A stretch of 64,000 nt of DNA from an uncultured Planctomycetota bacterium (lineage in GTDB: Bacteria; Planctomycetota; Planctomycetia; Gemmatales; HRBIN36). How positions within the stretch are numbered: the stretch's first letter is position 1; each line of letters opens with the position of its first letter. The position numbers were made by a program, and so were the translations under genes. The stretch spans positions 121,633-185,632 of the forward strand of contig CALFAY010000032.1 of assembly GCA_937944855.1 (NCBI GenBank), written 5' to 3'. This document shows positions 1 to 64,000 of the stretch, in pieces. A model generated the notes under the pieces. That model saw nothing but the letters and a program-made list of their open reading frames with translations, was not told the DNA's origin and searched no databases.

Positions 1-888
1 GGTTCGACGACCCAGGACACCACGGCATTCGTCGAAGAAGGCATCACCTATCCCACGGAGCTTCAGCGGTTGCTCAACGAACGACTGGCTGACGACCGAA
101 TCGTGGTGGAGACGATCAACGCTGGATTTGCTGCCCACTCGACCTTGCACATGCTGATTCTGCTTCAGACGGAATTGCTAGAGCTGAAACCCGACGTGTT
201 GATCGTTTACGAGAACATCAACGATTTGACGGTGAACTACTTTCCTGGTCCGACCTTACCGGCCTACGCCAACAAGTTCCTGCATCCGTACTATCTGCCG
301 CCGGAAATGACCGTCGAACGGGCGACGTTGTTGGACCATTCCCGCTTCTACACCTGGACCAAGGCCCGCTTGAGAACGGTAGTGAATCGGACCATCCGCT
401 ACACCGACGAGCCGCTCGATCTGCCCCATGCACATGTCTTTCGTCGCAATCTGCAAAGCATGATTGCCGTGGCTCAGGCTCACGGCATCCATGCGGTGCT
501 CGGGCAGCAGGCTCTGGCCGCCGATCAGGCACTCTTCGAGAAGCACTTCCGCACCAAGTCGTACAACACGGTCGTAGTTTACCCGCGAATCGCTCAACTG
601 GTGCAGCACTTTGAGCACTACAACGGCATTGTGCGCGAGGTGGCCGATGCCCACGGACTTACCTGCGTCAACGTCTATGAACGCCTGAAGTATCGCCACG
701 ACCTGTTCGCCGACGTCGTTCACCTTCACGCCGCCGGGTCGCGGGAAGTCGCCCAGGAGTTTGCCGACCGGATTTGGCAGGATCAGGGTTTCCAGCGCAT
801 CCTCGCTGAGAAGCGTCGGATGAGGAGCCTCGCCCATCGAGGGAACGGAACAGGACAAGACCCATTCAAGGAGGAGGTAGGCCCATGA
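1..888 (+). CDS. SGNH/GDSL-type hydrolase-like protein, 5' end outside window
   Basis: Frame is open from base 1 (GSTTQDTTAFVEEGITYPTELQRLLNERL...), with VIVYENINDLTVNY and DVVHLHAAGSREVA resembling SGNH blocks; stop at 888. Confidence 0.7.
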   Translation, partial: GSTTQDTTAFVEEGITYPTELQRLLNERLADDRIVVETINAGFAAHSTLHMLILLQTELLELKPDVLIVYENINDLTVNYFPGPTLPAYANKFLHPYYLPPEMTVERATLLDHSRFYTWTKARLRTVVNRTIRYTDEPLDLPHAHVFRRNLQSMIAVAQAHGIHAVLGQQALAADQALFEKHFRTKSYNTVVVYPRIAQLVQHFEHYNGIVREVADAHGLTCVNVYERLKYRHDLFADVVHLHAAGSREVAQEFADRIWQDQGFQRILAEKRRMRSLAHRGNGTGQDPFKEEVGP

Positions 889-1580
889 AAGGATTGTGGC
901 TGATGGGATCGGTTTGCGTCACTGTGTTGACGCTTCACGCCGAAACTCGGGGCCAGCCCGAGCCGCCGCCGTTGCGGCTGACCGATCCTTCAAAACCTGC
1001 CAGCGAGCCGGGCGACTTGAAACCCGTGGCGCCAAGGCAAGGTCCGCTGCCGTTGACGCCTCCGCCCGCTCCGTCCCTCACTCCGTCGGTTACGGAAACT
1101 CGCCCCAGTCAGCCGGTCACGGGCTTCGTCGTTCCAGGCAAGCCGGATGCCGCATCACAACCAGGCACGCTCGAAGGCCCGATACCGCCGCCTTCGGGAC
1201 CAACTCCCGCCACGGTCACGATTCAGGTTCCGGCTAATGCGACCCTGTACTTCGGCGAGCAACGCATGAACCAGACGGGAACGACGCGGACCTTCCGCTC
1301 CCCGCCTTTGGAGCCGGGAAAGACCTACGTTTACAAGGTCAAGGTGAGCTGGCCTTCCGGACCCGGGCAGACCGCCTACAGTGCCGAGCATGAGATCACC
1401 GTTCGGGCAGGACAGACCACCGTGCTTGACTTCACGCCTCTGGCCAAGGCTGGATCGCCAATCACCAACCAGCCGGCGACCGGAAACCTCCCGCCCGTCC
1501 AGCCGACGCCGCGTTGGCGGCTTCCGGACTTCTCCGACATCTTTCGGCGGACGTCCCGGCCGTCACCGCAGGCACCTTGA
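885..1580 (+). CDS. Proline-rich secreted protein with TIGR03000-like domain
   Basis: Signal-like N-terminus; VTIQVPANATLYFGEQRMNQTGTTRTFRSPPLEPGKTYVYKVKVSW resembles the planctomycete TIGR03000 domain; ATGA overlap with the previous gene. Confidence 0.75.
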   Translation: MKGLWLMGSVCVTVLTLHAETRGQPEPPPLRLTDPSKPASEPGDLKPVAPRQGPLPLTPPPAPSLTPSVTETRPSQPVTGFVVPGKPDAASQPGTLEGPIPPPSGPTPATVTIQVPANATLYFGEQRMNQTGTTRTFRSPPLEPGKTYVYKVKVSWPSGPGQTAYSAEHEITVRAGQTTVLDFTPLAKAGSPITNQPATGNLPPVQPTPRWRLPDFSDIFRRTSRPSPQAP

Positions 1581-1611
1581 AACCAAGGCAGGGTTTCTGA
1601 AGTTCACGCGA

Positions 1612-1646
1612 AAGCGCCCGGTCAGTCTGATTGGCCGGGCGTTTCG
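1612..1646. terminator. Stem-loop between convergent genes, possible bidirectional terminator
   Basis: cgcccgg (1615-1621) pairs with ccgggcg (1635-1641), followed by tttcgtatt. Confidence 0.5.
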
Positions 1647-2116
1647 TATTGCAAGACCCACCCTTCAGATGCCTCACCAGTGTTGTGAGGACTTGGACTG
1701 GCAGCGGCCGATCTCCAGAGTCGGACGCGCCCCCGCACCATGCCGCCGTAAAGCACGGCAATGATCTCGCCCTCCGACCACCGCAACGGTTCATAAACTC
1801 CTGCGTCGATTCGTCTGACTTCCCCGCGGCCGCCGCTGATCGGGCCTTCGTAGTCCAGATAGACCAGGCGATGGTCGGCGATGCGTTCGGCAGTCTGCTC
1901 CGTGCCGGGGTGCGGCACCGAGTCCAGACGCCAAGTCAACAGCTTCATTCCGTCTTGAAGCATCAGGTCGTAGTGACTGTCGCTGGCGTGCTGGTGGTGC
2001 AGCAGCACCCACCGCTGCGAACCTCTGGACATGCCATGATGGCTCCCTGGGGGACTCGATACTCTGCCGGGATTGCCCACCACAAACACCTTAACGCTTT
2101 CGCAGCGGCCGGCCAA
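1622..2116 (-). CDS. LigD 3'-phosphoesterase (PE)-like domain protein; alternative start at 2032
   Basis: WVLLHHQHASDSHYDLMLQDGMKLLTWRLDSVP resembles the PE-domain N-terminus (HH.AS..HYD..L). Confidence 0.6.
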   Translation of the reverse strand: MAGRCESVKVFVVGNPGRVSSPPGSHHGMSRGSQRWVLLHHQHASDSHYDLMLQDGMKLLTWRLDSVPHPGTEQTAERIADHRLVYLDYEGPISGGRGEVRRIDAGVYEPLRWSEGEIIAVLYGGMVRGRVRLWRSAAASPSPHNTGEASEGWVLQYETPGQSD

Positions 2117-2221
2117 TGCTCTGAGTCAGAACCCGTAAATCACCGAACTGCGACATGCCGACAAGGGATGCTGAGATGGCGGCGTTGCGAACCAGGAAGC
2201 CTTCAGACTCCGGGTCGCCTC

Positions 2222-2764
2222 ATGGAAGTGAAACTGAATCTTCCGGCACGCGCATGGGCGGCCTTGGACGCAGCGTTAGCCTTTTTCCGCTCCGCCCCGG
2301 GAGACATTCTCTCCGCTCGTCCGCTTATGCGGCATTGCCGGTTTCTGCACCATCTCCTGAACAAGTCCGGGTTGCGTTCGAGTTATGTTCGCGTCGGCTC
2401 CGTGGCTCCGGGCCGGGATCTCCTGCGGCTCCGCGTTCATGGGGAGCACAGCCCGCATCAGCCTTTGGAAATCAACTTGCCCAGCAGCGTCGCTCGGGGT
2501 CTGGCCGAAGCCTGCCTGACCATTATCGAGGTCCAGACCGACGCGGAGTTAGGGCAGCTGCTCGACCACGAGGCCGAAGAACTTCTGGCTGCCAAACTGT
2601 TTCTCAGCGAATTGCGTCGTACCTGTGTTAGAAGACTCATTCCGCAGCGGCGTGGCCGGGGACTGATTGTCTGGGACGAGAGACGACGCGAGTATCTGTT
2701 CACCGCTCAAGCCGCCTGGCGCGTCCAGCAACACTTTCTGCGTGCGGGGGCCTCTCCCAATTGA
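2222..2764 (+). CDS. Hypothetical protein (MEVKLNLPARAWAALD...)
   Basis: Open frame with plausible internal ATG at 2222; no family recognised. Confidence 0.5.
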   Translation: MEVKLNLPARAWAALDAALAFFRSAPGDILSARPLMRHCRFLHHLLNKSGLRSSYVRVGSVAPGRDLLRLRVHGEHSPHQPLEINLPSSVARGLAEACLTIIEVQTDAELGQLLDHEAEELLAAKLFLSELRRTCVRRLIPQRRGRGLIVWDERRREYLFTAQAAWRVQQHFLRAGASPN

Positions 2765-2774
2765 CGGGAGGGCG

Positions 2775-4409
2775 TCACAGGTCGAAACCGGCGCTGGCGA
2801 GCTTGCGTCGGGCGTCCTTGGCCCGGGGCGATTGCGGTGCGCGTTGGATGACCAGTTGCAGGACTTTTCCACCGAACTCGCGGGCTGGCCCATTCTGTTC
2901 GGCGAAATGAAATCCGAGGTAAAACAAATCCTCGGGATCAAGAAACCTGGCCTTGGCGAGATGTCCGAGGAGATCGAAGCTGCGGTCCTGCAAGAGCCGA
3001 GCGAACTGAGCCAGGGAAGGCTCGGCTTGTCGAGCTTCGGGAGCCAGGTTGTGGTCCGCGATCTTCAGCCCGGTAGCCGCCAGCTCAAACCGAATCGCAG
3101 GACCACAGGCTGCGTCCCGGGCCAGCAAACGAAGATAGTTCACTGTCCCGGCGTAGTCTTTCTTCTTGCGGAGAGCCAAGGCCCGGCTTTCGATTTGTTC
3201 CCGCAGCCAGGCAGCGTCGGAGTGTCGGAGCAGATGGAAAAGAGGTTCGGCACGGCGGTCCTCGGCTTCATGGTATTGACAGGCCTTCGTCAGCACGCGC
3301 TCGCGAAGCGCCGTCGGCAATTCGCCCTCAATGGCTCGGGCCAAATCCCAGGCGGTTTCCGGACGGGAAGCGTCGAGCAAGGCCTCGATCAAGCTTTTGC
3401 GGCCTGTGGGGGTGCTACGCAAAGCAGCCAAAGCAGCTTCCCGAAGCCGCCGATCGCCGTGGTCCAGTTGCGCCGTCAGTCCGCGGGCTACGTCCGGGTG
3501 CGGAAAACTCCCGAGCTTTTCGACGGCGAAGCGGCGGATGGCCACATCGGGTGCGTCGAAGAGTTTGGAAAGTAGCGGCACGAGTTTCGGCGTCGCGGGC
3601 ACCTGCTGTAACAGCATCATCGCGGGTGCGGCGATCTGGAAATCCGAGTCCAAGGCGCATTGGACCAGCATTGCAAGGTGCTTTTCACCGCGCGGCGGTC
3701 CCAAGTTGCCGAGAGCTTGCAAGGCGGAAGCTCGCACTGCCGGCGGTCGTTTCGAATTGATGCGCGACCAGAAAATGGACTCGGACGCCGGATCGTGCAG
3801 GGCGGCCAGAACCCGCAGCATGGCAGCCTCGGAAGCGGACGACAGCTTGCCGGCGCTTTTGCCGCTGAGTTTTTCGATGAGGTATCGGGTCAGAGCTTTT
3901 CGCCGTCCAGGAGGCAGCTTGGGGACGTCGGCGGCCAGCGACTTGGCGGCGGCCGTGACGACGGCGTCATCCTCGTCGAGCAGAGAGTGGGCAGCTGCCA
4001 CGGCGGCGGCGTCGGTATCTCCGTGAGCCAACGCGGAAACGACACGGCTCCGTTGGGCCGTGGGCAATTCGTGCATGAGTTTTTCGATTGCCTTCGCCCC
4101 TCGGCTGCCGAGATTGCCGGCCGCCTCCGCAGCCGATTCCAGCTCGGCTCCACCCCGGCGGACAAGCTCCAACAGGCGGGGCAGCGCCTGCTCCGCTTTA
4201 ATTTTTCCAAGGGCTTCGATGGCCGCCAGCCGCAGATCAAGGTCTTCGTCTTCCGTCGCCGAGAGCAAGGCTTTGACCAGGGCCGAGTCTCGAGAGCCGA
4301 TCGCGGAGCCTACCAGCACCGCAGCTCGACGCAACGGGAGCGGTCCTTCCCCGATCAATCGCACAAGGCCTTTCAAGGTGGCATCGGCCATGAATCCACT
4401 CTTTGGCAC
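2775..4409 (-). CDS. HEAT-repeat protein
   Basis: 544 aa with repeated helical units such as LDLRLAAIEALGKIKAEQALPRLLELVRRGG and PAVRASALQALGNLGPPRGEKHLAMLV. Confidence 0.8.
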   Translation of the reverse strand: MPKSGFMADATLKGLVRLIGEGPLPLRRAAVLVGSAIGSRDSALVKALLSATEDEDLDLRLAAIEALGKIKAEQALPRLLELVRRGGAELESAAEAAGNLGSRGAKAIEKLMHELPTAQRSRVVSALAHGDTDAAAVAAAHSLLDEDDAVVTAAAKSLAADVPKLPPGRRKALTRYLIEKLSGKSAGKLSSASEAAMLRVLAALHDPASESIFWSRINSKRPPAVRASALQALGNLGPPRGEKHLAMLVQCALDSDFQIAAPAMMLLQQVPATPKLVPLLSKLFDAPDVAIRRFAVEKLGSFPHPDVARGLTAQLDHGDRRLREAALAALRSTPTGRKSLIEALLDASRPETAWDLARAIEGELPTALRERVLTKACQYHEAEDRRAEPLFHLLRHSDAAWLREQIESRALALRKKKDYAGTVNYLRLLARDAACGPAIRFELAATGLKIADHNLAPEARQAEPSLAQFARLLQDRSFDLLGHLAKARFLDPEDLFYLGFHFAEQNGPAREFGGKVLQLVIQRAPQSPRAKDARRKLASAGFDL

Positions 4410-4705
4410 AGGCTACGTTCTTGCTGGAATCGCTTCCGCGGGTATTCTCCTGCTCCCATTTGGGATCCGCAAGGGGACGCTGCTCCGCTCGACAATTGCT
4501 GCCACACGATCGCGAATTTTCGATTGTAGCGATTGTGCCAGAAACGGAGGCTCAGCAACAGCTAATAAATGGAGGGATTCGGAATTTCTCCAAAATGTAC
4601 TGGCATTGCCGCCAACCGGCGATTTAAGATAGGTTCATGTCTGCTGCTGCGAGAGTGATGCGGCTCGCGGCCACATCTTAACCTGTTCTGATGGAGTCGT
4701 GGACA

Positions 4706-7700
4706 ATGACCACTGTCCTACGTCTGATGGCTGTTGCTGCGGTACTGGGCGCGGTAGCCGTCATCCTGCACTCACCCCTGTTTGGCGATTCTGCCACGGA
4801 CAAAGACCCGCTGCGGAGACCGCTGCCTCCGGAAAAGAGCCGGTCCGTCGAGGAGCGAAGTGCGGATGCGGCCGAGAGCTTCCTCGGAAAGATCGCCGCT
4901 GCGAAGTTTGCTCAGGACGGCATTCTTACCTATCAGACCAAGGACGGCGAGACGCTGTTTGCCCTGAAAGTTCAGCCGAAGCTGGCCGCCACCCCCTCCC
5001 GTCCAACCGATTACGCTGTGCTCGTGGACACGACGGCCAGCCAGGCAGGTCCGTTCCACTTCATTCAGCGGGTGTTGCTGAACAACTTGGTCAAATCCCT
5101 CAAGCCAGATGACCGCATCTCGATTTGGAACGTCAACACCCGGCCCCTCGAGCTAACGCATGGCTTTGTGGCCCCCAAGCCAGAATCTGTCGGCGAGGCG
5201 CTGAAGGACTTGGACAGGTTCGTGCCCATGGGAGCGGCAGACCTCAAGACGGCCATCGAACGGGCGGTAGCGGGCTTTGAAAACCGAGCGGGGCGGAAAC
5301 AGGTTCTGCTGTACGTTGGCGATGGCATGAGCACCCTCAATCCGCTCAAATCCAAGGAAATCGCCGAGCTTTCGCGGAACATGGTCGAACGGCGCATCAC
5401 GTTCTTCCCCGTGCCCCTGGGACCGATGTTCGACCCGCAAGTGATTCATGGCCTGGCCACGGCGACCGGCGGTACCGCCCTGCGGGTCGATGTCCGTGAG
5501 AGCGTGGAAACGACCCTGAAACGGTTCACCGATGCGATCCATCAACCGATCCTCTATCCAGACGCCATTCGCTTCCCCGCGGAAGTGGCCGAGTTCTATC
5601 CGTCCCGGCTTCCTCCTCTCCGCGGCGATGCCCCCACGCTGGTGGTCGGCCGGTTCAAGGACGTGCCTGAATCCCTGGAGTTCACGATTGCCGGCAAAGT
5701 GGAAGATCGGCCTTACGAAGCTCGCCTCAGCGACAAGGTCCAGGCAAGTTCCAATGACTGCTTCTTCCTGACCTCGATGGTGCAGCAGTGGAAGAAAGCC
5801 AATGATCAACCAGCACTTTTGCGGGCGGACCGCACCCTGGCTTTCGCCTTCGAGCAAATGAACGTCGCTCGGGACGAACTTCTGGCTCAGGCTCGGATCG
5901 CCCTGGCTCATGATCAGCTGGAGGTGGCGGCCAAGCTCTTCGCTCAAGCCGAGGAGATGGATCCGTCCGACCCGGCGGCCCGTTCCGGCACGCTGTTGGT
6001 CCAGCACATGCAGAAGAAACGCCAAAAACAACTGGCGATGGCTCAGGAACAAGATCGAGGCGCGAACCAGGGCGGCGGTCAGCCTCCGGCGGGGGCCCAG
6101 GAAGAGGACGCCCTGAAGCGGGTTGAACAACAGCGCCTTATAGAGGAACAGCGCGTCAAACTGGAGGTTCAGCAGGCCATTCGTCAGGCTCGGGCGGAGC
6201 TGAACACCTCTCCTGAACTGGCCATCGAGCGCCTGAAACTACTCCTGGACACCGTCCAACGGCACCCGGACATCCGGGAGGAACTGCGTCGCGATCTGGC
6301 CCGTCAACTGGAGAATGAAACGCGAGCAGCGACGCTCCAGGCGGAGCGCATCCGAGCGGCCCGAATCGAAAACGACCGACGCCTGGCTCAGGCTCGGGCA
6401 CAGGCTGAACTTCAGGCCCAAAGGGCCCAGCGCGAGCAGAACATCGCTACGGCCCTGGCCCAATTCCGGAATCTGATGGATCAAGCCCGGTACGAGGAAG
6501 CCTATCGTCAGGCCCTGATCGGAAAGGAACTGGCTCCGGATCTGGTCCAGGCAGAACAAGCTCGCTTCCAGTCGCTGTATGCCAGCAACCTAAGGGCCTA
6601 CAACGAGATCATTGAAGCCAAGCGGGATAACTTCCTGGCTACGCTCAACTTGGTGGATCGGTCGGGAATTCCGTTCCCGGACGAACCGCCGATCCAGTAC
6701 CCTCCAGCGAGCTTTTTCAAGAATTCACTGTACCGAAATTGGGGCGAACTGTCCGAGCACCGCATCAAGCGGTGGTCGGTCCAGACATTCGAGGATCGTC
6801 CCGATCGGTTGACAGAAGCTCTGGAACTCCAGTCATTGATGTATCAGCCGACGGACAAGCTCCGCAGCGGCTTCGATCCGGGCACCGGTCTCAAGGACGC
6901 ACTGGAAACGATCGAACGGCTTGTCAGTACACCTTCGCTGCCTGTCAACTTCCGGATCAACTACAAGTCGTTCAAAGAGGAAGCCAATGAAGAACCGGAC
7001 GCCGTGGACAACAAGCCGGTGAGCCTGCCCGGGTTGCCGAAAGGATCCAAGATCGCTCTCGGCTCGCTCCTGGCCGAGCTGCTGGCTCAGGTGGATGCTG
7101 AGTACATCGTTCGCCGTGATCACATCGAAATCACACACTACAAGGCCCAGATCGCGGAAAAGGCCATTCGCGTTTATCCCGTCGGCGAATTGGTCATCAT
7201 GCTCAACAACCCAATGCTCGCCATGGGTGGCATGGGCGGCTTTGGCGGTGGGTTCCCCGGCGGCTTTGGTGGACTCGGTGGCTTTGGCGGTGGCGGGTTC
7301 CCCGGCGGCTTTGGCGGTCTGGGTGGGTTCGGTGGCGGCTTAGGTGGGTTCGGCGGTTTGGGTGGGTTCGGTGGCGGCTTTGGCGGTGGCGGGTTCTTCG
7401 GAGTCAATGACCCGATGACCCGCACCATGAATGCTAACAATTTGATGAACCTTATCCGCAATGTCGTCGGACGCCGGGATGAGTGGTACGAGGATCCGAA
7501 CGCTCAGGCGGGGGCCGGCGGCGGGCTGGGCGGACCAGGCGGCGGCGGTCTGGGAGGTCCGGCAGGAGGCGGCGGAGCCGGTTTCGGGTTCGGCGGGCCG
7601 GTCTTCTCCGGCGGTACTACGGATCCCAACGCCAACGACATCGCCTATTTCGACCCAGTCATGGCTCTGGTGGTCAAGGGAACCACTCGCTTCAATCCGC

Positions 7701-9244
7701 GATTGGCCCCGCCACGACCTGGGCGGGAGGATGCAGCTGGAGCTATGCTGGATCCCCCCGGCAAAGACAGGATTCTTGCCAGTGGCGGACCAAACGCTCC
7801 GGAAAAGAAGCCCGGTGGAAAAGGATCTGAGGACAACGGCTTGGCTTCCGCGAACGCGGAACAATCTAAACCGACGGTTTCCGCCAACGGAGCCAAGGAC
7901 GAAGTGGCTTCCGCCAATCTTGATCCCAAGGTGATCTGGGACGAAGCCTTGGCCAAGAGTCAACCGCAAAGTGCGTTTCTAATCGCTGCCGCTTCGTTCC
8001 TGGCTGAGTACGGCAAATTTGACCACTCGGCTGAGTTGCTCAAGGCAGCAATTCGTCGGGGCGTGATGGCCCGGCCGTGGATGTTCGAGGCCATCGGCTG
8101 CGCCTTGGAGATTTGCCACGGCGATCCGGAAGAAATCGAGCGCGCCTACTTGTCTGCCGCAGACCTGAGGCCCAATGATGCCGAGGGCTATCTGCTGGCG
8201 GCGAAGGTGATGGCAACGCATCGCAAGCACGCCCGAGCGATCGAGTTCTGTCGTCACAGTGCCGCCCTCCTGCCGGGCTTGCCGCAGGCTTATCTCCAAG
8301 CCCTCGACATCGCCCTGGAAGCGAAGGATGTCAAGGGCATGGCTTGGGCGGCGGAAAACCTGCTCTCCCGCGAGTGGCCGGTTAACCAGAGCGATATTGT
8401 GCACCGTGCCAGAAAAGCAGTCGCCGACTTAGCTGCGAAGCTGGCGGTGGAAGGCCGCGCCCACGAGGCGGAGGAGCTGGTCAAGACGAGCGAAAGGCCA
8501 AGCCCGCGTGACTTGGTGATCCGGCTCCAATGGCAGGGAGAAGCGGATCTTGACCTTGTCGTCTCCGAGCCGACCGGCACGGAATGTTCTTTCCGCTCTC
8601 GCTTGACTCCGGCGGGAGGCGTGCTGCAAGGGGACCTCGCTGCCGAGGCGCGTACCGAAGTTTACTCAGCCGCCAAGGCGTTCCCCGGAGAGTTCCGGGT
8701 GACGGTACGCCGCGTCTGGGGCAGGCCGGTCGCCAACAAGGCGACGCTGGAAATCATCCGGCACCAGAGCACCGATGCCGAGGAAGTGCAACGGGAAACG
8801 ATCTTTCTGGACGGCGAATCGCCGATCACCGTGAAGCTGGATCGCGGCCGACGCACTTCGTTGGAGGAAGTCCCACCGCTGGACAGCGTCCGGCAAGCCT
8901 TCCAGACCACCCCGGCGGAAGATCGTGCTCAGGTCGAGCAGCAGTTGCGTAAGCTCGCCTTGCCGATCACGGTCGGCATCGACGATGGCCGATTCCGGGC
9001 AGGCATGGCCCAGCGGGCGGTACGCAGCCGTCCATCGCCGTCTCTGCTGGAACGGATGGGCCAGAACGCTGAAGATGTCGTGCATCACAGCACGGTCAAG
9101 CCGTACCTCAATAGCGGTCTGAGCTTCACGGCTCAAACGAGCCGATCGGCGGACGGCAACGGTCTGCTGCTGAAATTCAAGCCGGTGTTCAGCCACCTGG
9201 AAGAGCGTCTGCCGACCCTGCCGGTGGTGCCCGGCGGACAGTGA
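4706..9244 (+). CDS. Large VWA-domain protein with coiled coil, STN-like segment, Gly-rich tract, TPR-like region and DUF2135-like C-terminal region
   Basis: MIDAS-like YAVLVDTTASQAG, Gln/Arg-rich coiled coil, GGMGGFGGGFPGGFGG tract, and WQGEADLDLVVSEPTGTECSF near the C-terminus. ORF opens at 4691. Confidence 0.8.
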   Translation: MTTVLRLMAVAAVLGAVAVILHSPLFGDSATDKDPLRRPLPPEKSRSVEERSADAAESFLGKIAAAKFAQDGILTYQTKDGETLFALKVQPKLAATPSRPTDYAVLVDTTASQAGPFHFIQRVLLNNLVKSLKPDDRISIWNVNTRPLELTHGFVAPKPESVGEALKDLDRFVPMGAADLKTAIERAVAGFENRAGRKQVLLYVGDGMSTLNPLKSKEIAELSRNMVERRITFFPVPLGPMFDPQVIHGLATATGGTALRVDVRESVETTLKRFTDAIHQPILYPDAIRFPAEVAEFYPSRLPPLRGDAPTLVVGRFKDVPESLEFTIAGKVEDRPYEARLSDKVQASSNDCFFLTSMVQQWKKANDQPALLRADRTLAFAFEQMNVARDELLAQARIALAHDQLEVAAKLFAQAEEMDPSDPAARSGTLLVQHMQKKRQKQLAMAQEQDRGANQGGGQPPAGAQEEDALKRVEQQRLIEEQRVKLEVQQAIRQARAELNTSPELAIERLKLLLDTVQRHPDIREELRRDLARQLENETRAATLQAERIRAARIENDRRLAQARAQAELQAQRAQREQNIATALAQFRNLMDQARYEEAYRQALIGKELAPDLVQAEQARFQSLYASNLRAYNEIIEAKRDNFLATLNLVDRSGIPFPDEPPIQYPPASFFKNSLYRNWGELSEHRIKRWSVQTFEDRPDRLTEALELQSLMYQPTDKLRSGFDPGTGLKDALETIERLVSTPSLPVNFRINYKSFKEEANEEPDAVDNKPVSLPGLPKGSKIALGSLLAELLAQVDAEYIVRRDHIEITHYKAQIAEKAIRVYPVGELVIMLNNPMLAMGGMGGFGGGFPGGFGGLGGFGGGGFPGGFGGLGGFGGGLGGFGGLGGFGGGFGGGGFFGVNDPMTRTMNANNLMNLIRNVVGRRDEWYEDPNAQAGAGGGLGGPGGGGLGGPAGGGGAGFGFGGPVFSGGTTDPNANDIAYFDPVMALVVKGTTRFNPRLAPPRPGREDAAGAMLDPPGKDRILASGGPNAPEKKPGGKGSEDNGLASANAEQSKPTVSANGAKDEVASANLDPKVIWDEALAKSQPQSAFLIAAASFLAEYGKFDHSAELLKAAIRRGVMARPWMFEAIGCALEICHGDPEEIERAYLSAADLRPNDAEGYLLAAKVMATHRKHARAIEFCRHSAALLPGLPQAYLQALDIALEAKDVKGMAWAAENLLSREWPVNQSDIVHRARKAVADLAAKLAVEGRAHEAEELVKTSERPSPRDLVIRLQWQGEADLDLVVSEPTGTECSFRSRLTPAGGVLQGDLAAEARTEVYSAAKAFPGEFRVTVRRVWGRPVANKATLEIIRHQSTDAEEVQRETIFLDGESPITVKLDRGRRTSLEEVPPLDSVRQAFQTTPAEDRAQVEQQLRKLALPITVGIDDGRFRAGMAQRAVRSRPSPSLLERMGQNAEDVVHHSTVKPYLNSGLSFTAQTSRSADGNGLLLKFKPVFSHLEERLPTLPVVPGGQ

Positions 9245-9278
9245 CGTGGCAGTGCCCTCCTTGGTGGAATGCAACTCC

Positions 9279-9308
9279 AGGCCCACGGATCGCACCGTCC
9301 GTGGGCCT
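9279..9308 (+). terminator. Rho-independent-type terminator after the VWA gene
   Basis: Perfect 11-bp inverted repeat aggcccacgga/tccgtgggcct with short loop, followed by ttccctt. Confidence 0.75.
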
Positions 9309-9390
9309 TTCCCTTGCGGCTTCTTACCAAGCCCGTTAAGTTGACTGAAAAGCAGTCAAGTTTCGCCGCGAGTCCTTATCCCATACGGCC

Positions 9391-10893
9391 ATGATTTGTG
9401 TGAGCATCGGTCGCACTCGGCACAAGATGATGCTTCTGGAGATTCAGGAAGCAGCCAAACAAGGGGCCGAGATGATCGAGGTGCGTCTGGATTTCCTCGC
9501 GCGACCTCCAGACTTCAAACGTATCCTCGCCGTCAAACCCTGTCCGATGGTTGTCACGGTACGCCGTCAAGCGGATGGCGGACGCTGGACCCGGAACGAG
9601 TCCGAACGTCTCATGCTCCTCCGTCAAGCCATCGTGGCCGGCTTCGAGTGGGTCGATCTGGAAACCGACGTGATCGACCAGGTGCCGCGCTATCGGGACG
9701 TGAAACGGATTGTCAGCTACCACAATCTCCGCGAAATGCCCGCGGATCTCGAAGCGATTCACGAGCGGATGTGCCAGCAGGATGCCGACGTCGTCAAGCT
9801 GGCCGTGCGAGCCGAATGTCCCGAGGACAACTTGCGGGTATTACGCCTGTGCGGGTCCACAGCTAAGCCGACGGTGGCGATCTGCATCGGTGACTTCGGC
9901 ACGCCCAGTCGGGTGCTGGCCGGCCGTTTCGGTGCTCCCTTCACCTATGCCGCCTTCAACCGCGAACGTGGCATCGCTCCCGGCATCCTGTCCTTCGACG
10001 ACATGAAAAACGTCTATCACTACGACCAGATTGAAAAGGACAGCCGGGTGTACGCCGTCGTCGGCGATCCGATAGGCCACAGCCTCAGTCCTCTGGTCCA
10101 CAATGCCGCGTTCCGCGCGCTGGGACTGAATTGCATCTATGTGCCGATCCGAGTTCCACGCGGCGATCTGGCCAAGGTCGTGCAGCGTTTCCAGGAAATC
10201 CCGATTTCCGGCTACAGCGTCACGATCCCGCACAAGGAATCGGCGGCTCTTCTTGCCAGGGAGAAGGACTCCTACGTCGAGTGGACGCAGGCGGCCAACA
10301 CTCTGGTCCGCCGGGAAGACGGAAGTTTCGCCGCATTCAACACGGACTGTCCGGCGGCGATAGAAGCCCTCAAAGCAGGGATGGAGAAGCTCGAAGGCGG
10401 GGCCATCCTCGCCGGACGAACGGTCCTGTTGCTGGGGGCAGGCGGAGCGGCCCGGGCCTTAGCTCACACGCTTCATCGGGAGGGCGCTCTGGTCATCATC
10501 TCCAATCGCACTTCCGAGAAGGCTCATGCCCTGGCTTCCGAGGTCGGCTGCCGATCCATCGACTGGAACGCCCGCCATTCCGTGATTGCCGAGATCGTCA
10601 TCAACTGCACCTCGGTCGGCATGCATCCCAACCTCGACGAAAGCCCCATTCACCACAGCTTCCTGAGACCGAATCTGGTGGTCTTCGACATCGTGTACAA
10701 TCCCGAAACCACCCTGCTTGTGAAGGAAGCCCGTGACCGGGGTTGCCACGTCATCACCGGGGTCGAGATGTTCATCCGCCAGGCGGCCTACCAGTTCAAA
10801 CTCTTCACCGGACGGGAACCGCCTGTGGACGTGATGCGGAAGGTCGTCCGCCGGGCCTTGTCCCCCGTGCAACTCCGGGAAGTGCCGACATGA
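9391..10893 (+). CDS. aroDE: Bifunctional type I 3-dehydroquinate dehydratase/shikimate dehydrogenase
   Basis: N-terminal EMIEVRLDFL and DVVKLAVRAE of AroD; C-terminal VYAVVGDPIGHSLSPLVHNAAF and VLLLGAGGAARALAHTL of AroE. Confidence 0.92.
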   Translation: MICVSIGRTRHKMMLLEIQEAAKQGAEMIEVRLDFLARPPDFKRILAVKPCPMVVTVRRQADGGRWTRNESERLMLLRQAIVAGFEWVDLETDVIDQVPRYRDVKRIVSYHNLREMPADLEAIHERMCQQDADVVKLAVRAECPEDNLRVLRLCGSTAKPTVAICIGDFGTPSRVLAGRFGAPFTYAAFNRERGIAPGILSFDDMKNVYHYDQIEKDSRVYAVVGDPIGHSLSPLVHNAAFRALGLNCIYVPIRVPRGDLAKVVQRFQEIPISGYSVTIPHKESAALLAREKDSYVEWTQAANTLVRREDGSFAAFNTDCPAAIEALKAGMEKLEGGAILAGRTVLLLGAGGAARALAHTLHREGALVIISNRTSEKAHALASEVGCRSIDWNARHSVIAEIVINCTSVGMHPNLDESPIHHSFLRPNLVVFDIVYNPETTLLVKEARDRGCHVITGVEMFIRQAAYQFKLFTGREPPVDVMRKVVRRALSPVQLREVPT

Positions 10894-11444
10894 ACCGGAA
10901 CCGGGCCGTCGAGCGCGTTTTCCTCATCGGAGCGCGAGGATCGGGAAAGACCACGGCCGGCCGGTTTGTGGCGGAGCGTCTGGGCTGGCAGATGATTGAT
11001 GCCGATGAGGAGATCGAACGGCGAGCCGGTCGTTCCATCCGTGAAATCTTCGACCAGGAAGGCGAATCAGGATTCCGTCAACGGGAAACCGAAGTGCTTC
11101 GGAAGATCGCCTCGATCCCGAACTGCGTCATTGCCACGGGGGGCGGAGCGGTCATTCGACCGGAAAACCGCGACTTGATGCGCCGCAGCGGTCTGGTCGT
11201 CTGGCTGACGGCGGACCCCGAAATCCTCTGGCAGCGGATGCAGAGCGATCCACGCAGTTCGCATCAACGCCCAGCCTTGACGGCACTGGACGGGCTGAAC
11301 GAAATGCGGACGATTGTGGCCCAGCGGCGGGAGTGGTATGCACAATGTGCCGATCTGACCATTGACACGTCGGGACGCTCTCCCCAAGATGTCGCTCAGA
11401 TGATCCTCGACTTCCTGGCCCGGACAGCCGATGAACTTCGTTGA
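10890..11444 (+). CDS. aroK: Shikimate kinase
   Basis: P-loop GARGSGKTTAGRFVAERLGW, DADEEIERRAG, ATGGGAV; ATGA overlap with aroDE. Confidence 0.92.
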   Translation: MNRNRAVERVFLIGARGSGKTTAGRFVAERLGWQMIDADEEIERRAGRSIREIFDQEGESGFRQRETEVLRKIASIPNCVIATGGGAVIRPENRDLMRRSGLVVWLTADPEILWQRMQSDPRSSHQRPALTALDGLNEMRTIVAQRREWYAQCADLTIDTSGRSPQDVAQMILDFLARTADELR

Positions 11445-12591
11445 TTATCTCGTACAGGAGTACCCTTGGTTCTGCTTGCTGTCGGCCTTCGTTTTGGGGG
11501 CGATAGCGGGCAGCTTTATCAACGTCTGCGCCATCCGGCTGCCATTGGAGAAGGGCGTGCTCTGGCCGGGGTCGCGCTGCTCTTCGTGTCTCCAGGAAAT
11601 CCGCTGGTACGACAATCTGCCACTGCTCAGCTACCTGCGTCTGGGGGGGAAATGTCGCACCTGCGGTACCCGATTCTCCTCCCGCTACTTCTGGGTGGAG
11701 TTCCTGACAGCCTTCGGGTTCGCCTTTCTGCTGTGGGCTGAGGTAATCACGAACCTGCGTGGACTGACCATTCCGCCGGGAGTGCAGCCCGGCCTGTCAG
11801 AGAAGCTGCTGTTCACGTGGTTGTTTCATGCCCTGTTTTTCAGCTTTCTGATGACCGCGACCTTGACCGACTTCGATTATCAGGAGATTCCCCTGGCGAT
11901 CACCGTGGTCGGCACCTTCGTGGGGCTAGTCGCGGGGCTGCTGATGCCCTGGCCGTGGCCGACCGATCCGCTGGTCGTCGAACGCATCTTTCCGCTGTGG
12001 AACGTGCCGGCCTACAGCAACATGGTGCCGGGAAGCCAGACCGTGTCAGTCCTGCCTGTCGGGGCACAACTCTGGCCCGTCTGGCTGCCTGTGCCCGACT
12101 GGATGGCTCCCGGAACCCCGGTCCTGGGCCTGTTGACCGCCCTGACGGGAGCCGTCGTCGGCACCGGTATCATGCGCCTGATCCGGGCTGTCTTCTCCTG
12201 GGCACTGGGCAAAGAGGCCCTGGGACTTGGCGACGCAGATCTGATGATGATGATCGGGGCCTTCCTGGGCTGGCAGGCGATTCCGTTTGTGTTGCTGATG
12301 GCCGTGGTCATCGGACTGGTGTACGTCCTGGGCGTCGTCGTCATCGAACCCAAGTTTCTCCGCGGCGAGAGAATGTTCGCCTTCGGTCCGTTTCTGGCCC
12401 TGGGCGCGCTTCTGACCCTCTTGTTCTTCTGGCAATTCGTTGGGCTGTCGTGGTATCTGTTCGAGATCCCCATCCAGGTGTATTTCTTCGAGTGGACTGT
12501 GCTCGTGCAGTTTGGCATTCTCCTGAGCGTGGTCGCCCTGGTGGTCACGCTGACTATCCGCATGATGAAGCTGGTGGCGGCGGCGTTCTGA
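11431..12591 (+). CDS. pilD: Prepilin peptidase (A24 family)
   Basis: GSFINVCAIRLP, double CxxC (CSSC...CRTC), GLGDADLMMMIGAFLGW. Confidence 0.9.
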   Translation: MNFVDYLVQEYPWFCLLSAFVLGAIAGSFINVCAIRLPLEKGVLWPGSRCSSCLQEIRWYDNLPLLSYLRLGGKCRTCGTRFSSRYFWVEFLTAFGFAFLLWAEVITNLRGLTIPPGVQPGLSEKLLFTWLFHALFFSFLMTATLTDFDYQEIPLAITVVGTFVGLVAGLLMPWPWPTDPLVVERIFPLWNVPAYSNMVPGSQTVSVLPVGAQLWPVWLPVPDWMAPGTPVLGLLTALTGAVVGTGIMRLIRAVFSWALGKEALGLGDADLMMMIGAFLGWQAIPFVLLMAVVIGLVYVLGVVVIEPKFLRGERMFAFGPFLALGALLTLLFFWQFVGLSWYLFEIPIQVYFFEWTVLVQFGILLSVVALVVTLTIRMMKLVAAAF

Positions 12592-12592
12592 G

Positions 12593-13207
12593 ATGCAGAG
12601 CATCGTCATCGTCAATTACGGCATGGGCAATTTGCGCAGCGTGCAGAAAGCCCTGGAACGCTGCGGGACCGCTGCGGCGATCTCCGATAAACCGGACGAG
12701 GTCGCCGCCGCCGATCGGCTCATCCTTCCCGGCGTCGGGGCTTTCCGTGATGCGATCGAACGTCTGCATTCCGCCGCCCTGGTAGAGCCGGTGCTGGAGC
12801 ACATCCGTGCCGGCAAGCCGTTTCTCGGCATCTGCCTGGGATTGCAATTGCTTTTCACGAAAAGCTACGAGGATGGCGAACACACAGGCTTGAATGTCCT
12901 CCAGGGCGAAGTGGTGCGCTTCGACGTGCCGCCCGGGTTCAAGGTTCCGCACATGGGCTGGAACGCAGTGCGTCTGGTGCGGCCCGATCCACTCTGGCAA
13001 GGTCTCCCGAATCCTTGTCACATGTACTTCGTGCACTCATATTTTGTCCGACCCGTCGATCCGAAAGTGGTTGTCGGCGAGGCGGACTATCCGACGCCGT
13101 TCGCCGCTGCTGTCCGCCAGGAGAATGTGTTCGCCGTACAATTCCATCCGGAGAAAAGTCAGAAGCACGGTCTGGCTTTGCTTCACAATTTCGCCACATC
13201 CTCATAA
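12593..13207 (+). CDS. hisH: Imidazole glycerol phosphate synthase, glutamine amidotransferase subunit
   Basis: IVNYGMGNLRSVQKAL, LPGVGAFRDA, PFLGICLGLQLLF, AVQFHPEKS. Confidence 0.95.
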   Translation: MQSIVIVNYGMGNLRSVQKALERCGTAAAISDKPDEVAAADRLILPGVGAFRDAIERLHSAALVEPVLEHIRAGKPFLGICLGLQLLFTKSYEDGEHTGLNVLQGEVVRFDVPPGFKVPHMGWNAVRLVRPDPLWQGLPNPCHMYFVHSYFVRPVDPKVVVGEADYPTPFAAAVRQENVFAVQFHPEKSQKHGLALLHNFATSS

Positions 13208-13258
13208 AATGCCGTTTTACCGAAGACGAGCCGACCGGCGTGGCTGCGAGATGAAGCC

Positions 13259-13981
13259 GTGCTGATCATTCCCGCGATTGATATCCGTGGCGGAAAATGC
13301 GTCCGCCTGGAGCAAGGAGACTATGGCCGAGAGAAGGTCTTTGACGCGGACCCGGCAGCGGCGGCGCGGCGTTGGGCGGAGCAAGGCGCGGCCTGGCTGC
13401 ACCTGGTGGATCTCGACGGCGCTCGCACGGGACGCACTGTCAATAGCGAAGCGATCGCGGCCATTACGAATTCGGTGCCGACCCCCTGCCAACTGGGGGG
13501 AGGCATCCGCAGCACGGAGGATCTGGACCACGCCTGGAGTCTGGGAATCCGGCGCGTGGTGATTGGAACGCAGGCGATCAAGCGGCCGGACTGGTTCGCT
13601 GAAGTTGCCGAGGCCTGGCCCGGACGGGTCTTGCTCGGCTTGGACGCTCGCAACGGAATGGTGGCTGTCGAAGGCTGGCAGGAAACAACGTCCTGCTCAG
13701 TATTCGATCTGGTGCGCCAGTTCGCCAAGCTGCCCCTGGCGGGCATCGTCTTCACGGACATCAGCCGAGACGGCATGTTGACGGGTCCGAATCTCGACGC
13801 CATGAGAAAGATGCGGGAGGCCGTCACGGTACCGCTCATCGCTTCGGGGGGCGTCTCGATCGTGGAAGACGTCCTCCGGCTGGCCGAAGTCGGGGTCGCT
13901 GCCTGCATCGTGGGTCGGGCCTTGTACGAAGGCAAGTTCACATTGGAGGAAGCCCTGCGTCTGCTGCGGCAGGGGCGATAG
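13259..13981 (+). CDS. hisA: Phosphoribosylformimino-5-aminoimidazole carboxamide ribotide isomerase
   Basis: IIPAIDIRGGKCVRLEQGDY, LHLVDLDGAR, QLGGGIRS, DISRDGMLTGPN. Confidence 0.95.
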   Translation: MLIIPAIDIRGGKCVRLEQGDYGREKVFDADPAAAARRWAEQGAAWLHLVDLDGARTGRTVNSEAIAAITNSVPTPCQLGGGIRSTEDLDHAWSLGIRRVVIGTQAIKRPDWFAEVAEAWPGRVLLGLDARNGMVAVEGWQETTSCSVFDLVRQFAKLPLAGIVFTDISRDGMLTGPNLDAMRKMREAVTVPLIASGGVSIVEDVLRLAEVGVAACIVGRALYEGKFTLEEALRLLRQGR

Positions 13982-14038
13982 CGGACTGGTTCCGCTGCGC
14001 TGCCGGAGGCGCCGGACAGACGCTGTCACGAGGTTGTC

Positions 14039-16189
14039 ATGGCCAAGCACAAAGTCGAAGACATCCGCAATGTCGCTGTGGTCGGTCACGCCGGAGCCGG
14101 CAAAACGTCTCTGGTGGATGCAGTCCTGTTTCACGCCAAAGCCGTTGATCGGCGGGGCAGCGTGGACGACGGCACCAGCGCCGCCGACTACGACGAACAG
14201 GAGAAAGAACGCCGCACCACCATCGATAGCAAAATCTTTCACCTCGATCACCGCGGCAAAAGGATCCAACTGATCGATACGCCGGGCAAGCTGGATTTCA
14301 TCGGACAATCGCTGTGCGGCCTGTCGGCGGTGGAAACGGCGTTCGTGGTCATCAATGCCCACGCCGGCGTGGAAGTCAACACCCGGCGGATGTTCAACGA
14401 AGCGGGGCGCCTGGGTCTGGCTCGGGTGCTGGTCCTCAACAAGCTCGACTCCGAGAACGCGGATTTCGACGGCCTGCTCCAGGCCATTCGTCAGACTTTT
14501 GGCCCCAAATGCCTCTTGTACAACATTCCGGTCGGTGTGGGGGCCAGATTCAAAGGCGTGGTCAACGTCCTTCAGCCGCCTGCGCCGTTGCCCGAGGGCC
14601 TCCTGGCTGATCCCGAAGCAGTGCGCGCTCAGCTGACCGATGCCATCGTCGAGGCGGATGAAGCCCTCATGGAGAAATACCTTGGCGAAGTTGCTGTTTC
14701 TCCGCAGGAACTTCTGGCCGCCCTGCCGAAAGCGGTCGCCGCCGGAACCCTCATCCCCATCATCTGCACCGCCGTACGAAATGACGTCGGGGTCAAGGAA
14801 CTGCTCGATGCCCTGGTCGATCTGGCCGTTTCGCCCGGGGTGGGCAAGAAGCGCGTCGGCATCAAGTCGGCCAACGGGGCAACCACCGAGGTCGTGTTGG
14901 AGCCTTCGGAGACTGCCGAGACCGTCGGCCAGGTGTTCAAGGTTCTCAACGACAAGTTCATCGGCAATTTGAGCTACATCCGGCTCTATTCGGGCAAGCT
15001 GAGCGGCGATCAGATGGCCAACCTGCGCACCGGCAAGATGGCCCGCATTCCGGGCTTGCTCGAAGTCCAGGGCAAACAGACCAAGCCGACGTCGGACGCC
15101 ATCGCGGGCGACATCGTCGCTGTGGCCAAGGTCGAAGATCTGCGGTTGGGGGACACCGTCGCGGCCAGTCTCAACGCGCCCAAGGTGCCGCCCATAACCT
15201 TCCCCACCCCGATGTTCGGCCTGGCCGTCGAACCCAAGGCCCGCGGCGACGAGCAGAAGATCTCCGGCAGCCTCGCCAAGATGACCGAGGAAGACCCGAC
15301 CTTCAAGGTCATCCGCGACCCGCAGACCAAGGAAATGGTCATGATGGGCATTAGCCAACTGCACTTGGAGGTAATCCAGCAGCGGCTCAAGAAGCGGTTC
15401 GATCTGGAGGTTGTCACCCGCGAACCGAAGATCCCTTACCGGGAAACGATCACGGCCAAGGGCGAGGGCATGCACCGCCACAAGAAGCAGACCGGCGGCG
15501 CGGGTCAGTTCGGCGAAGTGCATCTGCGTGTCTACCCGTTGCCGCGGGAGATCACCTCCGAAGAGCAATGCCGCGCCCACTTCATGAACAAGACCCAGTT
15601 CCCGCAGATCCGCGAGGACTACTGCCGCTACGATCCCGAATACAACTTCGCCTTCGTCGATTGCATCGTCGGCGGCTCGATTCCGAACCAGTTCATGCCT
15701 GCCGTGTACAAGGGCTGCATGGAGGTCATGGAACGCGGCGCCCTGGCCGGTTATCGGATGCAGGACATCGCCGTGGAGGTGTACTTCGGCAAGGACCACC
15801 CTGTGGACAGCAAGGAAGTGGCGTTCAAGACCGCTGCCCGGGTGGCCTTCAAGAACGCTCTCATGACCGCCCGCCCGGTGTTGCTCGAACCGATTGTGCA
15901 ACTGGAAGTCACCGTGCCGTCGAAGTACACCGGCGCGATCCTCGGCGATCTGAACACCAAACGGGCACGCATCGAGAATCAAGAAAGCCTGCCGGGCGAT
16001 CTCCAGGTCATCACCGCCAAGGCTCCGCTGGCGGAACTGACCCGCTACGCCGCCCAGCTCGGGAGCATCACCCAGGGCCAAGGCAGCTACACGATGGAGT
16101 TCAGCCACTACGACCAGGTGCCGGGCAACATCCAGCAGCAGATCGTCGCCAAGGCAGCCAAGGCCAAGGAGGAAGAGGAAGAGGAGTAG
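14039..16189 (+). CDS. Elongation factor G-like GTPase (EF-G2-like)
   Basis: GHAGAGKTSLVDAVLFH P-loop, DYDEQEKERRTTI switch, DTPGKLDF, NKLD, and EF-G domains II-V. Confidence 0.9.
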   Translation: MAKHKVEDIRNVAVVGHAGAGKTSLVDAVLFHAKAVDRRGSVDDGTSAADYDEQEKERRTTIDSKIFHLDHRGKRIQLIDTPGKLDFIGQSLCGLSAVETAFVVINAHAGVEVNTRRMFNEAGRLGLARVLVLNKLDSENADFDGLLQAIRQTFGPKCLLYNIPVGVGARFKGVVNVLQPPAPLPEGLLADPEAVRAQLTDAIVEADEALMEKYLGEVAVSPQELLAALPKAVAAGTLIPIICTAVRNDVGVKELLDALVDLAVSPGVGKKRVGIKSANGATTEVVLEPSETAETVGQVFKVLNDKFIGNLSYIRLYSGKLSGDQMANLRTGKMARIPGLLEVQGKQTKPTSDAIAGDIVAVAKVEDLRLGDTVAASLNAPKVPPITFPTPMFGLAVEPKARGDEQKISGSLAKMTEEDPTFKVIRDPQTKEMVMMGISQLHLEVIQQRLKKRFDLEVVTREPKIPYRETITAKGEGMHRHKKQTGGAGQFGEVHLRVYPLPREITSEEQCRAHFMNKTQFPQIREDYCRYDPEYNFAFVDCIVGGSIPNQFMPAVYKGCMEVMERGALAGYRMQDIAVEVYFGKDHPVDSKEVAFKTAARVAFKNALMTARPVLLEPIVQLEVTVPSKYTGAILGDLNTKRARIENQESLPGDLQVITAKAPLAELTRYAAQLGSITQGQGSYTMEFSHYDQVPGNIQQQIVAKAAKAKEEEEEE

Positions 16190-16264
16190 CTTCTTCCTTC
16201 GTCCTCGCTGCCTGGCGATCGTGGTGAGAAGGAATCCTTCGTCGGTCGGATCGGGAGGCCGACC

Positions 16265-17704
16265 ATGCGGAATCAGTGGCTATGTGGTCTGATCGCGGTT
16301 GGCCTGTTGCCCGGCTCTCCGGCCGTCGGAGCAGACGAGGGGAAAAGCCCCCCGAACGTCGTCATCGTCTTCGCCGACGACCTCGGTTACGGGGACTTGG
16401 GTTGTTTCGGAGCCAAGGGCTGGCAAACGCCACACCTGGACCGCCTCGCCCGAGAGGGGATTCGCTTCACGTCCTTCTACACGGCTCAGCCGGTTTGCTC
16501 GGCCTCTCGAGCGGCGCTGCTGACTGGGTGCTATCCGAATCGCCTCGGCATCCACGGAGCCTTGGGACCCGACCATCGCCACGGCATCCACCACGACGAA
16601 GTCACGCTGGCGGAAGTGCTCAAGCAGCGCGGCTACGCCACAGCCTGCATCGGCAAATGGCACCTGGGGCATCATCCGCCGTTCCTTCCGACCCGCCACG
16701 GCTTCGACGAGTATTTCGGTCTGCCCTATTCCAACGACATGTGGCCGCACCGTCCCGACCTGCCCAACAACCGTTATCCGCCGCTGCCGCTCATCGAGGG
16801 GGAAAAGATCGTCAATGCCAATGTGACGGCCGAGGACCAGGCGAGGCTGACCGGCTGGTACACGGAACGCGCGGTACGGTTCATCGAGCGGAACAAGGAT
16901 CGGCCGTTCTTTCTCTACCTGGCCCACACGATGCCGCATGTGCCGCTGTTTGTCGGTGAGCGCTTCCGCGGCTCCTCGCAAGCCGGCCTGTACGGCGACG
17001 TGATTCAGGAAATCGACGCTTCGGTCGGAGCGATCCTCGACACCCTCAACCGTTGCGGAGTCGATCGCAATACGCTGATTCTGTTCACCAGCGACAACGG
17101 GCCGTGGCTCAGCTACGGCAACCACGGCGGCAGCGCAGGACCGTTGCGAGAAGGCAAGGGGACGGTGTGGGAAGGCGGGGTCCGGGTGCCGTGCGTGGCC
17201 CGCTGGCCGGAACGCATCCCCGCGGGTTCGGTCTGTTCACAACCGGCTATGACCATTGACCTGTTGCCGACCATCGCCCGACTCTGCGATGCTCCGCTGC
17301 CTGGCCGCCCGATTGACGGCAAAGACATTTCACCCCTTCTGCTGGGCGATCCAAAAGGCCGCTGTCCGCATGAGGCGTACTACTTCTACTTCGGCATCAA
17401 CGAGTTGCAGGCGGTCCGCTCCGGACGCTGGAAGCTCGTTTTGCCGCACACCTACCGCACCATGCAGGGCCAAGAATCGGGTCAGGACGGCAAACCGGGT
17501 CGGTATCGGCAGGTCAAGATCGAAGCGCCGCAGTTGTACGACCTTGAAAATGACGTTGGCGAGACGACCGATCTGGCGGCCAAGCACCCGGACATCGCAA
17601 GCATATTGATGGCCCATGTCGAAGCCGCTCGGGAAGACCTCGGCGACGCCCTGACCAATCGCTCCGGGAAGAATGTCCGGCCACCGGGACGCCTTGCGGA
17701 CTAG
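16265..17704 (+). CDS. Sulfatase (arylsulfatase A-like)
   Basis: NVVIVFADDLGYGDLGCFG and CSASRAALLTGCYPNRLGIHG formylglycine-type motif. Confidence 0.93.
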   Translation: MRNQWLCGLIAVGLLPGSPAVGADEGKSPPNVVIVFADDLGYGDLGCFGAKGWQTPHLDRLAREGIRFTSFYTAQPVCSASRAALLTGCYPNRLGIHGALGPDHRHGIHHDEVTLAEVLKQRGYATACIGKWHLGHHPPFLPTRHGFDEYFGLPYSNDMWPHRPDLPNNRYPPLPLIEGEKIVNANVTAEDQARLTGWYTERAVRFIERNKDRPFFLYLAHTMPHVPLFVGERFRGSSQAGLYGDVIQEIDASVGAILDTLNRCGVDRNTLILFTSDNGPWLSYGNHGGSAGPLREGKGTVWEGGVRVPCVARWPERIPAGSVCSQPAMTIDLLPTIARLCDAPLPGRPIDGKDISPLLLGDPKGRCPHEAYYFYFGINELQAVRSGRWKLVLPHTYRTMQGQESGQDGKPGRYRQVKIEAPQLYDLENDVGETTDLAAKHPDIASILMAHVEAAREDLGDALTNRSGKNVRPPGRLAD

Positions 17705-17744
17705 CCCGCTGACCGACCGCACCGGCTAAGCGAAGGTCTGGTTC

Positions 17745-18053
17745 TCACGCCGGGTCATGACCGCCTTCGCAGAACGGATTGCACCGGCAAACTCGCCAGA
17801 TCCCCTTGAGCGTGCCTTTCCAGGGACCGTACTTGCGAACCGCGTCGATGAAGTATTGACTGCAACTCGGCTCGAAGCGGCAGACGCGGCCGAACAGGGC
17901 ATAGATGAGCGGGCTGAGCGACCACTGATAAGCTCGGACCAGACCGGTCAGAATCACAGCGACGGCGGCGTTGATCCGCCCACCGATGCGCCGCACCAGG
18001 TGCAGCACGAGTGCGGACTTGGTTTCAGATTCCTTCATCTCAAGTTCAGGCAT
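17745..18053 (-). CDS. yidD: Membrane protein insertion efficiency factor
   Basis: [57 protein letters not shown]. Confidence 0.93.
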
Positions 18054-18059
18054 GGCTCG

Positions 18060-18443
18060 TCAGGCCTTGGGCAATTCATCACGGGCACAGCGTCGGGCGG
18101 CCTGGACCGTCAGTTTTCGCACGGCGTCCTGAAAGTTCTGTAAGGTCGCGTCTTCGATCCGGCGGGGAATCAGAATGAAATCATAGCCCTTGGGGATGTC
18201 CGGTTTACTCAGGCGAAAGGCCTCCCGCAACAGTCGGCGAATCCGATTGCGAACATGGGCCTTGCCCCATTTTTTTGCCACGGAAACCCCGACCCGCGAC
18301 CAGGCCAATCCGTTTTTGCAACAGTACACCAGCAGCCAGTCATTGGAGGCGGTGGCTCGGCGTTCGTAGCAGCGGCGAAAGTCGCCGACGCGCCGCAAGC
18401 GCTCCTCCCGAGACAGGCCGAATTGCGTTGCCATCATCGCCAA
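18060..18443 (-). CDS. rnpA: Ribonuclease P protein component
   Basis: GVSVAKKWGKAHVRNRIRRLLREAFRLSKPDIPKGYDFILIPR. Confidence 0.88.
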   Translation of the reverse strand: MAMMATQFGLSREERLRRVGDFRRCYERRATASNDWLLVYCCKNGLAWSRVGVSVAKKWGKAHVRNRIRRLLREAFRLSKPDIPKGYDFILIPRRIEDATLQNFQDAVRKLTVQAARRCARDELPKA

Positions 18444-19366
18444 CCCAGGTTGGCCCGGGGATTGTGCGGGTTCCGCCGGGCGAATTCCTCGATCAGCTGC
18501 CGACTGCGTTCGTCCACGCTGGGCGGAGTGACGATTTTCAACTCGACGTACTGGTCGCCACGGCCCGAGCCGGTCGGCGAAGGCAAGCCCTGGCCGCGCA
18601 GCCGCAGGCGCCGGCCGCTCGAAGTCCCCGGCGGCACCTTGACGTTGATGGTCTTGTCGATGGCGGGTACGTCGATGGTCGCCCCCAGTACCGCCTCGGC
18701 GATGGTGATCGGGACTTCGATGTGGATGTCCTGGCCTTCGCGGCGGAAATACGGGTGCGGGAGCACGTGGACGATCAGATGCAGATCGCCGCCCTCAGCA
18801 CCTTTTCCGGGGACTCGCAGTTTGGCCCCCTCGTCCACGCCGGGGGGAATGCGGACGGAAATCGTCTCGGTGCGGCCGTTGTCCGGGTGTTGGATGCGTA
18901 CATCCACGGATCCGCCCCGGGCCATCGTCATGAAATCGACGTTGATCGGCACTTCCTGGGGCGGGGCTTTGCGGCGGGTTCCTCGCCCTGCTCCGCCCGG
19001 GGCACCCCGGAACCTGCCGAGAAGCTCTTCGAGATCGAACAGATCTTCCAGGTCCCCGAACTCGAAGCCGCCCGGGCCGGGGCTGCCCCAGCGGAAGGTC
19101 CAGGTACCCCCGCCCGGTCCACCGGCCCCTGCCCCGGCTCCGGCCTGCTCGAAGGCATGGCCAAACTGGTCGTACTGCTTGCGCTTCTCTGGATTGCCCA
19201 ACACGTCGTAGGCCTGCTGAATCTCCTTGAAGCGCGCTTCGGCTTCCTTGTCGCCGGGATTGAGGTCGGGGTGATTCTCCCGGGCTTTCTTGACGTAGGC
19301 AGCTTTGATCTCGGCATCGGTGGCCGTTCGCGGCACGCCGAGCACCTCATAATAGTCGCGTGGCAT
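18434..19366 (-). CDS. DnaJ-class chaperone, CbpA-type without zinc finger
   Basis: DYYEVLGVPRTATDAEIKAAY...HPD J-domain, Gly-rich linker, and DnaJ C-terminal domain. Confidence 0.92.
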   Translation of the reverse strand: MPRDYYEVLGVPRTATDAEIKAAYVKKARENHPDLNPGDKEAEARFKEIQQAYDVLGNPEKRKQYDQFGHAFEQAGAGAGAGGPGGGTWTFRWGSPGPGGFEFGDLEDLFDLEELLGRFRGAPGGAGRGTRRKAPPQEVPINVDFMTMARGGSVDVRIQHPDNGRTETISVRIPPGVDEGAKLRVPGKGAEGGDLHLIVHVLPHPYFRREGQDIHIEVPITIAEAVLGATIDVPAIDKTINVKVPPGTSSGRRLRLRGQGLPSPTGSGRGDQYVELKIVTPPSVDERSRQLIEEFARRNPHNPRANLGWR

Positions 19367-19506
19367 CGAGGCGATGGACTCCTGAACAGCGCACCCAAGC
19401 GGGGCGTCCCTGATTACGTTATTCTACGGTCAGCAGGACCGGCTTTGGAACCCTGGACGGTCTTCTTCGATCCGCATTTGCTTTGCACCGAAAGGAAGGC
19501 TCTTTC

Positions 19507-20271
19507 ATGCTTCATCGCCTCTTCGATTTGACGGGCAAAACGGCCCTGGTCACCGGCGGGAGCAAAGGTTTAGGCAAGGCCATTGCCCGCGGGCTGGTCG
19601 AAGCCGGGGCCGACATCGTCATCTCCAGCCGCCATGAGGACGAATTACGTTCGGCCCTGACCGAAATCCTCAGCGGAACTCCCCGCAGGGGCAGTTACGT
19701 CGTCGCTGACATGACCCGCCGCGACGACGTCCACCGTCTGGCCCGTCAATCCCTGGAGCTGAACGGCCGAATCGACATTCTCGTCAACAACGCCGGCAGC
19801 AACACGCCCCAGCCGTTCGACCAGATCACTGACGAAGCCTGGGACCAGCTGCTGGAACTGAATCTCACCTCCATCATGATCCTGTGCCGTGATCTGATCC
19901 CCCAGATGAAAGAACGACGCTGGGGCCGGATCATCAACATCACGTCCATCCTCGGTTTTATTTCCAACTTCCACCGCAGCACCTACTCGGCGACCAAGGC
20001 GGGACTGATCGGCATGACGCAGGGAGCCGCGATTGACCTGGGACCGACGGGAATCACGGTCAACTGCGTAGCCCCCGGCCCGTTCCTGACCGATCTTCCC
20101 AGCCGGTTGCTGACCGAAGAGCAGCGTCGCCGCATGGCCGAACGGACCATTCTGGGACGCTGGGGACAGCCGGAAGAACTGGTCGGCGCCGTGCTCCTGC
20201 TGGCCAGTGATGCGGGAAGCTACATTACCGGGGAGACGATCGTGGTGGACGGCGGGTATCTGGCCCGCTAA
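19507..20271 (+). CDS. SDR family oxidoreductase
   Basis: ALVTGGSKGLGKAIA, NNAGSNTPQPF, STYSATKAGLIGMTQ, VVDGGYLAR; aaggaagg upstream of ATG 19507. Confidence 0.92.
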   Translation: MLHRLFDLTGKTALVTGGSKGLGKAIARGLVEAGADIVISSRHEDELRSALTEILSGTPRRGSYVVADMTRRDDVHRLARQSLELNGRIDILVNNAGSNTPQPFDQITDEAWDQLLELNLTSIMILCRDLIPQMKERRWGRIINITSILGFISNFHRSTYSATKAGLIGMTQGAAIDLGPTGITVNCVAPGPFLTDLPSRLLTEEQRRRMAERTILGRWGQPEELVGAVLLLASDAGSYITGETIVVDGGYLAR

Positions 20272-20443
20272 CTTCCGCTTCAGCTCAGGCCAAGCCTCTT
20301 GCCGCCGAGATTCAGGCCGATAAATTGCATCTTGGCCGGAAGGTTTTTGGTTCGCGGAGTGGTTGGGCGACACTCTGTGACCGACCTTTCGGCCGTTTTT
20401 GCGCGCCTGGAGGCCTGTACCCGTTCCGCGTCTCGGCTGCCCG

Positions 20444-22693
20444 TCATCCGGCCGCCTGACGTTTCGCTTGCGAAACCGGCGAACGACCGTGTTTGGCTTC
20501 CCGAAAGTGAACGTCAGGGCCGCGCTGATGGGCGATGACCTCGGCCGGCATGGGGGCGAGGATGCCCGGCTCGTTGGCCTGCTGGGCGGCGGCAGCCAAG
20601 GCCAGCTCCAGAAATCTTTCCTGACTGCGGACCCGCAGTTCGCCGGGCTGGGGAACCACCCTTTCCCAACGTCCATCCGGGAGCAGCCGACGAGCTTTGA
20701 CGTTATCCGCCAGGCTGGTGGCCAAGATTTCGTCGATCAGCCGCCGCTTCAGGTCCGGCTGTTCGATGGGAAAGACCACTTCGACCCGTCGGCTCAGGTT
20801 ACGGTCCATCCAGTCCGCCGAGCCGATGTACACCTGCGGATCACCACCGTTTCCGAAGTAGAAGACGCGGCTGTGTTCCAGGAACCGGTCCACGATGGAC
20901 TTGACGCGGATGTTCTCGCTGATGCCCGGAAGGCCGGGCCGCAAGGCACAGATGCCCCGGCAAATGAGATCAATGCTCACGCCGGCCATGCTGGCCCGAT
21001 ACAGGGCCTTGACCATGCTCGGATCCAGCAGGCCGTTGATCTTGGCGATGATCCGCCCGCCGCGGCCGGCCTGCTGGTGAGCGATTTCCTGCTCAATCTT
21101 CTCGATCATGAAGCTCTGCATCCGGGCCGGAGCCACCACCAGCTTCCGCCACTGCGGCACCTCGCTGTAGCCGGTCAGATAGTTGAACAACGCGGAAACG
21201 TCCTCGCCGAAATCTTCCTTGCAGGTGAAGAAGCCTAAATCGGTGTAGATGCGGGCCGTCTGCGGATTGTAATTGCCCGTCGAGAGGTGGACGTACCTCC
21301 GGATGCCGTCCTCTTCGCGGCGCACCACCAGCGCCACCTTGCAATGCGTTTTCAGGTTTACGAAGCCGAAGACGACATGAACCCCGGCGTTTTCCAGTTC
21401 CCGCGCCCACTGGATGTTCCGCTCCTCGTCCATGCGGGCCTTCAGTTCGACCAGCACCGTCACCTGCTTGCCGTTGTCGGCCGCCTGCTGCAAGGCCCGA
21501 ATGATCGGCGAATCGGTGCCGGTGCGGTAGAGCGTCTGCTTGATCGCCAGAACGCGGGGATCCTGGGCTGCGGTTTCGATGAAATCCGTGACGTGGTGAA
21601 ACGATTCATACGGATGATGGATCAAAATGTCCTTGGCACGGATAGCCGCCCAGACGTTCGGAGCGTGGACGAAGTCCGCCCCCGGCTGGGGCACGAACTG
21701 CGGATCGCGGAGATGGCTGAAGCCGGGCAGATTGTAGATCTGGTTCAAACCGGTCAGGTCGAGCATGCCGGGAACCATCGTGACGTCCACCGGCTCCAAG
21801 TCCAAGGCCCGGATCAAGAACTGCGTCAAGGCCGGCGGGGCGTCGTGTTCGATGTTCAGGTGCACGGCGGCCCCCCGACGCCGTTTCCGCAGTTCCTCCT
21901 CGATGGTCTTCAGCAGGTCCTCGATTTCGTAGTCGTCCAGTTCGTATTCCCGGTCCCGGAAGACCTGGAACGCCGAAGCGTGGAGCAGCTTCATACCCAA
22001 AAACAGCTCCGGCAGATGCAGCCGGATCACCGTTTCCAGCGGAACGAAGGCGTGGCCTCGACGGGTGGGTAACTGCGTGAGGCGGGGCAGCACGCTGGGC
22101 ACCTGGACGACAGCGAACAGCGGTTCATCGTAATTGGGGCGGCGGAGCATGACCGCCAGGTTGAGCGACCGATTGGCAAGGTGCGGAAACGGATGCCCGG
22201 GGTCGATGGCCAGCGGTGTCAGCACCGGGAAAACCTGACGCTGAAAGACCTCTTTGAGATACTGTCGGTCTGCTTCCCGAAGCTCCTTCAGTCCCAGGAT
22301 GCGGATGCCCTCCTGCTCCAGGGCAGGCAGAATGTCCTTGGTCAGGACCCGATACTGCTCGGCCGTCATTTCCTGCACGACTTTGTGGATGGCCTGAAGC
22401 TGCTCGCGGGGAGGCATCTTGTCCCCGCCGGTGCCGGTCAGGATGCCCGCCTGCACTTTCTGTTGCAGATGTCCGACCCGGACCATGAAGAACTCATCCA
22501 GGTTCGAGGTGAAGATGGAGACGAACTTGAGCCGCTCCAGCAGCGGCACCGTCGGATCCTGGGCTTCTTCAAGAACCCGGCGGTTAAACTCCAGCCAACT
22601 CAGCTCCCGATTGATGAACAGCCGGGGATCGTCGAGGTCCACGGGCGTCGGCGTCGGGGTGGCGTTCATGAAGTCCATCCTGCAACCGGGCAT
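20444..22693 (-). CDS. ppk1: Polyphosphate kinase 1
   Basis: FINRELSWLEFNRRVLEEA, HPYESFHHVTDFI, LSTGNYNPQTARIYTDLGFFT, GSADWMDRNLSRRVEV. Confidence 0.95.
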   Translation of the reverse strand: MPGCRMDFMNATPTPTPVDLDDPRLFINRELSWLEFNRRVLEEAQDPTVPLLERLKFVSIFTSNLDEFFMVRVGHLQQKVQAGILTGTGGDKMPPREQLQAIHKVVQEMTAEQYRVLTKDILPALEQEGIRILGLKELREADRQYLKEVFQRQVFPVLTPLAIDPGHPFPHLANRSLNLAVMLRRPNYDEPLFAVVQVPSVLPRLTQLPTRRGHAFVPLETVIRLHLPELFLGMKLLHASAFQVFRDREYELDDYEIEDLLKTIEEELRKRRRGAAVHLNIEHDAPPALTQFLIRALDLEPVDVTMVPGMLDLTGLNQIYNLPGFSHLRDPQFVPQPGADFVHAPNVWAAIRAKDILIHHPYESFHHVTDFIETAAQDPRVLAIKQTLYRTGTDSPIIRALQQAADNGKQVTVLVELKARMDEERNIQWARELENAGVHVVFGFVNLKTHCKVALVVRREEDGIRRYVHLSTGNYNPQTARIYTDLGFFTCKEDFGEDVSALFNYLTGYSEVPQWRKLVVAPARMQSFMIEKIEQEIAHQQAGRGGRIIAKINGLLDPSMVKALYRASMAGVSIDLICRGICALRPGLPGISENIRVKSIVDRFLEHSRVFYFGNGGDPQVYIGSADWMDRNLSRRVEVVFPIEQPDLKRRLIDEILATSLADNVKARRLLPDGRWERVVPQPGELRVRSQERFLELALAAAAQQANEPGILAPMPAEVIAHQRGPDVHFREAKHGRSPVSQAKRQAAG

Positions 22694-22886
22694 CTACAAA
22701 TCCGGAAACTGCGAACTGCGATCCAGCCGGAAGAGCCAAACGAGGTTCCGGGCGGAACCTCGCAGCGTCGAGTCAACTTTCATATTGTACCTGAGAGGAC
22801 GGCACAGCCCAAAGGAATAGTCGGCTGCACCAGCGAGCCATCCCGTCGGTGCGGCAGACCTCTTCGCGGCCAAAGGAGCAGGAGCC

Positions 22887-23366
22887 ATGAACGCCGACCT
22901 GAACCAGCTTGTGCAACAGTACCTGGCCGGACCGCGCATGCTGCGGCGTGCCGTCTACGGGATGGACGCGGATCAGATCCGTGCCCGTCCGATTCCCGGT
23001 CGATGGAGCACTCTCGAAGTCGTTTGCCACATCGTCGATTTCGAGCCGATCCTGGCCGACCGCATGAAGCGGATCATCGCTTTGGACAACCCCACCCTGC
23101 TGGCCGCCGACGAAAATCGCTTCGCCGAACGGCTCTACTACCACGACCGCGACCTGGCGGAAGAACTGGTCCTCCTGGAAGCGACACGCAGCCAGATGGC
23201 GCGAATTCTGCTCAAGCTGAAACCCGAGGCGCTGCAACGTACCGGCACCCATTCCGAAAAAGGACCGCGAACCCTGGAGCAGATCCTGACCAGCGCCATC
23301 GAACACATTCCGCATCACGTCCGCTTCATCGAGGAGAAACGTCGGGCGTTGGGCTTGTCCGTTTAG
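22887..23366 (+). CDS. DinB-like protein
   Basis: GRWSTLEVVCHIVDFEPILADRMKRII and EHIPHHVRFIEEKR. Confidence 0.8.
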   Translation: MNADLNQLVQQYLAGPRMLRRAVYGMDADQIRARPIPGRWSTLEVVCHIVDFEPILADRMKRIIALDNPTLLAADENRFAERLYYHDRDLAEELVLLEATRSQMARILLKLKPEALQRTGTHSEKGPRTLEQILTSAIEHIPHHVRFIEEKRRALGLSV

Positions 23367-23470
23367 CGCTTCGCCCAGACGCCGAGATCGTTAACTGCTT
23401 GCAAACAAACCCGGCGAGGCGTATAAGGCGGGCAACTCAGGCCCCACAGAGGAGCGAGGTCCCGCCCGCC

Positions 23471-25006
23471 ATGCTTGCCAAGCTCAGTGCCTTCGCCCTG
23501 GTTGGCATCGATGCAGTCCCCGTCGAGGTCGAGGTCGATGTCACCGCGGGCCTGCCGAAGACGATTCTGGTCGGCCTGCCTGAGCTGGCGGTCCGCGAAA
23601 GCGTCCATCGCATCGAACGGGCTTTGACGAATCTGGGTTATGTCTGGCCCACCGCCCGGGTCGTCGTCAATCTGGCTCCCGCCGACCTCCGCAAGGATGC
23701 CGGGGCGTTCGACCTGCCTATCGCTTTGGGCATTCTCATGGCCACGGGTCAGGTCAAACCGGAGCGCCTCAAGGACATGGTTTTTCTGGGCGAACTGGCC
23801 CTGGACGGCAGCGTGCGGCCGATCAAAGGCGTGCTCTCGATGGCCATGACGGCGCGGAGCCGAGGATTGACCCGCTTGGTGGTGCCCCGGGGCAATTCGC
23901 ATGAGGCGGCCGTCGTGCAGGAACTGGAGGTTTTTGGCGTGGAAACGCTGTCCGAGGCCGTCGGTCTGCTGGTCGGTGATTCTGCTCTCGAACCGATCAC
24001 GGTCAATTCGGACGAACTGGCCCAGAAACTCAACACCTACGATGTGGACTTCAGCGACGTCCGTGGCCAGGAATTCGCCAAACGAGCGATGGTCGTCGCT
24101 GCCGCCGGGGGTCATAACCTGCTCATGATCGGCAGTCCCGGGTCGGGCAAGACCATGCTGGCCCGACGGTTGCCGACCATCCTTCCGCCGCTGACTCCCG
24201 AAGAGAGCCTGGAAACGACACGGATCTACAGCGCCCTGGGACAGCTTAAACCGGGGGAATCGTTCCTGGCAGTACGGCCGTTCCGCGCGCCTCACCACAC
24301 CATCTCCGATGCGGGCATGGTCGGCGGCGGTACGGTGCCGACGCCGGGGGAGATTTCCCTGGCCCATCACGGCGTTCTCTTCCTCGACGAATTGCCTGAA
24401 TTCAACCGACGCAGTCTGGAAGTACTTCGGCAGCCGTTGGAGGAAGGCCGAGTCACGATTTCCCGAGCCTTGCATTCCGTGACGTTCCCGGCCCGCTTCG
24501 TCCTGGTGGCGGCGATGAATCCGTGTCCTTGCGGATATTTGGGCGATGCCAAGAGGACGTGCAAGTGCTCTCCGCCGCTGATCGAACGCTATCTGGGTCG
24601 CATCAGCGGGCCGCTGCTGGACCGCATCGACATGCACGTCGAAGTTCCCGCCGTGCCGTTCGAGGAACTGTCCGGACGAAGCGAAGGAACCAGCAGCGGC
24701 GTCATGCGGGAGCAGGTGTTGCGTGCTCGACGCCGCCAATGGGAACGCTTCGGCGGCTCCGGAACGCAGGTCAATGGCCGCATGACCAGCCGCCAGATCC
24801 GCAAGCATTGTCAACTGGACGCGAAGGGATCTGCCCTGCTGAAAGCCGCGATGGAAGAACTCGGGCTTTCGGCCCGCGCACATGACCGTATTCTGCGAAT
24901 GGCACGCACCATCGCCGACCTGGAGGATTGCTCGGAAATCCGCTTCGAGCACCTCAGCGAAGCGATCGGCTACAGGACTCTGGATCGGAAACTGTGGAGA
25001 CGCTGA
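23471..25006 (+). CDS. comM: ComM/YifB-like Mg-chelatase family AAA ATPase
   Basis: VGLPELAVRESVHRIERAL, IGSPGSGKTMLARRLPTILPPL, FRAPHHTISDAGMVGGG, NPCPCGYLGD. Confidence 0.92.
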   Translation: MLAKLSAFALVGIDAVPVEVEVDVTAGLPKTILVGLPELAVRESVHRIERALTNLGYVWPTARVVVNLAPADLRKDAGAFDLPIALGILMATGQVKPERLKDMVFLGELALDGSVRPIKGVLSMAMTARSRGLTRLVVPRGNSHEAAVVQELEVFGVETLSEAVGLLVGDSALEPITVNSDELAQKLNTYDVDFSDVRGQEFAKRAMVVAAAGGHNLLMIGSPGSGKTMLARRLPTILPPLTPEESLETTRIYSALGQLKPGESFLAVRPFRAPHHTISDAGMVGGGTVPTPGEISLAHHGVLFLDELPEFNRRSLEVLRQPLEEGRVTISRALHSVTFPARFVLVAAMNPCPCGYLGDAKRTCKCSPPLIERYLGRISGPLLDRIDMHVEVPAVPFEELSGRSEGTSSGVMREQVLRARRRQWERFGGSGTQVNGRMTSRQIRKHCQLDAKGSALLKAAMEELGLSARAHDRILRMARTIADLEDCSEIRFEHLSEAIGYRTLDRKLWRR

Positions 25007-25075
25007 GGGAGATGCCCAAAGGAGGCCCAAAAGCCTGGGCGGGAGGCGTCCTGCTTCCCGCCCCGCGGCAATTGC

Positions 25076-25300
25076 TCAGGCGCGCATGGCTCGGACGCTG
25101 GAGGCCGGTTCGTCTTCGTTGAGAGGCGGCCATTCCCGCTCGATGCCTTCTTCCTCGATCTGGCGCAGCACCGTCTCGGTGATGCCGAAGCGCTTCTGGA
25201 TGATTTGCCGGGACTTGGGCACGTCCCGGATCGAATCCTGCGTCGTGACCAGAGCGTGGAAGATTTCGCGCCGTTGCTCGACAGTGAGACGCTTGCCCAT
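25076..25300 (-). CDS. Small helical (HTH-like) protein
   Basis: 74 aa MGKRLTVEQRREIFHALVTTQDSIRDVPKSRQIIQKRFGITETVLRQIEEEGIEREWPPL. Confidence 0.65.
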   Translation of the reverse strand: MGKRLTVEQRREIFHALVTTQDSIRDVPKSRQIIQKRFGITETVLRQIEEEGIEREWPPLNEDEPASSVRAMRA

Positions 25301-25700
25301 GTTGCATCACTCCTTACTCCCAACGCTTGAGCGATTCCCGAAGCCTTGCCGTTGGGAAGCACACAAGGCTCGCAAGCCATCCGACCCAGGAAGAGACGGA
25401 GGCGGGATGCAGCGGGACGGTCCGCAGACGGGACGACCGCGCCGCCAGACGACATGAAACCAAGGGCGGCGATCAGGACGGGTTGGCCGATCGCTGCTGG
25501 AGTTGCTTCCGTGTCGTTCCAGCCAGCGGGGCCGCGTCGGCTCGCAATGCCCTCTGTTCGATTCTACGCAGAAGACTGGGCAGCGGGTCGGAAAAACCGC
25601 TCCCCTTGACGAATTTTTTCCGACTCCGCCGTTCCGCATCGCTCGCAAACCGCACAGCCGGTAATTCGTGTCTGTTGCACCATCCCGTTTCGCGGACCGC

Positions 25701-26327
25701 TCAGTTCGGCAATTCCGGTCGAGAGGGCAGGGGCGGCAGAGGCGGTTCCGGCAAAGGCGGAGGCGGGGGCGGAGTCAGGCTCGGCCCCGTCAATCCGCCG
25801 GGAGGTTCCGACGGCGGCCCAGGGTCCGGTCGACCCAACACAGGACTCGGCGGCTCCGGCGGCGGTGGCATGGACGGTCCCGAAGCGTTCGGGGCCACCG
25901 GCGGTACGGTGGTACGGATGACCGGCTCGCCGTAGCTGGCCGGCTTTTCGGACACACCGCGGTTCGGCTGCGGCGGCAGGGGGGGAACCAGGCTGCCCGT
26001 CGTGCCCCGCGTCTGCATCACCGGACCGTTCGAACTGGGAGCCGCCTGCGTGGAGGTGCCGCCCGAGGTCGAGGAATACCCGCTGCCCGTTCCCGGATGG
26101 ACCGTCGTTCCCCCGGATGTTGCGCCATACGGGCTGGCCGTCGCCGGGCCGCTTTGACGCGGTGCATTCCAGGAACTCATTCCCGTCGAAGCCGGCGGGT
26201 TGGCTGGGGCATACCCGGGCGGCGGTTGACGACCCGCGCAACGTCCGCCGCCGCATGTTTCGCACCCCGAAAGTGCCATACCGACAAGCAATCCTCCCGA
26301 AAGCACCACCCAAGGCATTCGGCCCAT
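25701..26327 (-). CDS. Proline-rich lipoprotein
   Basis: MGRMPWVVLSGGLLVGMALSGCETCGGG lipobox, then Pro/Gly/Ser-rich body. Confidence 0.65.
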   Translation of the reverse strand: MGRMPWVVLSGGLLVGMALSGCETCGGGRCAGRQPPPGYAPANPPASTGMSSWNAPRQSGPATASPYGATSGGTTVHPGTGSGYSSTSGGTSTQAAPSSNGPVMQTRGTTGSLVPPLPPQPNRGVSEKPASYGEPVIRTTVPPVAPNASGPSMPPPPEPPSPVLGRPDPGPPSEPPGGLTGPSLTPPPPPPLPEPPLPPLPSRPELPN

Positions 26328-26491
26328 GATTCGCCCTCCCTGGCTCGAACCTCTGCTCGCAACCGGCATCCCTGCCCAAGGTTGCTGCTTCGTTCAAGGG
26401 CCGGAACCATATCGGCGGCGTTTTGGACGTGCAATCCCAGTCTGCGGCCACCCTCCGCCAGAGCTTGCGCACCATCCTCCGACGTCGCCCG

Positions 26492-26784
26492 CGCAACATT
26501 TTTCGACTCTCCCGTGCTTGTTCCAACTCTAACGCGGCCAACAGGTTGTGAATCCATGCCCTGGTCGCGAAACAACCGCAGGCGCAACCTTTCGCCGCTG
26601 TTTCCTTCCTCCGACGGCGGTCGTGATTCCTCGCAGGAGCCGAAAGAACCGCCAGTGAAAGCGGCTTACGGACCAACTTGCGCAACTTCTGCCGCGCAAC
26701 ATTTTGCGGACATGCCGAGTGGCCATTTGGCCCTGCGTTGCCAGGGTCGCTGTTCCGTGACAGGTGAGAACTGCGCAACATTTT
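26492..26784. repeat. 12-mer gcgcaacatttt present three times
   Basis: Exact copies at 26492-26503, 26694-26705 and 26773-26784; partial gcgcaactt at 26680-26688. Confidence 0.7.
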
Positions 26785-26904
26785 CCAGGAACCGGATCCG
26801 ACAGGATTTCGAGGCAGCAGCACGGCACCGTTCAGTTACAAGACGGGAGTTTGCTCATGATGGTGCTTGTTTCATCATGCCAGAGAAGATCGACTGGTTC
26901 CAGG

Positions 26905-27381
26905 TTAGACGGGCCTCCGACCGGATTGCGAAAGCCCGCAAAGTTCCTCGATGCGGGCCTTCCACGCCGCCGCATCGGCGACGTACCAAGCGATGGCATC
27001 CGGTCGCCCATCCGCGACAAACTCCACCTTCACCAAATCGTAGATCGTTGCTTTGCCAAGATGACTCTTGGTCAAAGAAACTGCCGTGATGGCAGACAGG
27101 GGAATCCTCACTTCTCGCTGAGGCACGAGCTGGAAGAAGTGCAGGCCCTTTTGTGTCAGCACCAACGCCCCATTGCCGCGAATCTGGGTCAGTCCCAAGG
27201 ACTCCTGGCCGAAGTTGTTGGCCGTCATGTCCACAAGCACGATGTCGGGAGAGTGGTACTGGGCTTGGACGCGAGCCTCCAGATTCAGCTTCATGAGATG
27301 CAGGACGACCTGAACCGCGACCAGCACAATGGCCAGAGTCACGAAGGTGATCAGGATGCCAATAGCGAAGCCGGGGGACAT
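26905..27381 (-). CDS. Single-pass membrane protein of unknown function
   Basis: MSPGFAIGILITFVTLAIVLVAVQVVLHLM TM helix followed by a beta-rich domain. Confidence 0.65.
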   Translation of the reverse strand: MSPGFAIGILITFVTLAIVLVAVQVVLHLMKLNLEARVQAQYHSPDIVLVDMTANNFGQESLGLTQIRGNGALVLTQKGLHFFQLVPQREVRIPLSAITAVSLTKSHLGKATIYDLVKVEFVADGRPDAIAWYVADAAAWKARIEELCGLSQSGRRPV

Positions 27382-27478
27382 GAAATACGCTCCTCGCCCT
27401 GGGGGTTCCCCGTCGGTTCGAACGGGCGTCTATCAGTCTATTCTCGGTTTGACCAGCGGCATTTCACCGGCGACGCTC

Positions 27479-30400
27479 TCATTTCCAAGTTCGGCGGACG
27501 ACATCCTCGACAAATCCAAGCAACCAGTCGGTCCCGCCGCCGCGAAGCAGGTCGGCTTGGCCGTCCCGTATCAGGCTGGCATCGTTGAGAAACACATCCC
27601 CGTTGAGGCGGTCGCCCGTTCCGTTACCGCTCAGATTGGCAATCCGCTGACTCCAGGTACGTTCGGAGGTCCATTCGGCAAGCACGGCCAACAGCGCCTG
27701 GTCGTCGGCATCGTGATGGGTCCCTTCGCCCAGAAGAATGCTGCCGCCCCAGAAGGGGTGCCGACTGCCGATCAGCGTGTCGCTTCCAGGGCCGCCGATA
27801 AGGATGCTTCGGCCCGTGCCTGCCTTCAGCACGTCGTTTCCACCCTGCCCGAGCAGCACTGCCGGAAAGTCTCCAGCCGCGAGCGAGTCTTTGAACGCAC
27901 TGCCGACCAGGATTTCCCACTTGCCTTCGAGACGGAGGCTGTTGCCGCCGCCGATGCCTTGTCTTTCCCCCCGCCGCAGTCCGAGGCTGACATTGACGCC
28001 ATGCGTCGCCTGGGAGAAATCCAACTTGTCTGTGCCGCCCACGTCGATGAGGCGAATGTTGGAATGGACCGTCGCCAGACGATACGTGTCGTGGCCGTGC
28101 CCGCCGAACAGCCGCAATTCAGCCCCGAATCGCCCCGAAACCTGAATCAGGTCGTCGCCGTTGCCGCTGTGGACGACCAGGGTTTCGATGCCCGTCCATG
28201 CTCCTGCCGGTCCCCGCTCGATGGTCGCCGTCGTGCCGTTCAGGGCGATGACATCATCGCCGCTGCTGAGGATGTAGCGGAGCACGTCGTTGTTCCCCGA
28301 CCCGCCGTGGAAGGTAATCGACCCGGGAAGCGTGAAGTATCCCCCGTGGGCAAGGTCCACGGTGAGGCGATCCGACTTGGAGCTGCCGTGGATCGTGATC
28401 GACTGCACGTCCGCGATGCGGTGCCGCTCGAGTAGGCTGCCGTTGCTCTGGCGGATTTCCAGCCATTCGCCCTTGCGAAGCACGGTCCAGTCGCCGCCGC
28501 TGGCCGGCATGTTGAGCGTCCAATGGATGTGATTGGCCAGTCCAAAGTTCACCAAGCCCTGCGGCCCCACGCCGGCACTGATGACCGCATGATGGAAGCC
28601 GTTCGGATGGGTGGTCAGTCGGCGATTCGGCCCGGCATCGACCCGCACCTGATAGGCGCCGTCCGGGAGGTTGGCAAAGGCGTAGCCGCCGTCGGGTCCA
28701 GTGACGACGGACGGCTCATTGGCGTCGAGCCTGCCGTTGCCATTGAGATCAAGATAGACGGTGACGCCCGCCAGCCCGGGCTCGCCCCGGACTTCCTTGC
28801 CGTCGCGGTTGGCGTCGGCGAACACCCGGCCGTTGATCTGCCCGAGCTGGCCATTGACAAAATTGATCAGCGCGTCCTGGAACGGAGCCAGATTAACATT
28901 AATGGCATCGTTAATGACGCTGGTGTTGAGGAAGATGTGGGTGCCGAACAGCACCCAGTCATCCACAAGCATATCGAGAAGACCGTCTCCATTAAGGTCG
29001 CCGAAGGCGAGATTGGCATGGCGACCCTGGGACAGGCTGAACAGATGGGGCGACGAGCTGAACTTATAATTCCCCTGGTTGAGGCGGACGGACCAGGGCT
29101 TGTCGGGGCTTGCCGGATACAGGATCAGATCCGGCCTGAGATCGCCGTCCAGATCCTCGAGGAACACTTTATAATTGGCGGTTCCTGGGTCTTGATATTG
29201 GGTCGTCAGGATAAAGGCAGTCTGGCCGGTATTTGTCTTGCCGTTGATTTTGACTGTCGCCAATCCGAGCGTTTCGCTGATGCCGACCACGCCGGAGTTG
29301 CCTGTTACTGCGTCGAGTCTGCCGTCCCCATCGATGTCTGCAACGGCCGCGCCACCACCGATGCCGAGGTCGTAACTCACGGAATTCCCGATGGCGTTAA
29401 AGGGCGCCCGGAAGCTGCCATGTCCAAGATTCAGCGCAAAAGAAGTGCTCGGAAAACTAGTGACATTATGACGGACCGTACCGCCGCCGGCAAATACCAG
29501 ATCGATCCAGCCGTCGTTATTGAGGTCCCCCGCTGCCAGTCCCCCTCCGGCGGAAAGGGGCGTTACCGCAATGTAAGGGATGTCAAGCGGCGCCTTGTTG
29601 CCGCCGAAAATGATATAGAGGTGATAGTAGCCATATGGGCCGCTCGGATGACTGAAATAGGAAGCGGCAATGTCCTCTCGACCATCGTTGTCGAAATCGG
29701 CAACAACAAAGTGCCCACGCCGAGCATCGTCCGGCAATAAATTGGCGCCTTGACTCAATTGAAATGTGGAGGATTGCACGGTGAAATTCCGGTTTTCATT
29801 GTTAACCAGCCGATAAATAGTTCCGTTGGCGTCCACGAGCAGGAGATCGGGTCGTCCTGAGCCAGCCATGTCCGCGGCCAGCAATTGGTAATTCAACGGT
29901 AAGGGGTTGACGGTCCATGGGACGTCATAAGAAATAACATCGGGGAAAGTGCCATCGCCTCGACCGAAGAAGATGTTCACTCCCCGGTCAAAATCGATCC
30001 GCCAGGGCGTGGCAAAATCTAAATAGCCGTCTTTGTCGAAATCGGCGACGACGATGGCCGAAGCCATGCCCGCTTGACTGTTGGGTGCGTGGTTAGGTAT
30101 AAACACTGGATCGGCAAATTGCAACTGCGACTGAAACGGGCTTAATTGTCGCCAATTCGCCGGGACGCTCTGACGCACCGTGTAATCTCCGGGCACTAAA
30201 CCTTGGAAGGTGTAGCTGCCGTCGGCGGCCGACGTCGTTGTCCGAATCACCTGCCCGTTTTGCAGCAGTTCGATGGTCCAGCCTTGCAGGGGCACGGCGT
30301 TATGATCTAATCGGCCGTTGACCAGTTGATGCCCCGAGACGTTGCCCGTGATAGTGCTGTACTGCACGACGCCAAAGTTCTGATGCAGAACCTGCGGGTA

Positions 30401-33400
30401 GGGATCGTCCTGGGTCGGGGCGATGGTCACCGTGTAAGTTCCGGGCGGGATCGGCGTCGGGCCGGTCTGGAAAAAATCGATCTGCGGCATCAGCGTGACA
30501 GTGTAGGTGCCCGGTGACAGGGCCGGGAAGGCGTAGCTGCCATCCGTTCCCGTGTAGGCGCTGGCGATGTCTGTGCCATTGCTGCTGAGCGTCACCGTCC
30601 AGCCGGTCAGACCCGGTTCGTCATCCTGCTTTTGACCGTCCAGGTTCATGTCGGCGAAGACGACGCCGCTGATCGAGGCCAGCTTGTACAATCCAAAGTT
30701 GATATTGGACGGCTCTCCCGTGTATGTAAAGTTTACCGGATTCGTATTGCCTTGAATGGGAGCAAGAATATAGCCGTGCGGAATTACGATGCCTACCGAA
30801 TACTCTTGTCCGCTTTTTAGATTGGAGAAGGAGTAATAACCGGAAGGGCCAGTGATGGTGCTGGGATCGATGCCGGGATCGTACAGTGTGTTCCCGTTGG
30901 AATCCAGGAATACGGTGATGCCGGGAATAGCCTGATTGTTGTGCCCAGGTCCGGGGGCCACGTCGGTGACAAAGCCGGACAGGGGCGGCTGCGGCGTGAC
31001 CGGCCCGCTGTAGCCCGAGTTGATTGGCGGATTGACGGTGTCATGGATCACCGCATAGACGTAGTGCGGCAAGGGCAGCAGGCCGGTCAGGTCCCAGGTC
31101 GTGGGAATCACATATTCCCTGGTCTGGGGGTCGTACTGCGCGTTGGCCAGCGGCAGGTTTTGCGCCCCGGCAATTGGAATGCCGTCGTAACCCTGGTCGT
31201 CGAAATCCAGGTAGAGCGAGACGGTGGTCAGGGGCACCAGAGCGACGTCCGCTTTGGCGCGAATCTCGACCGGGACGGAGCCGGCCGCATACAGCGGCAG
31301 CGCCGCCGGTAGCGTGGCCACCGGTTTGAAGTAGAACACTTGGGAGGAGAACTTCGGCGGCGTCGAGTATTTGTTGACTCCGGAACTGACAAGCGTGAGC
31401 TTGTACACACCGGCCGGGATCGGCGTCTCCGGGTCGGAACCGACGATCTGCACATAGCCTGCGGTTGGCGTGCTCTGGTTTGTGATGAGGGAAATGCCGT
31501 TGGCCGAGGAGAATTTGTCCTGGGTTATCGTGGTGCCGTTGGGCAGCGTGACCGCCAGGGTCTGCTGCCCGCCGGCGGTCGGCCACTTGACGCCCATGAC
31601 CAGTTTGGTGACACCGGCAGGTACGGGGAAGTTGCTGGAATACTCGAACTGTGTGGGGGCTTTCTGCTCGGTTTCGTTCTTGATGCTGTCCACGTCATCG
31701 CTGCCGATTACGGAAAAATCGCCAGTAAAGTCCACTTTGAAGCCGATGGTTTCGGTGTCCACGAGGAGGTCCACTTCCGTCCAGACGGCCACGTAGCTGT
31801 GCGAGGGCGGCGCGTCAAAGCGGTAGAGGAACGCGAAGTCCACGCCGCCGATTTCGTCGCCGCCGATAAACGGCACAAAGTCCGGGACGTTCACGTCGGC
31901 TTCGCCGCGGAACATGATCTCGTCGTGTTTGCCAACGCGGACGTCCATCTCGGCTCGCACGCTGAAGGTGCCGTCGAGCCAGTCCACCTCCAAACCCGTG
32001 CGGTAATCATTTTCGGACCAGTTGAGGTCAACCCAGCATGTCCCCTTGGCGAGCAGGGCCTGCGTGGAGCCGTCCACCGGATCGGTCCAGGCTCCGATGA
32101 TGAACGACCCCTTCAGTTCCAAATGGTCCTGGTCCACCAGGAACTCCCCGCTAGCCTTAAACAGGGCCACGTCGAGCTTATCAAAGAGGTGAATCTTCGG
32201 TCCCCAGGTGAGCGTCAGCGACCCAGCGACCAGGAAGGTCTTTGCCGACGTGGTCAGGCCTTTAAGCTCGGCGTCGATGGCAGTGATGAATACGCCAGTA
32301 TCGCCTACGGGAATTTGAACCCCGTGTTCTCCGATCTTGATGCCGTTTAAACCCTCCTCGTTGAAGTCGATCTCCATAGTCAGTCCGCGATCCATCAGGG
32401 GCAGCCACAAACTGCCGCCGAAATCGACCTCAACCGGTCCGCCATTGTTGGAAAACGACACGAACAGGTCGTCGATCACGAACGTGCCGAGGTACAGATC
32501 ATCGAACTGAATCTTGAAGTTATGGATCTGCAAGGTGCCGTTGTCGATGACGATGCCGGGGTGGCCCGCCGCTCCGACCGTCGCTGAGGCGTTAAACAGA
32601 ATCGGAATACTCATCGAGCCGGCGATGGTGTACACGCCGTTGGACTGGTAGGTCAGCGTGAAGTTGTGCGGCTCGAAGACCAGAGGGCCGAGCGTGAAAT
32701 TGCGGTCGATGACCAGTCGGACGCTTTCCAAAGTTCCCGTCGTAGCGGAAAGGACGATGCCAGGATCGGTCTGATCGCCGAGGCTGCCCTGCATGTAGGC
32801 CCCGGTGATGTCGAACGACGCATCGCCCCAGATCTCCCAGCGCTGCTGGGTAAGGTTAAGATGCATCGTCGGATGGTCCAGTTCGAAAGGCAGCGTGAAG
32901 AGTTCGAGCTTCTCGTCGATGCTGATTGCCGACGAAGTCACCGCTCCGCCTTGCAAAACCAGGCCGGGCTGCGAGCGCGTGCCGAGACTATGTGCCGTCG
33001 AAGCGATGCCGCCATCGGACGAGTACACGCCCACCGGCCCGTAGCTGATGAAGGCCCCTAAGTTGCCGTCGAAGGCGATGGCCATGCCCGGGCTGGGGTC
33101 GATGGCCAAGCCGAACAGGGCGAAGCGGTTGTTCGGACCCGTGGCCGAGACGTTGGCCGTGTAGGTGCCCGGCAAGCTGATCCCCGTGTGATCGAGCGTG
33201 AGGTGGAAACCCTCGGCGACCGGAGCGACCAGTCCCGTCAATTGAGCGAAGGAGAGCTGACCCTGGAGCTGGACCTGGCTGTCTGAGGTGCTGCCGCCGT
33301 CGGGGTTGGCCAGGATCAGCGTGTTGGTTACGAAATTGGCCGTGAAATTGGCTCCCTGGTTCTCGTGGAAGCCGACGCTCAGGCCGCCGCTCAAGGCTGC

Positions 33401-33799
33401 CCCGGAACCGACCAGGGCGGATACGTCCAACGATGCGGTTCCCTGCCACAACGCGATCGCGGAGGGCGTCGGCTGGATGATCGAGATGATCGAGCCGTCC
33501 ACGTTGAACGACGATCCCCCGGAACTGAAGGCGACCGAGCCGTTGATCTGCACCAGCGGCCGGAAATCCTCGCCCTGGGTCGGGGTCAGGCCGAGTTGGA
33601 TGACGCCGTTGGCGGAGTAGTCCGGCCCCGTGTTGAAGTCGCCGAAGAACTGAAGCGGTCCCAGCGTCACCGCGGAGGCCGGGACCAGGCGATCTTCCAG
33701 GATTTCCAGGTTCAGACCACGTCGGGAACGTTGACTGGAACGACGGCGCAACACGCGCGCACGACCCCGGTTACCGAGGCGATTCCGGTTGAAGAACAT
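27479..33799 (-). CDS. 2106-aa secreted protein: LEPR-XLL-like N-terminus, SdrD B-like and FG-GAP/VCBS-like repeats, RTX-like C-terminus
   Basis: LNLEILEDRLVPASAV; SGVVFADMNLDGQKQDDEPGLTGWTVTL; VADFDKDGYLDFATPW; GQGGNDVLKAGTGRSILIGGPGSDTLIGS. Confidence 0.88.
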   Translation of the reverse strand: MFFNRNRLGNRGRARVLRRRSSQRSRRGLNLEILEDRLVPASAVTLGPLQFFGDFNTGPDYSANGVIQLGLTPTQGEDFRPLVQINGSVAFSSGGSSFNVDGSIISIIQPTPSAIALWQGTASLDVSALVGSGAALSGGLSVGFHENQGANFTANFVTNTLILANPDGGSTSDSQVQLQGQLSFAQLTGLVAPVAEGFHLTLDHTGISLPGTYTANVSATGPNNRFALFGLAIDPSPGMAIAFDGNLGAFISYGPVGVYSSDGGIASTAHSLGTRSQPGLVLQGGAVTSSAISIDEKLELFTLPFELDHPTMHLNLTQQRWEIWGDASFDITGAYMQGSLGDQTDPGIVLSATTGTLESVRLVIDRNFTLGPLVFEPHNFTLTYQSNGVYTIAGSMSIPILFNASATVGAAGHPGIVIDNGTLQIHNFKIQFDDLYLGTFVIDDLFVSFSNNGGPVEVDFGGSLWLPLMDRGLTMEIDFNEEGLNGIKIGEHGVQIPVGDTGVFITAIDAELKGLTTSAKTFLVAGSLTLTWGPKIHLFDKLDVALFKASGEFLVDQDHLELKGSFIIGAWTDPVDGSTQALLAKGTCWVDLNWSENDYRTGLEVDWLDGTFSVRAEMDVRVGKHDEIMFRGEADVNVPDFVPFIGGDEIGGVDFAFLYRFDAPPSHSYVAVWTEVDLLVDTETIGFKVDFTGDFSVIGSDDVDSIKNETEQKAPTQFEYSSNFPVPAGVTKLVMGVKWPTAGGQQTLAVTLPNGTTITQDKFSSANGISLITNQSTPTAGYVQIVGSDPETPIPAGVYKLTLVSSGVNKYSTPPKFSSQVFYFKPVATLPAALPLYAAGSVPVEIRAKADVALVPLTTVSLYLDFDDQGYDGIPIAGAQNLPLANAQYDPQTREYVIPTTWDLTGLLPLPHYVYAVIHDTVNPPINSGYSGPVTPQPPLSGFVTDVAPGPGHNNQAIPGITVFLDSNGNTLYDPGIDPSTITGPSGYYSFSNLKSGQEYSVGIVIPHGYILAPIQGNTNPVNFTYTGEPSNINFGLYKLASISGVVFADMNLDGQKQDDEPGLTGWTVTLSSNGTDIASAYTGTDGSYAFPALSPGTYTVTLMPQIDFFQTGPTPIPPGTYTVTIAPTQDDPYPQVLHQNFGVVQYSTITGNVSGHQLVNGRLDHNAVPLQGWTIELLQNGQVIRTTTSAADGSYTFQGLVPGDYTVRQSVPANWRQLSPFQSQLQFADPVFIPNHAPNSQAGMASAIVVADFDKDGYLDFATPWRIDFDRGVNIFFGRGDGTFPDVISYDVPWTVNPLPLNYQLLAADMAGSGRPDLLLVDANGTIYRLVNNENRNFTVQSSTFQLSQGANLLPDDARRGHFVVADFDNDGREDIAASYFSHPSGPYGYYHLYIIFGGNKAPLDIPYIAVTPLSAGGGLAAGDLNNDGWIDLVFAGGGTVRHNVTSFPSTSFALNLGHGSFRAPFNAIGNSVSYDLGIGGGAAVADIDGDGRLDAVTGNSGVVGISETLGLATVKINGKTNTGQTAFILTTQYQDPGTANYKVFLEDLDGDLRPDLILYPASPDKPWSVRLNQGNYKFSSSPHLFSLSQGRHANLAFGDLNGDGLLDMLVDDWVLFGTHIFLNTSVINDAINVNLAPFQDALINFVNGQLGQINGRVFADANRDGKEVRGEPGLAGVTVYLDLNGNGRLDANEPSVVTGPDGGYAFANLPDGAYQVRVDAGPNRRLTTHPNGFHHAVISAGVGPQGLVNFGLANHIHWTLNMPASGGDWTVLRKGEWLEIRQSNGSLLERHRIADVQSITIHGSSKSDRLTVDLAHGGYFTLPGSITFHGGSGNNDVLRYILSSGDDVIALNGTTATIERGPAGAWTGIETLVVHSGNGDDLIQVSGRFGAELRLFGGHGHDTYRLATVHSNIRLIDVGGTDKLDFSQATHGVNVSLGLRRGERQGIGGGNSLRLEGKWEILVGSAFKDSLAAGDFPAVLLGQGGNDVLKAGTGRSILIGGPGSDTLIGSRHPFWGGSILLGEGTHHDADDQALLAVLAEWTSERTWSQRIANLSGNGTGDRLNGDVFLNDASLIRDGQADLLRGGGTDWLLGFVEDVVRRTWK

Positions 33800-34158
33800 C
33801 GTTGGGTCTCCGCTCGCCGGGAACGTCTGGTTCCGTCGGTCAGTTCGGGAGGGAGACCAGCATCGGCGAGCAGGAAATGCCTGGAGGCCCTACCGGATTG
33901 ACGTCAGGGTGTCAGGGATTCACCGGTTTATTCCACCATGATAAACATGGCCTGAGTTGCCTGTCAAGTTTTACTCTCCCAGCATAAATCGTGGGTTCGT
34001 GGACAACATGGACTTCCTACGTCAGGTATGCGATTTTGGATCGTGGGTTGCTTTTCCGGCCCCGACGTCTGCAAAGGCTGGCAGGCTTTCCTGGGTGAGG
34101 CGAGACGATCCAAGTCGCACCGCCGCTGTGACATGCGGTCCAGGTACCCGGCCTATCC

Positions 34159-37100
34159 TCACTTGTTAGCGGCCCGCTCTGCTTCCAACTTGTCGCGCCA
34201 CTTTGCCGCGTCGTCTTTTCGCTCCCAGAGTTCGTAGAGCTGCACCAGACGTTCGACGGCCTCCATCAGGCAGACCTTAAATTGCGATGGAATGGCCTGT
34301 TCTCGGGTCTTCATGCCTTCGTAGCCCTTGAGCAGAAGTGGCTCGGCCTCGGCAAGGAGCCTGACTTTTTCCGCCTGGTCGCTGACGGTTCCCGCTCGAC
34401 CAAGCAAGGTGGAGCCAAGTAAGGACATGGTGTTGAAGGCGGTCCAGGTCTCCGCCTGATGTTTTTCACGAATCTTCAGGCACTCGCGGAGGGCGGCTTC
34501 CGCCTCCGTCCACTTCATCTGTTGTGCCAAGTCCCAGGCGAGGCCTGTCAGTTCGGCGGCGCAGTCGGGATGTTCCGGCCGCTTCTGCTGCCTGATGTGT
34601 TCGAGCCACTTCCGCCGCCATGCTTCGGCCTTGGCAAACTGCCTGGCGTGCTCGCAACTGTTGATCGTGATGCTCAGGATTGGACCAGCGTTTTTGTGCG
34701 TGAAACGGCGTTGCTCGACGGTCGAAGCCTCCTTCTCGAAGAGCGGTAAGACAACTTCGAGCTTCCCGGCCGATCGGGCGACATCGGACAAGTCCTGCAT
34801 CGTTTGCAGAGTTTCAGACCGATCAAGGCCGAGGTTCTTGACGCGGGCGTCATAAAACTCCCGCAGGATCGGAAACCCTTCCGTCAGGTTCCCGGCCTTG
34901 CAGAACACAATGGCGGCCTGACCGAGCGTGGCAAGCGTGTACGGATGATCGGGTCCCAGCCGGCTGCGCATCTGTTCCAAGGTCTCTTTATAACACGCTA
35001 AAGCCAGTTCCTTTTTTCCCGCCACCCAGTAAGCGCGGGCCAGGCTATCCATGTTGAAAAGCGTTTCCGGGTTGTCGATGCCCAGCTTTTCCTTGTTCAC
35101 CTGGACGATCCGCTCGAACAAGATGACGGACTCGTCAAGCCTGTTTGCGGCCTCATAAGCGGCTGCCAGACCGCGCATGGCTAGAAGGGTATTGGGATGG
35201 TCCGACCCCAGGAGACGCTCAGCATCAGCTTTAAACTGTTCGATCAGGGAAAGCCGTTTCTCAATGGGAAAAGAGTCAGGCTGATCTTTGCTCAAGGCAG
35301 TATATGCGATGTATAAAGCGCCGCGACAACTCAGGAGCAGCGTCTCCTCCGAGACGGCCCCGGACTCGACCTCCTGTTGTACCATCCTGATCAGATTCTC
35401 ATAAATGGCGATCGCTGGAGGCAGTTGCCCCGAGGCATGATAAACCTGAGCCAGGGCAAGCTGAGGAAACATGGTGCGGCGGTCGTTGGCAGCGTAGCGC
35501 TTTTTAGCGAGTTCCGCGATATTCTGGATCTTAGGCAGACCCAGCCCGAGCTGAAGGAGCAGTTGGACGCTGTCCGCGCCTCCGATCTCGGCCCGGAACG
35601 CGATCATGGTCCGTAAATCAATGACAAGTCGGACTGCATTCCAGACCCCTTCCAGGGCCATGTCCGCGGGATCTTCGCCAAGGGGCTTGGAGCTTGCAAG
35701 AAGCAGCTTCTCCAGTTGCCCTACGATTTCTAAAAGGGTTGAAACGGCATCTCGATATTGCGTGGCCATGATGTGAATTAAGAACAAGTTGATCTGACTG
35801 GCCAAGGCGGCGGGATGATCGGGTCCAAATTTGTTTTTTAGCAAATCTCCAGAGGCTCTCGCAAAAGTGATCGCTTTTTCATATTCTGCGATGGCGGCGT
35901 AGGCCTCGCTGATCGTCTGGAGCACGTCCGCCTGGACTTCGGGCTGATTGGGGAACTTGGCTTCGATCCTGCCCGGCGCAAACTCCTGGGCAGCCAGATC
36001 CAGCAGCTCGCGGACGGTCAGATCATGTCTGGCCTTGTCGGCTCGATTAACTCCCCGTAATTGCAGGATGTGCCTGCGGACATTGACAAGCTGAAGCAGG
36101 TCGTTGCGGAAGAAATCACGGACGGCGACGGCGCTGGCGCGTTCCCGATTGGCCTGGTCGCGCTCCTGTTGGGCCTGGCGCTGGTTGTCCTCCGCCCGCT
36201 GGCGTTCCTGCTCTTTGAGGTCGCGTTCCTTGAGTGCCTTGGCTTCATTGGCCTGGGCCAGGGCTTCGGCTTGCAGGGCACGACCCATCGGCCACAAACT
36301 GACGCCCAGTCCGGCCAGCAGAACCGAGGCGACGGCGATTGCCGAGTATTGCACGGTGCGTCTTCTCTTGCGTTGTTCGGCCTCCCGCACGAGGGCTTGT
36401 GCCCGCTCCAACTCCGCCTTGCGTGCGCGAAGTTCGGCTTCATTGCGGATCCTGGCCACTTCCTGAGCGACTTCCTGGCCGTTTGCAGGACGATCCTCAG
36501 GATGAACGGACAGACAACGCTTGCACAGCGCGATGATTCCCGGCTCGGCTCCGCTGCTGTCCAGAAGTTTGAAGACCTCTCGCAAATCGCCCCGAAGGGC
36601 CTGAAGACGGACGAGTTGAACATCCTTCCCCTTGTAGGGAGGCTGGCCGGTCAGGACCTGGCACAGGATGGCTCCCAAGGCGAAGACGTCGCTGCGGGGG
36701 CCGAGGTTGTGAATATCCCCCGCCGCCTGTTCGGGAGACATGTAGCTTGGCGTCCCGAGCACGCTGCCGGTGCGGGTGGCACTGGAAGCGGGCGGGGTGT
36801 TTGTACCGCTCACCATAGAGACGGTGGCCTGGGGATGGACCGTGGTGGAAGGGGGACTGGAGCCTGATTCCAAGGGTTCCTCGAGCACTTTTGCCAGGCC
36901 CCAATCCATGACCTGGACCTCGCCGAAGGCCCCGACCATGACGTTCGCGGGTTTGAGATCGCGATGGATGACGCCGTGGGCATGGGCATAGCCGACGGCA
37001 TGGCAAATCTGCTCGAAGATGGCGAGCCAGCGGCCCAGGTCTCGACTTCCCGGCCCCTCGCCATCGGCCCGGATTCCCTGGGGCGGGGTGGGGGAATCGT

Positions 37101-37449
37101 CGGCAACTGGCTCCGCCTGCTCGCTGTGCTGGCTTTCTTCCAGCAGCTTTTGCAACGTCTTCCCCGTGATCAGCTTCATGGCCAGCCAGGGGGGGCCGTC
37201 AGGCAGGGTTCCCAGAGCGTAAACCGGCGGGATGTTCGGGTGCGGCAGCTTCGCGGTGATTTTCGCTTCGTTGAGGAAGCGGACGGGATCGGCGTGGAGT
37301 AGAAGAGTTTTGATGGCCACCTGACGGTCGAACTGGAGATCAGTAGCGGCGAACACGACTCCCATGCCGCCCCGACCGATTTCCTCGATCAGCTCCTATC
37401 CGGGTATGCGCGGCAGCGATTGGTGAGGGAAACTGGGATCCTTGGGCAT
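34159..37449 (-). pseudogene. Ser/Thr protein kinase with TPR region, interrupted by an in-frame TAG at 37396-37398
   Basis: Reads [61 protein letters not shown] and TM segment downstream; the rest is an open 1068-aa frame. Confidence 0.8.
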
Positions 37450-37747
37450 GACCGACTTTGTTTTCCCCTGTGCGGGAAACGAAAAAAACGATCCGCTTCC
37501 CGCCGAGCACTCAAACGACACTCGTCAAGACCGGCGCAGCTGCGCTACCCGTTGAATCCAGACCGCCAGCCGGTTGCCTTGACATCGCCACAGACAAGCC
37601 CTATAGGCTCATCCGTTCCGTTGCGAAGCAGCGCAAACCCACCGGTTGGGAAACGCAGCAGACGCGGGAGTCGGCGGCGTTTTCCGGTTTTGTTGCGTTC
37701 GTGCCAGCGGGCAGTGCTGGGGCAAATCGGGGGACTTGGGGCAGCCC

Positions 37748-38098
37748 ATGCCGGACGACGTCACAACCATCCGCGAGTTGCGCCAGCGCATGGCGAACTT
37801 CGTCGCTGAGCGCGACTGGAGCCAGTTTCACAGTCCGAAGAACCTGGCGATGGGCCTGGCGGTCGAAGCGGCGGAACTGATGGAACATTTTCTGTGGATC
37901 GACAATGCCGAGTCGTTCGCGGTCGCCAAGGACGCGGATCGTCTCCGGGCCATCGGCGAAGAAATGGCCGACGTGGCCTGCTATCTCCTGGCGATGGCCA
38001 ACGTGCTCGACCTCGACCTCAGTTCCGCCATCGTGGACAAACTGGCCAAGAATGCCGTCAAGTATCCGGTCGAACGCTATCGCGGCCGGTACGAGTGA
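37748..38098 (+). CDS. MazG-like nucleotide pyrophosphohydrolase
   Basis: NLAMGLAVEAAELMEHFLW...EEMADVACYLLAMANVLDLDL. Confidence 0.9.
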   Translation: MPDDVTTIRELRQRMANFVAERDWSQFHSPKNLAMGLAVEAAELMEHFLWIDNAESFAVAKDADRLRAIGEEMADVACYLLAMANVLDLDLSSAIVDKLAKNAVKYPVERYRGRYE

Positions 38099-38535
38099 GG
38101 CGAAGGATCGGGCGATGCAGCGCCGGGGGGAAAAGTCTCGACTCGGCAAATTTTTCATTTGCATCGTGGACCGAGGCGGTCTAGCCTACGGCTTTTCCGC
38201 TCCGAGAACTCCGCGATGCTTTTGCCAACACCCGGTCAGGACGACTGCGGTTCAGGGAAAGGATTCCGTGTTCCCACGACGCAGTTTTAGCCGAAAGGAA
38301 TCAGAAGACGGGCTGGGCTTGAGATGGCGACGGGGTGTTGCTACCATGCGGCCCGCAAAACGGGAGGCAATGCCTGACGACCAGGAGGGGAAGTTCGAAG
38401 TAGCAGGTTCCCGGCAACGCCTCAGACCCGTGTGACCCGCACCGAACGTGGACAGGGAAGGTCCGGAAAAGGGAGTCGGCAAGCGCGGCTCGCGTCGGCA
38501 GACGGAACCGCGAAGCGCACAGGGAAGGAGTCCTC

Positions 38536-39069
38536 ATGCAGACGGGTCGTACGGAACGTGAAACGCTCCGCGTCCATATTCGTTGGATGATCCGCCGCGA
38601 CATGCCCGAGGTCCTCCGCACCGAACAGGCCAGCTTCGAGCAGCCTTGGAACGAGGAGAACTTTCTGCACTGCCTCCGTCAACGCAACTGCATCGGCATG
38701 GTCGCCGAGCATGGGGACCAGATCGTCGGCTACATGATCTACGAACTGCACAAGACCAAGCTGCACATCGTCAACCTGGCGGTGCATCCGTCGGCCCGCC
38801 GCATGGGAGTCGGCTCGCAGATGGTGGCCAAGCTCATCAGCAAACTTTCCAGTCACCGGCGGACCCGCATCACCCTGGAAGTGCGTGAGACCAATCTGCC
38901 GGCCCAGTTGTTCTTCCGCGGCCAAGGCTTCCTGGCCAAGCGGGTGCTGCGGAACTACTACGAAGACACCGGCGAGGACGCCTACTTGATGCAGTACCAG
39001 CTTCCCGGGGACACCTCCGAGGAGCCGCAAGAGCTGCCCAATCGCCTGGCCCAGTACGGCGACCTGTAA
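38536..39069 (+). CDS. rimI: GNAT acetyltransferase, RimI-like
   Basis: EQPWNEENFLHCL, VNLAVHPSARRMGVGSQMV, TLEVRETNLPAQLFFRGQGF. Confidence 0.85.
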   Translation: MQTGRTERETLRVHIRWMIRRDMPEVLRTEQASFEQPWNEENFLHCLRQRNCIGMVAEHGDQIVGYMIYELHKTKLHIVNLAVHPSARRMGVGSQMVAKLISKLSSHRRTRITLEVRETNLPAQLFFRGQGFLAKRVLRNYYEDTGEDAYLMQYQLPGDTSEEPQELPNRLAQYGDL

Positions 39070-39423
39070 AGCACCTCCTGCTCACCTTGCGTGGTTCCGA
39101 CAGGCCGAAAGCACCTCGGTGCCACATGGGGTCGCATTTACGGTCTTCCCCTTGACGGCCGGCCCCTGCGGCGAGGGCCTTTCTACAGCGCTCCGGTCGG
39201 TGTAGGTTGGCTAACACCGTCGTCTGGGAGTGTAAACTTTTATTAACATTAGTCGTTCAATCGAGGCTAGTTCACGGACTAGCACAAATTACGCTAAGGA
39301 CTTAGCAGATCGCGTGATGAGATCGAGACGAGTGACAGTTCTCACTCTTGGCTCAAGAATTGCTAGCCTCCACCATCAGGACCTACTACGCGAGCTCTGG
39401 TCTTGCCGGAAAGGATTGCTCCG

Positions 39424-40170
39424 ATGCGATCTCGAATTCTTGGCCGGGGTCTTCAGAGGGCTCGGTTGCTGACCGCACTTCTGGCTGGACTCGTCTGTCC
39501 TCTTTACGCCTCGGCGGCGATCATTGGACCGGACTACTCCTCCCGCGTGGATGCGACAGTGACTTTAACGTCAGGAGGTCAGTATCGCTATTCTTTCACT
39601 GTGGTGAATACATCCTTCGGACTCTCTCAGCTCGATGGCGTTCCCGTCATTATGGACTGGGAGTTGCCGCTCTTCAGTCTGGACGACCTCGACGTAGATT
39701 CAATCACTTCGCCAGAGGGTTGGATTCACCAGATTGTGACGCCTCCGTTGCCGCCCAGTTTCTGGAATTACAGCGCCGCCAATGATCCCTTGCTTGACCC
39801 AGGTCAAGGCGGGGATCCGAACCTGTACGGCCCCAACCCGCAAGTATTCGAGAACCCTCCCTTTGTCCTGCACTGGTTCACACACGACCCAGAAACCTAC
39901 GGTATTTTTCCTGGAAGCTCCCTGGATGGCTTCGGGTTCCTCAGCTCGTACTCGGCTTTCAACGCCCCCTACTTGGCCAGTTGGGTTGATCTGCCCCCGC
40001 GGGGCGGCGACCCGCCCATTCCCGGCAGTGCCTTCGGGACGCCGCTGAGCCCAGCACGACTGGGCGCTCAACAGTTCCTCGTCCCTGAGCCTGCCTCGTT
40101 CTTGTTGCTGGCGATCGGCGGGGGAATGCTCCTTGTCTATTGCCGCCGACGGAAAGCCAGGCAAGGCTAA
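39424..40170 (+). CDS. Secreted protein with PEP-CTERM-type sorting signal
   Basis: Signal peptide LLTALLAGLVCPLYASA; C-terminus VPEPASFLLLAIGGGMLLVYCRRRKARQG. Confidence 0.8.
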   Translation: MRSRILGRGLQRARLLTALLAGLVCPLYASAAIIGPDYSSRVDATVTLTSGGQYRYSFTVVNTSFGLSQLDGVPVIMDWELPLFSLDDLDVDSITSPEGWIHQIVTPPLPPSFWNYSAANDPLLDPGQGGDPNLYGPNPQVFENPPFVLHWFTHDPETYGIFPGSSLDGFGFLSSYSAFNAPYLASWVDLPPRGGDPPIPGSAFGTPLSPARLGAQQFLVPEPASFLLLAIGGGMLLVYCRRRKARQG

Positions 40171-40299
40171 GGGGCTTACTCCCATCTGGCCCCCGTGGCC
40201 TTGGGCTTTTCGCCCTCCAAGCACGTCGTCTACAATATTGGCTCGTCGGCCAAACCCGCGGCAGGGATGCGGCGTAGTACAGGAGCCGAAGGAGCCGGC

Positions 40300-41133
40300 A
40301 TGGACGCTCGCCGGGTACGGATCACGGAACGGATCGCGTGCGGCCAGGAGGAACCGCTGCTGTGGATTGCCGGGCCGTGCGTCATTGAATCCCGCGAACT
40401 GACGCTTCAGGTTGCCGAGTATCTGGCGGAATTGGCCGGGCGGATGGGATTGTCCTTGATCTTCAAGGCATCCTTTGACAAGGCCAACCGCTCCTCGGCG
40501 AGGTCGTTCCGGGGACCGGGGCTGGACAGGGGATTGGCGATCCTGGCCGAGGTCAAGAGGCGGACCGGCTTGCCGGTGCTGACCGACATCCACGAAACGC
40601 ATCAGGCCGAAGCAGCAGCCGCGGTTTGCGACGTGCTTCAGATTCCCGCGTTTCTGGCCCGTCAGACCGACCTGCTGTTCGCCGCCGGACGCACCGGCAA
40701 GGTCGTGAACGTCAAGAAGGGACAGTTCATGGCCCCGGCAGACATGCGGCAGGTGGTCAACAAGCTGGCGGAAGTCGGCAATGAGCGAGTCCTCCTGACG
40801 GAGCGTGGCACGACGTTCGGCTACGGCAACCTGGTCGTGGACATGCGGGCGATCCCGTGGATGCAGGACCTGGGCAAGCCGGTGATCTTCGACGCCACGC
40901 ATAGTGTCCAACTGCCGGGCGCTGGCGGAGACCGCAGCGGCGGAGATCGGCGGTTCGTGCCCTACCTGGCCAGGGCGGCCGTGGCAGCCGGCTGCGATGG
41001 GCTGTTCTTAGAGGTCCATCCCAGACCGGACGAAGCCCTGAGCGACGGGCCGAACATGGTACCGCTGCATGAACTGCCCGACCTGGTGCGGAGTTGTCTG
41101 GCTGTTCGCCGGGCCTTGGCCGACGCAGCGTAA
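40300..41133 (+). CDS. kdsA: 3-deoxy-8-phosphooctulonate synthase
   Basis: [44 protein letters not shown]-like [28 protein letters not shown]. Confidence 0.93.
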
Positions 41134-41172
41134 TGGCGAGACGCAACTGGGAGAAACCATCGAGGGATTGCT

Positions 41173-43272
41173 ATGAACCCGAGCCGTCGGGGAGCGATCA
41201 GCGGGGCATATCGAAGTGCCATGCGTGCCGGCGTGATTCCGCGAGTGGGGGGCGTGATCGTCCTTTGCCTGGCGATGGCCCTGGGTTGCACCCGCGCTCC
41301 GGAGGGACCGAAATCTGACGCGGCCTTCCAGACGCCGCAGGAATTGCTCAATGCCGCCTTGGCGACCTTGCGGGTCGAGAACCCGACCCTGGCGACCTAC
41401 CGCAGCGCCATTCAACAGTTCAACAGTTATCTCGATCAGCGTCCGGAGATCCGGAACAAGTTTGTGTTGTCTGAAGACGACAAGACAGTGATTCGCGGCG
41501 AACTCGGCGTGGACCTGCGGGATCGCCGGGGAGCGGAACTGGAGAGCACATCGTTCACGCCGCTGGACGCCTTTCACATCGACGCCCGCTTGCTCTACCG
41601 GGATGCCGTCCGCTCCTGGCAACTGATCCTCGGACCGGAACCCAGCCGCCAGGCCGACCGGGAAGAGTACCGCAAGCAACTGGCCCGCCTGCTGTTCGAC
41701 TGGATGACTCGGCAGGTGCAGTTGCAGCCCCGCATCCGCGGCATCGACGACCCACGAGCCGCCGAGATCGTCCGGCGCTTCCGCCAGTTCGGCCCGGACC
41801 AGCTGGCCCTGCTGGGCATCCGCGATGTCAACGACGCCCTGGGACGCAACTTCTGGCCCGGTCACGAAGTCCTGCGCCGGGGCACGGGCGATGCCGAAGA
41901 GTGCGCCCGCATTCTGCTCGGCCTGTTTGAACAAGCCCGCATCCCTGCCGGGATCGTGACGCGGACCATCCAGGTGCGAGACGGCGACAAGACGGAGAAG
42001 CGGGAGATTCTTTGGGTCGTCGGCGTGGTCATCGGCAAGGAGATTTACCTGTTCGATCCCCTGCTCCGCAAGCCCGTCGCCGGTCCCGGCCGACACAGCC
42101 TCGCCACCTTGCGGCAGGCACAGAGCGATCCCGCCATTCTGGAAGCCCACTACGCCCCGCTCCGCACCGATGCGGAGAAGCGAAGATACCTGGCGTTGTG
42201 CCAGTACGATTCGAGCCACCCGGTCATCACCACGGCCGACATGGTCAGGCAGTCCACGCTGCTGCTGATGACCGAGCTTTCGGCCCTCGCCCCGCGCATG
42301 AAGGAACTCGAAGGCTGGCTTGCCGACGATGGCAACGATGCCGTGCTTTACGACGACATCGAAGAACGCCTCAAGACCCTCCGGGGCATGGATCTGGGCG
42401 TCCCTGTCGCCCCGTGGCGGACGCGCGGCGGATACCCGACCACGGTCCTCGTCCAATTCGTCGAAGACCCGCTCAGCGATGTCCGCCGCACGGCCCTGCT
42501 GTCGCCACGTTCCTTCTACTTCCCCGAATGGGTCCACCGGATGGCAGACGAGATGCAGTCGCCGGAACGGACCCACGAGGTGTTCAGCCGCTTCGACAAC
42601 TTCATCCTTCGCATCCGGTTAGAACCGGGCAGCCCGCGGGATCTGCTGGTCCGCGGCCGTCCGGAGCTGGCCGTCGAGAAAATCGTCCAGACTCAGTACG
42701 AATTGGACAAGACGCTGGAGGTGCTCCGGGACAACATGGACCCCGTGCGGATGCACAAAACCGTCCAGGAGAAGCTCGCTCCCGAGGCGGTTCGCCTGGT
42801 GGCCCGTCTCAATGATCTAAAAGTGCAGGAACAGAAAGCCCCGGCCGGTTCCGAACTGCAACGGCAGCTTCGGGAAGAGATTCGGCTGGAGGAAAAGCGG
42901 TTCGATGCGCTATGGAAAGAGAATCGCGTCAACCTGGCGTTTTTGACCTTCGATTGGGTGGAACCGCTGGCCCGTGAACACCTCACTTATTTCATGGCGT
43001 TGGCGAAGATGGAACTGGCGGTGCGGGCCGATTTGACTGCTGAACTTCGCGGCCAGGCCGGACCCGAGCGGATCAAGGACCCGCTGGTACCGCAGCAGCG
43101 TTGGCGTTCCGCGGAGGAATGGTTCGAACGCTATCTTGCCCTAGTCCTGCCGCAGCCCCGCAGTGAATGGGCCGCCTCCGCCGAGCAGTTCCGGGCCTAC
43201 TGCCGTCAGGCCCAGGGGCGATCCACGGCCGAAGCCGAGACTCGAAGCCCCGTCTCCACCCCGGCGGAATGA
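41173..43272 (+). CDS. Large putative lipoprotein of unknown function
   Basis: 699 aa; LCLAMALGCTRAPEG lipobox; long coiled-coil-like C-terminal half. Confidence 0.65.
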   Translation: MNPSRRGAISGAYRSAMRAGVIPRVGGVIVLCLAMALGCTRAPEGPKSDAAFQTPQELLNAALATLRVENPTLATYRSAIQQFNSYLDQRPEIRNKFVLSEDDKTVIRGELGVDLRDRRGAELESTSFTPLDAFHIDARLLYRDAVRSWQLILGPEPSRQADREEYRKQLARLLFDWMTRQVQLQPRIRGIDDPRAAEIVRRFRQFGPDQLALLGIRDVNDALGRNFWPGHEVLRRGTGDAEECARILLGLFEQARIPAGIVTRTIQVRDGDKTEKREILWVVGVVIGKEIYLFDPLLRKPVAGPGRHSLATLRQAQSDPAILEAHYAPLRTDAEKRRYLALCQYDSSHPVITTADMVRQSTLLLMTELSALAPRMKELEGWLADDGNDAVLYDDIEERLKTLRGMDLGVPVAPWRTRGGYPTTVLVQFVEDPLSDVRRTALLSPRSFYFPEWVHRMADEMQSPERTHEVFSRFDNFILRIRLEPGSPRDLLVRGRPELAVEKIVQTQYELDKTLEVLRDNMDPVRMHKTVQEKLAPEAVRLVARLNDLKVQEQKAPAGSELQRQLREEIRLEEKRFDALWKENRVNLAFLTFDWVEPLAREHLTYFMALAKMELAVRADLTAELRGQAGPERIKDPLVPQQRWRSAEEWFERYLALVLPQPRSEWAASAEQFRAYCRQAQGRSTAEAETRSPVSTPAE

Positions 43273-43375
43273 AGTCGCCAATTGCACTGGATGACTTTTC
43301 GCCAAGGACGTAAGGTAATGCCAGATCGTCGTCGAGACCGACGGCTCGGGGCTTCGTCCTGGGTTCGAGTTGTCC

Positions 43376-44545
43376 ATGCGCGTCGTCGAACTGATCGCCT
43401 GGCACGTCCGGATTCCCTTGCGGAAGCCGATCCGCCACGCTTCCTACACCCGCTCCGAAAGCGACAACGTGGTCATCGGCTGCCGTCTGGAGGACGGAAC
43501 CATCGGCTTCGGCGAAGGAGTGCCGCGGGAGTACGTCACCGGCGAATCCATCGACGAAGCGATGACGATGCTTCGGAGGACACGCTGGCCGGAAGTGCTG
43601 GCCGATCCGCAGAGCTTTTCCGAAGTCCTCAGCAGGGTCGAGTCGCTTCGGCTGCACGGAGGGGGAGCGGATCCCCGCGGCTGTCGGGGCAACGCCGCCC
43701 GCTGTGCCGTCGAACTGGCTCTGCTGGACGCCTACGGCAAGCACTTCGGCCAGCCGCTCTCAGCCGTCACCCAAGTGCTCGCTCCAGACCTCTACCAGCC
43801 TCGAAGCCAGGTTCGGTATAGCACTGCCATCACGTCGGCCGAGGGGTTCAAGGCCAAGGCAGCAGCACTGCTGATGCGCCTCTACGGCTTTCGCCAATGC
43901 AAGGTCAAGGTCGGCATCGCCGGGCAAAATGACGTCAAGAGACTTCGCGACATCCGCCGCTGGATCGGCCGACACGTCGATCTCCGCATCGACGCCAACG
44001 AAGCCTGGAAACCCGACGAAGTCGTCCAGCGCATCCGTGAATTGGAGCCGTTCGGCATCTCCTCCGTGGAACAACCCGTGGCGCATGAAGACGCGGCCTG
44101 CCTGCGCCAGGTCCGCTCGCAGATCAGCACGCCGATCATGCTCGACGAGTCGTTGTGCAGCATGGCCGATGCTCAGCAGGCGGCGGCGGCGAAAACCTGC
44201 GACCTGTTCAACCTGCGGTTGTCGAAATGCGGGGGATTCATCCCGTCGCTGCGGCTGGCCCAGTTCGCCCGGCAGCAGGGATTGGGGTATCAACTGGGTT
44301 GTCAGGTGGGAGAGACGGCTCTGTTGTCCGCGGCGGGTCGGCACTTCGCTTGCAGCGTGAGAGACATCTGGTATGTTGAGGGGTCGTATGATCGCCGTCT
44401 GGTCCGCGAACGCCTCAGTCGCGAGGACATCACCTTCGGCTACGGGGGAATGGCCCCGGCGTTGAGCGGCCCGGGCCTGGGTGTGGCCGTGGACGAATCC
44501 TCCCTGCATCGCGTGGCTGTTCGGAAGGAGGTGCTGCTTGGTTGA
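43376..44545 (+). CDS. Enolase superfamily (mandelate racemase/muconate lactonizing enzyme-like) protein
   Basis: CKVKVGIAGQND, LRIDANEAW, SVEQPVAHED, IMLDESLCS. Confidence 0.85.
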   Translation: MRVVELIAWHVRIPLRKPIRHASYTRSESDNVVIGCRLEDGTIGFGEGVPREYVTGESIDEAMTMLRRTRWPEVLADPQSFSEVLSRVESLRLHGGGADPRGCRGNAARCAVELALLDAYGKHFGQPLSAVTQVLAPDLYQPRSQVRYSTAITSAEGFKAKAAALLMRLYGFRQCKVKVGIAGQNDVKRLRDIRRWIGRHVDLRIDANEAWKPDEVVQRIRELEPFGISSVEQPVAHEDAACLRQVRSQISTPIMLDESLCSMADAQQAAAAKTCDLFNLRLSKCGGFIPSLRLAQFARQQGLGYQLGCQVGETALLSAAGRHFACSVRDIWYVEGSYDRRLVRERLSREDITFGYGGMAPALSGPGLGVAVDESSLHRVAVRKEVLLG

Positions 44546-45458
44546 GGAGCCACTTCCGCTGCCCTGCTGGACGGCCAGCGACGGCTACGTTGCGTTCTAC
44601 CGTCGCTATCTGCCCGATGCTCCGCCGCGCGCTCACGTCGTTTGTCTGCACGGCATCCAAAGTCACGGAGGATGGTACGACTACTCATCGCAGCGGCTGT
44701 GTCGGGCGGGTTACGCGGTCTGGTACATGGACCGGCGCGGTTCCGGGGCCAACGTCGCGGAGCGCGGCGACGCGCCGACCGTGAGGCGGCTGTTGCGGGA
44801 CATCCGGGAGTTTCTCGCCCAGATAGTTCCGGCCGAACCGACGACGCCAGTGTTTCTGTGTGCCTGTTCCTGGGGCGGCAAACTGGCGGCGGCGTTTTGT
44901 CGGGCCTATGGCACTAGCGTAGACGGATTGATCCTGATCAGTCCGGGATTCTTCCCCCGGGTCGGGTTGCCGTTCGGCATCCGCTGCCGCATCGCCTTCG
45001 ACCGGCTGGTCAGGCCGCGCAGAAAGTATCCGATTCCGCTGAACGATCCGGCCTTGTTCACCGCCAGCGAGCGCTGGCGGGAGTTCATCGGCAAGGATCC
45101 CCTGGCTCTGCACGAAGCGACCGCCCGGTTTCTGTTTCACAGCACCGTCCTGGACATCTACCTGGCCGGCGCGCCGCGGTGGATTCGGCTGCCGACGCTG
45201 CTCCTTCTGGCCAGCGAAGACCGCATCATCGACGTGGGCCGCACCCGCCGCTACGTCCAGAACTTCGCCTGCCAAGACAAGACGATCCTCGAGTACCAGG
45301 GGGCACATCACACGCTGGAGTTCGAACCGGACCCCGACCGCTTCATCAACGACCTGATCGCCTGGCTGCGGAAGCATGAGCGTCTGGTGCTTCGGCACAG
45401 GCAGGGAGTCAAGGTCGAGGCGGCATTGGCTCCGACGGTGTGCCCGGGAGTTTGTTAG
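44538..45458 (+). CDS. Alpha/beta hydrolase (lysophospholipase-like)
   Basis: VVCLHGIQSHGGWYDY, DRRGSGANV, LCACSWGGKLAAAF; aaggaggtg upstream of TTG at 44538 overlapping the previous stop. Confidence 0.82.
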   Translation: MVEEPLPLPCWTASDGYVAFYRRYLPDAPPRAHVVCLHGIQSHGGWYDYSSQRLCRAGYAVWYMDRRGSGANVAERGDAPTVRRLLRDIREFLAQIVPAEPTTPVFLCACSWGGKLAAAFCRAYGTSVDGLILISPGFFPRVGLPFGIRCRIAFDRLVRPRRKYPIPLNDPALFTASERWREFIGKDPLALHEATARFLFHSTVLDIYLAGAPRWIRLPTLLLLASEDRIIDVGRTRRYVQNFACQDKTILEYQGAHHTLEFEPDPDRFINDLIAWLRKHERLVLRHRQGVKVEAALAPTVCPGVC

Positions 45459-45654
45459 AGCGAGGCATCCGGACGGCTGCTTGTCCAGGCTACTCCAGTC
45501 AGGCCAGCGACGTATAATGGTTGTCACAATGCGGAGTTTCGCTACCCCTGGCCGAGGCCCGATCACGCGCCGACAAGCAGCGCGGGAAAACGGTCTCTGG
45601 CACGGATGATCTGCGCGGGATTTGGAACGGAAGACACACGGGGAGGTTTATTCA

Positions 45655-46227
45655 GTGCCTATTGAATTCGGGGATGTCAAGAAGGGGATGGTCATTGTCG
45701 GGCCGGATGACGGGCAGTTGTACCAGGTGCTCGACCGCGACCTGAACACGCCGGGAAACTGGCGGGCCATTCTGCAATTGAAGCTCAAGAACCTCAAGAC
45801 GGGAACCATTACCAATAATCGCGTTCGACCGCAGGACAAGGTCGAACTGGCGTTCCTGGACAAGCGCGAGATGGAGTACATCTACCAGGACGCCGGCGGC
45901 TATGTGTTCATGGACACGGAAACCTTCGACCAGGTCACGTTGCCTGCGGACATGGTCGGCGAACTGATGCTGTACATGAAGCCGAACACGCGGGCGCACG
46001 TCGTCTTCTACGAGGGCAAGGCCCTGAGTCTGGAACTGCCCGCGTCGGTGGTGCTGCAAGTGACGGAGACGGAGCCGGCCATCAAAGGGGCGACTGCGGC
46101 GGCCCAGTACAAGTCAGCCACGCTCGAAACCAGACTGAAGATTCAGGTGCCCCCGTTCATCAACGTCGGCGAACTGGTCAAGGTGGACACCCGCACCGGC
46201 GAATACCTGGAACGGGTCAAGGAATAG
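45655..46227 (+). CDS. efp: Elongation factor P
   Basis: VPIEFGDVKKGMVIVGPDDGQLYQVLDRDLNTPGNWRAILQLKLKNLKTG and KIQVPPFINVGELVKVDTRTGEYLERVK. Confidence 0.9.
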   Translation: MPIEFGDVKKGMVIVGPDDGQLYQVLDRDLNTPGNWRAILQLKLKNLKTGTITNNRVRPQDKVELAFLDKREMEYIYQDAGGYVFMDTETFDQVTLPADMVGELMLYMKPNTRAHVVFYEGKALSLELPASVVLQVTETEPAIKGATAAAQYKSATLETRLKIQVPPFINVGELVKVDTRTGEYLERVKE

Positions 46228-46339
46228 CCGGTCGGCCGACCCGAACGGACATCGCTGCTGACGGCGGCAACAGGTTCCCGCCAACAGACAACGACTCGGC
46301 AGGAAGCCGCAATCAATCCTGGCCCGGGGAAATGCGGCG

Positions 46340-47305
46340 ATGGACAGGCTTCAACGCATCTACTACAATGCCGTCTTCGGCGGTCTGGGCGGCTTGCTGG
46401 GTTGGCTGCTATTCGGACAACTTGTGGATCCCGCCTGGGATTGGAAAACGCAGGCGCTTCTGGGCGGACTGCTGATCGGGGCGGTGATCGGCTATTTCGT
46501 CGTCAGCGTTGAGGCCATTCTGGACCGCAGTCTGGTCCGTTTTGCCCGCTATGCGGCTTTCGGCGTGGTGGTCGGAGCCTTGGGCGGACCGATCGGTTTC
46601 TTCATCGGCGACTGGATCAACTATCTGATCGTCAGCACCCTGGGCAGCGGAGGAATCACCCCGGCGGTGGTGCTGTTCGTAGTGTTGGCCCGCGGCTTCG
46701 GGTGGATGCTGTTCGGTCTGGCCCTGGGCGTCGGGGAAGGCATTGCGGCCTGGTCGTCCCGCAAGATCAGCTATGGCGTGGTCGGCGGATGTCTGGGCGG
46801 ATTCGTGGGGGGTGTCGTCTTCGCCATTCTCATGGTCATCCTTTCGCCAGGCGACAGTAGCTACGTCTGGGGCCAAGCCATGGGTTTGATCGTCCTGGGG
46901 GCGTGCATCGGTTCGTTCACGGCAACGGTCGAGGAACTGTTCAAACCGGCGGCCGTCAAGGTGGTTCGCGGCTGGCAGGAAGGGCGGGAATACGCCATCG
47001 TCAAGCCGGTTCAGGTGCTTGGCCGGGACGAAGGGGTGGACATCCTCCTGCTGCGGGACATGAAGGTGGAGAAACGCCATGCCCAGATCCGCTGGGAACA
47101 CGGGCGGTTTCTCCTGGTCAATACCAATGCTCCGGCAGCGACGACCCTGGTCAACGATGTTCCTGTCGCCGACTTGGTCGAACTGCACGACGGCGACCGC
47201 ATTCAATTGGGCAACATCGTGCTGAAGTTTCTGATGCGAGCGGCCAAGGAGCAGCCGACGCCGCGACGCCGTGCCGTTCCCCAGGCAATCTACGTCGAAG
47301 GATGA
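46340..47305 (+). CDS. Multi-pass membrane protein with C-terminal FHA domain
   Basis: Gly-rich TM helices; VLGRDEGVDILLLRDMKVEKRHAQIRWEHGRFLLVNTNAPAATTLVNDVPV. Confidence 0.82.
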   Translation: MDRLQRIYYNAVFGGLGGLLGWLLFGQLVDPAWDWKTQALLGGLLIGAVIGYFVVSVEAILDRSLVRFARYAAFGVVVGALGGPIGFFIGDWINYLIVSTLGSGGITPAVVLFVVLARGFGWMLFGLALGVGEGIAAWSSRKISYGVVGGCLGGFVGGVVFAILMVILSPGDSSYVWGQAMGLIVLGACIGSFTATVEELFKPAAVKVVRGWQEGREYAIVKPVQVLGRDEGVDILLLRDMKVEKRHAQIRWEHGRFLLVNTNAPAATTLVNDVPVADLVELHDGDRIQLGNIVLKFLMRAAKEQPTPRRRAVPQAIYVEG

Positions 47306-47372
47306 GGTGGTCCAGCGAACCCGGAGCGAGTCAATCCTCAGGGAAACGAGGCAAGCAAACCCGGTCCCGACC

Positions 47373-49100
47373 ATGCCTGTGCAGTTGTGCCCACGCTGTC
47401 AACGTGTCAATCCGCCAGAAGCGAAGTATTGCTACTTTGACGGCTTTGACATAGGCGGAGGGTCGCGGAGGGCGGTTCAAAGCAACGATCTGGGCCGGGA
47501 GTTCCTTTTCCCCAGCGGTCGGCGGTGCAAGACCTACGACGACCTGGTGCGCGGCTGCTGTGCCGAGTGGGAGGTTGCCCACCGGCTGCTGAAGACCGGG
47601 GTTTTCAAGCGATTCTTCGGGAGCCTGGGCCGCATGGACCTGGCGACCGAAGCCGAGAGGCTGGCCAAGCAGCCTGATGCCGATGCCGCTCTCGACGAAT
47701 TTCTGAGCAAGCTGCCGACCCGAGACGACATCTGCCCCCGCCTCGAACTGAGCATCCGCCGCATCAACCTGGGGAAAGTCCGCCGCGGCGAGAGTCGCAA
47801 AGTCAGCATCGTCCTCGGCAACGCCGGGGGCAGGCCGCTGCGGGGCACGGTCTCGCTGGGGGATGAGCCTTGGATCAGCTTCGCAAACGCTCAGCCGCGA
47901 AGCCTGGCGATCCTGGCACCCCAGGAGCAGCGAATCGACATCGTCATTGACACCAGCACGCTTGTCGGCGGTCAGAAGTATCTCGCCAAGGTTCGCGTGG
48001 ACACCAACGGCGGAACGTTCGAGATACCTGTGCATCTCGAAGTCGCGGCCATGCCGTTCCCTCATCCTCCGCTGGACGGAGCCGTGTCCGCCCGGGACCT
48101 GGCTTACAAGATGAGGGAGAAACCCAAAGAGTCGGTGGCCTTGCTGGAGAACGGGGCGGTCGAGCAATGGTTCACGCAGAACGGCTGGCGCTACCCGGTG
48201 CAGGGGCCGACGGCCAAGGGGATCGGAGCCGTCCAGCAGTTCTTCGAGAGCCTCGGCCTGTCCAAGCCGCCGCCGCTGACGCTTTCCGAGTCCGAAGTGA
48301 CCGTCTTGTGTCAACGGGGGGTGACCGCCATTGGGCAAGTCACGCTGAGCGCGGAGGCCAAAAAGTGGGTCTTCGCTCGGGTCGTCAGCGAGACACCCTG
48401 GCTGGAGCCGATCGAGAGCGATTGGGCCGGTTCGCAAGGCGTCACAATCAGTTTCGCTATCCGTGGCGATCATTTGCCGGTGAACACGGAACAGGTCGGC
48501 CGGCTGGTCATCCAAGCCAACGGCGGACAGAAGTTCGCCGTGGAGGTCCGAGCCACCGTGACCAATCCGCCCCGACAGCTCGGCCGCGACTTGATCCGCG
48601 GCCTTACCGTCGGTCTGCTGACGGCCGGGGTCATTCGCTTCCTGGGAGCGCTGCCGGACCTGGGCGTGCGGCCTCTGAGCGGGTTCGGTGCGTGGCTCAG
48701 CTCCGCCTCGATGGAGGAATTGCAAGACTACCTGCGACTGGTAACGCTGTCCCTGGGTTGGCTGGGCATCCTTGTGGGCGGCTATGTGATAACGAGGCGA
48801 GGCAGCTTGCGGGACTTTCCCGCCGGGCTGCTCACCGGGGGCGTCACCGGCCTGCTTGTGAGCGCCACCTGCGGTTGCCTCGTCGTCGCCGGCGATAGCC
48901 TCCTGGGATTGCTGCTGCCGTTTCCCATCCCGGGGTCAGCCATTATCGGCTGGATGATAGGCGGCATGGGGGCTGGAGCGGTGCTGGCTTTGACAGGGGA
49001 GCACGGCAATCGGCTTCTCGACGTGCTGGCCCGTCCTCTGGCCTGGACCGCGGAGCGCTTCGGCTTTGGCGATTTCGCGGTTTTGCTCAGGGGGTCATAA
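47373..49100 (+). CDS. Zinc-ribbon protein with Ig-like segments and C-terminal TM helices
   Basis: LCPRCQRVNPPEAKYCYFDG; INLGKVRRGESRKVSIVLGNAGGRPLRGTVSLGD; hydrophobic C-terminal segments. Confidence 0.75.
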   Translation: MPVQLCPRCQRVNPPEAKYCYFDGFDIGGGSRRAVQSNDLGREFLFPSGRRCKTYDDLVRGCCAEWEVAHRLLKTGVFKRFFGSLGRMDLATEAERLAKQPDADAALDEFLSKLPTRDDICPRLELSIRRINLGKVRRGESRKVSIVLGNAGGRPLRGTVSLGDEPWISFANAQPRSLAILAPQEQRIDIVIDTSTLVGGQKYLAKVRVDTNGGTFEIPVHLEVAAMPFPHPPLDGAVSARDLAYKMREKPKESVALLENGAVEQWFTQNGWRYPVQGPTAKGIGAVQQFFESLGLSKPPPLTLSESEVTVLCQRGVTAIGQVTLSAEAKKWVFARVVSETPWLEPIESDWAGSQGVTISFAIRGDHLPVNTEQVGRLVIQANGGQKFAVEVRATVTNPPRQLGRDLIRGLTVGLLTAGVIRFLGALPDLGVRPLSGFGAWLSSASMEELQDYLRLVTLSLGWLGILVGGYVITRRGSLRDFPAGLLTGGVTGLLVSATCGCLVVAGDSLLGLLLPFPIPGSAIIGWMIGGMGAGAVLALTGEHGNRLLDVLARPLAWTAERFGFGDFAVLLRGS

Positions 49101-49600
49101 GCAGATCCTAGCAGCGTTTGATCGCCGGTTCTCAGCCGTCCGGCAAGGTCGCGCAGGGCTTCGAGGGCACCCAGAGCGATTGGGATGTCCGCTCCGTGCG
49201 GTTCCCGTGGATTGATGCGGATCAGAGGAGCATCGTAAGCTCCCGCCACCGTTTCACTGAAGCGTCGCACCGTCGGAACAGCCTGTCCGGCTCCCACTTC
49301 GAGGACGACCAGCCGTTGCCCTCGGACCTGCCCGAGCCAGCGTTCCAACCCCCTCTCCTGCTCGGCCGTCCGGGATTCATCCCATTCCCGGTCGCCGAAC
49401 ATCAAGACGTTGGGCCGGGCGAGCCTGCCGCACCCGGGACAAGTCGGCAACGGCTCCGTGGCCCGCATTGTGCTTTCGTCCACGGCAACTTCATAGGTGT
49501 CGGCAGGAAAGATGCCGATGCTGCAACGGTGCAGGCACTGCATATAATGAACGCTGCCGTGGACCTCGACGATACAGGATGACCCGGCAAGGTCAGTCCA
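49098..49600 (-). pseudogene. N-terminally truncated Sir2-like remnant
   Basis: IVEVHGSVHYMQCLHRC...CPGCGRLARPNVLMFGDREWDESRT and GAGQAVPTVRRFSE; no N-terminal Rossmann half on this strand. Confidence 0.6.
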
Positions 49601-49666
49601 AGAAGGGAGATCATGCCGAGCCGAGTTGTCCCACCGTTCATGACGCCTTCCCCGGGAGACGAAACC

Positions 49667-51958
49667 ATGAGAGTAGCTTCTGCACCCCTGGTTCTCGTGT
49701 CGGTTCTGCTCTCGTCGGTCCTCGCAAAGGCGGAAGATGCCCCGTTCGTCGGACCGAACCAGCCGATCCGCGTGCTTAAGATCTGGGATCAGGCTCCGCA
49801 CAATGCCTTCACGGATCTGGTCCGCTTTCAAGGCCGTTGGTTCTGCGTCTTCCGTGAGGGAAAGGATCACGTCTCCCCGGACGGCGCCCTGAGGGTCATC
49901 ACCTCGACCGATGGGGAGAAGTGGGAATCGGCCGCGCTTATCACTTCAGCCAATTCCGACCTGCGTGATCCGAAGATCACGGTAACGCCCGACGGCCAAT
50001 TGATGCTCACTGCCGCCGAGGCATTGCACGACCGCTCCCGGCACAGTCATCAATCTTTGACCGGGTTCTCCCGCGACGGTCGGACCTGGAGCGATCGACA
50101 TACCGTCGGCGACCCCGACTTCTGGCTCTGGCGTGTCACCTGGCACCGCGGCCTGGCCTACGGCATCGGCTATGGCTGCGGGAAGGATCAGTCGATCCGC
50201 CTTTACGTCAGCAAGGATGGCAAGAAATTCGACCCGCTGGTCGAGCGATTATTCGATGTCGGCTATCCGAATGAGACATCAATCGTCTTCGACGGCGACA
50301 CGGCCTACTGCCTGCTCCGCCGCGACGGCCAAGGACCGGGCAACAATGCCGCGATGCTCGGCATCGCCCAGCCGCCTTACACGAAGTGGGACTGGAAGAA
50401 TCTGGGCGTTCAGATCGGCGGACCGCACCTGATCCGCCTGCCCGATGGTCGCTTCCTGGCGGCGGTTCGCCTGGTCGATAAAAAGGTTCGCACGTCTTTA
50501 TGCTGGCTCGACCCGAAGGCAGGCAAGTTGACCGAATTCCTCACCCTGCCGTCGGGGGGCGACACCAGCTACCCCGGTTTGGCCATCCATCAGGATGAAT
50601 TGTGGATCAGCTACTACTCTTCGCACGAGGGCAAAACGTCAATATATCTGGCGAGAATGCCGTTGGATCGCCCCGTGCGGGACCTCGGTTCCCGACGCGA
50701 GCTATTCGTTGATCGCTATCTCATCGAGCGGCTGGACAATCTCACGTTGAAGTTGCACGAACCCTGCCCGGCCCCGCCGGTGTCGCAGCCGGCCGACAAT
50801 CTGGAGTATGGCACAGTTATCAAGGACGGCGACACCTACCGCTTGTACACCCGGGACAGTCGCGGGGCCAGGTTCGATGGCGACGTGAACGAGGTGACCC
50901 GATATTGCGAAAGCCGGGATGGCATCCATTGGACCAAACCCAAGCTCGGCCTGGTCGAGATCGACGGCTCCAAAGACAACAACGTCATCTTGCATGAACC
51001 CCCGTTTTGCCACAACTTTTCGCCATTCCTGGATCAGAGACCGGGCGTTCCGGCGGATCAGCGTTTCAAGGCCCTGGCGGGAATCGCCACCACGGGGTTG
51101 TTCGCTTTCGTCTCCGCTGACGGCATCCACTGGAAGAAGCTCCAGGACAAACCAGTCATTACTTACACCAAGGAGTTCGCCTTCGACTCGCAAAATGTCT
51201 CGTTTTGGTCTGAGGCGGAGGGTTGCTATGTCTGCTACTTTCGCCACTTTCTGGATAATCAATTGCGCTCGGTGTGCCGCACGACCTCGCCAGACTTCGT
51301 GAACTGGTCCGAACCTGTCCCGATGAAGCCGAACTTCTCCGGGGAGCACCTCTACACAACGCTGACGCACCCGTATTTCAATGCCCCGCACATCTACATT
51401 GCCTTGCCGACCCGCTTCCATCCTTCGCGGGGAGACAGTACCGACATCCTGTTCATGACCGCCCGGGGAGACGGCCCGTTTGACCGGACATTCCGTCACG
51501 CTTTCCTCCGACCTGGCCTGGACCCAGCCCGCTGGGGGAATCGCTCGAACTATGCCGCCCTGAACGTCGTGCCGACCGGCCCGAACGAGATGTCCATTTA
51601 TGTGACCCCGTTCCGGCGATTCACCCTGCGCCTCGACGGATTCGCCTCCGTCCATGCCGGAGCTGACCCCGGCGAGATGCTGACCCGGCTGCTGCGATTT
51701 GCCGGCAACGAACTGGTGGTGAACTACTCCACCAGCGCCGGCGGAAGCCTCCAAGTCGAGCTTCAGGATGAAAGCGGTCAACCGATCCCGGGATTTCGTC
51801 TGGAAGATTGTCTGCCCCTAGTGGGCGACTCTATCGGACAAACCGTCCGGTGGAAGAATGACCCGGACCTTTCCCGGTGGGCTGGGAAGCTCGTGCGACT
51901 GAGATTCCTCCTCCAGGACGGCGACCTGTACGCCCTCCAGTTCCGCCAGGGCCACTGA
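49667..51958 (+). CDS. Secreted sialidase-like N-half fused to a GH43/GH32-like C-half
   Basis: Signal peptide; ASP-box-like segments (STDGEKWES, SRDGRTWSD); second module starts near DLGSRRELFVDRYLIERLDNLTLKLHEP. Confidence 0.75.
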   Translation: MRVASAPLVLVSVLLSSVLAKAEDAPFVGPNQPIRVLKIWDQAPHNAFTDLVRFQGRWFCVFREGKDHVSPDGALRVITSTDGEKWESAALITSANSDLRDPKITVTPDGQLMLTAAEALHDRSRHSHQSLTGFSRDGRTWSDRHTVGDPDFWLWRVTWHRGLAYGIGYGCGKDQSIRLYVSKDGKKFDPLVERLFDVGYPNETSIVFDGDTAYCLLRRDGQGPGNNAAMLGIAQPPYTKWDWKNLGVQIGGPHLIRLPDGRFLAAVRLVDKKVRTSLCWLDPKAGKLTEFLTLPSGGDTSYPGLAIHQDELWISYYSSHEGKTSIYLARMPLDRPVRDLGSRRELFVDRYLIERLDNLTLKLHEPCPAPPVSQPADNLEYGTVIKDGDTYRLYTRDSRGARFDGDVNEVTRYCESRDGIHWTKPKLGLVEIDGSKDNNVILHEPPFCHNFSPFLDQRPGVPADQRFKALAGIATTGLFAFVSADGIHWKKLQDKPVITYTKEFAFDSQNVSFWSEAEGCYVCYFRHFLDNQLRSVCRTTSPDFVNWSEPVPMKPNFSGEHLYTTLTHPYFNAPHIYIALPTRFHPSRGDSTDILFMTARGDGPFDRTFRHAFLRPGLDPARWGNRSNYAALNVVPTGPNEMSIYVTPFRRFTLRLDGFASVHAGADPGEMLTRLLRFAGNELVVNYSTSAGGSLQVELQDESGQPIPGFRLEDCLPLVGDSIGQTVRWKNDPDLSRWAGKLVRLRFLLQDGDLYALQFRQGH

Positions 51959-52320
51959 CTACGAGCCAGCAAACAACATGCGCATAATCGAGTACCCTCT
52001 GGGCAATGCGGATTTCAGGCCTCTATAAGAAACCTCTGGGAGCGGTACTGCCCGGGTTCAACCCCAACGCGGCCGCCGAGACCGCTTCAACCGACTCGGC
52101 ATCGGCTCGATCGGCGGCCGTACGCCGGCAGGCTAGGACCTTTGGATGCATCAACACAGCGAAGGACGGCATTTCGCAGAGCCGTCCACGGTCGCGAGTC
52201 ATCGTCCGGGAACTGGACGATCATGCAGTGCGGAAGGTCCTCGCTTGAGTTATTCTTGAATTATCCGCTGCTTACCGCAGCAAGGGGTATCCGCCTGTGC
52301 TTGGACAGCAGGAGGGACGC

Positions 52321-53090
52321 ATGCTCGGTGCTATTGCTGGGGATATCATAGGATCCGTCCACGAGTTTACGGAAACAAAAACCAAACAATTCGATCTTTT
52401 CACACCCAACAGCAACTTTACTGATGACACGGTTTTAACCGTGGCCATTGCCGAGAAATTGTTGCGTGGCGGCAACTATGTGGACAATGTCGTGGACTAC
52501 TTTAATGCTTACCCGGACGCCGGCTATGGACAGATGTTCTTGCGCTGGGCGAGAAGCGGCTCACGCGAGCCTTACAACAGCTTCGGCAATGGCACAGCCA
52601 TGCGCGTCGCCCCCGTCGGCTGGGCATTTAAGACGCTCGACGAAGTCCTCAGTGAAGCGAAGGCCAGCGCCGAGGTGACGCACAACCACCCGGAAGGCAT
52701 CCGGGGCGCCCAGGCTACCGCCGCGGCCATCTTCCTCGCACGATCGGGATATTCGAAGGCTGATTTGAAGCAGTACATCGAGAAGAATTCGGCTACAACC
52801 TCTCGGAGAGGCTGGAGGACATCCGCGAGTCGTATTAATTCGACGAAACCTGCCAAGGCTCGGTTCCGCAGTCCATTATCGCCTTTTTAGAGTCCGAGAA
52901 TTACGAGGATGCAATTCGCAACGCCATTTCGCTGGGCGGCGATGCGGACACGATGGCTTGCATCGCGGGCGGGATCGCTGAAGCGTTTTACGGAGGTGTG
53001 CCGGACGACATCGCCTCTCGCGCTTTGGACATCCTCGACGATCGGCTTCGGCAGGTCGTCCACCAGTTCCGCAAGAAGTTCGTGAGCTGA
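52321..53090 (+). pseudogene. ADP-ribosylglycohydrolase family, frameshift plus in-frame stop
   Basis: MLGAIAGDIIGSVHEF, FTDDTVLTVAIAE, NGTAMRVAPVGW; shift near 52785 continues as EEFGYNLSERLEDIRESY*FDETCQGSVPQSIIAFLESENYEDAIRNAISLGGDADTMACIAGGIAEAFYGG. Confidence 0.88.
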
Positions 53091-53203
53091 AGAGATGTCG
53101 AGCTTACTAACAGGAGTGCTGCCTCAAAGCGGTATGGGACAGTTAAAAAGGTCTGGGTTTAATATTTGGAATCAGTGGGTTGTCCTAATCGGAGATAATA
53201 CCG

Positions 53204-53389
53204 ATGACTTCGCGGCGGAGCAAGTGGGGTTTTTCGTGGTCGTGGCGACGGGCCATCGGCTGGTCGGGGGCTAAGGCAAGGCTGTCGCGTCGGCTGGGCG
53301 TCCCTCTGACCCGTTCGGGCCGACAACGCAAACTCGGTCGTCTGATGGGATGCTGCCTCCCGCTTATGTTCCTATCCATTTTCCCTTAA
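53204..53389 (+). CDS. Small Arg-rich protein with hydrophobic C-terminus
   Basis: 61 aa MTSRRSKWGFSWSWRRAIGWSGAKARLSRRLGVPLTRSGRQRKLGRLMGCCLPLMFLSIFP; GGAG about 10 nt upstream. Confidence 0.35.
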   Translation: MTSRRSKWGFSWSWRRAIGWSGAKARLSRRLGVPLTRSGRQRKLGRLMGCCLPLMFLSIFP

Positions 53390-53399
53390 ATTAGGTATT

Positions 53400-53537
53400 G
53401 ACAGACCGATATTAAGTAGTAAACTAGGGCCAAAGCTCCTGAATTCCGTTGGCCTAGAGCCACTTATGCAGTGAGAGCTCAAAGCCACCAATGCATTGGC
53501 ACATAGCCACTTGGATAGGATAGCCCTGGAGGCTTAC
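53400..53537 (+). other. Structured noncoding stretch upstream of IS110-type remnant
   Basis: Hairpin arms ctagggccaa (53424-53433)/ttggcctag (53449-53457), palindrome ccaatgcattgg (53488-53499), agccac at 53458, 53483 and 53505. Confidence 0.4.
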
Positions 53538-53720
53538 ATGGTTCGGGAGCACAAGCTCATCGGGTTGCCGGAAGTGCAACCAATGCGTCCCTATGGGATC
53601 GGCATTGACGTTGCCAAGCACTTCCACGCCATCTCTGTATTGATTCCCGCACCGGCTTGATAGTCAGGTTGACGGTGACTTTTAGAGAAAAGGTGCGGTG
53701 TTGGTCGCTCCGCGGTGGGC
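53538..53720 (+). mobile_element. IS110-type transposase remnant (N-terminal fragment)
   Basis: MVREHKLIGLPEVQPMRPYGIGIDVAKHFHAISVLIPAPA*; GIDVAK resembles the DEDD N-terminal motif; possible shifted continuation RTGLIVRLTVTFREKVRCWS. Confidence 0.65.
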
Positions 53721-53734
53721 TCCTGCACCCGGGC

Positions 53735-54055
53735 TCGGGCCCAGTAGTTCTCCGTGCCCTCCTCAAAAATCAACTGCACGACCGACAGCCCGAAGATCGT
53801 CCGCGAACGGATGACCTCCACCTTCGGCACCGTGCGCATGGCGATCTCGATCGGGATGGTGACCTGGCGTTCCACCTCCTCCGGCGCCCGGCCCGGATAC
53901 ACCGTAATCACCTGCACCATCTGGGCGGAGATGTCGGGGTAGGCGTCGATGGGCTGCTGTTGAAACGCATAGATGCCGGCTGCGCCAATCCCCGCGACTA
54001 GAATCAGAACCAGTCAGCGGAACCGCATCGCGGCTTCGATCAAGGAGGCGATCAT
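53735..54055 (-). pseudogene. CusA/CzcA-type RND pump, N-terminal fragment with in-frame TGA (54014-54016)
   Basis: MIASLIEAAMRFR*LVLILVAGIGAAGIYAFQQQPIDAYPDISAQMVQVITVYPGRAPEEVERQVTIPIEIAMRTVPKVEVIRSRTIFGLSVVQLIFEEGTENYWARARVQE, then homology ends. Confidence 0.88.
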
Positions 54056-54090
54056 CGACGCCCCTCCCCCTGCTGAAGCGCCCGGACCGC

Positions 54091-55255
54091 CTAGGGTTTG
54101 AACAGAATAGCTCCCTTGGCAATGACCTGATCCGTGCCGCGCAGGCCGTCGAGAATCTGCACCTCGTTTCGGTAAGGATCGCCGACCTGGACCTCAGCGA
54201 CTCTCCAGGTGTTGTCGCCGTCTGCCACGAGAACATAATCCGACCGCCCGATGTGAAGGATGGCGTCGGCGGGAACCAGCAAGGCCTCGCGGGAGTCGGT
54301 GCCCAGGCCGATCTCGGCGAACATCCCGGGCCGCAGCTTGTCGTCAGGATCGTCGATCGTAAACAGGACGCGCAGCGACCGCCTTTCCGGGGACAAGACA
54401 GGAGCAATGCTTTGCACCCGCCCGGGGAAGCGTTCTTTGGGCAGGCCGAAGAGGCGAGCCACGCATCCTTGCCCGATGCGGACCTGATTGAGTCGCCCCT
54501 CGGGGACTTCAGCCATCACGATGTCCACGTCCGAAGTAACTGAGCGCAGCAATTCGATGCTCAGCCCGGCTTGCTGAAGCCGGCGGGCTTGCACGGCTTC
54601 TTCACGGCGCGCCATCCGCAAGGCCGTCTCTGCCTGATGGACTTCCTGTCGGCCGGTGATCTCGACCTGGATCAGGTTGGCCCGTTCGGCGGTCACTTCG
54701 CGCAGCGATTCAGTCCCCGCCTCGACAAGTTTCTCCAGACGCCGGACCAATTCCTGCTGCGCTATCAGGCGCCGCCGCCCACTGTTTTGCCTGCTCCAAC
54801 TGCGTCTCCAGAAAGGCGATGTCGGCTTGCGCTTTTTGCCAGTCGGTGAAGGCCGTCAGCGTTTCCACCGAGTCGAATTGCCAGTAGTCCTCCTCCTGCT
54901 CGTGGCCCGGACGAAGACTGGCGACCACCCGGCCGGTCACGGTTAAAACCGCATCGCTGATAACCTCCTGACGAACCGGCACGACTTCGATTTTCTGGTC
55001 GAACGGGCTTCCCGGGACGACGCGAATCCGGCCCGGCCCGACGATGGAAACGATCTCCTCTGGCGGAGCCACCCGTTCGACCGGCTGGGCCGGCGGTTCA
55101 AAGGGATCGACCAGGAGGTAAATCAGGAACGCAGCGGTTCCGGCCAAGGCGACGAGAAACTGGATGCTGGACTTCAGTCGGCTCCAACGCGAGGGCTTTG
55201 GAACCGCCTGGTCCTTGGAAGGAGTTGGGGCGACGAGCAGAGGATTCGTCGTCAT
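54091..55255 (-). pseudogene. CusB/CzcB-type membrane fusion protein, frameshifted near 54780
   Basis: 5' part MTTNPLLVAPTPSKDQ...QTQLEQAKQ-like LETQLEQAKQ; the other frame continues RRRLIAQQELVRRLEKLVEAGTESLREVTAERANLIQVEITG...RPGMFAEIGLGTDSREALLVPADAILHIG. Confidence 0.88.
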
Positions 55256-56510
55256 GGAGTGACCTTTTTCCCTAAGACCGCATTGAATCGCACGGCAGCC
55301 CGCCCCAGATTCGCCCGGCTTTCGATGAATAGGCGATAGGTTTCCCGGTAATTCCGCTGAGCGTCGAGGACGTCAATGAGCGGCCGTCCTCCTGCCTCAT
55401 ACGCTTTATTCAAGCTGTTACGAACTTCCTCTGCCGGCTTAAGCTGTTCCTCGGCTACCGCCTGAGCGTTGGCGCGTGCCGTCAGAAGGTCCTGGTAAGC
55501 CTGAACGACCTCGGCACGCAATTCCACGAGGCCGGCCTGCAATTCAAATTGTTGCTGGACGGCAGCCGAAGCGGCACGATAGCGATTGCCCTGGTTGCGG
55601 TCGAAAAGCGGCAGGCTCATTTCCAAGGCGACGCCCCAGGAATTCGCATCCGGAAATCCGATGGCCTTGCGTCGGAATTGCCGAGTGTAGCCGATTTGCG
55701 GCGCAATCTCTGGAAAGGCTTCGCGTCGCTCTGCCTGGACGACCGCCTGGCTTTGGCGGACCCGCCACAGAAGAGCGGAGATGTCCGGGCGGTTTTCGGC
55801 CGCAATCGCATAGGCTTGCTCCAGCGAAGGGATTTCGGGAACGCTGATCTCTTCCAGCGTCCCGCTCACGTCAAACGCCGGATCAAGGTCTCCCAGCCCC
55901 ATCAGAGCCCGAAGCCGAGCTTTGGCTGCCACCAGGTCATTCATTGCATGACGAACAGAAACCAGTCGATCGGGTACGACAGTCCGATGTCCAACTGCGG
56001 CGGACCGCCCTGCTTATCCTCCGTGAAGGGACGGGTTAGCGGAAGCAGGGTTTGGGAGATTCCCAGAGTCGGATTCGGCGTCAACGACGCCTGCAACGCC
56101 TCACCGACGGCTTGATTGATGGCTTCAAAACCAGCCCGCAGTCGGGGGTCAGCAAGAAGAACGGCGTTGATGACTTGATCCAGCGTCACCGCGTTGGGAG
56201 CCTGTGCATCCATCGGCGCTTCCGGGGAGGGTCGTGCGGGTCTGGGTGCCGGAAGCTGTTCGTCCTGCGCTTCTGCCGGCTTCGTCTCTCGACTCGCGGT
56301 TGCTGCCATCGAATTCGGAGGCAAACTCGCTGCCGTCCTTCCATCGAGCGACGTTTCCCAGGCCGAAGGACGGAGATCGGATACGCTGCTTATCTGGGGC
56401 TGTCCCCTGTCGAGCCAATGGCCAAGCTCAACGGAACAGCCCACGGCCGCAACGGTCGCCACTGCGGCCCAGAAGATGCCCCGAGTTCGATTTGCTGTTG
56501 AGTTGAGCAT
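55252..56510 (-). pseudogene. CusC/CzcC-type outer membrane efflux protein, internal deletion and frame change at about 55941
   Basis: N-half ends PPQLDIGLSYPIDWFLFVMQ*; C-half begins MNDLVAAKARLRALMGLGDLDPAF; the intervening helical region of the family is absent. Confidence 0.8.
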
Positions 56511-56585
56511 TCTTCGCCGAGTTCTCGGGCTTGGAGGTTGCGTGCCTATTTCGGTGTACAGTTTGTATCGGTTATGCCGAATTGT

Positions 56586-56924
56586 TTAAGAAGTCCCGCT
56601 TGCGTGTTTCGCCGCTTCTTCACCAGCCGGGCAATTGGGGGAACCTGGGACGGCCGCATCAGGTGCGAGAGCCGCCTCAATCCGATCCCAGACATCAGAC
56701 CTTCGCCAAGCGTCATAATAATGCCGAACCGTGGAACGGTTGGGAAAGCAGCTCGGTAAACCACGCCAGCCGCAGCCGTGGGCGAGCAGATAGCGAATCG
56801 CGTTGACGACCTCCCGTAAATCGACCCTTCGTCTGCGTCCGCCCTTGCCTGGCAGAGGGAGGAGCGGCTCGATGGCCGCCCACTGCGCGTCGGTCAGATC
56901 CCTGGGAAGGGCGTTTGGTTTCAT
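56586..56924 (-). mobile_element. IS5-type transposase N-terminal fragment
   Basis: DLTDAQWAAIEPLLPLPGKGGRRRRVDLREVVNAIRYLLAHGCGWRGLPSCFPNRSTVRHYYDAWRRSDVWDRIEAAL; stops without the catalytic region. Confidence 0.82.
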
Positions 56925-56939
56925 CTATCCTTTGAGTGA

Positions 56940-56973
56940 GAGCGAACTCCAGTACGCTGAGTCTAGTTCGCTC
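56940..56973. repeat. 9-bp inverted repeat beside the IS5-type fragment
   Basis: gagcgaact (56940-56948) and agttcgctc (56965-56973). Confidence 0.6.
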
Positions 56974-57128
56974 AAGGGGGAGATACTAACAGACTCTTTT
57001 CCCCAGTCCCCAGCCTGCAAAAATCAACCCCCTGTCAACCAATCACCTTCAGCCTTACCGCGAACCTTTTTGTTGCACTTGACGCGAACGAGGGCAAAAT
57101 ACGGACAGATTGGAGAGGAGCTACCCCT

Positions 57129-59104
57129 ATGCCCCGGGTGATTCTGAATTGGGTCGGCAAAACGGTGGCCGATCAGTATCTCGTGGAGGCAGAACTTGGT
57201 GAAGGAGGGATGGGTACGGTTGACCGGGCGTTTGACCAACGCCGTCAGCACCACGTCGCGCTCAAGACACCGCGGATCGCCCTGCTCCAAGATCCAGCAT
57301 TTTTCAAGCGGTTCCAGAGGGAGACAAAGGCGCTCGTCCAGATTCGGCACGCGCATTTGGTGCCGGTCTTGGACGTGGGTGAGCACACTCACATTCCATT
57401 CCTCGTGATGAAGTACCTGCCGGGGGGCAGCCTTCGCCAGCGTCTCGAGAAACGACCTCCTGCCGGACCCCGAAACCTGTTTCCTTGGTGAGGCCAAGTT
57501 GCTTCCGCACTAAACTTCCTTCATGCACAGAACCTGAGCTCTTGGGCGGTGTACCCCCTGCTGTCGCTCAGGCCGTGGCTCGAGCAATGGCTCGCAACCC
57601 TTCCCAGCGGTTCGCCAGCTGCTCCCAGTTTGCCAGCGCAGTCCGCGACGGGTATGCTGCCTTGATGCAACAAAGCAACCCTGTCCCCACCCTCCAACCT
57701 CCTGCCCCTCCCGAGCAGGCGCAGAACCCGACGAGGTCCAATAGTACCTTACCCGCTGCAAAAACCCCTCCTCCCCTTCCGTCTCCAAAAGAGCCGCCAA
57801 AAACCCCTTTACTCAACCAACCCTTAGCGCCCACAGCCCCAATCCGAACTGTGCCTACCCCTCCGGCACAACCCAGCGGCACAGCTATAAGCTCCCGCCC
57901 AGCGGATCACCCACCTCAACAGCGCACAAGAAGGGTTAGGAGTCAACCGGACCAACCTGCCTTCAACATTACCGCTTCTGACGTAACCTATTCCTTTTTA
58001 GGCCGTCGCAAAAGGAAACCCTTAAAGCCTCTGCTTTACGCAGTCGGGGGGATTCTTGCGGCGGCTACGGTTTTACTCATTGCTGGCTTGGTAATCCGCT
58101 TTCTTCTCCCCGATTTATTTGAAGCCATCTCACCTCAAGTGATCTTCACTAATACTCCTCCGCAAAAGACTCTCCTCGAAGGCCACGATGAAGGCCTAAC
58201 CAGCGTTGCTGTCCCTGCCGATCGAAGGTACATCATCTCCGGGAGCCTGGATGGTACTATTCGCATCTGGGATTTCCTTACAGGTAAACAGATCCCTAAA
58301 ATAGCAGATCGCCAAGGCTGGGTGATGCATGCCGCTGTCACGCCGGATTGCAAATATGTCTTGGCCTCCGGTTATGAGCAATGGAATGTAGATGATCGCT
58401 TATACAAGCCAAAGGATACTAGTATCGCTCTCTATGACATCCGCACCGGACGCAGGCTTTGGGGTATCACTAACAAGGGCCATTATGCACCACACATCGC
58501 AATCGCACCCGAGGGTTCATATTTTTTTGCCTCTTGCCTTAAAACACTTGACAATGTGGTGATGCACGATCTCTATACTGGAAAAGAACTTGCCCTGATC
58601 GGCTCAGGAAAGGAGGGTGAACGCCCATTACATAAAGCATGCTTCGCTGTTTAGCGCGACGGCAGGTGTGGAGTGCTTGCCTCTGATACTAAGGTAGATG
58701 TCTGGAATCTGACTAATAACACAATAGAACGTCAATATAGTCTTCGCGATACCGCGCAGGCGGCCGCTATTTCGAGTGACGGTTATTATATAGTCGTGTG
58801 CTCGTCTTCAGACATTCGTGCTTACAGTCTTCGCACTGGCGATACACTATGGCAACGCTTGCTTGGCCATAGCACGTGCACTTTATGTATATCTGTCGAC
58901 GACAGGCATGTCATCTTGGGCCTTCCCGATCCAAGAGTAACATTGTTGGACCTGCGCACGGGAGAATCACTTCATGAGTGGAAGGGCCATAAAGGCGAAG
59001 TAACGAGTGTGACCATTACCGCGGATGGAGAATATGTGATTTCCAGTAGCATGGACACAACCATTCGCTTGTGGTGGACCAAGGACATCAAAAAGAATCA
59101 TTAG
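57129..59104 (+). pseudogene. Ser/Thr protein kinase with TM and WD40-like repeats, kinase core missing and in-frame TAG at 58652-58654
   Basis: LGEGGMGTVDRAFDQRRQHHVALKTPR ... FLVMKYLPGGSLRQRLEK then PPAVAQAVARAMARNPSQRFASCSQFA in another frame; no HRD or DFG; reads HKACFAV*RDGRCGVLASDTKVDVWNLTNN in one frame. Confidence 0.85.
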
Positions 59105-59191
59105 CTTGCACTGCGGGCGGGAGACGGTTATCGCAACGATACCAATGTGCCATTACATCCACGACATGATTGAATTGACTGAAGGGCTTAA

Positions 59192-62015
59192 ATGGCTGAG
59201 CAACTCTGGCTGACAGGGCGATCTACTCAATGCCATCTCGTTGTAGACCATCCTTCCGTTTCCGCAAAGCATTGTGAGTTACGCCTGACAGCCGATGGCT
59301 TTGTGCTGAAAGACTTGGCCTCGACTAATGGTGCTTATGTGAACGGAGGTCGCATCACTCCACAGGAAGCTTGCAACGTACGCGTCACGGACACGATCCT
59401 GCTCGCTGGGCTTGTGCCGATGCCTTGGCCCAACATAACAATTCCTGTACGAGTGCTTGAGCCTAATATTGCCGCCGAAAGCCGCGGTCCCAGCCCGGTT
59501 GATCCAGGTATAACTGCTCCTGTCAAGGAGAATGCCGTCCCATTAGCAGATATCCGGCCTAAATCAGAAGCTGCGTCAGATGGAGCTGCCGTGACCTCCC
59601 ATGCAGGTGAAGAGCAGCCGACTGTAGCACCGGTACGCCGGGAACCCCCCCCCCCTTGAGGCTTCCTGCGTTGCTAAGAAAGACCTGCCCACGGCGAAGC
59701 TAACAAACTTCTGTATTCGCATCGGTCGCGCTCCTGATAATGACGTAGTGCTCAACCACGCCACTGTTTCCCGCTACCACGCTCGGTTGGTACAAATCGT
59801 AGGCGGCTGGCATCGTGAGGATCGTGGATCATTCAACGGTACCGCAGTGAACCATGTTTACAATCGCATAAAGGAAGCCACACTGGGACCTGACGACAGT
59901 ATTTATTTTCGAACCTTCCGTGTGCCCGTACGCACATTGCTCTCCGGACAGAAGACACAGGGGGTCACTCTCGCTCACGGCCCAATAACGCTTGGTCGTG
60001 ATCACTCCCAGCTGGTTCCCGACCCTTGGGTCGCTAAAGCCGCGGTAACCCTGCGCCGCCGGGGTAATCACATTGTTCTCGACGCTGCTGCTGTGCGTGG
60101 CGTATTCCTTAATAATGAGGCTGTCAAGAGCCAAGTGGTTTTACGGCTAGGCGACCAACTGTACGTCGGTACAACCTGCTTTCGTGTACATTCCGAGGGA
60201 GAAATTGAGCAATGGAACTATCGAGAGCGCCTTTCCATTGAAGCGCGCGAAGTCGGGGTGGAAGTAAACGGCCAATGGCTAATTCGCAGAATCTCACTTG
60301 CCTTGTTCCCTCGGGAGCTAGTGGCCCTCATGGGACCTAGCGGTGCAGGCAAGACCACCCTCAAGATGTGCCTGTGCGGCTACTTACGACCAAGCGAGGG
60401 CAATGTCTTGTTTAATGGAGAACGTTTATACGATAATTACATGCGGTTTTCTCCCTTTCTGGGCTATGTCCCGCAAGAAGATATCATGCACCGTGAATTG
60501 ACTGTCCGAGAAGCTCTGTACTTCTCGGCCCGTCTTCGTTTGCCGAAGGACTATTCCGAGAAGGAAATTGACGAACGGGTCCACAAGGTTATTGCTACCC
60601 TTGGATTAGAGGATTGCGAAAACGTGGTCATCGGGTCGCCCGAACGCAAGGGCATTAGCGGCGGACAACGCAAGCGAGTGCACGTCGCCATGGAACTACT
60701 CACTAAGCCACTAATACTATTTCTTGATGAACCGATCTCCGGATTGTCGTCCGAAGATGCCCTTCTCGTTATTCAGCTGCTAAGACAATTGGCGGACGAG
60801 GGTAGGATTGTCGTAGTTACCGTACATCAACCCAGGTTAAATATCCTCCGGCTGTTTGACCATCTCATCCTCGTAGCAAAGGACCGCAAGGGTGCCGAAG
60901 CTGGAGAGCTTGTGTATTTTGGTCCTGCTCATCCTGACGCTGCTCAGTTCTTTAAGCCTGGCAAGTGTGCTTCTCCGCACTCAGAGGTCGAGTCATGGCC
61001 TGATGAGATTCTGCGAGGGCTGGCTCACCAGCCGGTTCGCTATTGGACCTATGTTTAGAGTCAGTCGAAATACTATAATGATGTTATTGAAAGCCGAAGG
61101 GCGGAGTCAACTCGTCCGCAGAGTCCCGTTCATAAGCGTTCTGCGCCTTATGACTTGCGAGTGGATAGTCAAGGCTTTTTACAGGCATCGACATTGATCC
61201 GGCGTTGTCTTCAGGTTAAGCGTCGGGACACTTACGGGACAGGAATCCAACTCGCGCAGGCGCCGGTCATAGCGGCACTGATCGTCATGGTCTTTGCGAA
61301 GCAAGCGTCGAGCGAGAACCCGGAAGAGCATTTTCACAGCCCGCCATTAACCATATTTCTGACGGCTCTCGCTGCATTGTGGTGTGGGTGTTCCAATGCC
61401 GCGAGAGAGATCGTGGGCGAATGGCCTATCCTGCACCGGGAATGGATGGTTGGTCTGAAAGTCTGGTCCTATTTTATGTCAAAATATGCCGTCCTCGGAC
61501 TTTTGTGTCTTGTGCAGTGTCTCATTCTTGTGGTCGTTGTTGCTTCTGGGTGCGATTGGCAGGCTCCAATGGCCGGAATGTATGCCTTTACTTTGACCGC
61601 TGCACTTTCAGGCGTAGCTATCGGTCTGTGTATTTCAGCCCTTGCGCGGAGTTCCGAAATGGCAGTCGGGCTCCTGCCGCTGGTTCTCATCCCCATGGTT
61701 GTCCTCGGCGGCGCACTTCTAGCGGTGCATAAAATGCCAACGTTTGGCCGGGTAGCGTCCTGGTTTATGCCGAGCCGATGGGCTTACGAGGGGATGCGTG
61801 GTTCCGAGGCAGAAGCCCTGAAGAAAAAGAACTCACAAACCAAAGACAATACCTCACTTGAGCAAAACAAGTCACTGCCGCACGACATTGCCGAGAAGCA
61901 TTTTCCAAAGGATGATCGACACAGGGCGCTTGTAGGTTGGTTAGTGCTGCTTGTTTTACTCATGCTGCAGCTTGGGTTGTCTTATATACCGGTGCTTTAC
62001 CGGTTGCGGAAATAG
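59192..62015 (+). pseudogene. Multi-FHA ABC exporter (ATPase plus ABC-2 permease), frameshifted at C11 and interrupted by TAG at 61056-61058
   Basis: FHA 1 VVDHPSVSAKHCELRL; FHA 2 IGRAPDNDVVLNHATVSRYHARL; Walker A GPSGAGKTT; signature ISGGQRKRV; Walker B LILFLDEP; permease after WTYV*SQSKYYNDVIESRRAE. Confidence 0.88.
59645..59655 (+). repeat. C11 homopolymer inside the FHA-ABC reading frame
   Basis: ggaa followed by 11 C then ttgagg; frame before and after differs by one base. Confidence 0.85.
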
Positions 62016-62280
62016 AACTGGAGCCAGCCGTCACCACGCGCCGGGCTGCCGCTCGCACTTGAGCGGGCGTAAATGGCTTGGGCAAGTAGCCCGCCGCCCC
62101 CAGCCACAGATCCAGAAACACGACATCCAACCGCGAGCGGTCGAGGGCGTCCAGACACCCCGCCGCTGTCGCGGCCTGCTGCACTCGGGCTCCCTCCGCC
62201 TCCAGGCAAAGACGCATGGATTGCCGGATGGCCGGGTCGTCGTCCACCACCAGCGAACTGAAGACAAAGTCTGAAGTCAT
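61960..62280 (-). pseudogene. Response-regulator receiver domain with internal deletion
   Basis: MTSDFVFSSLVVDDDPAIRQSMRLCLEAEGA...LDVVFLDLWLGAAGYLPKPFTPAQVRAAARRVV; acceptor Asp and conserved Lys are far too close. Confidence 0.75.
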
Positions 62281-62745
62281 TGGCCGATCTTGAACGATCG
62301 CAAAAAAAACCGATCGCCGTTTTGTCGCCGTCAATCCTCTTTATATCACACAACCCTCTCCGAACCGACCACGAGGGACGAGCAGGACCGTCCCGAGCGT
62401 GCGGCCGATACTGGGCCGGGAGACTTCGCTTGCGGGCCGACGAGGGGCCAGGGTTGGGCGACCTGGGAACGCAACCAAAGCGAGCTTTAGCTGCTGTTGA
62501 CCGATCAACCGACTAGCCTGCGACACTGTCAAACCTACGCCAAGGGGCTGATAGCAGACGAGTCATTCCTTAACGACAAGCGGACCAGGTTAATTCAGAG
62601 GAAAGTCGGCAGCACGGATCGGACCGAATGGCCCGTCCGGGGTTGCTGATGGCATGGGCGATGGTGCTGCCGGTCGCTCAGGGCAGTGTGGTGATCAAAA
62701 CGGGTCTCCGCGTCGAGATTCTCGACTCCGAGCCGCGATTGCAGT

Positions 62746-62856
62746 CCGAGCCGCGACCGCCAGGGAGCGGGTCTTCTGCTCCGCTCCGTTGCCGTCGCGG
62801 CTCCGAAGCCACCGCGAGCAATTCGCCATTCCGAGCCGCGACTGCGAGGGAGCGGT
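62746..62856. repeat. REP-like palindromic repeat with an additional direct copy
   Basis: ccgagccgcgaccgccagggagcgg (62746-62770) faces ccgctccgttgccgtcgcggctccg (about 62781-62805); third copy ccgagccgcgactgcgagggagcgg (62831-62855). Confidence 0.7.
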
Positions 62857-62889
62857 TTCACCGGCGAGCCGAAGGAGTCAACCCTTGGG

Positions 62890-63960
62890 TCAATCCAGCA
62901 GGGCGGAGGTGTCGGCGGATTGGCCGTCGCGGAAACCGGCCAACTGTTGCAGGAGATGCCAATCGGGCGGAAAGGTATCCGAGAAGCCGTCCCAGACCGT
63001 GTTGCCGAACCGCACCATCCTCACGGAACCGTCGGCAAAACAAAACTGTACCCCGGCGGAGTGCCAACTGGAGAAGGCAATCGTCAGGGCGTCCCGCCCC
63101 CGTTGTAGACCCAAATAGGTGCCCAACGCTCCGCCAGCCATCCAGCAGATGTCCTTGCTCTCCGGTAGCGATCCCCAGTGATGCCCGCAAGTCTCGCCGT
63201 ATAAAAGGGTGTTGCTGGTCCCGTCCAGAATCGTCAGCTGCGTCAACGTCGTTTGCGACCGGTTGGTATAAACCCCTTCAAAGCGGCTAAAATACGGATG
63301 ATTCCCCGCCCCGCACCCGGCTACGCCCATGTAATTCGTCCGCGCTAGAAACTTGTAATTTGCCGAACGAACATAATCATCCTTCCATGCCGATGTAAAC
63401 GGTCCCGACGTGAAACCCGGTACGATAAAATCCTTGCTGTTGAACACATGCACGCCCAGCAGGGTGCCGCCTGTACCCGGTCCCGTGCCCGGCTGCACCT
63501 GCCAATTCGGAGCACTGGGGCAGCGGAAAACCTTGATCTCGGTCCGGCCCGCCGTGTAATTGTCCGGATGCGAGATTGGCCCCGGCATTTTCCAGAACCA
63601 GGGAATGTCCGTCACCACATGGATGTTAAACTCGATCTGGAGCTGTTTATAAACCGCTTCCTGTTCCAGGTACGGCAACAGCATCGGGAAGTGGCCCACC
63701 CATTGCCCCCGATGCAAATTGCTCGGAAACCGGTCGAACTCGGCCGGGTCGGGTCCGATATAACCCGGCGGCAGTCGCCCCCGGTCGCTGTGGAAATGAT
63801 GCGCGGCGATGCCTAATTGGCGTAGATTATTAGCACACGTCATACGATTGGCCGCTTCGCGCACCTTCTGCACCGCAGGCAAGATCAACGCCATGAGTGC
63901 AGCGATGATGCCGATCACCACCAGCAGTTCGGTCAAGGTAAAGCCTTTACGCGGCGTCAT
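62890..63960 (-). CDS. DUF1559 protein with prepilin-type N-terminus
   Basis: RKGFTLTELLVVIGIIAALMALILPAVQKVREAANRMTCANNLRQLGIA; WHSAGVQFCFADGSVRMV. Confidence 0.95.
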   Translation of the reverse strand: MTPRKGFTLTELLVVIGIIAALMALILPAVQKVREAANRMTCANNLRQLGIAAHHFHSDRGRLPPGYIGPDPAEFDRFPSNLHRGQWVGHFPMLLPYLEQEAVYKQLQIEFNIHVVTDIPWFWKMPGPISHPDNYTAGRTEIKVFRCPSAPNWQVQPGTGPGTGGTLLGVHVFNSKDFIVPGFTSGPFTSAWKDDYVRSANYKFLARTNYMGVAGCGAGNHPYFSRFEGVYTNRSQTTLTQLTILDGTSNTLLYGETCGHHWGSLPESKDICWMAGGALGTYLGLQRGRDALTIAFSSWHSAGVQFCFADGSVRMVRFGNTVWDGFSDTFPPDWHLLQQLAGFRDGQSADTSALLD

Positions 63961-64000
63961 CAGAGGCCTCCTTAACGGGGCTGCGGCTTGGCAGCCTGAG

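What the first reader, a model, noticed from the sequence alone, without database searches (positions are those of the whole stretch)
53400..53720. Possible IS110 left end with bridge-RNA relic
A truncated IS110-type transposase start is preceded by about 140 bp of low-GC noncoding DNA with a 9-bp hairpin with one bulge (ctagggccaa/ttggcctag), a 12-bp perfect palindrome and three agccac motifs 22-25 bp apart. IS110 elements are known to carry a structured bridge RNA in a noncoding end, upstream of the recombinase in the IS110 group. This may be a recognisable relic.
Basis: partly seen in the sequence, partly recalled or inferred. Interest (0 to 1): 0.6.

Follow-up and report, generated by a model that had tools for sequence, protein, structure and literature searches.

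The report
Broken IS110 start, no bridge-RNA relic
A 40-residue remnant of an IS110-type jumping gene sits in a decaying stretch of this genome, but the DNA in front of it shows no sign of the guide ("bridge") RNA that such elements carry, so this is ordinary mobile-element debris.

Summary
The sequence features are real. The hairpin arms (53424-53433/53449-53457), the palindrome (53488-53499), three AGCCAC motifs and an IS110-like start (53538-53657) are all present. Each non-coding motif arises by chance in 3-9% of shuffles. Their co-occurrence is unusual (1 of 926 window tiles) but was noticed after the fact. The 40-aa fragment is very probably an IS110 recombinase N-terminus: a profile of 17 same-class IS110 starts gives it 28.2 bits, against 19.6 for the best of about 310,000 other 16-mers. 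It has a good ribosome-binding site, then a premature TGA; an efflux-pump gene broken at 53720 follows.

The bridge-RNA reading is not supported. The region folds no better than chance (z -1.1 to -1.3). Seven intact same-class IS110 elements have left ends of 229-295 bp and place structured RNA mostly 250-75 nt before the start (best window z -3.5 to -7.3); their start-proximal 125 nt is unstructured. Here the corresponding distal stretch is a conserved unrelated small gene (53204-53389), leaving at most about 150-165 bp of left end. No guide/flank match exceeds shuffles. No relative was found in any collection searched, so alignment and covariation could not be tested.

The parts
53538..53660 (+). 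Truncated IS110-type DEDD recombinase N-terminus (40 aa, MVREHKLIGLPEVQPMRPYGIGIDVAKHFHAISVLIPAPA, then TGA)
   Evidence: Profile from 17 same-class IS110 N-termini: 28.2 bits; next best of 309,715 16-mers 19.6. No Pfam/NCBIfam/PHROG hit, as only about 19 residues of the domain remain.
53526..53531 (+). Shine-Dalgarno-like TGGAGG before ATG 53538
   Evidence: Read directly from the sequence.
53390..53537 (+). Low-GC non-coding stretch before the recombinase start; at most the start-proximal part of an IS110 left end
   Evidence: z-score of fold -1.1 to -1.3; bounded on the left by a conserved small gene ending at 53389.
53424..53457 (+). Imperfect inverted repeat (9 bp, one bulge, 15-nt loop)
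   Evidence: 8.6% of shuffles hold one as good; not in the RNA minimum-energy fold.
53488..53499 (.). 12-bp perfect palindrome CCAATGCATTGG
   Evidence: 4.6% of shuffles.
53458..53510 (+). Three AGCCAC motifs (53458, 53483, 53505); copies 1 and 2 share 13 of 16 bases
   Evidence: absent from the left ends of seven same-class IS110 elements on either strand.
53398..53425 (+). Sigma-70-like promoter match TTGACA-N16-TAAACT (10 of 12)
   Evidence: 1 found against 0.3 expected in the 651-bp region; consensus match only.
53204..53389 (+). Conserved 61-aa small gene of unknown function that limits the element's left end
   Evidence: 60-61% identity in two same-class genomes and 63-68% in five viral contigs; conserved segment reaches about 53374.
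53720..54061 (-). Broken 5' part of a CusA/AcrB-type RND efflux gene (in-frame stop near its start; homology ends abruptly at 53720)
   Evidence: DNA of many relatives begins to match exactly at 53720; the intact 1036-aa relative is in L098; the rest of the gene is not found in the own genome.

Best explanation
An IS110-family insertion sequence once lay here in + orientation, just after a small conserved gene. Only the first 40 codons of its recombinase and at most about 150-165 bp of upstream DNA survive. A deletion or rearrangement removed the rest of the element together with about 90% of the neighbouring efflux-pump gene, leaving the junction region 53658-53719. The fragment cannot encode an active recombinase. 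The upstream DNA shows no bridge RNA: either that part of the left end was lost too, or the element was of a sort (for example IS1111-type) that keeps its RNA at the other, missing end. Shown: the IS110-like N-terminus, the broken efflux gene, absence of RNA-fold signal, the conserved small gene on the left. Inferred: the order of events, and that the left end is incomplete.
For: The IS110 profile score is well above background. TGGAGG and ATG are in place. The RND gene matches relatives up to 53720 and no further, and its remainder is missing from the genome. Intact same-class IS110 elements (two copies each) have left ends of 229, 256, 291, 241, 265, 295 and 253 bp. Their fold signal lies mostly between 250 and 75 nt before the ATG (best window z -3.5 to -7.3), with about zero in the last 125 nt, while the window has no z below -0.8 anywhere in 300 nt. 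Positive controls fold as long bridge-RNA-like structures (L122 z -7.2, L143 z -4.5). The small gene at 53204-53389 has real homologues, so at most about 150-165 bp can be left end.
Against: Only 16-19 residues carry the IS110 signal and no full-length relative was found. The low GC and the joint presence of three motifs are a little unusual. Bridge RNAs vary in structure, and one worn by mutation could lose its fold signal.
Confidence: 0.8

Rival explanations
1. 53400-53537 is a recognisable, slightly decayed bridge RNA of an IS110-group element with an unusually short left end.
For: It lies directly upstream of an IS110-type start, with low GC, an inverted repeat, a palindrome and repeats. 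The published lower size of about 150 nt for bridge RNAs (PMC11208160) would just fit.
Against: Fold z -1.1 to -1.3 against -3.5 to -7.3 for the best windows of seven intact same-class left ends; wrong position relative to the ATG; available length below all seven yardsticks. No Rfam match. Guide/flank matches no better than shuffles: best sum 14, where 93 of 100 shuffles reach 14 or 15.
Confidence: 0.05
2. The 40-aa frame is not IS110 at all but a chance open frame, so the whole reading is an artefact.
For: No database relative found in any search; 40-aa open frames are common; no Pfam hit.
Against: The match to the IS110 N-terminal profile is 8.6 bits above the best of 309,715 other 16-mers, several of which had been fetched for similarity to this very fragment. 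Good ribosome-binding site and position next to a rearrangement break.
Confidence: 0.1
3. The element was of the IS1111 group: its RNA lay at the lost right end, and the left end never held one (a special case of the best explanation).
For: Left end limited to about 165 bp without structure; IS1111 elements keep the RNA downstream (PMC11208160).
Against: Group membership cannot be read from 40 residues; the right end is gone.
Confidence: 0.25

Closest known systems
IS110 family (DEDD recombinase, PF01548; IS621 as type example)
   Same: N-terminal RuvC-like motif GIDVAK..H..SVL at the expected place, ATG with ribosome-binding site, non-coding DNA upstream
   Different: Only 40 residues left; no catalytic domain, no right end; no structured RNA signal upstream; left end at most about 165 bp against 229-295 bp in same-class elements
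IS110 bridge RNA (Durrant et al. 2024, PMC11208160)
   Same: Located before the recombinase start
   Different: No fold signal, no guide matches, wrong distance from the start codon, hairpin and palindrome each at chance level
IS1111 group
   Same: Same recombinase family; a left end without RNA would be expected
   Different: Subterminal inverted repeats and right end cannot be seen

Membership tests
IS110 family | DEDD recombinase with N-terminal RuvC-like motif (GIDVxK) | tested here: met
   28.2 bits to the profile of 17 same-class IS110 N-termini against 19.6 for the next best; only the first motif is present
IS110 family | Remaining DEDD residues and C-terminal Tnp domain with catalytic serine | tested here: not met
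   Frame ends at TGA 53658; PF01548 not found anywhere in the own genome; so a fragment, not a working member
IS110 family | Element boundaries with core dinucleotide, second copies or empty site | tested here: inconclusive
   Single copy in own genome; no copy in relatives; right end missing
IS110 bridge RNA | Structured RNA of about 150-250 nt in the left end | tested here: not met
   z -1.1 to -1.3 overall, no 100-nt window below -0.8; seven same-class controls reach -3.5 to -7.3
IS110 bridge RNA | Loops complementary to target flank and donor junction | tested here: inconclusive
   Best direct-plus-inverted match equals shuffles, but the boundary is unknown and the right half is missing
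IS110 bridge RNA | Covariation among relatives | not testable with these tools
   No relative found in the related genomes searched by protein, about 85,000 species genomes, plasmids, phages or viral contigs
IS1111 group | Subterminal inverted repeats and RNA in the right end | not testable with these tools
   Right end deleted

The most novel reading that the evidence does not exclude
The fragment belongs to an IS110 subfamily with an extended N-terminus (about 20 residues before GIDV) that has no relatives in the collections searched, and whose guide RNA is unusually short (150 nt or less) and weakly folded, using the AGCCAC repeats as part of its recognition architecture.
Probability: 0.03. 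Interest if true: 0.45.

Novelty: new member of a known kind. Interest (0 to 1): 0.1.

Why it matters
Little by itself: it is debris of a known transposon family. The useful part is the yardstick. Seven intact IS110 elements of the same class show that bridge-RNA-like structure sits well upstream of the start codon and is easily seen by a fold z-score, so a low-GC stretch with small repeats right before an IS110 start should not be called a bridge RNA.

Tried and rejected
Own-genome and relative-genome searches with DNA and with the 40-aa fragment gave only chance matches; the loci examined encode other proteins. Two scans of about 85,000 species genomes with peptide- and DNA-patterns, three viral scans, plasmids and phages by protein and DNA found no relative; a 30-bit Variovorax hit (E = 5) lies in a stretch without annotated genes and was left as chance. 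The missing half of the efflux gene was sought in the own genome as a way to the element's right end; only a 272-bp stretch matching DNA beyond the 3' end of the pump gene was found, on another contig. A covariance model was not built: no homologous left ends were available, and a model from IS621 relatives (found) would not be a test of this element. The 32-bp 88% match in a relative lies inside an unrelated coding frame.

Full report
What is there. In 2000 dinucleotide-preserving shuffles of 53400-53537 a hairpin at least as good occurs in 8.6%, a 12-bp palindrome in 4.6%, a 6-mer three times in 2.9%, and two or more of these in 0.65%; in 926 real tiles of the window ten hold at least two and this tile alone holds all three. 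So none is notable alone, and the combination is mildly notable but was chosen after the fact. The low GC is not specific to the marked stretch. A sigma-70-like match TTGACA-N16-TAAACT lies at 53398-53425.

The reading frame. ATG 53538 follows TGGAGG and opens 40 codons up to TGA 53658. Pfam, NCBIfam and PHROGs do not recognise it, which is expected because only about 19 residues of the domain remain. I collected IS110 proteins of the same taxonomic class (PF01548 in 129 of 298 genomes), took 17 of their N-termini and scored all stop-free 16-mers of the window and of the other loci fetched: IGIDVAKHFHAISVLI gets 28.2 bits, the next best of 309,715 gets 19.6. I take it as an IS110 N-terminus at about 0.9.

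Neighbourhood. On the right, a CusA/AcrB-type efflux gene on the - strand matches the DNA of many relatives up to exactly 53720 and no further. In the same-genus genome it is an intact 1036-aa gene. The missing part is not elsewhere in this genome. The window copy also has an in-frame stop near its start. On the left, an ADP-ribosylglycohydrolase gene is split into two frames, 52297-52890 and 52953-53090. After it comes a 61-aa frame, 53204-53389, which proved to be a real gene: 60-61% identity in two same-class genomes and 63-68% in five viral contigs, with the conserved part reaching about 53374. An IS5-type transposase fragment lies at 56586-56924. The region is one of decay and rearrangement.

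Is it a bridge RNA? The fold of 53400-53537 has z -1.3 and -1.1; 53388-53537 has -1.3; the isolated hairpin has -0.1 and its arms do not pair in the minimum-energy fold. Rfam has no relevant match. A search for the two matches that a bridge RNA needs on the left side (direct match to the left flank including the core, inverted match to the first bases of the element; pairing rules from PMC11208160) gives a best sum of 14, where 93 of 100 shuffles reach 14 or 15.

Yardstick. I fetched two copies each of IS110 elements from same-class genomes and took the shared stretch as the element. For seven elements with a clear start the left ends are 229, 256, 291, 241, 265, 295 and 253 bp (an eighth, G170a, gave 373 with an uncertain boundary and no fold signal in its first 177 nt). 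In 100-nt windows relative to the ATG the fold signal is strong mostly in windows starting 250 to 150 nt before it (best z per element -3.7, -7.3, -4.9, -6.7, -3.5, -4.5, -7.3; in two elements the best window starts at -300 or -275), and about zero in the windows starting at -125 and -100. The window shows nothing below -0.8 from -300 to the start. Two controls fold into long structures with z -7.2 and -4.5. None of the seven left ends holds AGCCAC on either strand.

What could not be done. No relative of the fragment was found in the own genome, in 249 and 392 genomes (overlapping sets) searched by protein, in scans of about 85,000 species genomes, or in plasmid, phage and viral collections. 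Direct tests by alignment and covariation are therefore open, and the IS110/IS1111 group of the element is unknown. If it was of the IS1111 group its RNA would have been at the lost right end (PMC11208160).

Verdict. Real, ordinary debris of an IS110-family element; bridge-RNA relic not supported (probability about 0.05).

Noticed in passing
53204-53389 (+): A 61-aa small protein (GFSWSWRRAIGWSGAKARLSRRLGVPLTRSGRQRKLGRLMGCC) with 60-68% identical homologues in two same-class genomes and five viral contigs, but no hit in Pfam, PHROGs or NCBIfam; an undescribed small family shared by bacteria and viral contigs.
   Followed up: partly
53720-55944 (-): CusCBA-like efflux operon in decay: pump gene cut at 53720 with an in-frame stop near its start, membrane-fusion gene split into two frames; intact in the same-genus genome.
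   Followed up: partly
52297-53090 (+): ADP-ribosylglycohydrolase gene split by a frame change and an internal stop.
   Followed up: no
56586-56924 (-): Fragment of an IS4/5-type transposase (DUF4096), another mobile-element relic.
   Followed up: no
53398-53425 (+): Good sigma-70-like promoter match TTGACA-N16-TAAACT just before the marked hairpin.
   Followed up: no
L122 (421-570), L143 (430-579): Intact IS110 elements of the same class with very strong bridge-RNA-like folds (long 17-18 bp stems, z -7.2 and -4.5), good material for a class-specific covariance model.
   Followed up: partly
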